From Amyelois transitella (taxonomy: Eukaryota > Arthropoda > Insecta > Lepidoptera > Pyralidae): a stretch of 64,000 nucleotides of DNA. Shown here piece by piece: positions 1 through 64,000 of the stretch (positions are counted from its first letter, which is position 1; each line of letters begins with the position of its first letter). The notes beneath the pieces were generated by a model that saw only the letters and a program-made list of their open reading frames with translations, was not told the DNA's origin and made no database searches. A program made the position numbers and the translations under genes. The stretch is taken from NCBI RefSeq assembly GCF_032362555.1, contig NC_083509.1, forward strand, positions 806,001-870,000, in the 5' to 3' direction.

Positions 1-99
1 TAAGTTTCACAGCCAACTGCTGTCCTTTTACGAGGAGTACGAAATAATTTATGGCACATAGGCCCTCAGTAAGTATTGGGTCCCAAAAAAACACCTATA

Positions 100-342
100 T
101 AAATATATACGGGATAAATTACACTGATTAGATTAGTTAGCCTCGAAGTAAGTTCGAACTTGTGTTACGAGATACTAACTCAACGATTGTATATTTTATA
201 ATAAATACTTTTATACATAAACATCCAAGACCCAGGCCAATCAGAAAAAGTTCTTTTCTCATCATGCCCCGACCGGGATTCGAACCCGGGACCTCCGGTG
301 TTACAGACAAGCGTACTACCGTTGGCCACAGAGGCCGTCAAA
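100..342 (-). mobile_element. Family B: tRNA-derived SINE
   Basis: Read on the minus strand it opens with a Pol III-like pair, TGGCCAACGGTAG (A box; TGGCGCAGCGGTA in better copies) and GGTTCGAATCCC (B box), then a constant body (GGCCTGGGTCTTGGATGTTT) and an A/T tail. The tRNA fold is only partial, so this is not a tRNA gene. Confidence 0.85.
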
Positions 343-578
343 TATCACGTCTATATCCCTTGCGGGTTGGACAGAGTGTATGCAACCTTTTTTATGTACG
401 CCATGGCAACGGTTGCCCTGGTTTGTTTAGTTAGGATAAAATGTTAGAGATTAGGTATATTTTATTGTCAAATATTTTAATTTTATGTCCATCAATTTAG
501 TATTTTAAACTGATTATTTCTCAACTCTTTTCTCCATCTGTCTTCTGTAGTGAATGACTAACTTTGCGACTATACTTC

Positions 579-915
579 CTACACAGAGCTAACAGTCTTG
601 AAAAGACTGATAGGCCACGTTCAGCTGTTTGGCTTACTGATATAATTCAGATTCAAATAGTGACAGGTTGCTAGCCCAACGCCTAAAAGAAAATCCTAAG
701 TTTATAAGCCTATCCCTTAGTCGCCTTTTATGTCATCAATGGGAACGACGATGGAGTTTTCCTATTCTTTTTTGTATTGTTGCCGGGAACCACACGACGA
801 AAAGTCCCAAGATTATAACCTAAGCCTATCCCTTAGTCGCCTTTTATGACATCAATGGAAACGACGATGGAGTGGTCCTATTCTTTTATTATTGGTGCCG
901 GGAACCACACGGCAC
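579..915 (-). mobile_element. Family A retroposon (TATG-tailed, SINE-like), with doubled head
   Basis: Family A consensus, read 5' to 3': a GTGCCG...CGGCAC stem, AATAGGACCACTCCATCTC, GTCGTAAAAGGCGACTAAGG, GGCGATGGGCTAGCAACCTG, TGAACGTGGCC, the hairpin CAGTCTTTTCAAGACTG, GGCTCTGTCTACCCCGCAAG, then a TATG tail; about 260 bp. In this copy the 5' half is present twice (to 795 and to 915). Confidence 0.85.
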
Positions 916-1208
916 ATAACACGTGTCCGCAAAAGTATTGAAAATACAAACTTTGTAACACTTATCAATCAGTGACCTTTATAAACGTAGGTACTGGAGC
1001 ATTTAAAGCACAGAGAGGCTTTTAAGCGAAATTGTCGTAAGCTCGGTAGAATTTGCCGCAGCGCCGAGTGGCGACACTAAGCACAAATTGAAAGCTCAAG
1101 GGGCGAAGCTTAAAAAAATCGAATTGTCACCACTGCCCCTTTGTGGTTTCTTTTAAAGCGAGACAGATACAACGGGTGTATTTTCAGCTTTATTTTTTGT
1201 GAAACTAG

Positions 1209-1300
1209 GTGCCGTGTGGTTCCCGGCACTAATGTGCACCATGGATGTCGTAAAAGGCGACTAAGGAATAGACTTAAAAACTTGCGATTCTTCTTTCAGA
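1209..1300 (+). mobile_element. Family A fragment, 5' part only
   Basis: Starts at the GTGCCG stem and stops after the ATAGACTTAAAAACTTGCG region; tail missing, so truncated at its 3' side. Confidence 0.75.
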
Positions 1301-1607
1301 TCAGATCATAATCATTTTGCTTAATTGACATAAGTCTTCAAATATAGTAAGTCTACAACCTGACCTTTAAACCTTTCAGATAATACTTTATTATTAGCTT
1401 ACCTAATCCTAAGGATTCCACGAATATGATCTTTATAAATCTAGCTTCAAAGTAGAAAAACAAATAAATACTTAATACCTAAGACCTTCACATTCTAACA
1501 TCATGTAACATAACATTTAACAAGTTTATGCTGATACGGACCGCCGTGTGCAGTGTGCTGTATGCAATAGAATGCAATTTTTACTACGCTTTTATTAGCT
1601 TGGGTTG

Positions 1608-1638
<31 letters not shown>

Positions 1639-2569
1639 CGGAATCTTTGAGCTTAATTTTCACTGATTTCTAAATGTCTGATCAACTTGGAACTTTGCAC
1701 ACGTATCAAGGACCGATGACAATGCAATATTTTGATAAGAGTTTCTCATTATCCTTATTAAAACTGCCAGGATTAATAAATTCATTTTTAGATCCTTCGT
1801 ATGAGAGTAAGAGAGACAGAGATAGCACCAGTGCCAGTAATCTCCATACAAGAAACCAAGAAGTTCTGACGTATAATGAGTCAAAAAGAGATGTAATATA
1901 TTTCCATATAATGTTACTATTAACCTGAGGCTTCTTTATTTCATCGCATTGCTCCATTTAGAATTACCATTAGAAACCATAGTAGAATTAGTAGAATATT
2001 TTAAAACAATAAAAAATATATAAGTAATAAAACAAAAGTAATAAATGAAAATTGAACAACTAAATTTACAAAAATACAAGAATAAAGTTACTACCTACAG
2101 AACTTTGCGATATTTAATACGTATTTAACATATTAATGCAATTCTTGAATTAACATTAGGTATCTTTTGCCTATTTATAATAGCAACACTGTAATACGTT
2201 TGGAAAATGAGTGACAGTTTTTTATGTCAAATAAGTTTTGCAGTAAGTTTTGATTGAATTCGATTCGAACACCTGTAAACTTTCTTTCTGTTGTTTTTTA
2301 CCGGTGCCTGTGTATTTACCTATTTGCACTTTGTTTTGTGCTGATAACTTGTCGTTATTTGGAGTTTGGAATCTTCCGTTGAGTCGAGCTTTGTTCTTCC
2401 GGATATTCGTGTGATTTTATCATCTGTGATTGGACTCTGACTGTGTTTACTGTGTTGTGCAGATATTTTGAGATAGGACTCCTGTAAAAAGTACCTTATT
2501 ATTTGAGATAGGAGTCCCAAGTTTGTGTTTGTTTTTGTGAAAGACAGATTTTACAACAAAAGTGCCACG

Positions 2570-2618
2570 ATGTCTTCAGATAAACTTTGTTGCGTTCCTG
2601 GTTGTAAAGGCAGTGGAG
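2570..2618 (+). CDS. Orphan first exon, possible THAP-type zinc-finger start (partial)
   Basis: ATG TCT TCA... reads MSSDKLCCVPGCKGSG and then hits a good donor (GGAG then GTATGT). A short N-terminus with CCVPGC is how THAP domains (C2CH) begin, in cellular THAP proteins and in P-element-like transposases. The rest of the domain (conserved Trp, the CxxH pair) was not found downstream, where retroposons follow at once. It may be a true first exon with distant partners, or a relic. An upstream ATG-poor leader of about 300 nt is T-rich and unremarkable. Confidence 0.35.
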
Positions 2619-2785
2619 GTATGTTTGAAATATTTTTGTTCCTGTATCAATCTGCCTCTTAATCTTGTGGTTTGATTCATGGCAAGGCCACAATCGAAAA
2701 TTATTACGTTTGCTGGATAGTCAAAAATATTATTAACAGTGATTTATCACTATAAAATTCTTTTCAACTGGGTTTAACAATCATC

Positions 2786-2937
2786 ATACATACATATAAT
2801 CACGTCTATATCCCTTGCGGGGTAGACAGAGCCAACAGTCTTGTAAAGACTGATAGGCCACGTTCAGCTATTTGGCTTTAAGATAGAATTGAGATTCAAA
2901 TAGTGACAGGTTGCAAGCCCATCGCCTTAAAAAGAAT
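2786..2937 (-). mobile_element. Family A, 3' half
   Basis: TATG tail, hairpin and the GGGCTAGCAACC analogue are present; the head is cut away at 2937. Confidence 0.8.
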
Positions 2938-3152
2938 CATGATGATGAGAATATTATGAGATTTAATCCAATCAGGCCACATATAACTTTAAGAAAGTTA
3001 GTTGTGAAAACCTCCGGCGATGGGCGCATGGTTGCGAAAGTCTTTTCTAGTAAGATAGTTATACCAGAAGTGTTAACTTCCAAAAAATAATTGTATAAAA
3101 AAACTAAAAAACTACCCGTTTTATTGCAAATCGAACTAAAAAATAGAAAATA

Positions 3153-3651
3153 AATAATAGTTTAAAAAAAACTAAAAAACTACGCTTTTATTGCTAATCA
3201 AACTAAAAAATAGAAAATAAAAATTAATGACAAAGGAATTCAGTAGTAGCAAGTCGAACAATCAGTTATAGTCAGTTGTAGTAGTAATTACCTCGGATTA
3301 AAATTATAACAAAATTAAATTTATAAACAAAACAATTTAAATTAGAGTAAAAAGCGTGGGGTGCATTTTACTTCATTTTCATAACTCTCTTGTCATAAAT
3401 ATATGCTAATAGAATGATTTTAATATTTACTACATCAGGCACCCCACGCTTTTTACTCTGATTTAAATTGTTTTGTTTATAAATTTAATTTTGTTATAAT
3501 TTTAATCCGAGGTAATTACTACTACAACTGACTATAACTGATTGTTCGACTTGCTACTACTGAATTCCTTTGTCATTAATTTTTATTTTCTATTTTTTAG
3601 TTTGATTAGCAATAAAAGCGTAGTTTTTTAGTTTTTTTTAAACTATTATTT
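3153..3651. repeat. Long inverted repeat, arms about 212 bp, loop about 74 bp
   Basis: Arms 3153-3364 and 3439-3651 are near-perfect reverse complements (one clear mismatch: AATTAGAG against AATCAGAG). Inner ends are GTGGGGTGC and GCACCCCAC. The outer part of the left arm is preceded by a diverged direct copy of itself (about 3097-3152). Could be a foldback or MITE-like element; no coding sequence is seen. Confidence 0.9.
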
Positions 3652-3730
3652 TTATGCATAAGCCGCTGTGAGTACAGGGAATATACGATCTGAGACATGT
3701 TTAGACACGAATGACTATGTCTACTGTGTT

Positions 3731-3915
3731 ACATACATACATATAATCACGTATTTTTCTCGGAGGGGTACGCAGAGATTACATCCTTCCACTTGCCGCG
3801 ATCTCTGCATACTTCCTTCGCTTCATCCACATTCATAACTCTCTTCATTCAAGCTTGGCGGTTTCGAGTACTCTTGACATGAACCTTTGCCAGGACGTCC
3901 ATAACGTCTACTGTG
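3731..3915 (-). mobile_element. Family C: 3' end of a LINE with TATG tail
   Basis: Family C copies read, toward the tail, as the end of a LINE protein ([20 protein letters not shown], then [13 protein letters not shown] and stop) followed by TTTTATGTATG. This copy covers the last ~185 bp and is diverged (GGTACGCAGAG). Confidence 0.75.
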
Positions 3916-3953
3916 TTAGTAGTATTTATTTACTGTGAAAAAAATTCATATCT

Positions 3954-4035
3954 TTCCCATAGATTTCGTACTAGGCGACTAAGGGATAGGCTTATAAACT
4001 TGTGATTCGTCTTGTTGGCGATGAGCTAGCAACCT
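3954..4035 (+). mobile_element. Family A fragment, central part
   Basis: Only the TTTCCCATAGAT to GCTAGCAACCTGT section is recognisable. Confidence 0.6.
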
Positions 4036-4155
4036 GTTCTTATTAAAATTTCAACAATAAAGCACTATGTTCGTACCAAATAAACTAAAGATACTTACTA
4101 ACCTTTATTGACAGATACAAATTTTATTATAACTTCTACTAACTAATTAAGTATA

Positions 4156-4413
4156 GTGCCGTGTGGTTCCCTGCACCAATACAAGAAAGAATAGGACCAC
4201 TCCATCTCTTTCCCATGGATGTCGTAAACGGCGACTAAGGGATAGGCTTACAAACTTGGGATTCATTTTCAAGGCGATGGGCTAGCAACCTGTCACTATT
4301 TGAATCTCAATTCTATCATTAAGCCAAATAGCTGAACGTGGCCATTCAGTCTTTTCAAGACTGTTGGCTCTGTCTAGCCCACAAGGGATATAGACATGAC
4401 CATATGTATGTAT
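4156..4413 (+). mobile_element. Family A, full length
   Basis: Complete from GTGCCG to CATATGTATGTATT; followed 16 bp later by a family C copy in the same direction. Confidence 0.88.
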
Positions 4414-4428
4414 TATGTAAGTAAAGTA

Positions 4429-4601
4429 GGTAAAAGGTCAGGTCAAAAGTACCCGAAACCGCCGAGCTTGCATGAAGAGAGTTATGAATGTGGATGAAGC
4501 AAAGGAAGTATGCAGGGATCGTGGCAAGTGGAATGAGGTAGTCTCTGCCTACCCCTCCGGGAAAGAGGCGTGATTTTATGTATGTATGTATGTAAGTATA
4601 A
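4429..4601 (+). mobile_element. Family C LINE 3' end
   Basis: From GGTAAAAGGTCAGGTCAAAA to a four-unit TATG tail; codes for the GQVKST...SGKEA end of the LINE protein. Confidence 0.8.
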
Positions 4602-5170
4602 GAAGTTATACAAGTTGTGTTCTGCGTCTCCGCTTGTTGCCAGATCGTGCCAGACACGTGTCGGCGACATAAATTGCTCGCAAGCCGCTTATTGGTCGTT
4701 ACTGGGAATCACCACGGAATGCTGTGTGTAACACTGATCTCAATAATGTACACTGGACTTCATAAAAGTGATGTTTTTATTTTCGCCATTTTGGTATAAT
4801 ATTGGCGTGAGAATCCTGTTTGTAGAAAATAACTCTGCTGCCTCTTTTTGATAGCATATTTTTTGACTTTCACTTAATATAAAATTTATGGGAAAGAGGA
4901 GTGATTTTATGTATGTATGTATGCAATTAATTCCACTGCTTCTTCTACACTTTAACATAATAATTATAAATTATGTATTTATTTTGTAGATATACTTACA
5001 GGCTAAACACAAAGTTAAATAAAATAAAACCGTTACTTACAACAAGCCTAAAAATAAAAAAAAAAGGTTTTAAACGATCGTGTGCAGCTGTATAGATCTG
5101 CGCATGCGCTCTTGACGACGACAAATGACGCCTTTTATCCTATTTTGAAAATAAATAAATTCGATTGGAT

Positions 5171-5270
5171 TCAATTCTATTATAATGCCAAATAGCTGAA
5201 CGTGGTCAGTCTTTTGTAGACTGTTGGCTCTGTCTACCCCGCAAGGGATATGGATGTGATTGTATGTCAC
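5171..5270 (+). mobile_element. Family A, 3' third
   Basis: Begins in the TTCAATTCTAT segment and runs to TGTATGTCA; part of the hairpin region is altered (CAGTCTTTTGTAGACTG). Confidence 0.7.
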
Positions 5271-5597
5271 ATATTATGTACATATACAATTCAGTGTTTT
5301 TACACAATTTGCAGTTAATTTTACAACATGACATAACGGCTATCCGCACTAAATATAACTTTCAGTACTTACAACACTGGAAGAGCTTCCAATGGGAGCC
5401 ATTTTTTATAGAATATTTGATCCAGCGTACTTGTATTCATTTACGTCAATGGACGTGGGTATGTGCAATCATAGTAGAGAGTGTGATAACTTGCAATATA
5501 CTTACTTATATACTTACAGCATCATGACTTAGCTAACAAGTTAGTTTAAAAATATGACACTCCGATGACATACAAAATTCATTTAATTTCATATATA

Positions 5598-5849
5598 TAC
5601 ATATAGTCTCGTCTATATCCGTTGCGGGGTAGACAGAACCACAATCTTGAAAAGACTGAAAGGCCACGTTCAGCTGTTTGGCATAATGATTGAATTGAGA
5701 TTCAAATAGTGACAGGTTGCTAGCCCATCGCCTTAAAGAAGAATCCCAAGTTTATAAGCCTATCCCTTAGTCTCCTTTTACGACATTCATGAAAAAGAGA
5801 TGGAGTGGTCCCATTCTTTTTTGTATTTGTGCCCGGAACAAGACGGCAC
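5598..5849 (-). mobile_element. Family A, full length
   Basis: Both the tail (ATACATATAG) and the head (CCCGGAACAAGACGGCAC) are present, with scattered changes. Confidence 0.85.
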
Positions 5850-5869
5850 AAAAAAAATAATACAACTAA

Positions 5870-6390
5870 AAAGTCAATATACATATGACCACAAACAGAT
5901 TCTGTAAACATAAAAACTGTCACAGCTACAGGAAGGCTTTATCGAGAGGGATGTAGGTTGCAAACGAGGAAGTATGCGCAAAGAATCCGCCGTGTGGTTC
6001 CCGGCACCATTACAAAAAAAACTAGGACCACTCCATCTCTTTCCCACGGATGTCGTAAAAGGCGACTAAGGGATAGGCTTATAAACTTAGGATTCCTCTT
6101 TTAGGCGATGGGCTAGCAACCTGTCACTATTTGAATCTCAATTCTATCACTAAGCCAATTAGCTGAGCGTTGCCATTCAGTCTTTTCAAGACTGGTGGCT
6201 CTGTCTATCCCGCTAGGGATATAGACGTGATCATATGTACCTATGTATGTAAGAACCCGCCATTAAAAAGTAAATATATCACCACAAACAGATTCTGTAA
6301 ACATAAAAACTGTCACAGCTACAGGAAGGCTTTATCGAGAGGGATGTAGGTTGCAAACGAGAAAGTATGCGCAAAGAACCCGCCATTAAT
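5870..6390. repeat. ~115-bp direct duplication flanking a family A copy
   Basis: The stretch from CACAAACAGATTCTG to GTATGCGCAAAGAA occurs at about 5890-5986 and again at about 6280-6377, almost identical. The family A copy at 5989-6251 lies between. The right copy continues into unique DNA (CCGCCATTAATATTAG); part of that end (CCCGCCATTAA) also follows the element. Confidence 0.85.
5989..6251 (+). mobile_element. Family A, full length, between duplicated flanks
   Basis: The initial GTGCCG is entered at GCCGTGTGG; the tail is short (GTACCTATGTATGTAAG). Flanked by the 115-bp direct duplication. Confidence 0.87.
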
Positions 6391-6546
6391 ATTAGATTCG
6401 ATGGCGACGCGAGTTTCCGAAGCTTGTGCTTATCATAATGTATGCCGTACGCTTTTGTAGCCGACTGCTGTGATGGGAGGTTATGGGTTGATGTTGTTTA
6501 GAAAAGAGTTGCACTTTTATTTGGAAGGAATGTTGAAAGGATCTTG

Positions 6547-6783
6547 GCACCAATAGAAAGAAGAATAGGACTACTCTATCTCTTTCCCATGGATGTCGTA
6601 AAAGGCGACTGAGGGATAGGTTTACAAACTTGGGACTCTTCTTTTAGGTCATGGGCTAACCTGTCACTATTTAAATTTCAATTCCATCATAAAGCCATAC
6701 AGCTGAACGTAGCCTTTCAGCCTTTTCAAGACTCTGACTGGCTCTGTCTACTCCGCGAAGGATATAGACGTGACTAAGTGTAT
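6547..6783 (+). mobile_element. Family A, near full length
   Basis: The first ~15 bp of the head stem are lost (starts TTGGCACCAATAG); the tail is degraded. Confidence 0.75.
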
Positions 6784-6852
6784 GTTGAAAGCAGAATTGA
6801 TAGTTCTAACGAAAGACCTTCGTAAAAAACACGAAATAAAAACTATGAACTA

Positions 6853-7031
6853 GAGGTAGGCCTATAAACTTGGGATTCTTCTTTTAGGCGATGGGCTAGC
6901 AACCTGTCACTATTTGAATTTCAATTCTATCTTAAAGCCAAATAGCTGAACGTGGCCTATCAGTATTTACAAGACTGTTGGCTCTGTCTACCCCGCAAGG
7001 GATATAGACGTGATTATATGTATGTATGTAT
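6853..7031 (+). mobile_element. Family A, 3' two thirds
   Basis: Starts at GGTAGGCCTATAAACTTGGG and keeps a clean tail of three TATG units. Confidence 0.82.
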
Positions 7032-7364
7032 TTAAACTATGAGCATTATCGCTTATAATATATGGAACCCATTAAAGGAGTAACAACTAGACATTACACA
7101 ATAAAATTTATAAAAAAATTATGACAGTAGTAAAGAACTCAAGTTTAGTCAAAAATCCACCGTGATATGACCTCAATCCCGGATCCCGGAACCCCGGGGA
7201 TTCCCGAGGGATTACAACTGGCGAATCCCCTATAAATTTGATAATTTGCACCATTTTCAGAAATGTTTCTGTAAATCTGAGCATGAAAAAATGTTAGACT
7301 TTAAATCATGACAATATGTGCAGGTAAGTGTTAAATAGTTATAATATTTTTTTGTGTAATAAAT

Positions 7365-7602
7365 TAACTGTGCACGCGACTTCGTCCGCGTGGAATAGTT
7401 ATTTTGAGTATCATTGAAGAATGAATAATTTTTCCCATTTTTTTTTCACATATTCCATTATTTCTTTGCTAATTAAAGTTGCAGCGTGATGTTATATAGC
7501 CTAAAAAAAGAATTTTTCAATTCTAACCAGTAGTTCCTGAGATTAGCGCGTTTAAACAAACAAACTAACAAACACTTCAGCTTTATAATATTAGTATAGA
7601 TT
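7365..7602 (+). repeat. Family D interspersed repeat
   Basis: Family D runs from GTGCCCGCGACTTCGTCCGC through GTTGCAGCGTGATGTTATAT and CCAGTAGTTCCTGAGATTAG to TATAATATTAGTATAGAT. Common type of repeat near lepidopteran genes, possibly a non-LTR 3' end; class not proven. In this copy the centre (AAGCCT...TCTATTCAA) is deleted. Confidence 0.75.
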
Positions 7603-7686
7603 AGTGCAATCTACTACTGTATTATAACTTATTTTATATTGATCCAAGCAAGTACAGTTCTTTACTTCTATTAATGTCATACAAAC

Positions 7687-7842
7687 ATAAATACATATAA
7701 TCACGTCTATATATCCCTTGACAGACAGAGCCGACAGTCTTGAAAAGACTGAATGGCCACGTTCAGCTGTTTGGCTTAATGATAGAATTGAGATTCAAAT
7801 AGTGACAGGTTGCTAGCCCATCGGCTAAAGGAAGAATACGCC
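7687..7842 (-). mobile_element. Family A, 3' half
   Basis: Extends from the tail to the GGGCTAGCAACC block (GCCCATCGGC); head absent. Confidence 0.78.
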
Positions 7843-8105
7843 AATATGTATTGTGTATGTATGCAGCGTCGGCCATATTTCTTTTGATTCTTTATCCGTT
7901 TTTAATAAACTGTAATTGGGGTTCAGTGCGACAGATAACAAGCCCTGTCTGAGCCCGACGTGAAAATAAAACAAATATTCTGTATTTGTTACGGGCTTAA
8001 CATATCTGTGTCAGAATGATCCAATTACAGGAATAAAATCTTCAAATTAATAAAGACCAAAGGGATGGAAGGATGGAACTAGCATTTTATTATTCTCGAT
8101 TTTAA

Positions 8106-8556
8106 ACATACATACATATAATCACGTCCGTATCCCTTGCGGAGTAGACAGAGCCAACAGTCTTGAAAACACTGATGATAGAATTGAGATTCAAATAGTT
8201 ACAGGTTGCTAGCTCATCGCCTTGTAGCGGGCGCCATAGAGTTCAGCTCGACCGCTACCAAAGGGAAGATCTTCCGCCAGGCTTGATGTGATGCCTGGGG
8301 AACCGCGGCTCCGACGATGATGTGTCAAAGGTTGTCTATATGCTCCAATTCGTAAAATCTTTGCTTGCGCGATTAAGACTTTTCACTGTTTTTGACTTAT
8401 AGCGTTGAGTGATTTTGTTTTTGTGACTTGTGTCGTAAAGAGGTCGCCACAGCCTAAAAGAAATTATCCGAAGTTTATAAGCATATCTCTTACTCGCCTT
8501 TCACGACATCTATGGGAACGAGATTGAGTGATCCCATTCTTTTTTATTAGTTTTTT
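8106..8556 (-). mobile_element. Family A split by a 226-bp insert
   Basis: Tail half 8106-8222 and head half 8449-8556 fit one element, broken by 8223-8448. The insert begins TTGTAGCGGGCGCCATAGAG and is GC-richer at first; it ends near AAAGAGGTCGCCACAG. Insert not recognised. Confidence 0.7.
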
Positions 8557-8842
8557 ATTCTCGATTTTTAAATTGGTTTGTCATTTAAACGCACGGCAGA
8601 AACTTTTCTATTCCGTGGGACATTATAAATTAATTAGTGGACAAAAAGAGTGCACGGTGCCTACCAAGATATAATTAGGTCGCAGCAGGAATACTAATAA
8701 GCGTTAGTGAGTGGGAAGTTTGCGCGCTAAGTAATTCACGGCCCGTTGTCGCTCCCAGTGGCTGGGCGACTAAGGGTAGGGCTGGCCACGTGTGACATGC
8801 TAATTCAAAATTTTTATTAATTATTATAGGATACTTCATATG

Positions 8843-9108
8843 GTGCCGTGTGGTTCCCGGCACCAATACAAAAAAGAATAGGACCGCTCCATCTCTTTCC
8901 CATGGATGTCGTAAAAGGCGACTAAGGGATAGGCTTAAAAACTTGGGATTCTTTTTTAGGCGATGGGCTAGTAACCTGTCACTATTTGAATCTCAATTCT
9001 ATCATTAAGCCAAATAGCTGAACGTGGCCATTCAGTCTTTTCAAGACTGTTGGCTCTGTCTACGCCGCAAGGGATATAGACGTGACGATATGTATGTATG
9101 TATGTATG
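8843..9108 (+). mobile_element. Family A, full length, near-consensus
   Basis: One of the best copies: intact head stem, hairpin and a four-unit TATG tail at 9090-9107. It interrupts a family E-like sequence: GGATACTTCATATG before it is repeated as GATACTTCATATC after it, a likely target-site duplication of about 12 bp. Confidence 0.9.
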
Positions 9109-9313
9109 ATACTTCATATCGCTTAATAATTGTCAAAACATTTGGTTTCACAACAATGGTTGACGTCAAATCAATTTCTGAGTCGATTTTAATGTTACTT
9201 GACATCTCGAGATTATAGCGACATAAACATATATATTAAAAAAAAATTGGAATTTGAGGATTAGTTAGTACAAATGTCATAAGGTCATCAATAATTGGCC
9301 CGCATCGTAAAAT

Positions 9314-9545
9314 ATACATACATGTGGTCACGTCTATATCCCTTGTGGGGTAGACAGAGCCAACAGACTTGAAAAGACGGAAAAGCCACGTTCAGCTGTA
9401 TGGTTTTATGATGGAATTGTGATTCGAATAGTGATAGGTTGCTAGCCCATCACCTAAAAAAGTATCCCAAGATTGTGAGAATATCCCTTAGTCGCCTTTA
9501 ACGACATCTATGGGAAAGAGTGGGAGGGGTCCTATTCTTTTTTGT
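9314..9545 (-). mobile_element. Family A, headless, fused to an opposite copy
   Basis: Ends at CCTATTCTTTTTTGTA, where a plus-strand copy begins without a gap, making a head-to-head composite. Confidence 0.78.
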
Positions 9546-9669
9546 AATTTGAATCTCAATTCTATCATTAAGCCAAATAGCTGAACGTGGCCATTCAGTC
9601 TTTTCAAGACTGTTGGCTCTGTCTACCCCGCAAGTAAGGGATATAGAAGTGACCATTTGTATGTATGTA
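9546..9669 (+). mobile_element. Family A, 3' half, second part of the composite
   Basis: Begins at ATTTGAATCTCAATTC and ends CATTTGTATGTATGTAA; contains a 4-bp insertion in the CCCGCAAGTAAGGG block. Confidence 0.8.
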
Positions 9670-11220
9670 ACAGTTAAACACGTCCAAAAATTCCTTCGTG
9701 TAATTCAGCATGTGCTTTAACAGCCACAACAAACAATGTTACAGTAAAATATATTTTTTTAAACAAATTTCAAATCGCGACAGCCCTGAAGATGAGAGAA
9801 CTCAGCTAACAACGGTTTTTGGATTCAAATCTACTTTGTGTTTCTGAGATATTGTGTGGCAAGGTTGTCGTCGCCTCAGAATCGGGAGCATGTTCTAGAT
9901 GCAAACTAAATTAATTGCATACGACGAACACAAGTTGTACTGCCAACGTCATTGTGACGAGTTAATTTTTAATAAACTTACATTAATAAGATGTAAGTAT
10001 TCGTATGTAGTTACTCCTTTTCTGACTATACATAGTTATGTATGTCTGAAGGCATTTTATTCATTTGTTTTATGTTTTTTGTTACCAAAACTTTATGTAC
10101 AATGTGCAAATCATATATTAATATCCTACTGCTAATTTAACTGAATTTGTCAACGTATGTTTGTTCATTAATTTTGCTTGATTAATTTCACTTTGCATCG
10201 GTAACTTTGCGGTCCGTCCCTTGAATTTAATATCTAATGCTTTTCTCAAGATAATTAGTTATTAAAATTTATAAATTTTGTTTTGTGTTCGGAATCTAAT
10301 TTCTGCGAGGAAACTTCGAATAATTCATTAAGGTATATTTGAAATCTAATGAAAATTTAATGTAATTACGAATGAAGTGAAAGCATTAATGAGTATAACA
10401 AGTGCAAACTCCGACCGCCTTTCTCGTTCCAAATCACTTCAGACAAAATGAGAACTTGTTCAAATGAAACAAATTTAATTACAGATTGGCCAGGGACAAA
10501 ACAGCGGCCCCTTTAGCACGCCACCTGAAGCGAACACGTTGATACAATTCAAAAGCGGATTTTCTAAGTTTTAAAATGTCCGAAACAAGACCCCGGGCTC
10601 TGGGAAGTTTGCAACCTTTTCCAAAGAAACTTTACGTGTTACAACACTTTTTGCAGATAATAACGGAATTCGACTGAAGCGCGGACATTTCTTTTAATAC
10701 TTTTACAGCAAGAGAGGGAAAAAGATGGTAAAATGGTCGAATTATTTGAAAACGTTAGATGAAAAATGGTTGGAGAAGTCACCCGATAGATGTCTGGAAA
10801 GAGCCAAGGGAGGTCCCGACAGTAGGACATAACAGATATTAATATTATAAAACAACAATAATACTTCTACCGTGTAATGATGTGAATTCACCAAGAATTA
10901 TGCGCCTATTAAAAATAAAACAGCAACAAGTTTCAACACTGCATTTTGCTCATTGCCGGGAGGCAGTCAATTCTGAACGTTGCGTAACTTTGTTAGAACT
11001 GCACTCCATAAACTTTTGCGTAATTTCACGCTCATTTGATTTTATGCACAGACTGTGTTCACTAAAACCACGCAACTGAAATGACGCAGATAATTTATTG
11101 TTATCTACAAACTACGCCACGAATCTCATCATACAACCTACCTATTTTCAAAATAGGCACAGCAAAAATGTTTTAGTCAGAAAACAAGTTTTAAAATAAT
11201 TATTTCACAATTTTAGTTTC
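9670..11220. other. AT-rich spacer, no clear gene
   Basis: About 1.5 kb upstream of the trypsin-like gene. Short open frames look random. A plus-strand piece at about 10690-10830 reads KMVKWSNYLKTLDEKWLE and resembles, weakly, the C-terminal W-DD-W pattern of LINE proteins; a decayed LINE scrap is possible. Confidence 0.4.
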
Positions 11221-11227
11221 TTTACAA

Positions 11228-11234
11228 TATAAAA
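11228..11234 (+). promoter_or_regulatory. Possible TATA box of the trypsin-like protease
   Basis: TATAAAA 54 nt upstream of the first ATG would put transcription start near 11258 with a 30-nt leader. In AT-rich DNA such a match is common, so this is weak evidence. Confidence 0.3.
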
Positions 11235-11287
11235 TGATGATAATGAGACGTTTGACATGATATTTAAATGAGACAAATGTAATAGAA

Positions 11288-20031
<8,744 letters not shown>

Positions 20032-22932
20032 CCTGAACATCGCAATACGTTGTTAAAAAGGACTTATTGGAGTTATTGGTCTAATAATTCCTAGATAATG
20101 GTGACTGTAGAGATCTGCAATCCAAGTTTTCAGATCTTTTTCACTTTACTCTAATGGACATAAGAGATTAGATTGTTCTGAAAAGCCCATTTCTGTAGAT
20201 CTGCAAAAATATAGAAACGTACCTTTGAATCACGGTCTTATTACATGATGGTGGTATGCTTTTCTATGTGACCCACTGTACATACGTCTATCACCTCACG
20301 GAGCAGATAGAGCCAGCTATCACAAGACTCACTTATAACTTAATGCCTTTATAATTTTTAGTTATTAATCCCTATAATATTTTGAGTTCATAAATATAGT
20401 CTTACATTGTTCTAAATATTTCTAGAAAAGAATAACTAAATTAATTGATTTAATTCGTAGATCCATATAGTCTTAATTTTAATCATAACCTGTAAATGTA
20501 AGTTAAAAATGAAAGCAGTTATAAACTAAAAAATATTTTTATTGCAAATAATATAGATTTGTTTAACTGTCGTGTGTATGTTTTACCTCTCACAGTTCCT
20601 GATGCAAAGAATATAATCTGTCTGGATAAGCTAGAATACCTGCCCAAAAGGTAAAAGCAAAAAGAATATAAAAGTTTTAGTCACGCAGTCCCAGGGCAAA
20701 TATAGGTAAATTTGATAAACATTAGAAAACTTGATATAAAATTATAACATTGTAAAAACGCAAACATGATCTAATACGGCTAAGTATATTTTTTCTTTAT
20801 ACAATAAAATTAATTAACACTGTATTAAACAGGGACAAAAAAACCTTGATAACAAAATAATTATTAATAAAGATCTTATTATTCAGAAATGCAATAACAA
20901 AATTGGTATAGGAAATGTAAGACAAAAAATATATATATTAATAAAATTTTAACTATAAACATTTAAATGTGCAAAATTTGAAACAGTGTCTTGTAAAAAG
21001 TTATGAACCTATATATACTTTGTATTTTTAAATTTAACTTAGATTTCTATTTACAACTATAATAAGTATATGTAAACTACATGATCATTATTCTTTGTAA
21101 CAAAAAATCACTTACAACAAGCAATATTTGACTAGTTTAGGTCACGATATTTCATGTCGTCGATCCTTGAATTAATACTTAATGGTATTCAGAATAGGTA
21201 CTTTTAAATTAAACGTTAATAAAATTAACTCTGACCAGGTATGATTTAACTTTCCTTGAAAAATTGCGGGGATTAGATGCAATTTTCTGGAGTAATAACC
21301 TGACTTATCACGAAATGGATAACATTTCAACCAAAAATATATCATTAACAAAAAAAAAGTAATTTCGTTACAAAAACATAACGCCCCGCTTTGATGGTTT
21401 TAAATTGAATAAAAAAATTAGTAATCAGGCAATAAAAAAAAATACAAATCAGCACAAACAACTTAACAAAAATTAGATGCGTACCTAGTAAGCTAAATTT
21501 AATATGTTTAGAATTATACACTTTATCAATACATTCATTATTATAAACCTAATAACTATTAATAAATATCTTTATTAAGCTCTTAAATTCCCTATTTGTG
21601 ATTTGGTGACCAAAGCTATATACATACACTTTTAATTTTTAAACAAAACGACAGTGACTGAAAATGAATTATAAAGCCGAGTGTGAATAAAATATTCAGT
21701 CATCCCTAACATTGACGCGTTTGTCTGATTTTGTAAAATTGTACTTCTACTACTAATTTTGTGATCATACATTTTATCTAACGACTTACACATATACAAT
21801 GAAATAAAAAATAACATACCTACAAACAAAAATATTTCACTATTAAAAAAGTAACGTAAGCTTTATCATAGACAATCTTATTTTTTTGCATTATAATAAG
21901 CTATTCATATCATCATAGTGAAATAATAGGCCTATATAAACCCTTTTACGACCAAAAATATGGAAAAATTTTTAGCTTGGTTGTATCATCTGTTCTAATT
22001 TGAAATTACATTTTGGAGCAGACAATACAAATGGCTAGAGAATTATAAAATCTTGTGTTTAACCCATTATATGCCCGTGTCAGAACCATTTGTATGAAAT
22101 AGATATTTTTAATCTAATAAATGATTGATATTTAAGTGTAGTTAAATAATACAGGTATTAAAAGCGCAGGTTTTTTTTTCATCCTTTCGAATCATGTGAC
22201 AATGATCCGTGGTCACCAAGCGACTCTCTGACTGACTCGCTCTCCTACTCATAACCTTTTTTTAAAATTAAATTAATGCCAGATAAAGAAGCGAACGAGT
22301 CTTTGTCCACTTTTTATTAATTTGCCTAACGGAATAAAATAGAAAATTTAATTTCAATTGTTGTGCTAATAGACGAAAAGAATCCTGACCATATTCTATT
22401 TGTTCAAATTATATCTAAAATATTGAACTAAGATTTGTTTATTGTAATAATTTTAGCTAATAATAGATGACTTGTGTTGTGATACAAAGTAACATTCTTA
22501 TTTCCAAACCACAGGTTTTGGGGTCATTTAATATCTGGTCAGTCAAGTATTGAAAATTATATTATTCTAATAATTAGCCTCGAATGTTGATTACAAAGTA
22601 TGGTTGCTGCTTATTGCGGATCATAAGAGAACACCCTTCGAGTAATATTTCCTTATAATATAGTTGTAAAACTGATCATTCACTGAAAATATCATCAAAT
22701 TGAGATTCACCTCCGTACTTCGTCATCAAATTCACTTGATTTATTACCTTCTTGTAGCCATTCATCTCACAATTTACTAATAACTTACTAGAAAAGTAAT
22801 GACACTTACACTTACACCTCTACTATCAATTCGTTCACTATTTAGAGGTTGATACAGCGTGCGTCAGAAAAGTCTTAGCGTCATCAAAATCACAGTTAGG
22901 CCGGCAATACTAGTCGCGCGGCCTTGCGAGGC
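20032..22932. other. AT-rich 3' flank, no gene seen
   Basis: Between the stop codons of the trypsin-like and GT49 genes (convergent). It should hold both 3' UTRs; AATAAA signals such as that near 20804 exist but cannot be assigned. No clear repeat copy apart from a scrap at 20275-20320. Confidence 0.5.
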
Positions 22933-25900
22933 CTATGTCTTACTCTTGTTCTGCGGAGGCCTCTTCAAAAGATGGAGAGGATCCTTCCTGTACCTAGCGA
23001 AGAGTTCCCGCTTGAAAGTCTCGAAGTTCTTCCTGTTCTTACCGTTCTGCTTCTCCCTCCACAGAGGGCGGGACTTGCGCCCCTGTAGACCCCAGTGGAT
23101 GGTGAATATCGGAGACAGGACTTGGAACTGGTACCCGATAAGGAACATTTCGTATACCTGGAAAGGGGAATTATAATTTTTTATCATCGTCATACTTCTA
23201 GCTTTTTTTCGGTTGAACCCAGGGTCCAAGATAATCGAGTGGATGATTGGAATAGAATAGATTTATTTTCAAAATTGGATAAAAGGTAGGTATCACTTAT
23301 TGACGTCGCATCACTTAAATCTAATTATAACTACTACCGCTTCCAAAAAGCATGTGTAGAAGAAGCGGCGGAACAAACTACACTGCAGCATTTTCATCGG
23401 ACGTTTATTTACAAATAAAGATCTCTTAAATCTAAATCGTAGACGAATGCACATTGTCTATATTAAAAAACATGGTTGTGGTCACAACTTTGAGCTAACT
23501 TTAAGTAATGGTAGGCAATTTACTCGCTGTCTATAATATTTTCTTTCTTTTTATGCAGGTTATTTTTAAAGAAAGGTCTTGGGTTTTGCTTGCTATGTAG
23601 GGAGCAACATTTCATTAGTAGATATACTTATATTGAAGTTACATAATAGTATTTCTTCATTTCATTATTATTATTAAGATAAGTGGGTAAGATTTTCTTT
23701 TTTATTCAATTCTTTTTATCCTAATTTAATCAATTCACAGAACGGTTCACTACAAATAAAAAATACTTACTATTGAAAAGATGGGATTCGAAGGTTGAAC
23801 AATAAAACCACACCCAAGGTCTTAAAATCTTTAATTACTAAAAAGTCGAGTTTACACAACACTCTATCAACTTAAAAAAAAAAACTTAAAATATAAATTA
23901 AATTAAAGAATCTCAATATACAAAACATATAAAAATATAGGAACAACGTTCATCTGAGCAAATGTTCATTTTATAAAATCACAGAATTTAGCAAACTTGA
24001 CCTACAAATGAGACTTGACCTTGTAACACCTTTTTTCATTTAGCTTACCTATGTAAAAACCTCTAAAAAGTGCAATTTTATGTAGGTACCGATTTGTATT
24101 TAATACATTACTAATAACTTTATTGTCAAGTATTTTTCGTATAATTTATAAAGGTGTTTAATTATATCTTTTATTCCTTAGGTTACAAAGTTCAGGTTAC
24201 AAAAGAAAAAGAAAAAGACCACTGCATCTTGTTCCCATAGATGTCGTTAAAGGCGAATAAGGGTAAGGCTTATAAACTTGGGATTCTTCTTTTAGGCGAT
24301 GGGCTAGCAGCCTGTCACTATTTGAATCTCAATTCTATCATACAGCCAAACATATGAACGTGGCCTATCAGTCTTTTCAAAACTATTAGCTCTGTCTACC
24401 CCGCAAGGGATATAGACGTGATATATGTATGTAGTTCAGGTTTAACAAATCCTATTACAAAATCAAGTCTCACGTTGTTACGTTCTACAACTACATTAAA
24501 AGCATCAGACTCCTGTATTTTGTGCGATCCAGTCTCGCAAAGAGGCGATATTCGTAAACACTGTCGGCGAGAGGGGCAAAGCACAACCTCTCGCGAAAGA
24601 TACTACACCGAATGCCGTCCCACGGAACACGGCTGGCCCTCCAGAATCACCCTGAAAACAAATTGAATCGGAATATCACCACCGCCTGTAATAACTTCAC
24701 AATAAGTGTTGAGGATGTTATGTATTTATGTGTATTTATATTTTATATGTATTTATATGTATTTATATGTATTTATATGTATTTATATGTGTTTAGATAT
24801 AGGTATATAGGTACTCTGTGCGCATGGGATTATGTTTAAACATATATTTATCTTGCTCTGCGCCAACGCCAATCTCCTGTTTGGTTTCCTTCCAACCAAA
24901 GGTTGACTGGAAGAGATTGCATTCGCGATAAGTCCGCCTTTGTACCATCTCTGTCTGTTTTGTGCTGTTTTACTCTTATAGTGCAATAAAGAGTTTTATA
25001 TGGCGGGCCGCGAGCGAAGAAAGAAGACAGGTTCAGTTGAAAAGCATAAAAAAAAAATAAGTCGTTAAGGATAATAACTTAATCTTCTTCTCCTGGTTTA
25101 AGTCCCGGTTGCATCCTCAACACTCTGGAGAGAAGCCCGGGGTATGCCTTTTATCATGGATCCTGGATTGGGTGTGTCAGGTTTTTACAAGAAACGACTC
25201 CCAACTGACCTCTATCCTACCTCGACCATGTACCAATGACTATGTTCGATTTACATTAGTTTGTATACCAACCGATGCTCTTACGGTGAGAGAAAACATT
25301 ATAAGGAAACCTGCACATTCAGGCAACTGGCTGTGTAACCATAATCGATTTAATACGGGTTAGGTTTCCCTGAAAACGTTACGAGGTCAGACAGGAGTCG
25401 CTTCGTGTAAAAACCTGACTTACCCATTCTGAGATGGGTATCATAGGCGACCATTACCACGCAGACATTAGATCTGTATGTGGGACCAACGCATCAATTA
25501 AAAAAAATTCAAAAAAAATTACTTTTCAATTTCTATAGAAGTATGTAAGCTTAAAACTAAATTGTTACCTACACGTTATAGATATATAGTTTTATTTGTT
25601 GTGTTAAATTAGTAACTTTAAATGAGACTGACCGCAGTCAAATTGTGAAAACAGTTTTGCGGAATATTGTTTAAGTTCATAATGAATATCCACACTAATA
25701 ATAAAGAGGAAAGATTTGTATGTTTGTGAGGAATAAACTCAAAAACTACTGGTCCGATTTTAATAAAATTTGGCACAGATATAGAATAGACCTTCAAAAG
25801 TGACATAGGCATAAATTTGTTTTAAAATAAATTTATTTCAAAACATAAAACACAAAAATATGTCCACCCGTGCGAAGCCGGGGCGGGCCGCTAGTTTGTA

Positions 25901-28900
25901 ATAAATAAATAAATTAAAAAAATGGGGTACACTCATTAGCCATGAGATAATGGTCTTTCTGCAGATGAGATAATTCTACCTGACATGAAGACACGCCTCC
26001 TATGAGGAAGTGTCCTCCACAGAACATGTTGGTGGTGAGGGAGTCTCCATAAGACAGTCGACAAAGCCAGTGAGGAACCACTGGCACCTGGGCCTCCATC
26101 ATGATGCGAGGAATCCGGCGACCTCCGGGCTGGAAACCAATGATGATGATCATCATTAGGAATTTATTTTTGTGCCGTGAGGTTCCCGGCACCAATAAAA
26201 AAGAAGAATAGGACCACTTCAGCTCGTTTCCATGGATGTCGTGAAAGACGACTAAGGAAAAGGCTTTTAAACTTGGGATTCTTCTATTTGGCGATGGGCT
26301 AGTCACCTGTCACTATTTGGGTCACTATTCTATCATCAAGCCAAATAGCTGATCGTGGCCATTGAGTCTTTTTAAGACTGTTGGCTCTGTCTACCCCGCA
26401 AGGGGTATAGACGTGACCGTAAATAAAATCACGCCCCTTTCCCTGAGGGGTAGGCAGAGACTACCTACCTCTTTCCTCTTGCCACGATCTCTACATACTT
26501 CCTTCGCTTCGGTATCGGGCACTCTTGACCTGACCATTTACCAGGACGTCCTTAACTTGATCAAGATACGTTCGTCTAGGTTAGTTAATTCAAAAGAAGA
26601 ACTAAAACCAATACTAACCGCAGTGCCGTGTGGTTCCCGACACCAAAAAAGAATAGGACCACACACATCCCATGGATGTCGTAAAAGGCGACTAAGGGAT
26701 AGGCTTATAAAATTGCGATCCTTTTTTTAGGCGATGGGCTAGCAACCTGTCACTATTTGTGTCTCAATTCCATCATTAAGCCGAGCAGCTGAACGTGGCC
26801 ATTCAATCTTTTCGGGACTGTTGGCTCTGTCTACCCCGTAAGGGATATAGACGTGACTATATATATGTATGTATGTACAAACCGCTGTCAATCCCCAACC
26901 GGTAACTGTCAACCTCACTAGTGGAACAGCGTCTCCTCTCGCCGGTAACCTTATAGATCTGATGTTATTGTTGAACGTCAGGGGCTGGGCCAGTCTCAGA
27001 ACGGCTATGTCATTGTCAAATCGAGGATTCCCGTACTGCGGATGAACTGTCACGTTGGCGACGCGAACAATTCTGCCACCGGAATCCCGTCGAGTGCTAC
27101 CCACTCGCAGACGAATGGCGCTGGGAGCCACGCTGTGGAATGTTGAATACGTTACTATATTCTTGTTACTGTTTAAATTTCTATTCAATAAAGATATAAC
27201 AAACAAACAAACAAACGTACGATTCTCTTACGTACATACATATTTCTTGCTCTGCGCCAACGCCAATCTCCTGTTTGTTTTCCTTCCACCCAAAGGTTGA
27301 CTGGAAGAGATTGCTTTAGCGATAAGTCCGCCTTTGTACCATATATGTCTGCTTTGTGTTGTTTTGTATGTTTTACTCTTATGGTGCAATAAAGAGTTTT
27401 ATCTATCTGTCTATACATATAGTCACGTCTATATTTCTTACGGGGTAGACCGAACTAACAGTCTAAAATAGACTGATGGCTCTGTCTGCCCTAACCTGCC
27501 CTGACGTTCAGATTTTTGGCTTGATGATAGAATTGATATTCAAATAGTAACAGGTTGCTAGCACATCGCCTAAAAGAAGAATCCCAAGTTTATAAGCCTA
27601 TCCCTTTGTCGCCTTTTACGAAATCCATGGGAAGGAGATGGTTTGGTCCTATTCTTTTTTTTAACGGTGCCGGGAACCACACGGCACTAGATTCTCTTAG
27701 ATTATAGAAAATTAAATAATAGAAATTTTATTTCTTGATATGCTAGTGACATTGCATTACACATTTTTAGTTAAACTGTTAGAGAAGTGTTAGAATTGTG
27801 TACATTTCATGATGTTTCGGCGATTATAAAGTTCCATTAGTCCTCATGTAACTTATTTCATACATTTCAAAAGCTCTGTTCAAGCTAATGCTAAAAACCT
27901 ATTATATTTTAACGCTAACAAAAACAAAAAGTATTTAAAGTTATCAAACAAAGTGAAAATGTACTTATAAGGTTAGCCTTATAAACTTTTTAGATCTCAA
28001 TTCTATCATTAAGCCAAATAGCTGAACGAGACTGTGAGCTTTATCTACCCCGCATCACTTGCGGACGTGACTATATGCATGTAAGTACTTATTGTAATTT
28101 TTATGATCGCGTTTATCCTGAAGCTTCTAGCAATGGATTTAATTTGCTCGCAAATCTCGTATTAAAAGTATAGAAGGACAAGGTCAGTAAATTTCAAACT
28201 GGAAGAGATCCAATGTTCGCGAAACTAATGATATGTATGTAATATCAAATAAGAAAATGTGATACGTCTAAAGAAATTTATTTCTCATAAAAAAAAAATC
28301 TTGTAGAATTTCTATGGTATTTCGTGGGATGTCGCGAATATAATGTGTGTAATCTTCTACATATTACCTCAATAGTCATAACTCATTGTTCCACTATCGT
28401 TGACGTGTAAACTTTTACGTCTTTCTTTCCGATTTACCGTAAACATTATCGCAAAAAATTTGGTGCATATTAGAAAACAAAATCTCTAATGAAGCCAACC
28501 CTATGTATGAATTTAAATATTACAAATGGAGCGTATGCGCATAATTATCATAACAAAGAAACGTTCCATGTCCATCTTTTTAACATAACCCAATTGTAAA
28601 CGTTATTTATTTTGTGTTTCTGCGCAGCCTACGGTCGCCGGGTCAATCTGGATATATAAAAAACGGAATTTTATTACAACTGGACTTTTATTTTTGCTGC
28701 AGTCGTAAAGTTTAGTGCTCTAAGTAAAACTCTAAGCAAGAGTAAGATGGGACTGCTTTGCGCAATGAAGTTAAATATTTAAAGGTTTGGAGCGCGCGTA
28801 CAAGGAAATTCAATTTCGGAACAACGTTCCCGGGAATATAGAAAATATCCACAACATTGTTGTGTGCGAAAATGTGTGTTTATTTTATTATTATCTATTT

Positions 28901-31900
28901 CATTTGAAATTTTACACATACAAATGGAAATGTTAACAAAACTCGCGGGAATTTGTAGTGAAATACTGTAGTTTGTTACGCTCATACATACATACATTTC
29001 TATGGAAATGTCATTTCACTAATTTATGAGCCTAGTCAAATGAATATGATAGAACACAAATTTTATTTACTAATAAACACACCGTGTGGTTCCCTGCACA
29101 AATACAAAAAAGAATAGGACCACTCCATATCTTTCCCGTGGATGTCGTAAAAGGCGACTAAGGGAAAGGCTTACAAACTTGGGATTCTTTTTTAGGCGAT
29201 GGGCTAGCAACCTGTCACTATTTGAATCTCAATTCTATCATTAAGCCAAATAGCTGAACGTGGCCATTCAGTCTTTTCAAGACTGTTGGCTCTGTCTACC
29301 CCGCAAGGGATATAGACGTGACCATAATTATGTATGTGTATAAACACAAAACCCACTTACTTCTGCACGCAATGCGCCGCCGTGATCACATAGTTCGGAC
29401 TGATGATGAAGCCTCCGCAGAAGGAGTTCCCATTGAGCACCATGGACACCTGATAAGGATGCCTGGCCACGGAGCTGGGGCGGCCTCCTATGATCTGGCC
29501 ACTCAGCTCGGGACACGCGGCTTCAAGGTCTATATCTTGAAGTTCCTGTTGCTCTTCTTCATTCGGCTGTGCTTCGTCTGAGCATGGATTGTCACATGCA
29601 TTTTCCACTGCATCTTGGAGGTCTAAAAATTTGATAATTCGGAGTAATAATCTTAACATTTTTTAATAAAGTTCGAAAATTATTATATTCAATACAACTT
29701 GAGGTTTGGAAGTAGGCACAAAAGGAGGTATAAAGCAAAAAGGGTAATTATATCGTTAACAATTTAGGTAAGAAAATTTTTATCATCTAGAGGTAACACA
29801 TTAATAGAAAAGTTTGAGTAACAGTGAAAGTTAGTGATGTGCCACATCAAAAAAAAAAAATATCGATGCCAAAAAAAAAGAAGGTAAAACGTTATTCAAA
29901 TTGAGAATAGTACTCACCGGCGGCGGCGACGAGCCACAAAAGGACCAATAATCGCGTCCACCTGGACATTGTAGACAGTCAGACTAGCAGGCACCTTTCA
30001 GACAAATAGCGAGAACAGCCGCCGTCCTGATTCATCGATTACCGATTACGAAATTCGTCCGAAATCGATTTTCTCACGGTCCGGTGTCACGGTCGCGACC
30101 TTTACACCTCATAGTATAATAACTTTGTGAAAAAGTGATCCGTGTGAAAGGTGACACATAAGAAAATGTAGGACAAACTTTTTTACATAATTTTATCTAC
30201 TGAACACTTCACTTGCAAAACTCAAGTACTTAAACATACTACAAATAATGGAGATGGCGAATCAAAAGTTACGGGTAAAGTAACAGGTAATTTTGTCATA
30301 ATTTTGTTATAAGCAAATACTTTTAAATCATAAGGAGAAAATCTAGTAATATAATAAGCAAGGGTTGCGGTTGACCAGAGAGGTATAAAACAAAAAAGTA
30401 CGTTCGAATTTAAAACTCATCAGCTTCATAATTTGATTTGGAAAAGACTTCCTAGGATTTAGAATTTAGAATAGACCTACAAAAATGGCAATTGGAGTTC
30501 CAGAAAAAAATTACAGACAGCTTGAGAGAGAAATAGTTTGAGTGTATATTGGTGCAGTGTGGTAAAAAAGAATAGGATCACTACATCTCCTTCCCATGGA
30601 CGTCGTAAAGGCGACTAAGGAATAGGCTTATATACTTGTGATTCTTCTCTTAGGCGATGGGCTAGCAACCTGTCCCTATTTGAATCTCAATTCTATCACT
30701 AAGCCAAGGTGCTGAGCGTGGCCTTTAAGTCTTTAGATGACTGTTGGCTCTATCTACCCCGCGAGGGATATAGACGTGATTATATATTATTTCAATAGTT
30801 TGGGTCTCACTTCCAACACGTGACAACGACTAATCTCACGAACGTTTACTTCCGAGTTCAAGTCTTCGGGGTTGACCTTGGAGAGTTTAAAAGTTCCTTT
30901 TCCCAATCGTTGCTTTTATTTAGAAAATTCGTAAATATTGCAAATATCACAATTCATTATGAAATTTGTCACGGTGAAGAAATTATGTCGATAAAACCTG
31001 AAAACGAGTGGTCAAGCCCTCGGGCTGTGGTCAGTATTAGCGATAATTAAATACTGGCAGTCTGTAGCGCAGATGTCAATGTTAACACAAATAAAAAAAA
31101 ACAATATTTTTTAGAACATTGTTTACAAATATCGAACGAGGTCTCAATATTTTTTTTGTCTTTTCAAGACTGGTGGCTCTGTCTACCCCACTTGGGATAC
31201 AAACGTTTATAAGTACGATACGTTTTACGTTAAACGATTATATGTACATATCTATTTTAAAGATAAAGAAGACTGTTATTCTCGGCACTTTGCATAGATC
31301 TTTCCCATGGATATCATAAAAGGCGACTAAGGGTAGGTTGTATTAAACTTGTGATTCTTCTTATATAGGCGATGTGCTAGCAACTTGTCACTATTTTAAT
31401 CTCAATTCCATCATCACTTCTTAGCGTGGCCTTTCTTATTTTTTTCAAGACATTGGCCCTGTCTACCCCGCAAGGGATATCGACATGATTACATGTATGG
31501 TATATAAAGAATATAGACGTATTATACCTCTGTGGATGGATAGATATATATGTAAAAAATTCCAGAAGTTCCGAAGTTATTCATAGAAGTGAAGGGTACC
31601 TTAAAAACTCACAAACAAGTTAATCACTAATTCTCCAGCTGTTGTGCACAGGAATGAGTCGTTACGATTTTAATGCGACTCATAAACGTTACGTAATTGA
31701 CGTCATTCTGCTTGGTGTATGAGTAAACTACTAAACGCTTGCGACTTCGCCCGCGTCATATCACATGCCAAGTGTTACCGTAAGAATTTTAAGAAATACT
31801 TCTATCTACTTACTTGTGCCGTGTGGATCCCGGCACCAGTTAAAAAATAATAATAGGACCACTCCTGCTCTTTTCCACGGATGTCGTAAATGGCGACTAA

Positions 31901-34900
31901 GGGGAATAAACTTTGGATTCTTCTTTTAGTCGATGGGCTAGCAACCTGTCACTATCTACTTATTTGAGTCTCAATTGTATAATTAAGCCTAACAACAGTC
32001 TTTTCAAGACAGTTGGCTCTGTCTACCCCGCAAGAGATAAAGACGTGACTATATATATGTATGTATGTACTTCTATCTACTCCGAAGCTCAAGGCACTTG
32101 TCTTTTATGACCATAAATAAAAATACACAAATTGAACTAGGATAATTTTGTTATGTGATCCTAACTCAATGTTACTATCTGTTACATTGATAAACATAAA
32201 ATACCCAGATCAACCACAAAATCATGCCCTGGGCGGGATTCGAAACGGGACTGTCGGTGTCTCAAGCAAGTATACTAACGCCTGCGCCACATAGGTCACA
32301 TTCGCCTTATCGTTTGTTTGTTTGTAATATCTTTATAACATAGAAATTTACACAGTAACAAAAAAATTGTACATAGTTATATAAGAAACAATCGTCTTGG
32401 CCCTGTGACCACATTTCAGCTACCTACGACTAGTAGTTACGTATTTACGTTTTCTGTCAGTCAGTCATTCATAGCAACGAGTACTGAAATACTAAGAAAT
32501 AGGTGAACATTTCATTTTATTTTCATGAGCAAAATCTAATTAATTTGTAACCTTGTTACTGATATTTCAGATTGTTTATGATTTCACAAGGCGAAATTGA
32601 TTTTGTTTACGTGCGTTGATTTTTTTTTTCTTTTTTCATAAATATTGTGTTGAAAGTTTCTGAATTAAGAAAAAAACGTGGCGTGCCTTACACGCCAATC
32701 TCAACAACATTCATTTCAATTATACAGATTAAAAAAACGAAATACGTAGGTACTAATAAAGTTAGTTTAGGCATGATGAGTATGTTAACAAATAAAGAAT
32801 TTTATTTTGTTCAACTCTTATAATCTTGCCGTGTGGTTCCCGGCACCAATAAAAAAAAAGGAATAGGACCACTTCATCTCGTTCCCGTTTTATGGCCGGC
32901 CGCCTGTCTGATGTCAACACTGACAGTTACTAAATAGCCAACAGGCTTCATAAATTGTGATTATCTACATACATACATACATATACATAATTCCGTCTAT
33001 ATCCCTTGCGGAGAAGACAGAGCCAAAAGTTTGGCTTAATGATAGAATTGAGATTCTAATAGTGCCAGGTTGCTAGCCTTTTTGAACCCATCCCTTAGTC
33101 GCCTATTACGACATCCATGGGAAAGAGATGGAGTGGTCCTATTCTTCTTTTTAAAAAATGATTAATTGATTTTAACTTAAGAACCTATAGCATATGAACT
33201 GCAATAAATTATTTGAATTGAATTTTATGCACAGCCTTATAATTATTTCGACAAAATTCATTCATTCATTCAATTCAAATCATTCATTTAATCGGTAGTT
33301 TTAACTTAGGATATGTTTTGTCAAACCTAATTATTTCGATGCCAATCTGAATCTTTACATGCTTAAAAATTGGTTTCAACCAATTTTTAAGGACCAACCT
33401 ATGAAAAGTTAAAATGCTTCAACCAGTTTCATTTTATAGTACGTTTTAAACCAATGTTCACAAACAATTTTCAAATGACAATTTCGAAGACCTATCCAAA
33501 ACCCCCGGGATAGAAAAAGCGGCCAGCAACTTACTGGTCGCCCAATTAGATGAAGATGCCCTCGTGGTGGAATGCCTGCTATCCCATGATGCCCTCAAAA
33601 TGGCAAGAAGGGCGCACGGAGGGGTTTTAGTGGGTAGGCTGGTACATTAGGTGCCAGGAGTCCCACACTCTCCTGAGTGAAGACCCTGGGGGTTGTCCGT
33701 AAAAAGGGTTTCCCCTTCGATAACAAAAAAGGCCTTCCCAAAACTAGTTATTTGGTGACCGATTAAGACTAACAATATGACAGAATGACGATAAATCGAT
33801 CGTTCAAATTCGACCTCCGCCTCAGCGTCACTAGACCATGAAGTTATAGTATACCTTATTTAGTCAATTTTTTTTAACCTTTTAGTTTTATAGTCTAAGC
33901 TATTAACGAATATGCGACCTCCGTCTCTTTACACACGAAACACAATAATATAATTTCATACTTCATGATGATAACTAAAAATCAGCGTTATACTCGTTCA
34001 GTGCAAAAAGATCGCTGAGTTATGACCATTTATACTTGCTACGGCACACCCGTGTTAGTTTTAAAGATTTGTTATTGTTACCTATATTTGTCTTGTGTCT
34101 GTAGCACTGTCGAATAAACATTTTATCTATATATCTTATTAATTTCTATCAATTTATTTAAGTAGTTAATTTTAAATTTGCAAATTTGATGTTGCATTTC
34201 AGAGTACCTTTACATTTAATTTGTGTGTGACTATTAAGTGACTTTTAAATGCAAAAGTAACAAAATCTTCTACAAAATTTAAAATCTCATTATCATTTTT
34301 TTTTTTTTTTTTAAACTAATTTACGTGCAGCGAGTTATCACATAACATTCTATCATCGGTCAGACAGTATCTGATGATTCCCTAATCGTGGTCACAAAAG
34401 GTCTCACCGTAAAATCAAAGAACTAAATTGAAAACAACAAAATATGTGATAGTCCAGGAGCTAATGACCAAAGCGTGTCCTACATTATATCTGTCTCGCA
34501 TTCTTGTGTGAGCTTTACCGGGCGACGGAAATATTCGCTCGTAATTTCGTGGTTATTTCAGTTCGCTTCCCGCGGAGTTTTTTTTTATTTTTACAATCAA
34601 ACCAATGAGCTAAAACCCAAGTGGATGTTGTGTTTGTAAATTATCACTTAAGTCTATAACATTACGGTGAACCGTTGGAATATTACATTTAAATATGCAC
34701 CACCATCAACAAGAATTCTAGTAATGAAAACAGGAAAATGTGGGAACACTTTAAATTTTAAAGAGATAGTGACTGTTTAATAGATATTATTTCTAAGCTT
34801 TCTCAGACATTTGCAAAGCTAGTAATAAATATTATCATCACCTTTATTTATCAATGCTGCAAGCAAAGAAATAGCACCAGTAATCACCACATCTGTTTAA

Positions 34901-37900
34901 AATAATACTAGTTTACAAACGGTGACTATACTTCTGATTACAAAAACAATCGTACTTTCAAAGTTTTTGTTAAAAAAAAATTGAAAAAACTCGAATCAAG
35001 AAGATTAGCTCGAAATTGTTAAGGTATTCCATTTTCCTACAAACTCCTTTCCGGTCGGGGGCATAAGAAGGTAAATTGTTTACAAGAATCAGCCGCCGTG
35101 TTCTTGTCATGGCTTGTTGAGTTCACAGATCCTGACTGAGCATTACTTTTTTAACCATGATTTCCTGAATTTATAGCAGTTTACCTCTTTCCCCTAATTA
35201 TGTCGAGAAAAGGATAACGGACTCTTGACTTGTTCCACAATTATTCACAGTTAAATAAACCTGTCTCCAACACTTGGGTCATATTAGGATCCCATGAACG
35301 CCAGATAGTTATAAAAAAATACATAAATTATTTTTTCACCAAACCAAATAGAACAGTCATCTAATTTTTATACCAACTTATTTTTATTATTTTGCTTAAA
35401 AATTGTGAGAAAACAAAGTTACATCAAAATAACTTAAGTATAATAATATACCAATACATATATTAACCTAACAATTTGATATAATTACTTATAATAAATA
35501 AACAATAAAATTAATATTTACATATAAAATAAAGATTTCAACGCCTCGCCGCGAGGCAAGGCGCCTAGTTAGCTAGCTGCATTGCCTCTCTGCACTATAT
35601 CTATACTACTATTAATTTATTTAGACGATCATTTATGTACATTTTATGCAATTTTATTGTTTTAGATGCACAAATAACGCGTTAATCAAACTGTTCTGGA
35701 AACTTCTACAATATCGGCGCGTTTGAAATGATGCCAAATTCTGTGAACACGAATATTTTAAAACTGTTGTTTGAAGATACGACTACTGAACTTGTAATGG
35801 TGATACCAGTATAAAATTATTAAAAAAAAACATAGTTAGTGGCACTATAAGAACCATTTGATATCCGACGCGGCAGAGTAAGTTACAAATATTACCTTTG
35901 TAAATAAATCCCAGTTTCGACTTTTGGCTCAAATGTGAAACATTCTAAAGCGTAAAAAGAATGCAGAGATCGTGGCAAGTGGAAAGATGTAGTCCCTGCC
36001 TATGCCTCCGGGAAAAAGGCGTGATTTTATGTATGTATGGATGTGAAACATTCTGTCGGCAAAATTCAATTAAATTTTCGTTATTATGACCTGAATCAGA
36101 TTAAACCAAATCTGAAGGCATGGTATTTTATTAAAAGACTTGTTCTGATCTCGATCCAACAACAAACTTTTTAAACATTCTTCTACCAATCTACTTTTTA
36201 TTTCTATTTTACAGTAATTTATTAACATAGTTAATATCAATCAATTCTATCATTAAGCCAAACAGCTGAACGTGTCCTATCAGTATTTTCAAGACTGTCG
36301 GCTCTATCTACCCCGCATGGGATAGAGACCTGATTACCTATATGTATGTAATATCAATATATATATATCGTCCTGGTAAAGGGTCAGGTCAAAAGTACCC
36401 GAAACTGCCGAGCTTGCATGAAGAGAGTTATGAATGTGGATGAAGCGAAGGAAATATGCAGAGGTCGTGGCAAGTGGAAAGAGGTAGTCTCTGCCTACCC
36501 CTCCGGGAAAGAGGCGTGATTTTATGTATGTATGTAATATCAATTATACTATAATAAAGAAAAATTTGTATGGTCTTGGTAAAAAACAATTTTTAAGGGG
36601 GTAATCAATAACTATTACTGTACAAAAGACAATTTGTAAAGCGATCATCATTGTCAAAATTACGTATAACCTTGGCGGCAAAGCCACGCTTGGCCCGTCA
36701 TCAAAAATGCCCGTTTAACTTTATTTACTGTATCGAAATAACATATCATTTATTTTATTAATGGCAATATTTTCAATTAAGATTTTCTGTTACATAAATA
36801 TTTTTTTAATTCTTCTACCAAGCCCTACCATACTCTTCTCATATACTATTTATTTTCATTCATTCATTCATATAATCACGTCTATATCCCTTGCGAGGTA
36901 GACAGAGCCAACAATCTCGAAATACCGGCCTCGTTCAGCTGTGTGGCTTAAAGATAGAATTAAGATTCAAATAGTGACAAGTTGCTAGCCCATCGCCTAA
37001 AAGAAGAATCCCAAGTTTAAAAGCCTATCCTTTAGTCGCCTTTTACGACATCCATGGGTAAGAGATACAGTGTACCTATTCTTTTTCTATTGGTGCCGGT
37101 ACGATATAACATATGTATATTATATTCTTAAAATATTTGGCACAAAACACAATTAGTTAATGAGATATGTGACCAGATAGGACCGGATAAACATACAGCC
37201 GGCCACAATATCTGGCTCGTCTCCACCGGACGCAGACGTCACCAGCACCGCAACATTGTTCCACACCTCGTCACTCAACCAAGTGATATTTATATCACTA
37301 CATATTATCAAATAGTCTAGTGTGTTAAATACAGAAGCAATTCATTTTAATTAACTTTATCAAATGAGCATTCAATAGCGTAAAGATATAATTGAAATTC
37401 CGGAACAGTTACTCATTCAAGTGCTATTTATATCGCTACGTATTATTAAATACTCTCCGTCATTATTTTGTGTGTTAAATTCAGAAGCAATTCTTTTTAA
37501 TTCACTTTATCAAATGAGCTTTCAATAGCCCAAAGATTGAATAAAAATTCATAAAAAGTGTGAGCAAATCACTTTCCTCCTGCCATGCCATGATTGATAT
37601 TTCTCATTCTACGCGGCAAGAAGAGTAGTTGACACGCAGGTACTAAATTTTTTCGTCGCTACCAGATCAGCATGGAATATATACCCTCAGTCGCCACTTA
37701 CAACATCCATGGAAGAGATGTAATTGTTTTATTGTAAGGTAATTGAAACCACACAGTAGTCCACACAAATCAGGAATAAATGGGCATCTGTTTAAACTAA
37801 AAAGTGGTTCCCGGCACCAATAGAAAAAAGAATAGGACCACACAATTTCTTTCCCATCGATGTCGAAAAGGCGATAAAGGGATAGGCTTATAAACAAGGG

Positions 37901-40900
37901 ATTCTTCTTATAAGCAATGAGCTACCAACCTGTCACTATTTGAATCTTAATTCTATCATTAAACCAAACAGCTGAACGCAGCCTATCAATCTTTTCAAGA
38001 CTGTTGGTTCTGTCAACACCACAAGGGGTATAGGCGTGATAATATGAATGATAAATAAATATAAATATATACAGGACAAATTACACTGATTGAGTTAGCC
38101 TCGAAGTAAGTTCGAGACTTGTGTTACGAGATACTAACTCAACGATACTATGTTTTATAATAAATACTTATATAGATAAACATCCAAGACCCAGACCAAT
38201 CAGAAAAAGTTCTTTTCTCATCATGCCCTGGCCGGGATTCGAACCTGGGACCCCCGATGTCACAGACAAGCGTACTACCTGCTGCGCCACAGAGGCCGTC
38301 AAATGATATATTTATTAATAAAGAAAGAGAGACAGAAGCTGATATAAATTCCAATTAGTTAATCAGGTTTCCAATAAATGGCGTCCATGACACCGCACAT
38401 CCCATGGTTTCTGGAATGAGGTCACAGCCACCGGCGCTTGGCTGTCAGCCAGGATACAGATACCGGTGTCGAATGGTACGTATTGTTTAAAACATACATA
38501 CATAAAATCACACCTCTTTCCCGGAGGGGTAGGCAGAGACCACCTCTTTCCACTTGCCACGATCTCTGCATATTTCCTTCGCTTCATTCACATTCATAAC
38601 TCTCTTCATGCAAGCTCGGCGGTTTCGGGTTTGTTAAAACATTTAGTGTATTAATGCTGTATAAGCCATGAAATTATTCCAATTTCTATGCTTTACTGGC
38701 AAGAAAGAAATTTACCATTTCAAATATATCTCAATGAAGTATAGGTAGATATTTATTTTAGATGTGTGGTTCCCGGCGCCAATAAAAATAATAATAGGAC
38801 CACTTCATCTCGTTCCTATAGATGTCGTAATAGGCGACTAAGGGATAGGCTTATAAACTTGGGATCCTTCTTTAAGGCGATGGGCTACCAACCTGTCACT
38901 ATTTATATCTCAATTGTATCATGAAGCTAAACAGCTGAACGTGGCCTATCAGTCTTATTAAGACTACTAGCTCTGTCTACCCCGTAAGGGATATAAACGT
39001 GATTATATGTATGTTTTATTTTAGATACGACAAACGAGGATAGCAGTCAACATGATTCCTTGAATTGACATTTTTGATTGAGTTTTTGATTGTTCTTGAG
39101 TTAAATTGTTACCAGATTAAAAAATTAAAATCGAATAACTCTCCCTTTAGTCATATGAACACATTGCAATCCCATAGGATAACGAGACGAAAAAGCTTTT
39201 AAAACAAAACAAGATACCAAGTCACTTTTTTCAACAGGGCACGAAAGATGTACATACTTAATTAACCACAAGATATTCATTAATTTTCTATTAAATTAGA
39301 TAAAAATTTTAGTCGTATTCTCCGATCCGATGGTTCTCAGTTCAAGCTTAAAAACAATTTCGATATTAAATAGATTCAAAATTTAATTAGTTGTAATAAC
39401 TAACCTGTGAGTTCCTGGTGAACCCGTAGCCCAGGAACCTCTCATCATGAGCGGGCACCGTGTCAGGGGCGACGTAGAACGGCTCGTACAACAACTCGAA
39501 GTTGGTCACGTTGTGGCTGATGTGAGTGTTGGAGCTCTCATTGCCGCCACTCTGTTCCCATCTGGGGGAAAATGAATACATACATACATACATACGTGCA
39601 TACCTAGACGAACGTATCTTGATCAAATTAAGGACGTCCTGGTAAAGGGTCAGGTCAAAAGTACCCGAAACCGCCGAACTTGCATGAAGAGAGTTATGAA
39701 TGTGGATGAAGCGAAGGAAGTATGCAGAGATCGTGGCAAGTGGAAAGAGGTAGTCTCTGCCTACCCCTCCGGGAAAGAGGCGTGGTTTTATGTATGTATG
39801 TATGTACATAGAATCACGTCTATATCCCTTGCGGGGTAGACAAGAGCCGACAGTCTTGAAAAGACTGAATGGCCACGTTCAGCTGTTTGGCTTTATGATG
39901 GAATTGAGATTCAAATAGTGACAGGTTGTGAGCCCATCGCCTAAAAAGAATCCCAAGGTGGTAAGCATATCCCTTAGTAGCCTTTTACGACATCCATGGG
40001 AACGAGATGGAGTGGTCGTATTCTTTTTTTATTGGTGCCGGGAACCACACGGCACGGAAAATGAAAATTATGATAATCTATACTAATATTATAAAGCTGA
40101 AGAATTTGTTTGTTTGAACGCGCTAAACTCAGGAACTGGTTCGAATTGAAAAATATTTTTTGTGTTGAATAGACCATTTATCACGCTGCAACTATAAGGA
40201 GCAAAGAAATAATGGAATATGTGAAAAAAAACAACGGGGAAAATTATTCATCCTTGAGGTTTCAATGATGCCCAAAATAACTTTTGCACGCGAACGAAGT
40301 CGCGGTCACAGCTAGTTCAATATATAATAAGTATTATGATTGATTTTAATAATAACTGCTAAAGTGTCACTTTTGCGCCCACGCAAAGCAATCTTTATAA
40401 ACATCTTGGACCATCTGATTGTTCTCTCTCTTCATTTAAATTTTAAATTGATATTTAATATCGACGGCCTCTGTGGCGCAGCGGTAGTACACTTGTCTGT
40501 GACACCGGAGGTCCCAGGTTCGAATCCCGGCCAGGGCATAATGAGAAAAGAACTTTTTCTGATTGGCCTGGGTCTTGGATGTTTATACATACATAATATC
40601 ACGCCTCTTTCACCTCTGGATGTTTATCTATATAAGTATTTTTTAGCATCTCGTAACACAAGTCTGAACTTACTTCGAGGCTAACTCAATATGTGTAATT
40701 TGTCCTGTACATATTTATATTTATTATTTATAATAGTACCTATCTATTAAAATGGGTCATGGTAGGTACTCATCTATTAAAAATAGGTCATGGTGCTCAC
40801 CTAGAAAAATTCGAAGCGTACTGATTATAAATGAACACCTTCCTATGGAAAGGTATTGCAAGCTTGTTTCTCGACAGCCTCAGAAGTTCCGTTTTATTCG

Positions 40901-43034
40901 CCGGGAAGTTGGCCACTCTCTTGTCCAGCTCATAGGTCGGAACGACGTACGCGCACAAACGACACTTCGGAGTTGTCTTCAAGAACTTATCCAAAGACTC
41001 AGCCATGCCCTTCGAGGGTACTATGTCCACATCTACCAGAAACACGTACGGAGTCTGACAACTCGTCCTGGCAAGATTCCTTAAGTGATTCTGAGGATAG
41101 GGGTTCCGCAATCTCCACACAACGGTCTCCATCCTTCCGTCTAAAGGCGGCAGCGGCTGAGCATCACAGTCTCTAGCCCAAGCGGGCATTTTGCCATGGT
41201 ACGCCGGTTTTTCTGCCGGCGTAGCGACGTGTAAAGCTATTCGGCTAGCTACATCCGGCTTACATCTGATCAACCACGATGTGAAGGCTCTCAGAAGCTT
41301 CAATTCGTCTCCTGCTACATATACAGAAACGGAAATCGGACCGGTCCAGTGAGCAGCGATCTTCAACAGCTCATGTAATCTCTCTATAGAAGTTTGCGTG
41401 GCTAAACACACGTCGTAATTTGCTGATGTTTCTGCATACGTGTCGCCTGTAGCTGCGTAGTCGAACATTTTGTAGGACCTCGATTTATCCCACCTGCCGA
41501 GTCGTAGGTTAAGCTTGGCGATAGGGTCGTCATCTATAGCTGTGGCGGATGCTGTTTCCGTGCATGGTTCGCAGCTGGGTGGATCCTGGACCGACTGGGT
41601 GGTGTAGACGGGGCAGGAAGCAGGTCGCAGCATCCAGACGTTGGCTGCGGCGTTGTAAACGACGAGAGCGATGGCTACGAGGGTCACCACACTCCACTGG
41701 CATCGCCAGCGCCACTGTTGATGGAGAAAGATGTTCTTTTATTGAGTGAGAGCCACGGCTATTGGAAGAAGACTAAGGAACAATGTCCACTATCTAGGAA
41801 AGAATAAGTAGAGCACGAAATGACCACCATGACAGGTAACAGGGAGAACTAATCAAACTTTGATCATATGGTTTATATCCTTATTCTTTAAGACCTGGAG
41901 TTGGAGTGGTCGTTATAGTTATAACCGTCGTATTCTAAAGTGAACCACAAGGTGTTTATTGAACGCACAAAATATACATACACATTTCTTGAAATATGAG
42001 CAAAGAGAACGATTGAGATGACAGCCTCTGTGGCGCAGCGGTAATACACTTTTCTGACACATGAGGTCCCGGGTTCGAATCCCGGCCAGGGCATGATGTG
42101 AAACGAACTTTCTCTGATTAATCTGGATCTTGGATGTTTATTTATCTAAGTATTTATTTTAAAAAAATATAGTATTGTTGAGTTAGTATCTCGTAACACA
42201 AGTTTTGAACTAACTTCGAGATTAATTCAATGATGCCCAAATCGATCTGTCTTATTTGTCTGGTATATATGTATTTATTTGTAGGTGTCGTGAAGAAAAC
42301 TGCAGAATAAGCTATGTAAGTTGCACTGTATTATCTCAACACTTTAAAATTAACTATTCATATCTATTAAAAGGACTTAAATAATCATAATTAACACGAA
42401 CTATAAACAACAAACACTAAACACGAACTAACATTCGGTTTGGCGCTAATAATTCATATTTTGTTCTTTTTTTTAATTTCATTTGTTTTCCAGCCAGTAT
42501 TACGTATTGACCAATGAGGTTGTGTCTCGTTTTAACTGCCTGTTTGACCACAAGCCAAAATAGAATATGTCTCTCTCTCTCTCTCTCTCTATGAAATTCA
42601 AATTAAAATTTTTTTATTCATTATTATTAGGATACTTCATATCGCTTAATAATTGGCAAATCTTTTGGTTTCACATTAGTGGTTGACGCCAAATAAATTA
42701 CTTAAAACTAAGTTTACTGCCGCTTCCAAGGCGTCAATGCAGAAGAAGCGGTAACAAGCAGTGCAGCATTTTCTTCTTATTTGCGCATTCCCAGTTGCAC
42801 CCAGCTTAGTGCTCCGGGGCCCGGGGTCCGCTTATATAAGATATAGATATATAAGAAAATGCTGCAGTGCAGTTTGTTACCGTATACAATGGTAGACCAT
42901 TGCATACAATGAATACTTACAATCTTATTCTTTCGGAGCTTGGCCATGGGATGAAGACCGATACCCATCGCAGACTCGGGGGGTATCACCTCAGGTCGTG
43001 AGCCATTGTGGAATTTGGGGCGAACTTCATTTAT
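22933..43034 (-). CDS. B4GAT1: Beta-1,4-glucuronyltransferase 1-like glycosyltransferase (GT49), Golgi type II membrane protein
   Basis: Exons in coding order: 43034-42921, 41714-40801, 39561-39405, 23157-22933. From the Met at 42968 (good Kozak, GCGATGG) the protein is 447 aa; human B4GAT1 is about 415. The exon is open to its acceptor at 43034, so an upstream exon may add residues; a donor-like GTGAGT near 45430 could end a leader exon. A short basic N-terminus (MAKLRKNKIWRWRCQW) precedes a membrane anchor at about residues 24-45, then a luminal GT49 domain with DxD-type metal motif FLVDVDIVPS (residues 244-246). The C-terminal block reads YEPFYVAPDTVPAHDERFLG, then GYGFTRNSQ joined in phase to VYEMFLIGYQFQVLSPIF. 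Known family role: adds glucuronic acid to xylose to prime matriglycan on dystroglycan. Insects have several GT49 paralogues, so exact orthology is uncertain. The last intron is 16.2 kb and holds a protease gene. Confidence 0.85.
23240..23475 (+). repeat. Family E interspersed repeat, long copy
   Basis: GAATAGAATAGATTTATTTT through CCGCTTCC to GCACATTGTCTATATTAAAA; starts about 80 bp from the last B4GAT1-like exon. Confidence 0.75.
24213..24434 (+). mobile_element. Family A, headless
   Basis: Starts AAGAAAAAGACCACTGCATC; ends 70 bp from the stop codon of the nested protease, within its 3' flank. Confidence 0.8.
24505..29969 (-). CDS. Elastase-like S1 serine protease nested in the B4GAT1-like intron, five exons
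   Basis: Exons in coding order: 29969-29918, 29622-29361, 27132-26883, 26129-25980, 24651-24505; 286 codons plus stop, all phases consistent. Signal peptide MSRWTRLLVLLWLVAAA, then an acidic pro-region (NEEEQQELQDIDLE) and mature start IIGGRPSS. Triad: VITAAHC, FDNDIAVLRL, GDSGGP. The last exon (GDSGGPAVFRGTAFGVVSF...) has no ATG and is easy to miss; it ends TNIASLRDWIAQNTGV. Pocket residues read Ser189 (SSCQGDSGGP), Ala216 (SFARG) and Thr226 (LSPTVF), unlike trypsin and closest to elastase-type pockets with small aliphatic P1 preference (inference). The usual SWG is SFA here. It is secreted and presumably digestive, but tissue is unknown. The whole gene lies inside the last intron of the GT49 gene, on the same strand. 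Family A copies sit in each intron. Confidence 0.85.
24721..24795. repeat. Microsatellite, 10-bp period
   Basis: ATGTATTTAT repeated about five times, just upstream (minus strand) of the last exon of the nested protease. Confidence 0.85.
24845..24997 (+). repeat. Family F interspersed repeat
   Basis: TTGCTCTGCGCCAACGCC to GTGCAATAAAGAGTTTTAT; near full length. Confidence 0.75.
25090..25475 (+). repeat. Unclassified repeat shared with 46.8 and 18.7 kb
   Basis: AGTCCCGGTTGCATCCTCAA and AGCCCGGGGTATGCC recur at 46.8 kb; GCTTCGTGTAAAAACCT recurs at 18.77 kb. Short open frames are not convincing. Confidence 0.55.
25685..25895 (+). repeat. Interspersed repeat ending in a 'cgtgcgaagccggggcgggc' type motif
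   Basis: ACACTAATAATAAAGAGGAA, TGTTTGTGAGGAATAAACTC, AAACTACTGGTCCGATTTTA, ending GCGAAGCCGGGGCGGGCCGC. A relative of the family D type with a different body. Confidence 0.6.
26172..26416 (+). mobile_element. Family A, full length but tail-poor
   Basis: Ends GACGTGACCGTAAATAAAATC, running straight into a minus-strand family C copy (tail-to-tail), 43 bp from nested-protease exon 26129-25980. Confidence 0.83.
26421..26580 (-). mobile_element. Family C LINE 3' end
   Basis: AATCACGCCCCTTTCCCTGA to GATCAAGATACGTTCGTCTA; reaches the LYLDQIKD-like start of the coding piece, with a gap in the MKRVMN part. Confidence 0.75.
26623..26877 (+). mobile_element. Family A abutting a nested-protease splice donor
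   Basis: Its TATG tail ends about 5 bp from the donor of exon 27132-26883, so the first intron bases (minus strand GTTTGTACATACATA) lie in or next to the element. Confidence 0.85.
27243..27408 (+). repeat. Family F interspersed repeat
   Basis: TTCTTGCTCTGCGCC to GCAATAAAGAGTTTTATC; starts about 110 bp from exon 27132-26883. Confidence 0.75.
27411..27688 (-). mobile_element. Family A with duplicated internal block
   Basis: Near 27463-27500 the AGACTGATGGCTCTGTCTGC segment is rearranged; head and tail are both present. Confidence 0.8.
27968..28086 (+). mobile_element. Family A, 3' third, hairpin deleted
   Basis: AGCCAAATAGCTGAACGAGA goes directly to CTGTGAGCTTTATCTACCCC. Confidence 0.65.
28087..29080. 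other. AT-rich intron DNA, nothing recognised
   Basis: Within the nested protease's third intron and the B4GAT1-like intron. No supported open frame or repeat copy. Confidence 0.5.
29081..29338 (+). mobile_element. Family A, full length, near-consensus
   Basis: ACCGTGTGGTTCCCTGCAC to ATTATGTATGTG; ends 22 bp from the donor of exon 29622-29361. Confidence 0.88.
30552..30787 (+). mobile_element. Family A, nearly full
   Basis: Head reduced to GGTGCAGTGTGG followed by AAAAAGAATAGG; tail TATATATTATTTC. Confidence 0.78.
31160..31215 (+). mobile_element. Family A scrap
   Basis: Only CTTTTCAAGACTGGTGGCTC to ACAAACGTTTATAAG. Confidence 0.5.
31285..31498 (+). mobile_element. Family A, headless, old
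   Basis: From GCACTTTGCATAGATCTTTC to CATGATTACATGTATGG. Confidence 0.7.
31816..32069 (+). mobile_element. Family A, full length
   Basis: Intact ends (GTGCCGTGTGGATCCCGGC; TATATGTATGTATGTAC). Internal loss around TTAAGCCTAACAACAGTC. CTTCTATCTACT occurs on both sides (31798-31809 and 32070-32081), a likely 12-bp target-site duplication. Confidence 0.87.
32140..32300 (-). mobile_element. Family B SINE, old and shortened
   Basis: GGGATTCGAAACGGGACTGTC keeps the B-box region; the body is diverged. Confidence 0.6.
32827..32890 (+). mobile_element. Family A head fragment
   Basis: CCGTGTGGTTCCCGGCACC to CATCTCGTTCCCG, then unrelated DNA (TTTTATGGCCGGCCGCC). Confidence 0.75.
32966..33152 (-). mobile_element. 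Family A with internal deletions
   Basis: The hairpin block is missing (GAGCCAAAAGTTTGGCTTAA) and a second gap follows GCTAGCC. Confidence 0.75.
33362..33391. repeat. Perfect 30-bp hairpin (14-bp stem, 2-nt loop)
   Basis: CTTAAAAATTGGTT, TC, AACCAATTTTTAAG. Low complexity; in the B4GAT1-like intron, not near an exon. Confidence 0.85.
33465..33725 (+). pseudogene. Fragment of a non-LTR element with open frame
   Basis: An open stretch ends DALVVECLLSHDALKMARRA, HGGVLVGRLVH and stop, followed by the GGTGCCAGGAGTCCCAC sequence also seen at 18.2 kb. It looks like the C-terminal end of a retrotransposon protein; the clade is not recognised. Confidence 0.5.
33726..35950. other. AT-rich intron DNA, nothing recognised
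   Basis: Inside the B4GAT1-like last intron. Contains a T18-type run near 34300 and a small GC hairpin near 35543 (GCCTCGCCGCGAGGC). No supported gene. Confidence 0.5.
35956..36041 (+). mobile_element. Family C, tail end only
   Basis: AATGCAGAGATCGTGGCAAG to GTGATTTTATGTATGTATGG; a 5'-truncated LINE end. Confidence 0.78.
36240..36350 (+). mobile_element. Family A, 3' third
   Basis: TCAATTCTATCATTAAGCC to CTATATGTATGTAA. Confidence 0.75.
36370..36538 (+). mobile_element. Family C LINE 3' end
   Basis: CCTGGTAAAGGGTCAGGTC to GTATGTATGTAA; frame intact over the [20 protein letters not shown] equivalent. Confidence 0.82.
36867..37100 (-). mobile_element. Family A, nearly full
   Basis: Tail ATTCATATAATCACG; head ends at TATTGGTGCCGG. 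Confidence 0.8.
37283..37540. repeat. Diverged ~140-bp tandem duplication
   Basis: GTGATATTTATATCACTAC (37283) returns as GTGCTATTTATATCGCTAC (37421), and TGTGTTAAAT-CAGAAGCAATTC at 37321 returns at 37471. The duplicates differ by several substitutions and small indels, so the event is old. Confidence 0.75.
37803..38046 (+). mobile_element. Family A, nearly full
   Basis: GTGGTTCCCGGCACCAATAG to a weak tail (TATGAATG). Confidence 0.8.
38050..38300 (-). mobile_element. Family B SINE
   Basis: Tail-to-tail with the family A copy before it; box-like motifs at 38230-38300. Confidence 0.85.
38365..38479 (+). other. Possible orphan exon or unique insert, unknown
   Basis: A unique, less AT-rich stretch between family B and C copies. 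On the plus strand it is bounded by an AG acceptor (TTAATCAG) and a GTACGT donor near 38476, with one open frame (FPINGVHDTAHPMVSGM...). The minus strand is open for 40 codons too. No family recognised. Confidence 0.15.
38490..38634 (-). mobile_element. Family C LINE 3' end
   Basis: ACATACATACATAAAATCAC to GCAAGCTCGGCGGTTTCGGG. Confidence 0.82.
38762..39015 (+). mobile_element. Family A, full length
   Basis: TGTGTGGTTCCCGGCGCC to TTATATGTATG. ATTTTAGAT occurs at 38754-38762 and TATTTTAGATAC at 39018, consistent with a short target-site duplication (TTTATTTTAGAT). Confidence 0.85.
39588..39806 (+). mobile_element. Family C LINE 3' end, longest coding copy
   Basis: From AGACGAACGTATCTTGATCA it encodes RRTYLDQIKDVLVKGQVKST and, in the same frame, [21 protein letters not shown] (CATA)n run at 39577-39594 lies within 20 bp of the acceptor of B4GAT1-like exon 39561-39405. 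Confidence 0.85.
39807..40056 (-). mobile_element. Family A, full length, tail-to-tail with family C
   Basis: The two TATG tails join at about 39800-39810; head complete (GGGAACCACACGGCAC). Confidence 0.87.
40078..40318 (-). repeat. Family D, nearly full
   Basis: Minus-strand reading ends at ATAATATTAGTATAG; the CGCGACTTCGTTCGCG end is at 40300. Confidence 0.8.
40464..40735 (+). mobile_element. Family B SINE carrying a nested family C insertion
   Basis: A box TGGCGCAGCGGTA and B box GGTTCGAATCCC are clear. The body is split at 40587-40616. Confidence 0.88.
40576..40627 (-). mobile_element. Family C insertion with an 11-bp target-site duplication
   Basis: TGGATGTTTAT stands at 40576-40586 and 40617-40627; between them lies a 30-bp, severely 5'-truncated family C end with its TATG tail. 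Uninterrupted family B copies have TGGATGTTTAT only once. Confidence 0.88.
42021..42275 (+). mobile_element. Family B SINE
   Basis: TGTGGCGCAGCGGTAATACA and GGTTCGAATCCCGGCC intact; lies in the second B4GAT1-like intron. Confidence 0.85.
42570..42590. repeat. (CT)n microsatellite
   Basis: About ten CT units. Confidence 0.95.
42631..42840 (+). repeat. Family E relative plus 'ggggcccggggt' repeat
   Basis: GATACTTCATATCGCTTAAT and GCTTCCAAGGCG resemble family E; GCATTCCCAGTTGCACCC and CCGGGGCCCGGGGT recur at 17.3 kb. Confidence 0.6.
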
Positions 43035-43339
43035 CTGAAAAAAAAAATAACAATTTCCTGATTCAAACTTAAATGATATTTTTTTTTAATTTGTAGTTTT
43101 TAGGAATTTTACTTTTTTTTATTAGGTAGATTTATTATTAGTTAAGTGAAGAAATATACTAGTCATATTTTGTCAATTGCACAATTAAGTAGTTTTATTT
43201 TAAGACAAAATTGACAATGTCGTAACTTAAGACAAAAACACAAAGAAGAAATCGTAAGATTACAATGATGTATATATTTATACAACAGTTACAATAAAGA
43301 ATAAATAAACATTTTCGTCTTCATCGTCACTTACCATAA

Positions 43340-43596
43340 GGTAAATAAATAATAAATAAATAAATATATACGGGACAAATTACACAGATCGAGTTAGCCT
43401 CGAAGTTATTCCGAGACTTGTGTTACGAGATACTAACACAACGATACTATATTTTATAATAAAAACTTATATAGATAAACATCCAAGACCCAGGCCAATC
43501 AGAAAAAGTTTTTTTCTTATCATGCCCTGGCCGGGAATTCGACCCCAGAACCTCCGGTATCACAGACAAGCGTACTACCGCTGCGCCACAGAGGCA
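43340..43596 (-). mobile_element. Family B SINE
   Basis: Tail of TAAATAAATA at 43340; A box at about 43575-43590. Confidence 0.85.
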
Positions 43597-43913
43597 GAGG
43601 TGAAATGAAATACAAATGCCTAATACAATATTGAAAAAAAAAATTACTGTCTTATAGCCGAATGTCTATAATAGTTTAGTTACATTGGTACACTGCAATC
43701 GCTTGTATAATCCTAGAGTACAATAATTGGTCGCTATTATTGGTCATTCCAATGGACATTAATAGCACAGATTGCCTTAATACAACTGAAAGCTCGGAGG
43801 TTCATTGTTTATTATGTTATAGTTGTTTTACCAGGTCTTCCTCAGATTTTATCCATTTTCCGATAACAGTATAGGTATAGGTAGGCGCACAATGTAGGTA
43901 CCTATATATAATT

Positions 43914-44165
43914 GTGCCCTGTGGATCCCGGTACCAATAAATAAAAAAGAATAGGATCACTCCATCTCGTGGATGTCGTAAAAAGCGACTAAAAGATAGG
44001 CTTTGTAAAGATTAACTCGGAATTCTTCTTTTAGGCGATGGGCTATTAAACTTTCACTATTGAATCTCAATTCTATCATTTAACCAAACAGTAAACGTGG
44101 CATATCAAGATTGTTGGCTCTGTCTACTCCGCAAGAGATATACTCGTATATGTTAAATGTGTATG
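43914..44165 (+). mobile_element. Family A, full length, diverged
   Basis: GTGCCCTGTGGATCCCGGTAC to GTTAAATGTGTATGTA; hairpin half lost. Confidence 0.78.
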
Positions 44166-45800
44166 TAATTTTAAGTTTATTTCGAAAATCATGTAATTTT
44201 TACACGTATTGTAATGTCACGCACGCGTCTTCTGATAACACAAGTTCCCTCCATATAAGTTATATCCTTCATTTCTAACCGACAGGAAGCAATTAATTGT
44301 TCAAACCTTTCCTTAGAAGATTATATTGTAAACATAATAAATTTCCTCCTTCTAACAAACATATTTTTACCGCGACACCCACGCTAATCTAGACTTCCTT
44401 ACAAAATTTTCACTTTAATTCTGATTTGTATTTAGAAAGAATCCTATGTGCATCTGTTCCTATGTTAACGCGTCCTTATCAACTTATGAAGGTATGACGC
44501 CTTATTTTGATATGCGTCGTCCACCTAGCGAAAAGTGAAGTTAGTGACTTGTGACTATTGGTTCTGTCTGTCCCGTAAATGATAAAAACGGTGTGATGAT
44601 GACAAATACCCATCTTTATCCCATTTTTAAAATGCGTAGATATATTAAAATAGTTACAAACTAAAACTCTGATTTATATTATTATATTAGAGTAGGTTTC
44701 CATTACTACATCGCGTGACAATAAAAATCAACAGAATAAGGTCACGTGACCAATTATTCAGATTACATTCCAATATGATTGTTATCTTCACAAAAATGTC
44801 ATTAAATTTTATAATAATAGAGTCCAAAATGTGAAGGTTAGGATTTCGTTAACACAAATTCACATTAACTACGATTTTTTATTACAAAATAACTATTAGT
44901 TGTAAATGGTAACTCCTCTTATTGGCCTTCAGTTGTCTCTTACAATATAATAATAACTAGAGGAAGGGGTGGACAGTTCCTGATCTGAAACAACACAGCT
45001 AACTAATATTTTAGTAGAAATTCAGACGTTAATCCTGGTTACTTATTTCTATCTTTATAGAGATTTGATTTAATTTAACAATAATTTACAATAAAAAAAT
45101 ATAAAAAATTAACTACTTTAAACTACACTCTTAATAAGATGTGTGTGGCATTTAGATATTTGTATTCAAATTATCCCTTAGTTAATCTATGTTATTATTA
45201 TGCCACTGTTTCGCATAATTACTTTAAACCAAATCGCACAATATTTCGTTTAACGTGTGTGTTGTAGTTATTTATATAACGCTATTTCGGAAACAGACTA
45301 TATGATGCGACAAATGAATTAACTACATCATGAGATAAATGCGAGTGAAATGTTTAATATTATAGGTAATCATATTATTAACGTGAAATTAAATTAAGTT
45401 ACATAAAATTAAATAAACATATTTACTCACCAAAACACTGATTTACAATGAGTATAGTACATCACTTCAATATCATGCCGATAACTTTATAATAACCATT
45501 CGAATACAATTATATTTTAACATTCATTCAGGCTAGGCTTTTATCGACAACATTAAACATTCATTTTAAGGTTACAAAATGCAGGAAATCTACGGCACAG
45601 TACTTAATTCACGGTTTTAGGCTTTAAATATTTCTTACAGCAGTATTTAATTATTTAAAAACAGGTGTTATCACTTAATTACTGTATAAGTACTTGTTTA
45701 TTATTTTAGTATTATACCAAAAAAACAGCAGACATTCGGGTGTTGTTATATTCTGAGAGCGCATGTCCGTTTTCTGATCATGCGCTGTTTTTCATTAGAG
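44166..45800. other. AT-rich spacer upstream of the B4GAT1-like gene
   Basis: No supported gene. A minus-strand donor-like site (CAGTGTTTTG then GTGAGTAAA) near 45430 could end a non-coding first exon of the B4GAT1-like gene; this is speculative. Confidence 0.4.
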
Positions 45801-45809
45801 TAAAGTAGA

Positions 45810-45958
45810 GGTTAAGCAAGCTATGACGAGAGTTCTGACGACCTTAGAGAGAGCAATAAATGTGAATGAAATGAAAGAAGTATGCAGGGACAGAAGAGAT
45901 AATGGTAAGCGGAAAGATATATTCTCTGCATACCTATATGGGAAAGAATTGTGATTGT
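45810..45958 (+). mobile_element. Family C, old copy
   Basis: ATAAATGTGAATGAAATGAA and GAAGTATGCAGGGACAG track the [12 protein letters not shown] region; tail lost. Confidence 0.6.
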
Positions 45959-45999
45959 TAGTAGTTATCCTTACTTAATTAAACACTAGATTTAACCCA

Positions 46000-46235
46000 C
46001 AACTTCGCCCGCGTGAATTAAGTGCTATTAACAAAAAGCGACGAATTTAGGGCCACCTACAAAAGAATACAGGTCTTTTGGAAATTCCTCGGGAACTACA
46101 GTTTTTTTCCGGGATGAAAGGTGTAATTAAATCCTCTCCTAATTAAATATAAATACGTGATATTTCATGAAGATTATTTCAGTAGAGAACACGTGAAGAC
46201 AAACAAATAAATAAACTTACTTTCGTATTTATAAC
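46000..46235 (+). repeat. Family D-type repeat, variant
   Basis: ACAACTTCGCCCGCGTGAAT start and TAAACTTACTTTCGTATTTA end, with a different body. Confidence 0.5.
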
Positions 46236-46780
46236 ATTAGTTCGGGCAATTTAAAGATGTCTGTGTATAATTAAAGTAATTATTCATTTTAATTTTTATA
46301 TATGACAACTTACTTGAGTCATTTAGTAGTAAGATTTGAAAATCGACAAATGCACGTTCCATACACAACCACGAATCACAACAATCACATCACAGAACGG
46401 AATTCGCACTAAGTGCCTTAGGTTTTACGAATCAATCAAGATAAGGTTCTATCATTTCAAATTTCTTTTTAAAACTGTAGATACACTTATTGAAATGGTG
46501 CCGAATTGCATAAAAAAATAAGCCATGATGCCTTAAATTTTTTTTTACCTAAATTAAGTTCCTTTGTCTTTAAAATAAATAGGTGTATTTAGTTCCATAT
46601 GTACTACTAATAAATGAAATGCCAAAACCCGCTGCGAAGAATTATTGCTCTTTGCGTTATTTTACGACTCTTTTGCTCATAAATTCATATCATTACATCG
46701 CGTTTTACACTGGAAAATTATTTTTCTGATGACGTCTTTCCAAAAAGAGCGAGTACATTTGTATATTGGTTGGGATATCT
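46236..46780. other. AT-rich spacer
   Basis: No gene or repeat recognised. Confidence 0.4.
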
Positions 46781-46789
46781 GAGTTCAAA

Positions 46790-46968
46790 TGCGGCCATGT
46801 CACTGGCTTTAGTCCCGGTTGCATCCTTATCACCCTGAAGAGGAGCCCGGGGTATGCCTTTGACCATGGATCCTGGATTTGGTGAGTCTATCAATCTCTT
46901 CAATGCCTTCAAGACTGTTGGCTCTGTCAACACCGCGAAGGATACAGACGTGACTGTATGTATGTAAA
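46790..46968 (+). mobile_element. Chimeric retroposon: unclassified head with a family A tail
   Basis: The AGTCCCGGTTGCATCC / GAGCCCGGGGTATGCC unit also found at 25.1 kb runs into TTCAAGACTGTTGGCTCTGT and a TATG tail, that is, the 3' end of family A. Confidence 0.65.
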
Positions 46969-46969
46969 C

Positions 46970-48100
46970 TTGCCAACTAGGTATCAGCAGATTGGCCTGA
47001 TGGTAAGCAAAATAAAAAGGTCTAAAATAGGTTTCAAGCTAAGCGAAGTTCCTGTCTGCTCCCGAAGGAAGCTAACATGATGACTTATAATGTATTATTC
47101 TTACCTGTTTTTAGATAATTAAATCTTCAATTACCAACTGTGCGAAGAAGTAAGTAGTTGAAACTTTTGATAAATTTATTTGATCACAATGAATAGAATA
47201 TAAATTCTTACAAATGTAAAGCAAACAGTAAACTGAATGCAGAGAACTGTATATTTTATTTACTTTCCTTACTTAGGCACTATAATAGCTATACCTACGT
47301 AAAAGTAACGGGGTCTGATTCACAAGAAAGTGCTAATTCGTGTAATCGGTTGAACATACCAACTTTACGTAGGTATTGTGGTCGTTTGGTAGTCGTATCG
47401 ATTCCCGTTGCTTCTAGCGGATGTAACAGTAGGTAGTTATTACAAAAAATAAATCGGTCTAATTGAGAACCTCCTCCTTTTTTGAAGTAGGTTAATTAAA
47501 CTAGAGTACCTATGCTTGCGGCTTCGTCCGCCTTTAACGAGCTAAGTATCCCGATTCTACGGAATTTCGGGAAATCCTCCCATAATGAACACCTATACTA
47601 ATTATCTACCTATACTTTTATGTAACTACTTCCTATTTAAATCTCTAAAACTTATTTTAGTTCGTCACTAAACTTGTATTATGACCTAGTAGCGTAAGTC
47701 TAGTAAGATAAATATGAATTGCTTTCTTATCTTACGGCGCATAGTCAAAGGACTTTAACTATCTTACTACGACCAACTTACCTAATACATATAGGCCTAG
47801 GACCATAACCTACACTATTATTATTAAATCTTATCGTACACTAATGTACCTATTTGTATAGAATATGATTAAACATACAAAACAAATATGCTTTGAATCA
47901 AGTAATGTTTTTAATGTGGTTTGAACTTTGAATAACCAATGTAAGAAGGAAAGGATCTGAGAAGACTCGGATCTATTTCGTTCCTAGCCAAAGATGATTG
48001 TATTTAAAAAATATGAGTTAATGTCAAAGTCAAAATACGATACGACGAAACGTCAGCCAACGGCGGACAAAAACAAATACACGTGAATTTGCTTCAAACG
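46970..48100. other. Spacer between divergent B4GAT1-like and RRP8 genes
   Basis: AT-rich; must contain the RRP8 promoter, but no TATA box or other element is convincing. A short repeat-like piece GCAGATTGGCCTGATGGTAA is at 46988. Confidence 0.4.
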
Positions 48101-48183
48101 TAGCTTGAAATTATGAATATCAATCATTAATCTATTGAAGTTTTAGTTTATTTGACGCTACCGTTATCAAAAGTAAAGATACA

Positions 48184-51009
48184 ATGTTCAAGATACCTGG
48201 TTGGGGCGATGATGTTCCTAATACTAATATTCAATTCGGCAAAACTACTAAAGTATGTTTCTTTACTTATTCAGATTTAGACTTGTACAATATTTATATG
48301 TATTAAAGTATTCCATTTCCTAAAATTGAAAAATTTGGCTATTAATTTGTTTGGTAATCTTAAGATTAAAACAGGAAAAAAAATAACCTCAAAAGATTTT
48401 GAACCATTGGCAAAAAAAATGATAATACCACACTTATTTACAGAAAAAGAAGAAAAATGGAGGTGTTTCGGAGACAGGTGCCAAGCACGTGAGTCCTCAA
48501 AAGACTAAACGACAAATGAATGACCAAACCAAGCCTTTAATTTCTAATGGAAACAGTATAAGACCGAATAACAAAAAGAAGAAACGAAAAGCAAAACCCG
48601 TTGTGTCCACTATTAATTCAGATATCCCAACATTTAAACCCGGGCAATTTGTACTGAACCCAAATAAAAGAAAACTTGAGAATGATTTCGTAAGTAATGT
48701 TGATGATTCTTTACCTAAAAGCAGTAAGAAGAAAAAACGAAAGAAATCCAGTAATAGCACAGTCAATACAAATGACACCAAAGTAGTTGAGAGTAATAAA
48801 AATGTAAAAACAGAAGGTAATAAAGAAATAGGAATTATACTTAATTCTAAAAAGGAAAAGATAAAGAAGATGTTAGCTCTAAGCAATAGAAATCCAATTG
48901 ACGGCAGCAGTAACAGTAACAATTTGAGACAAAGGATGCTTGAAAAGTTAAAAGGTATTATTATTTATTGTTTACAGCTTTAAAAATAAAAGTTAAATTA
49001 TTCAACAAAAGCTTCCGAAAGGAACTAAGCTATTAACTTTGCATATTGATTTACAGGAATAATGGATTGATTTTTGTGTTATAGCGGCCCAATTTAGATA
49101 TTTAAATGAGAAGTTGTACACTTCATCTGGAGCAGAAGCCAAGCAGCTGTTCCAGAACGACCCGGAAGCCTTCCAGACTTACCACCAAGGGTACCAACAA
49201 CAGCTCAAGAAGTGGCCTGTCAATCCGTTGGACTTGATCGTAAAGAGGATTATGAAGATGTATGTATTGGAAGATTTTTGCTTAATAGTTGATTTTAACA
49301 AGTCATTTCATGACTAAGAGATGAATTGAATCTCAATTCTTTCATTAAGCCAAATAGCTGAGGGAGCCTATCAGTCTTTTCAAGACCGTTGGCTCTGTCT
49401 ACCCCTCAAGGGATATAGACGTGACCACATGTATGTATGTATGTATGAGATGAATTGAAGGGATAGTAGGGGCTAGGCTGCATTTTGTAGTAGTAAGTCT
49501 GAAAATACAGACATTAATCATGAGGCTCTTTTTACAAGGTTTAATTTCATCTCATAGTTATACTTGCAAATTATACATACATACTTATAATTATGTCTAC
49601 ATCCCTTGGTGGCGTCTGAAAAAAACCACATTCAGATTGAGATTCAAATAGTGAAAGGTTACCAGCCAGCCCCTAGCCTAAGAGAAGGAATTTATTAGAC
49701 TATGCCTTATTTGCCTTTTACGAAATCCATGGGAAAAAGATGGAGTAGTCCTATACTTACTATCTAGAATTTGGCATACAAATCTTAACTTTTGATGTCA
49801 TACATTACCATGGAATATTTTTATAAAATTTCTAAGCTATCCACAACGACTACCTGAAGTATTTAATTTTGCACAAATAAAGCCTCTGTTTTACACAGGC
49901 CCAAGACCCACACAATCGCGGACTTGGGCTGCGGTGAAGCGGCACTCTCAAAGCGAGTGCCTCACACCGTCCGTTCATTTGACCTGGTGGCCGCTGCCCC
50001 CGGAGTGGAAGTGTGCGACATGGCCCACACACCGTTGTTGAGTGAATCCATGGATGTTGCGGTGTATTGCTTGGCTTTGATGGGCACAGACCTTGCGCAG
50101 TACTTGGTGGAAGCTAATAGGATTTTGAAGGCTGGGTAAGTTTATCAAATCTTTTATTTGATGAATTTAACCAAGCCATTGATTGATTAAATCAATATAT
50201 GATAAGTTGTAACTTGCATGCGATTTTCATATGCTGGAATAATGATGAGTTGTAAATTATAGTCTTTGTATTATTCTAATGTAACATACATTCATACATG
50301 CATATGGTCACGTCTATATCCCTTGCAGGGTAGACAAAACCAACAGTCTTGAAAAGACTGAACAGACAGCTAAACGTGGCCAACGTTTAGCTATTTGGCT
50401 TAGTGATAGAATTGAGATTCAAATAGTGACAGGTTGTTAGCCCATCGCCTTAAAAAGAATCCCAAGTTTGTAAGCCTATCCCTTGGTCGCCTTTTACGAC
50501 ATCCATGGGAAAGAGATGAAGTGGTCCTATAACCACGCGGCACTGCCGGGAACCACACGGCATTCTAATGTTTATATTATAGTAATAATTAATATTATAT
50601 AAAGTCAATATCCTATTTATTGTTACAGGGGTTATAGTTATATATCGTTATTCAATTGCATAATTAGTTTTTCAATAAAAGGGTAGGTACCAAAATTACT
50701 CATAAAGCAGATTTATATGGTAACTATAACTTGTGACTTCACTATAATGTCATTAATTTCTTCAGATCAGTTGTAAATGTCTTTCTTTTTGTCAACAGCG
50801 GCATTCTTTTAATTGCGGAAGTCGAGAGTCGTTTCGATAAAGTGGAGTCGTTCACTGACGCCGTCCAACGCCTGGGCTTCAAGCTGAAGACCCTGGACAA
50901 TCACCAGGTTTTCGTGTTCATGGAGTTTGCAAAGGTCACTCACGCGCCGGCCAAGAAGTCCAAACTGCCGGACGTGACGCTCAAACCTTGTTTGTATAAG
51001 AGGCGGTGA
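48184..51009 (+). CDS. RRP8: Ribosomal RNA-processing protein 8 (SAM-dependent rRNA adenine-N1 methyltransferase)
   Basis: Exons: 48184-48252, 48444-48954, 49085-49259, 49899-50135, 50799-51009; 400 codons plus stop with consistent phases. Begins MFKIPGWGDDVPNT. Residues about 24-190 are Lys-rich and low complexity (KKKKRKK clusters), as expected of a nucleolar targeting tail. The catalytic domain starts near AAQFRYLNEKLYTSSGAEA and includes QQLKKWPVNPLDLIV, SAM motif I ADLGCGE (259-265), CDMAHTPL, DVAVYCLALMGT, EANRILKAGG and the family-typical end LKPCLYKRR. The known enzyme makes m1A in large-subunit rRNA in the nucleolus; the human form (nucleomethylin) is also in a silencing complex. The second exon starts after TTATTTACAG; an open frame at 48326-48508 read across that site is a shadow. 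Tail-to-tail with HELQ, 1 kb apart. Confidence 0.95.
49327..49446 (+). mobile_element. Family A, 3' half, in RRP8 intron 3
   Basis: TGAATCTCAATTCTTTCATT to four TATG units; GAGATGAATTGAA occurs just before and just after, a likely target-site duplication. Confidence 0.85.
49574..49758 (-). mobile_element. Family A, old, in RRP8 intron 3
   Basis: Hairpin region deleted; head ends at TAGTCCTATACTTAC. Confidence 0.65.
50290..50572 (-). mobile_element. Family A, full length with duplicated head, in RRP8 intron 4
   Basis: CCACGCGGCACTGCCGGGAACC shows two partial heads (given here split: CCACGCGGCAC, then TGCCGGGAACC); the GAACGTGGCC block is also partly doubled near 50365-50395. Confidence 0.82.
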
Positions 51010-51309
51010 ATTAAAGTGATATTTTGTTTAGTTATGTTTTTCACTGTTATGGAACATTACTTTCGGAGATAGGAATCGTTTTATGTAATAACTTTTGTAG
51101 AAAGACAACCCACCTCCAATCGATATCCTCCTTTTTTGAAGTCGGTTAAATTTATAAAACCTAAGTGTAACACTTTCCTGAAAACAGCATCTGAACTGTT
51201 TTGCTTTATATAAAGACGTGAAACGGGATAGCGATAATTTTCCGCGCGATATAGACAGTGTCGCGCGTGCCATGCTACGGGGCTGGAGTCCGCTTTCCGA
51301 CATAATCAA

Positions 51310-51561
51310 TACATACATACATATAGTCACGTCTTGCGGAGAAGACACGAGCCAACGGTCTTGAAAAGACTACTAGGCCACGTTCAGCTATTAGGCTTAA
51401 TTGTAGAATTGAGATTCAAATAGTGACAGGTTGCTAGTCCATCGCCTAAAAAGAATCCCAAGTTTGTAAGCCTATCCCTTAGTCGCCTTTTACAACATCC
51501 ATCTAAAAGAGATGGAGTGGTCCTTTGCTTTTTTGTATTGGTGCCGGGTACCACACGGCAC
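51310..51561 (-). mobile_element. Family A, full length, between RRP8 and HELQ
   Basis: CGACATAATCAA before the element (51298) and CGACATAATCAA after it (51562) form a clear 12-bp target-site duplication. Confidence 0.9.
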
Positions 51562-51687
51562 GACATAATCAAGTTATCTATATTCTATATCTATATCAAT
51601 ATTAGTAATTTAGAATACTATTTCTGGGGAAGGTACTAATATGACATCACTACTGTCACACAACAGCTGTCAGTCATAGCGAACAAA

Positions 51688-51807
51688 ATGACGCGCTCAG
51701 GCAATAGCAGCGAAGAATCTAAATTGCGCAAACGCAGATTTTACGAATTTGAGCATAAATACAACCTCCGACTCATCATCGTGTGTCGCGCGGTTCCCCA
51801 CGCATAA
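51688..51807 (+). CDS. 39-aa open frame between RRP8 and HELQ, unknown
   Basis: Starts in a good context (AACAAAATGACG) and reads MTRSGNSSEESKLRKRRFYE, then FEHKYNLRLIIVCRAVPHA and a TAA. The stop lies in the arm of the perfect hairpin at 51796-51830. Charged and not obviously repeat-derived. I do not recognise it; it may be chance or a decayed first exon. Confidence 0.2.
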   Translation: MTRSGNSSEESKLRKRRFYEFEHKYNLRLIIVCRAVPHA

Positions 51808-51830
51808 AACGCTAGGTTTTATGCGTGGGG
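51796..51830. repeat. Perfect 35-bp hairpin (15-bp stem, 5-nt loop)
   Basis: CCCCACGCATAAAAC, loop GCTAG, then GTTTTATGCGTGGGG. Sits between the 3' ends of RRP8 and HELQ and includes the stop codon of the small open frame before it. Confidence 0.9.
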
Positions 51831-52016
51831 ATTGGTGCTAGGAAGATCTTTGACGATTGTTGACGGTCGAGCCAAATCATCGCTCCCGCTACAAATAAAA
51901 TACAATCAAATATATGTATAAAAAATATATTAACCACCTTCATTAAATTTCATTTACTTATTCCCTACTTTTTTGGCTTATAAACTCATTATTTCACTAA
52001 CAAATATTTCATTTTT

Positions 52017-55000
52017 TTAAGATAGTACACTGAGATCTTCCATCACTTCTTCCGCTTCGGCGCGAAGATTTTCAACTTTTTCTATTAACATCATCTGTGA
52101 ATTGACAAAACATATTGCTTAACACATTATTCTAGTCAAATTTTAAAGTCTAGCCCACTAGTCCCAATGAGTTGACAACTGAGACAAATTCGTTAGTGGC
52201 ATTTGTCCCATGGGACTGGGACAGAAACGTCTCGCTTTTTACCGAATTTTACAAAACAGATAAAACTGGTTCAGAAAATTTATCTAATGGTTGTCTGATG
52301 TTTAATCTAATGTTTTTATTTTATGTATTTTAATGTCTTTATTTATGAAAATAAGATCTTTGTTCGATTTTAAGACATTACTTTAATAAAAAAAAATTAC
52401 TACTATACTATTTTTCTACATACTCTAGCAGCACTGATGAGGTGGCTGGCCGCAGTTCTCGATAAATGGGAGACAGACGAACACAAATCGTCTGCGTTCG
52501 CCTTTGCCAAGTCTTCAATACGTTTGTAGCCAGCTCGCAACAGTTGCATCGCTCTAGCCTGTGGATTTATATAGAATAGAATAGAATAGATTTATTTTCA
52601 AAATTGGATACAAGGTATCACTTATTGACGTCACATAACTTAAATCTAATTATAACTACTACCGCTTCCAAAGCGCATGTGTAGAAGAAGCGGCGCGGCG
52701 GAACAAACTACACTGCAGCATTTTCATCGGACGTCAATTTACAAATATACATAGATGTCTTAAATCTAAATCGTGGACGAATGCACATTGTCTACATTAA
52801 ATTATGTCAATACGAATGTTTCGTCAAATAAAATAAAATATGTACATACTGTACCAATTATGTCAAGATCATGTCAAAAATACACAAGCATTTAAGAGGC
52901 CATTATGTCAAGCTCGGGCCACACGTGTTTATCATTAATATAATCCTCCTATATATTTACTAGAGGCCGCCCGCGACTTCGTCCGCGTCGAATCAATCCC
53001 GCGGGAACTCCGGGATAAAGAGTAGCCTATATGTTATTCTGGGTCTTCAGCTACCTACATACCAAATTTCATCGTAATCGGTTCAGTAGTTTTTCCGTGA
53101 AAGAGTAACAAACATCCATACTGACACACTCACAAACTTTCGCATTTATAATATTAGTAGGATATATGTCACCGGAAAATAACAAGAACCGCAAGTTTAT
53201 AAATTTCCTAGGAAGTTTATAAACCGTGCCGTGTGGTTCCCGACACCAGTACAAAAAAGAATAGAACCACTCCATCTCTTTCCCATGGATGTCGAAAAAA
53301 GGTGACTTAGGGATAGACTTACAAACTTGGGATTCTTTTTTTAGGCAATTGGCTAGCATCCTGTCACTGTTTGAATCCCAATTATATCATCAAGCCAAAC
53401 AGTTGAACGTGGCCTATCTGTCTTTTAAAGACTGTTGGCTTCGTCTACCCTGCAAAGTATAAAGGAGTAACTATTAAATGTAAAGTACCTTCCTGACGGC
53501 GGGCAGCTCCATCAGCGCGATCAGCTCGGGCTGCCACGGCTGCAGGCGCGGCGCCAGCTCCGCCAGCAGCGCGCGCCACCAGCACAGCGCCGGCAGCGCG
53601 CCGCACAGGCGGACCGCGCTGTTGCAGAGCGACAGCGCGCCGCTCAGGAGCGACTGCACCGCGCCGCGAGATATGTTGTATCTGACAGACAACGAAGTTT
53701 CAAAAGCAGTTTCAAACAGCGCGCCGCACAGGCGGACCGCGCTGTTACAGAGCGACAGCGCGCCGCTCAGGAGCGACTGCACCGCGCCGCGAGATATGTT
53801 GTATCTGACAGACAACGAAGTTTCAAAAGCAGTTTCAAACAGCGCGCCGCACAGGCGGACCGCGCTGTTACAGAGCGACAGCGCGCCGCTCAGGAGCGAC
53901 TGCACCGCGCCGCGAGATATGTTGTATCTGACAGACAACGAAGTTTCAAAAGCAGTTTCAAACAGCGCGCCGCACAGGCGGACCGCGCTGTTACAGAGCG
54001 ACAGCGCGCCGCTCAGGAGCGACTGCACCGCGCCGCGAGATATGTTGTATCTGACAGACAACGAAGTTTCAAAAGCAGTTTCAAACAGCGCGCCGCACAG
54101 GCGGACCGCGCTGTTACAGAGCGACAGCGCGCCGCTCAGGAGCGACTGCACCGCGCCGCGAGATATGTTGTATCTGACAGACAACGAAGTTTCAAAAGCA
54201 GTTTCAAACAGCGCGCCGCACAGGCGGACCGCGCTGTTACAGAGCGACAGCGCGCCGCTCAGGAGCGACTGCACCGCGCCGCGAGATATGTTGTATCTGA
54301 CAGACAACGAAGTTTCAAAAGCAGTTTCAAACAGCGCGCCGCACAGGCGGACCGCGCTGTTACAGAGCGACAGCGCGCCGCTCAGGAGCGACTGCACCGC
54401 GCCGCGAGATATGTTGTATCTGACAGACAACGAAGTTTCAAAAGCAGTTTCAAACAGCGCGCCGCACAGGCGGACCGCGCTGTTACAGAGCGACAGCGCG
54501 CCGCTCAGGAGCGACTGCACCGCGCCGCGAGATATGTTGTATCTGACAGACAACGAAGTTTCAAAAGCAGTTTCAAACAGCGCGCCGCACAGGCGGACCG
54601 CGCTGTTACAGAGCGACAGCGCGCCGCTCAGGAGCGACTGCACCGCGCCGCGAGATATGTTGTATCTGACAGACAACGAAGTTTCAAAAGCAGTTTCAAA
54701 CAGCGCGCCGCACAGGCGGACCGCGCTGTTACAGAGCGACAGCGCGCCGCTCAGGAGCGACTGCACCGCGCCGCGAGATATGTTGTATCTGACAGACAAC
54801 GAAGTTTCAAAAGCAGTTTCAAACAGCGCGCCGCACAGGCGGACCGCGCTGTTACAGAGCGACAGCGCGCCGCTCAGGAGCGACTGCACCGCGCCGCGAG
54901 ATATGTTGTATCTGACAGACAACGAAGTTTCAAAAGCAGTTTCAAACAGCGCGCCGCACAGGCGGACCGCGCTGTTACAGAGCGACAGCGCGCCGCTCAG

Positions 55001-58000
55001 GAGCGACTGCACCGCGCCGCGAGATATGTTGTATCTGACAGACAACGAAGTTTCAAAAGCAGTTTCAAACAGCGCGCCGCACAGGCGGACCGCGCTGTTA
55101 CAGAGCGACAGCGCGCCGCTCAGGAGCGACTGCACCGCGCCGCGAGATATGTTGTATCTGACAGACAACGAAGTTTCAAAAGCAGTTTCAAACAGCGCGC
55201 CGCACAGGCGGACCGCGCTGTTACAGAGCGACAGCGCGCCGCTCAGGAGCGACTGCACCGCGCCGCGAGATATGTTGTATCTGACAGACAACGAAGTTTC
55301 AAAAGCAGTTTCAAACAGCGCGCCGCACAGGCGGACCGCGCTGTTACAGAGCGACAGCGCGCCGCTCAGGAGCGACTGCACCGCGCCGCGAGATATGTTG
55401 TATCTGACAGACAACGAAGTTTCAAAAGCAGTTTCAAACAGCGCGCCGCACAGGCGGACCGCGCTGTTACAGAGCGACAGCGCGCCGCTCAGGAGCGACT
55501 GCACCGCGCCGCGAGATATGTTGTATCTGACAGACAACGAAGTTTCAAAAGCAGTTTCAAACAGCGCGCCGCACAGGCGGACCGCGCTGTTACAGAGCGA
55601 CAGCGCGCCGCTCAGGAGCGACTGCACCGCGCCGCGAGATATGTTGTATCTGACAGACAACGAAGTTTCAAAAGCAGTTTCAAACAGCGCGCCGCACAGG
55701 CGGACCGCGCTGTTACAGAGCGACAGCGCGCTGCTCAGGAGCGACTGCACCGCGCCGCGCGATATGTTGTATCTGACAGACAACGAAAAGTTTCAAATGT
55801 TCAATTTGAACCAGTACATACTGAGATTAGCGCGTTCAAACAAACAAACTCTTCAGCTTTATAATATACATACATACATACATATGGTCACGTCTATATC
55901 CCTTGCGGGGTAGACAGAGCCAACAGTCTTGAAAAGACTGAATGGGCACGTACAGCTATTTGGCTTAACGATAGAATTGAGATTCAACTAGTGACAGGTT
56001 GCTAGCCCATCGCCTAAAAAAGAATCCCAAGTTTGTAAGCCTATCCCTTAGTCGCCTTTTACGACATCCATGGGAAAGATTTTGAGTGGTCCTATTCTTT
56101 TTTGTATTGGTGCCAGGAGCCACACGACACATCTTAATAATATAAGTATAGAAACTTACTTATCAGCGACTACATGTGAAGGCACCTGATTCAAGAGATC
56201 ACGCAGCATCAGAGCCAAGTAGAAACGGCGCAGCACCAACTCGGAAACGTTCTGAAGGGAAATATTTTTTTTTTTTACTATACCACGATGACGGTGAAAT
56301 GGTTCTGTTAATTCAAACTACATTTACATATATTCATAGGTATCTGGTTCATATCCGGTTCGAAGGACCAATTAATATAACTCTGCACTCAATCTCTAGT
56401 GGACAGATACTGAAGTTTTGAGCCAGTATCCTGACAGAGATCAAAGTCCTCCTACTACTACTAAACCTATTTATACCCAACTCCAAAAAAGATGGATTCT
56501 CAATCGGCCCGTATTATAATGTGCATGGAACTTAAAAAATCACATAAATATAACATTTTATCAAAAAAGTTGTGAAACTACATACATACATATAGTCACG
56601 TCTATCTACCTTGCGAGGTTGTCAGAGCCAACAGCCTGAAGAAGACTGAACGTTCTACTGTAAGGCTTCACGATGGAATTAAGATTCAATTAGTGACAAG
56701 TTGCTAGCCCATCGTCTACAAGAGTAATCTCAAGTTTATAGGCCAATCCCTTACTTACTTACCTCTCTAAGTGTACCCCTAGACCACAGAAGGAATCTTC
56801 ATTTCAAATTTCTACAGCAGTTTTGGCTATGCGTTGTCTATCATTTATTTATTCCGTAACGTATAAAAAAAAGTGCCGTGTGGTTCCCGGCACCATTACA
56901 AAAAAGCATAGGACCACTCCATCTCTTTCCCATGGATGTCGTAAAAGGCGACTAGGGGATAGGTTTATAAACTTAGGATTCCTCTTTTAGGCGATGGGCT
57001 AGCAACCTGTCACTATTTGAATCTCAGTTCTATCATTAAGCCAAATAGCTGAACGTGGCCATTCAGTCTTTTCAAGACTGTTGGCTCTGTCTACCCCGCA
57101 AGGGATATAGACGTGACCATATGTATGTATGTATAAAAACAGAGAGAGAAGAAACATATCAACTCACAGTAATGGGTTTCCCGGTCATCATTCTGACTGC
57201 ATTCATCTCTGTAATGCCTAATGTCTTGGCCGTTTGCAGTCCTTCCTCGTCCAAGTTGCAGTACTGAAATATTAATATAATTTACATATTTGCTTATCTT
57301 TATATTCTTTAGTGATGCTTGATTACAAGGATTTAAAAATACATACATATAATTACGTCTATATCCCTTGCGGGGTAGATAGACTTGACAGTCTAGAAAA
57401 AACTGATAGGCCGCATTCAACTTTTTAGCTTAATGTTAGAATTGAGATTCAAATAGTAACAGGTTGCTAGCCCATCGCCTTAATTAAGAATCCCAAGTTT
57501 ATAAGCCTATCCTTTAGTCACTTTTTATAACACATCCACGGGAAACAAGTGGAATGACCCTATTATTTTTTTATTTATATATAACTATACACTTTGTATA
57601 ACTATACACTGTGCCGTGTGGTTCACGGCACCAATACAAAAAAAGAATAGGACCGCTCCATCTCTTTCCCATGGATGTCGCAAAAGGCGACTAAGGGATA
57701 GGCTTGCAAACTTGGGATCCCTTTTAGGCGATGGGCTAGCAACCTGTCACTATTTGAATCTCAATTCTATCATTTTCAAGACTGTTGGCTCTGTCTACCC
57801 CGCAAGGGATATAGACGTGAACGTATGCATGCATAACTATACACACGGATTTCTCAAATCCACGGACCTGAAAACAATTTGTCTTGGGAAACTGCCTGGG
57901 CGTTTCTTATCTCTAACTCAAGGTTCGAAGCACTTACCAGCGAGTAGTAGTGCCTGTAGTCGGGGCTGACGGGCGCGTCGTGCGGAGTCAGCACGAACAG

Positions 58001-61000
58001 CAGGTGCAGGCTGCCGAGCAACACCACGCCCCGGGAGGCCGCCTGCAGCTCCTCCACCAGCTGCTTGGCTACTGGCAGCTCTAAACCTCCTGGATAATGT
58101 AAAAAAAAAAAAAAAATTAATATAATTAATTGTGCCGTGTGGTTCCCGGCACCAATAAAAAGAAGAATAGGACCACTCCATCTCTTTCCCATGGACGTCG
58201 TAAAAGGCGACTAAGGGATAGGCTTACAAACTTGGGATTCTTTTTTTAGGCGACAGGCTAGCAACCTGTCACTATTTGAATCTCAATTATATCATTAAAC
58301 CAAATAGCTGAATGTGGCCTTTCAGTCTTTTCAAGACTGTTGGCTCTGTCTACCCCGTAAGGGATATAGACGTGATGATATGTATGTATGTATTATTAAT
58401 TAATTAGATATTTAAAAAAATTAACTACGAACCTCTCGAAAATCACTTAAAAAATGTCAACCGGTAACAAACTGCACTGCAGCATTTTCTTCAATAAAGC
58501 GTCACGACTATGAGAAATGAAAGAGGTACAGATTCCAAATTCAAATGTTTAATTTTTTTTTAACTTATGGCAAGATATTCGAAATACGAGTCACTAGGTA
58601 TACAAAGTAGGTAGATCTATTCGGAAGGCGCCTAATAGATTTGCATTCAGGGAGCAAGTCCACGATCTTCTTTTTGACCAGTAGATTTCCTTAAACTTTA
58701 CACAATCATCCAATGTATGTAGTATATGTATGTTTATTTTATATGGAGTATATATATATATATATATAGTCATACTTATGTTTGTAATATATTATATGCA
58801 AGTGTATTAAGTAACCTATTATTATTTATATTTATATAATTTTTTTTTTTACCGTTATCGCACTACCCGTACTTCCATCTCAGTTTGGTCCAAAGGTTCG
58901 ACTGGCAGAGAATGCCTTGTGGCATTAAGTCCACCTGTTGTACATTTTACGTGCATGAAGTTTAAATAAATAAATAAATAAATAAATTACAATTTAAGGG
59001 AGATAGTATTCTAAATTCAAACGATTTTTATTTCTGACGAAATAAGACTTACATTTATAGCCAGTCTCATTGCTCAAAATATAAATCACTCGTTGGAGCA
59101 ATTTAGATTAGGTATGGACAGATTCCAAATTTAAATAAAAATAGTTTTTTTTTTTATTATCAGACATGTACCTATATCAAACGCTTAAATTGAGCATCCT
59201 TTGATGAATGAATGAAAATGGGAAGATTGAATGAATGAACGGCCACTGTGGCGCAGCGGTAGTGCGCTTGTCTGTGTCACCGGAGGTCCCGGGTTCGAAT
59301 CCCGGCCAGGGCATGATGAGAAACGAACTTTCTCTGATTGGCCTGGGTCTTGGATGTTTATCTATATAAGTATTTATTATGAAATATAGTATCGTTGAGT
59401 TAGTAACTCGTAACACAAGTCTCGAACTTACTTCGAGGCTAACCCAATTTGTGTTATTTGTCCCGTATATATTTATTTATTTATGAAAAGTTACCTATAA
59501 TGGCAGCTCGTCCCAGTTCGCTGACGGTGAGCGGCGCGTGCTCGCTAGCCGGCGACACTTCCAGCGCGCCGCATTGCACGAGAGAGCGGAGGGACGCGTC
59601 GCATTCTTCTTTTATATTTATTTCTGGACTGCGAGATTTAAAATTATTAATTATTATTGGTGTCCATTGCTCAGAAAAATTTAACGCAAATTGTGAAAAA
59701 AAAAAACTTTACATTCGTTTTACACTCATTACATTCGAAGCAGGGGAACCCAACTCGTATTGGATCGATCATGGTTACACATACTCCTCCGAAACGGCTT
59801 GACCGATTCTCATGAAATTTTGTGAGCATATTGAGTAGGTCTGAGAATCGGCCAACATCTATTTTTCATACCCCTCAGTGTTGTCCACTCTTAACATTAT
59901 TTTTAACTAGAAATAACTTAAAACTTATTCATATGGCTAAACAACGTCTACCGGGACAGCTAATGTAGTTATAAATAAATACGCACTCGAGAGCCAGGAA
60001 GGTGGTGCGCATGAGTTCCTCGGTTTTTAACAAGAAATAACTTAAAAATTATTTTACGGCAAAACAAAGGTTTACCGGGACATCTAATGTAGTTATAAAT
60101 AAATACGCACTCGAGAGCCAAGAAGGTGGTGCGCATGAGTTCTTCGGTTTTTATCAAGAAATAACAAAAATTATTTTACATCAAAACAAAGGTTTACCGG
60201 GACAGCTAGTTTAATTATAAATACGCACTCGAGAGCCAGGAAGGTGGTGCGCATGAGTTCTTCGGTTTTTAACAAGAAATTACTTAAAAATATTTTACGG
60301 CAACACAAAGGTTTACCGGGACATCTAATGTAGTTATAAATAAATACGCACTCGAGAGCCAGGAAGGTGGTGGCCATCAGCTCCTCGGCCTGGGCCCTGG
60401 TAAAACTTATTCATATGGCAAAACAAAGGTCTACCGGGACATCTAATGTAGTTATAAATAAATACGCACTCGAGAGCCAGGAAGGTGGTGGCCATCAGCT
60501 CCTCGGCCTTGGCCCTGGTAAAACTTATTCATATGGCAAAACAACGTCTACCGGGACATCTAGTTTAATTATAAATACGCACTCGAGGGCCAGGAAGGTG
60601 GTGGCCATCAGCTCCTCGGCCTTGGCCCTGGTAAAACTTATTCATATGGCAAAACAACGTCTACCGGGACATCTAGTTTAATTATAAATACGCACTCGAG
60701 GGCCAGGAAGGTGGTGGCCATCAGCTCCTCGGCCTTGGCCCTGGTAAAACTTATTCATATGGCAAAACAACGTCTACCGGGACATCTAGTTTAATTATAA
60801 ATACGCACTCGAGGGCCAGGAAGGTGGTGGCCATCAGCTCCTCGGCCTTGGCCCTGGTAAAACTTATTCATATGGCAAAACAACGTCTACCGGGACATCT
60901 AGTTTAATTATAAATACGCACTCGAGGGCCAGGAAGGTGGTGGCCATCAGCTCCTCGGCCTTGGCCCTGGTAAAACTTATTCATATGGCAAAACAACGTC

Positions 61001-63522
61001 TACCGGGACATCTAGTTTAATTATAAATACGTACTCGAGAGCCAGGAAGGTGGTGGCCATCAGTTCCTCGGCCTCAGCCCTGGTGCCGGCCAGCCGCAGC
61101 GCCGCCGCGCTCAGCAGCAGCGCGGGCGGCCGCAGCCGGCTGCGGGCGGCGCGCAGCGGCCCGGCGAGGACGGTGCGCAGCGCGGGCCACTCGGACGCGC
61201 TGCAGATTATTATGCTCTCACCTGTATCATATATATTCTGTTCAATTTGTTTCCTTGTTAGACTTAGAAGGAAAAATTATTGGAAAGAGAGGATAAAATG
61301 GTTATTACACATACATACATACATATGGTCACGTCTATATCCCTTGCGGGGTAGACAGGGCCAATAGTCTTGCAAAGACTGACAGGCCACGTTCAACTAT
61401 TTGGCTTAATGATAGAATTGAAATTCAAATGATGACCGGTTGCTAGCCCATCGCCCGAAAAAATAATCCCAAGTCTGTAAGCCTATCCCTTAGTCGCATC
61501 AATGGGAAAGAGATGGAGTGGCCCTATTCTTTTTTGTATCAGTGCCGGGAACCACACGGCAGTCCTTTAATTTATTGATAATTCTATCCCTACAACTTCC
61601 ATGAAAACGTTTTAGTAGTCCCATAATTGTTTTTTAATCAGTACCTCGAACAACACAACAATAAATTCTACAAAAATGATCAAGAGCTTCACATCACCCG
61701 CATCAGAGACGCCTGCGCGGCCCGCGCGGCCCGCCATCTGGCGGTAGGCGGCCAGCGACAGCGGCTCGCGGCCCACGCGCGGCGCGCGCACGATCACACG
61801 CCGCGCGGGTAGGTTCACGCCCGCCGCCAGTGTGGAAGTGCAGCACAGCACTGACACCACTCCGGACCTCACGAGAAGTAATTTAAAGTTCGATCAATGC
61901 GTAGAACAGAACAATGACAGCCTTTATTAGAAACTAGCTGTGCCCGCGACTTTGTCCGTGTGGAATAGTTTTTTTTTTCATATTTTTCCTTTATTCCTTC
62001 GCTGCTGATGGTTGCAGCGTGATGTTATATAGTCTAAAGCCTTACTCGATAAATGATACTTTTAACACAAAAAGAATTTTTCAATTCGAACCAGTAGTTC
62101 CTGAGATTAGCGCGTTCAAACAAACAAACTCTTCAGCTTTATAATATTAGTATAGATAGTTTTACAAAGTTTAAAAGAGCTTGGGTATAGCTATAGCCAC
62201 GAGATCCAGCAACTAGTCGCCAGAGGGTAGTAATAAAAGTAATTTTTGTGCAATTTCTGATACCTAAGTCAAATATGCGAAGTAGACGTTGCAACTTACT
62301 GGGCAAAATATATACCTATCTAAGTTTGAACCCATTCACCTGAACTTTAATTACCTGAAAGCAGTCTCCAGCAGCGCCCTCTCATCGGCCGCCAGCCCCG
62401 CGTGGTGGAACCCCACTCCGAACCTCACAGCGCGGGTCAGAGCCGAACTAGCGCCCTCACCCACTAACGCGGCCTCTAACGCTTGCCGCTCTACAGTGCG
62501 GTGAGACGTCATCTCTCTAAAAGTTAGAACAATTAACATGACAACCATAAATCAACATACACATACATAAAATCACGCCTCTTTCCCGGAGGGGTAGGCA
62601 GAGACTACCTCTTTCCACTTGCCACGATCTCTGCATATTTCCTTCGCTTCATCCACATTCATAACTCTCTAAAATTCATAAATCAACATCATTATAATTA
62701 ACTGTTGTTCTAATTGAATTTTAACACGATTCAGGAATAGGCATTTCAGATAACTGCGTGGAGTTAATGACGTACAATTTTTATTGCTACTATGTAAATT
62801 TCTATGCAATAAAGATATTACAAACAAACCAACAAACACCAGCCAGACAAGGAAACTTGATCAATTTCGATCATGGTCACACAAATCTCTTCCTCATGGA
62901 TGTCGTAAAAGGCGACTAAGGGATAGGCTTATAAACTTGGGATTCTTTTTTTAGGCGACTGGTTAGCAACCTGTCACTATTTGAATCTCAATTCTTTCAT
63001 TAAGCCAAACAGCTGAACGTGGCCTATCAGTCTTTTTAAGACTGTTGGCTCTGTCTACCCCGCAAGGGATATAGGCGTGATTATACATACATAATGTTAC
63101 ACAAATCGCGAAAGGAAAGTAGCCTCTAAAGTTTTTATCAGAACAAAAAGATGACAACATCATCAATATAATTTGGTTAGTTCTTCTTCTTGATCGCGTT
63201 CTTCATAACTAAAGGTCAAACCTCATATACATATTCGACAATTATTAAGCGATTTCGACAATTATTAAGCGATATGTAGTATCCTATAATAATTTTGAAT
63301 TTGAATATAAGGCATTTCTTGGTGTATCTAAGGAGTTTAGCTGTTAATGAGTGAAGGAGACAGCAATACAGCTAACCTCCTCTGCAGCTTGCATAGCAAG
63401 GAGGCGACGTTCTCGCAGTTCCGCTTGGTGGGGCAGAACACCAGGCAGGACGCCTGAGGCACCACCTCCGACACTAGGCCTCCCAGCCAGTCGGGGTCTA
63501 ACGCTGTAGCTGCTGGCACATA
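52017..63522 (-). CDS. HELQ: HELQ (POLQ-like Ski2-type DNA helicase), 3' part, eleven exons
   Basis: Exons in coding order: 63522-63377, 62516-62355, 61867-61698, 61221-61035, 59628-59495, 58089-57938, 57263-57168, 56251-56160, 53681-53489 (or up to 55772), 52558-52424, 52094-52017. With the short form this is 514 aa; phases all join. Earlier exons, with Walker A and DEAH motifs, lie beyond the window. Visible: [15 protein letters not shown] (helicase domain 2 start), [14 protein letters not shown], motif [13 protein letters not shown], motif [14 protein letters not shown], winged-helix and ratchet regions ([30 protein letters not shown]), [12 protein letters not shown], and a helix-hairpin-helix-like end ([19 protein letters not shown]). 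Known role: 3'-5' helicase in homologous recombination and crosslink repair; the fly orthologue is mus301/spn-C. Two tandem arrays overlap its exon ends, at 53.6-55.8 and 59.9-61.1 kb. The end of exon 61221-61035 is set at GTACGT, which alone keeps phase. Confidence 0.93.
52575..52835 (+). repeat. Family E, longest copy, in the HELQ 3' intron
   Basis: GAATAGAATAGATTTATTTT to ATTGTCTACATTAAATTATG; starts 17 bp from HELQ exon 52558-52424. Confidence 0.78.
52968..53162 (+). repeat. Family D-type repeat, variant
   Basis: GCCCGCGACTTCGTCCGCGT to TTTATAATATTAGTAGGATA, with a body CCAAATTTCATCGTAATCGG typical of a related subfamily. Confidence 0.7.
53228..53473 (+). mobile_element. Family A, nearly full
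   Basis: GTGCCGTGTGGTTCCCGACAC to GGAGTAACTATTAAATG; the tail is lost and the end lies 16 bp from the HELQ exon donor at 53489. Confidence 0.82.
53593..55790. repeat. 123-bp minisatellite, 18 copies, across a HELQ 3' splice site and exon start
   Basis: Exact period 123 bp; the 3' splice site recurs at 53681 + 123n up to 55772. Read on the minus strand, each unit holds about 36 nt of intron end (CTTCGTTGTCTGTCAG) and 87 nt of HELQ exon ([12 protein letters not shown] to VRLCGAL). Internal units look identical; only the terminal ones differ. The leftmost has TGC for TGT in SLCNS; the rightmost has SSAL for SGAL and CGCGCGAT for CGCGAGAT. As 123 = 3 x 41 and no stop occurs, the array is open on the HELQ strand and, by chance, on the other strand. 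Human HELQ runs from this exon start to the PALCWW equivalent with no insertion, so copies beyond the first are extra. Confidence 0.97.
55815..55866 (+). repeat. Family D 3' fragment next to the 123-bp array
   Basis: GAGATTAGCGCGTTCAAACA to TTATAATATA. The sequence up to the array (CAATTTGAACCAGTA) resembles the preceding part of family D, so this HELQ intron end may be repeat-derived. Confidence 0.65.
55867..56130 (-). mobile_element. Family A, full length
   Basis: Four-unit tail joined directly to the family D fragment; ends 30 bp from HELQ exon 56251-56160. Confidence 0.88.
56580..56760 (-). mobile_element. Family A, 3' two thirds, old
   Basis: ACATACATACATATAGTCAC to GGCCAATCCCTTAC. Confidence 0.68.
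56874..57134 (+). mobile_element. Family A, full length, near-consensus
   Basis: Ends 34 bp from the donor of HELQ exon 57263-57168. Confidence 0.9.
57341..57574 (-). mobile_element. Family A, headless
   Basis: ACATACATATAATTACG to CCCTATTATTTTTTT; hairpin altered (AGTCTAGAAAAAACTG). Confidence 0.78.
57611..57833 (+). mobile_element. Family A with 36-bp deletion
   Basis: Passes from CTATCATT to TTCAAGACTG, losing the TGAACGTGGCC block; AACTATACAC flanks both sides (57600s and 57835), a likely target-site duplication. Confidence 0.85.
58131..58393 (+). mobile_element. Family A, full length, near-consensus
   Basis: Starts 42 bp from HELQ exon 58089-57938; AATTAAT-like sequence on both sides. 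Confidence 0.9.
58749..58768. repeat. (TA)n microsatellite
   Basis: Ten TA units. Confidence 0.93.
58860..58986 (+). repeat. Retroposon 3' end with (AAAT)n tail
   Basis: TCCAAAGGTTCGACTGGCAG, GCATTAAGTCCACC and TGTACATTTT, then TAAATAAATAAATA. The layout resembles family F (CCAAAGGTTGACTGGAAG, AAGTCCGCC), so it is a distant relative. Confidence 0.6.
59238..59478 (+). mobile_element. Family B SINE in a HELQ intron
   Basis: TGTGGCGCAGCGGTAGTGCG and GGTTCGAATCCCGGCC; ends about 17 bp from HELQ exon 59628-59495 with an ATTTATTTATTTA tail. Confidence 0.88.
59905..61085. repeat. ~113-bp tandem array, 10 copies, across a HELQ 5' splice site
   Basis: The marker ACTCGAG recurs at 59985, 60109, 60227, 60350, 60468, 60581, 60694, 60807, 60920 and 61033. 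Periods are exactly 113 for the right half and 118-124 in the older left half. On the minus strand each unit repeats the end of HELQ exon 61221-61035 ([11 protein letters not shown]) and the start of its intron (GTGCGTATTTATAA). In the six units from 60350 to 60920, intron sequence runs into TTTTACCAG before GGCC, giving a 3' splice site that the three leftmost units lack (they read GTTAAAAACCGAGGAACTC). Confidence 0.95.
61308..61562 (-). mobile_element. Family A, nearly full
   Basis: ACATACATACATACATATGG to GGGAACCACACGGCA; loses the TTTTACGACATCC block. Confidence 0.85.
61935..62156 (+). repeat. Family D, nearly full, in a HELQ intron
   Basis: GTGCCCGCGACTTTGTCCGT to ATATTAGTATAGATAG. Confidence 0.8.
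62560..62672 (-). mobile_element. Family C LINE 3' end, short
   Basis: ACATACATAAAATCACGCC to ATTCATAACTCTCT. AAATCAACAT-like bases flank both sides (ATAAATCAACATAC before, ATAAATCAACATCA after): target-site duplication. Confidence 0.87.
62795..62838 (+). repeat. Retroposon tail fragment
   Basis: TTTCTATGCAATAAAGATAT then ACAAACAAAC; the same end is at 27175 and, inverted, at 32310. Confidence 0.5.
62876..63088 (+). mobile_element. Family A, headless
   Basis: GGTCACACAAATCTCTTCCTC to TTATACATACATAATG; the tail is altered. Confidence 0.8.
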
Positions 63523-63542
63523 CTGAAACCATAAATTTAAAT

Positions 63543-63799
63543 CTACATACATATGATCACGTCTATATCCCTAGCGGGCTAGACAGAGCCACCAGTCTTG
63601 AAAAGACTGTAAGGCCACGTTCAGCTGTTCGGCTTAATGATAGAATTGAGATTCAAATAGTGACAGGTTGCTAGCCCATCGCTTAAAGGAAGAATCCCAA
63701 GTTTATAAACCAATCACTTTGTCGCCTTTTACGACATCCGTGGGGTAGAGATGGAGTAGACCTATTATTTTTTCTATTGGTGCCGGAAACCACACGGCA
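63543..63799 (-). mobile_element. Family A, full length
   Basis: Tail begins 21 bp from the acceptor of HELQ exon 63522-63377; head CCGGAAACCACACGGCA. Confidence 0.87.
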
Positions 63800-64000
63800 A
63801 AACTTTCGTAAACGTTGCTAAAAATGAAGATAATATTTCTCTCTCTCCCAATTACAAAGGCAACAGACCTTTTCTAAATGCTGAAGTTCAACGCCAATAA
63901 ATTATTATACAAAATATGTGATACTTTTTATACCAGTTCACAAAAGATTTGGCACACTTGAAGCTGTCAACTGTTATCTTAAACAATTTTTCAGTTTAGT

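Follow-up and report, generated by a model that had tools for sequence, protein, structure and literature searches.

In MUC1 and LPA KIV-2, in-frame coding repeats make protein length vary with copy number, the repeats lying inside an exon or being made of whole exons. Duplication of an exon boundary has been described in the potato RdRp gene, where the duplicated segment consists of the end of an intron, the 3′ splice site and the start of an exon, and where a second tandem duplication is reported in the same gene (PMC4974935). In the intron-18 VNTR of ABCA7, as described, a donor-starting unit lies beside an exon, a single unit can be retained, and the length of the array goes with changed splicing (PMC5954066). 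NAGNAG tandem acceptors are reported to offer a frame-preserving choice among neighboring acceptors (PMC3250501). The HELQ gene of Amyelois transitella shares features with each of these cases, the ABCA7 case resembling the second of its two tandem arrays. It should also be noted that worm HELQ-1 is itself reported to prevent tandem duplications (PMC8654963). The literature search, with subscription papers mostly outside its scope, returned nothing on HELQ arrays in insects, and the matches listed within that scope included no acceptor-spanning array of this sort.

The gene lies on the minus strand of NC_083509.1 and has 16 exons. Exons 16 to 6 fall at 52017..64000 of the window, the whole stretch of 64,000 nucleotides analyzed (positions 806,001-870,000), and exons 5-1 lie past its end. 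In the exon model none of the 16 exons has a frameshift, an internal stop or a lost GT-AG, and the gene looks intact. Pfam families PF00270, PF00271, PF20470 and PF21099 scored above the cut-off; PF14520 (helix-hairpin-helix, 24.5 bits) and PF21280 (archaeal helicase domain 4, 19.4 bits) scored below the cut-off of 27. The protein has the Hel308-type composition of DEAD and Helicase_C domains, a POLQ/Hel308-type helical domain and a C-terminal helix-hairpin-helix. It is distinct from POLQ in that Pfam found no polymerase family in it and the stop follows the C-terminal region at 52017; POLQ chain 5a9f matches a separate C8 frame at 5.7e-185 vs 4.6e-100 for the HELQ gene. None of the 29 sequences listed at E <= 1e-20 is a chain named HELQ. 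Exon model, Pfam domains and structure-chain matches together bear out the assignment to HELQ made earlier from the letters of the DNA. A second intact HELQ elsewhere was sought and rejected: all 20 matches to a C-terminal query lie in the HELQ gene itself, as do four of the five matches to a helicase query, the fifth being POLQ-like and on another contig.

Array 1 (53594..55797, minus strand) occupies the 3′ splice site of exon 14 and consists of 18 copies of a 123-bp unit; Tandem Repeats Finder gives a period of 123, 17.9 copies, 99% matches and 0% indels. Each unit joins 36 nt of intron and junction sequence, with the acceptor TCTGTCAG, to 87 nt (29 codons) of exon 14. The acceptor and the exon start are present in 18 of 18 units, as in a tandem duplication across an intron-exon boundary. 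By script, the 18 TCTGTCAG acceptors set the first exon base at positions from 55772 to 53681 with a step of 123, and each leads into the full-length frame, with 0 to 697 residues added in steps of 41. Units 2-17 are identical (16/16), and unit 18 has a single difference (+58, T to C). Unit 1 has 2 differences in its exon part and, in an ungapped comparison, 17 in its 36-nt intron part; 17 of the acceptors are identical over the 36 nt preceding the exon. The sequence-only reading had placed the array at 53593-55790, within a few bases of these limits; what it said of 18 frame-keeping acceptors, a maximum of 697 added residues and identical internal units was reproduced by script and by translation from all 18. 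With the last acceptor, exon 14 (53489..53681, minus strand) measures 193 nt and HELQ 962 residues; with the first (55749..55772, minus strand), the exon model gives an exon of 2,284 nt and a protein of 1659 aa. Exon 13 (56160..56251, minus strand, 92 nt) ends in the donor TAA/GTAAGT, from which the intron to 55772 measures 387 nt by coordinates, and high-copy interspersed repeats (55795..56152) occupy almost the whole of intron 13 as far as array 1.

On a splice weight matrix built from 14 sites of one gene, the first acceptor of array 1 scores 3.5 vs 1.8 for the others. These values stand at the weak end, 1.8 beating one and 3.5 beating two of the 14 other real HELQ acceptors. Among the first, second and last acceptors, only the first is preceded within 90 nt by a yTnAy branch-site candidate. 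This candidate, CTAAT, has its A at -55 of 55772 and sits inside a high-copy repeat, with an AG 6 nt past the branch A. A branch A at 55 nt from the acceptor is farther than usual. Exon 15, a real exon, has no consensus branch site in the 90 nt before its acceptor either, and in exons 4, 6 and 12 the consensus branch sites all fall within 10 nt of the acceptor; the lack of one is not decisive against the inner acceptors. Separate exons divided by cryptic introns were considered for the units of array 1 and seem unlikely. The ten GTs of the unit all score at most 2.0, which is low even if still within the range of HELQ's real donors (-0.2 to 10.3), and of four exonic donors tested three are in the wrong phase, the remaining one (+76) leaving a multiple of three and making a 48-nt intron.

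Array 1 has the form of a coding minisatellite, being head-to-tail, of a period that is a multiple of three and open over the 41 codons of its unit; its exonic status is putative. When the 36-nt part was shuffled 20,000 times, 43% of the shuffles remained open, or about 14% once the period must also be divisible by three. The needed frame is open in 7 of 15 HELQ intron tails (array 1's own included), and on the plus strand two frames are likewise open through the array. Given the shuffling and the plus-strand frames, openness was dropped as a weak sign of coding use: the array itself cannot be chance, while its openness is only mildly improbable. A Gly to Ser change in unit 1 was likewise dropped as evidence that constraint had been lost, since Ser is also the residue of the POLQ chain at that position. 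As to base rate, 4 of 20 stretches of contig C5 (200 kb in total) hold an array with a period of at least 30 and at least three copies, three of them of a 154-bp AT-rich family and one with a 40-bp unit that has stops in all six frames. An exon edge was recognized in none of these four, in a rough control drawn from a sample without gene annotation.

A second array with a copied donor, at 59919-61084, was absent from the sequence-only reading. Array 2 (minus strand) comprises ten copies at a spacing of 113-124 bp, each made up of the end of exon 9, its donor and part of an interspersed repeat, and its units have diverged (79-100% identity). Exon 9 itself (61035..61221, minus strand) has its own donor, CGA/GTACGT, at 61034. 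This native donor is the first and the best-scoring of the ten (6.8 vs 5.9 for the extra copies) and the only one to keep the full HELQ frame; with any of the nine others, translation would end at residue 689. Six potential micro-exons of 45 nt, or 15 residues each, phase 2 in and out, lie within 60352..60966 on the minus strand (60966-60922, 60853-60809, 60740-60696, 60627-60583, 60514-60470 and 60396-60352). Their acceptor score, 0.1, is just under that of the weakest of the 14 other real HELQ acceptors (0.3). A high-copy interspersed repeat (59782..59982) abuts the last donor copy (59986), and each of the two arrays sits between an exon edge and the end of a high-copy repeat.

When 3′ sites of near-equal strength compete, the upstream one is reported to be preferred, strongly under intron definition and much less under exon definition, which favors the acceptor nearest the downstream donor (PMC9225289). 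The acceptors of array 1 are not equivalent, and their position and signals would favor a transcript with all units in. The reading we tentatively prefer, and which may well hold without quite being probable, is that mainly the first acceptor is used and the whole of array 1 enters the HELQ mRNA, with some leakage to inner acceptors. Exon definition would favor the opposite outcome, namely near-constant use of the last acceptor, 53681, by which the 17 upstream units would be spliced out and HELQ would be normal. In agreement with this, the exon would have an ordinary size, the last-acceptor protein aligns with POLQ chain 5a9f ungapped at the junction (a 3-residue gap follows about 25-30 residues later), and no damage is seen elsewhere in the gene, which is what a protein that stayed normal would predict. 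Yet the last acceptor scores no higher than the inner ones, faces 17 equal or better competitors upstream and has no consensus branch site in the 90 nt before it, and we consider this outcome rather unlikely. The sequence-only reading had suggested that the locus could make a ladder of HELQ proteins, in which several acceptors would be used at comparable rates and the isoforms would differ by 41 residues. This would suit the frame kept by all 18 and the identity of 17 of them across the 36 nt ahead of the exon, but the first acceptor stands apart in score and branch site, and one dominant acceptor early in the array would leave little use for the rest; such a ladder seems to us unlikely.

Overlapping perhaps with any of these is an allele whose HELQ has lost most of its function in this individual or lineage, either by inclusion of array 1 or by use of the extra array 2 donors, with decay just starting. 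The near-native scores of the nine donors that lead to the early stop point that way, and the growth and development of helq-1 mutant worms are described as apparently unaffected (PMC8654963). Set against it are the 16 of 16 undamaged exons and the native donor of array 2, which, first and best-scoring, is favored under exon definition; we hold such a loss improbable. That misassembly created array 1 or inflated its copy number is hardly credible, even if sixteen identical units are uncheckable without reads: the genome is in 33 contigs, C5 alone spanning 12.8 Mb, the edge units differ from the inner ones, and a second, diverged array lies in the same gene.

Returning to use of the first acceptor, we suggest that array 1 arose by one tandem duplication across the exon 14 acceptor through error-prone end joining, and that the duplicated unit later expanded and was recently homogenized. 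The end-joining origin is read off one junction sequence, which shows a templated-looking TTTGAAACT insertion and an edge at the foot of a GC-rich quasi-palindrome. Inner junctions have TTTGAAACTGC before TTTTGAAACTTCG, and the native intron end has TTTGAAAC once, which would represent one event. The 12-residue linker noted earlier does exist; the plain intron origin then given to it holds only in part, since it contains the extra TTTGAAACTGC beside TTTTGAAACTTCG. The junction appears to resemble end-joining tandem duplications, and those described in helq-1 mutant worms are alike in their range of about 100 bp to 10 kb, their microhomology and their occasional templated insertions (PMC8654963). 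A hairpin in the array 1 unit has z of -2.5 and -2.0 on the two strands; the same folding test found nothing unusual in the array 2 unit.

The spliceosome would then pick mainly 55772, favored because it has the sole consensus branch site and lies nearest the donor, and the main mRNA would hold all 18 units, placing 17 extra 41-residue helix-plus-linker repeats in the helical (domain-4) region of HELQ. Inner acceptors would be used less often, any of them keeping frame, and protein length would depend on how many copies the allele carries. A fold of five repeats with the rest of the exon, made without an alignment and too weak for a fold search, has 34-residue helices and 7-residue loops (mean pLDDT 61.5, pTM 0.55). 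Save for POLQ_helical and the archaeal helicase domain, the Pfam matches of this stretch look like repeat-driven chance and were set aside. Full inclusion also has points against it: the exon would be 2,284 nt long, in the face of an exon definition that favors the acceptor nearest the downstream donor, and the helicase could be harmed by 697 residues inserted in its helical domain.

Work on how identical splice sites compete has used small numbers of duplicated sites. In HELQ, 18 almost identical acceptors, any of which leaves the frame unchanged, occur naturally within a single intron, and the gene has ten donors in a partner array as well. Aligners of short reads are reported to be capable of placing spurious junctions between repeats (PMC10632439). 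Should splicing go to the last acceptor alone, array 1 is a curiosity; should its units be included, HELQ proteins could turn out much longer or variable. Array 1 is moreover of a repeat type that is prone to changes in length, and it lies in a gene whose counterpart in worms is reported to prevent tandem duplications, which makes an effect of HELQ dosage on natural tandem duplication testable. One may speculate, as a long shot, that tandem duplication has rewritten two splice junctions of a duplication-suppressing helicase gene, that copy-number alleles differ in HELQ length and activity, and that weaker alleles raise tandem duplication genome-wide in a self-reinforcing mutator state.

What separates HELQ from MUC1 and LPA KIV-2 is that each array 1 unit includes an acceptor made of intron sequence. 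The potato RdRp duplication, as described, has two copies in which a cryptic exonic GTAAG makes a new intron, whereas HELQ has 18 copies and GTs scoring at most 2.0 (PMC4974935). The ABCA7 unit is 25 bp, described without exon sequence, out of frame if one is retained, and it multiplies donors rather than acceptors (PMC5954066). In the reported helq-1 worms the duplications are new ones arising in mutants, whereas here an expanded array lies within the HELQ gene (PMC8654963). Finally, where NAGNAG acceptors are described as two sites separated by a step of 3, those of HELQ number 18 at a step of 123 nt (PMC3250501).

The start of HELQ exon 14 is repeated 18 times as a 123-bp unit (array 1; 53594-55797, minus strand), in which 36 nt ending in the acceptor TCTGTCAG are followed by 87 nt of exon. 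The sequence-only reading had proposed both this copy number at the exon 14 acceptor and the identity of the inner units, by recent expansion or by homogenisation. Both proposals are borne out, by the repeat count and by a comparison of units 2-17, which show no difference over 1,968 bp. Unit 1 retains the native intron end and unit 18 the native exon end, the pattern predicted by tandem duplication. At a mutation rate of 2.9e-9 per site and generation, a value for a butterfly, and assuming no homogenisation, array 1 would be at most about half a million generations old, and with homogenisation the identity of its units is uninformative on age. We judge array 1 to be real in the assembly, in frame, and either recent or homogenised.

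The gene carrying the array lies on the minus strand, and its 16 exons were joined from the window (G000:C5:806001-870000) and from L009, a stretch beyond the window end. GT-AG borders are found in all 15 introns, and joining the exons gives a frame of 962 codons with a single stop, at its end. The product exceeds the Pfam cut-offs for DEAD, Helicase_C, HTH_61 and POLQ_helical, with HHH_5 slightly under its cut-off; the closest solved structures are the helicase domains of POLQ (4.6e-100) and Hel308 of the archaeal type. We take this gene to be HELQ because it terminates at its own stop with the polymerase domain absent, and because a separate POLQ-like helicase region is found on another contig (G000:C8:8915429-8916034), where one 733-residue open frame matches POLQ at 5.7e-185. 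Searches of the genome (327 Mb, 33 contigs) found no second HELQ-like locus: all 20 matches of a C-terminal query lie inside the gene in the window, and a helicase-part query gave five matches, four in this gene and one in the POLQ-like frame. The types of interspersed repeat in this genome point to an insect, probably a moth or butterfly. The convergent neighbour gene (49063-51009, plus strand), three exons of which match Methyltransf_8 (PF05148), is presumably RRP8-like.

The joined frames also uphold the earlier claim that any of the 18 acceptors keeps frame and adds up to 697 residues, the full frame being obtained from 18 of 18 (+0 to +697). By itself, the openness of array 1 is unremarkable, since 43% of shuffled versions of the unit's 36-nt part remain open (14% after allowing for the period, which has a one-in-three chance of being suitable), the needed frame is open in 7 of the 15 intron tails of the gene, array 1's own among them, and two frames of the plus strand (53471-55913; 797 and 809 residues) are likewise open across the array. 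The latter two probably arise because a unit that is itself open has been repeated. The insertion falls inside the POLQ_helical match (residues 725-857), between VADK and YNIS, and each extra unit supplies one helix of this domain again together with a 12-residue linker. AlphaFold2, run without an alignment, predicts a 34-residue helix and a 7-residue loop per unit (mean pLDDT 61.5), which is compatible, at most, with the long form as a run of helices.

Acceptors were scored with a weight matrix built from the 14 other acceptors of the gene, themselves scored leave-one-out. The first acceptor of array 1 (55772) scores 3.5 and the others 1.8, both at the low end, since the 14 others reach 0.3 to 12.0. 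CTAAT precedes the first acceptor, with its A at -55; no yTnAy was found within 90 nt of the second acceptor, which is identical to those of units 3-17, or of the last (53681). At least one yTnAy lies within 90 nt of 13 of the 14 other real acceptors (in three of the 13, solely within 10 nt), and none within 90 nt of the exon 15 acceptor. CTAAT, the sole consensus branch site found for array 1, is supplied by an interspersed repeat (1,192 first-look candidates, 40 scored) that stops 22-28 nt short of the first acceptor; thus, intron 13 is nearly all interspersed repeat as far as array 1 (55795-56152).

Use of the first acceptor would yield a 387 nt intron and a 2,284 nt exon. According to PMC9225289, the upstream one of comparable 3' splice sites is preferred, strongly so under intron definition, and the first acceptor is therefore the expected default. 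Our tentative expectation, at slightly less than an even chance, is that the main product uses the first acceptor. Exon definition would favour the last acceptor, with a 2,478 nt intron and an exon of 193 nt; use of the last acceptor alone is an outcome that we consider rather improbable. A real ladder of acceptor use across array 1, with HELQ isoforms in 41-residue steps, appears unlikely to us.

Five kilobases upstream of array 1 within HELQ, array 2 (59919-61084, minus strand) holds ten copies of the exon 9 end with its donor, namely CGA|GTACGT at 61034 (score 6.8) and nine copies of CGA|GTGCGT (5.9), spaced 113-124 bp. HELQ stays whole with the native donor only (1 of 10), the other nine leading to a stop at residue 689. 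In six units, TTTTACCAG is followed by 45 nt of exon sequence with phase 2 at either end, and frame is held when these micro-exons are added in order, from the first alone up to all six, at 15 residues each. We think that they would rarely be used, because their acceptors score 0.1; yet one real HELQ acceptor is almost as weak (0.3, the weakest of the 14). The four copies that follow the native one show no difference over 100 bp, whereas those farther away are 79-94% alike, to each other or to the near ones, so array 2 is older or less homogenised than array 1. Its far end adjoins another high-copy repeat, part of which is contained in the array 2 units; of 2,395 first-look candidates for this repeat, 40 were scored.

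Each array has an exon edge on one side and the end of an interspersed repeat on the other. In array 1, a quasi-palindrome, AACAGCGCG..CCGC / GCGGCGCGCTGTT, has the duplication edge at its foot, and on either strand few shuffled versions of the unit fold as well as the unit itself (3 and 5 of 200; z -2.5 and -2.0); the array 2 unit folds no better than shuffles (z 0.5 and -0.1). TTTGAAACT occurs twice at the array 1 junction and once at the native intron end, a likeness, at a single junction, to the templated insertions of polymerase-theta end joining. In worms that lack HELQ-1, tandem duplications accumulate that range in size from ~100 bp to 10 kb and show microhomology and, occasionally, templated insertions (PMC8654963). 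The presence of two such arrays in HELQ itself may be a coincidence. Arrays are present in 4 of 20 stretches sampled from the same contig (200 kb, without gene annotation), and an exon edge was recognised in none. Three stretches of this contig (L020, L023 and L029) carry arrays of a 154-bp AT-rich unit, and L029 also has a 682-bp period in ~8 copies.

Among the literature matches listed, there is no acceptor-spanning array of the size of array 1 and no array in HELQ. The nearest known cases are the potato RdRp gene, in which a segment spanning an intron-exon boundary is present as a tandem pair (PMC4974935), and the donor-bearing ABCA7 VNTR (PMC5954066). Array 1 would work like a set of competing acceptors and, if the array is included in the product, like a coding VNTR.
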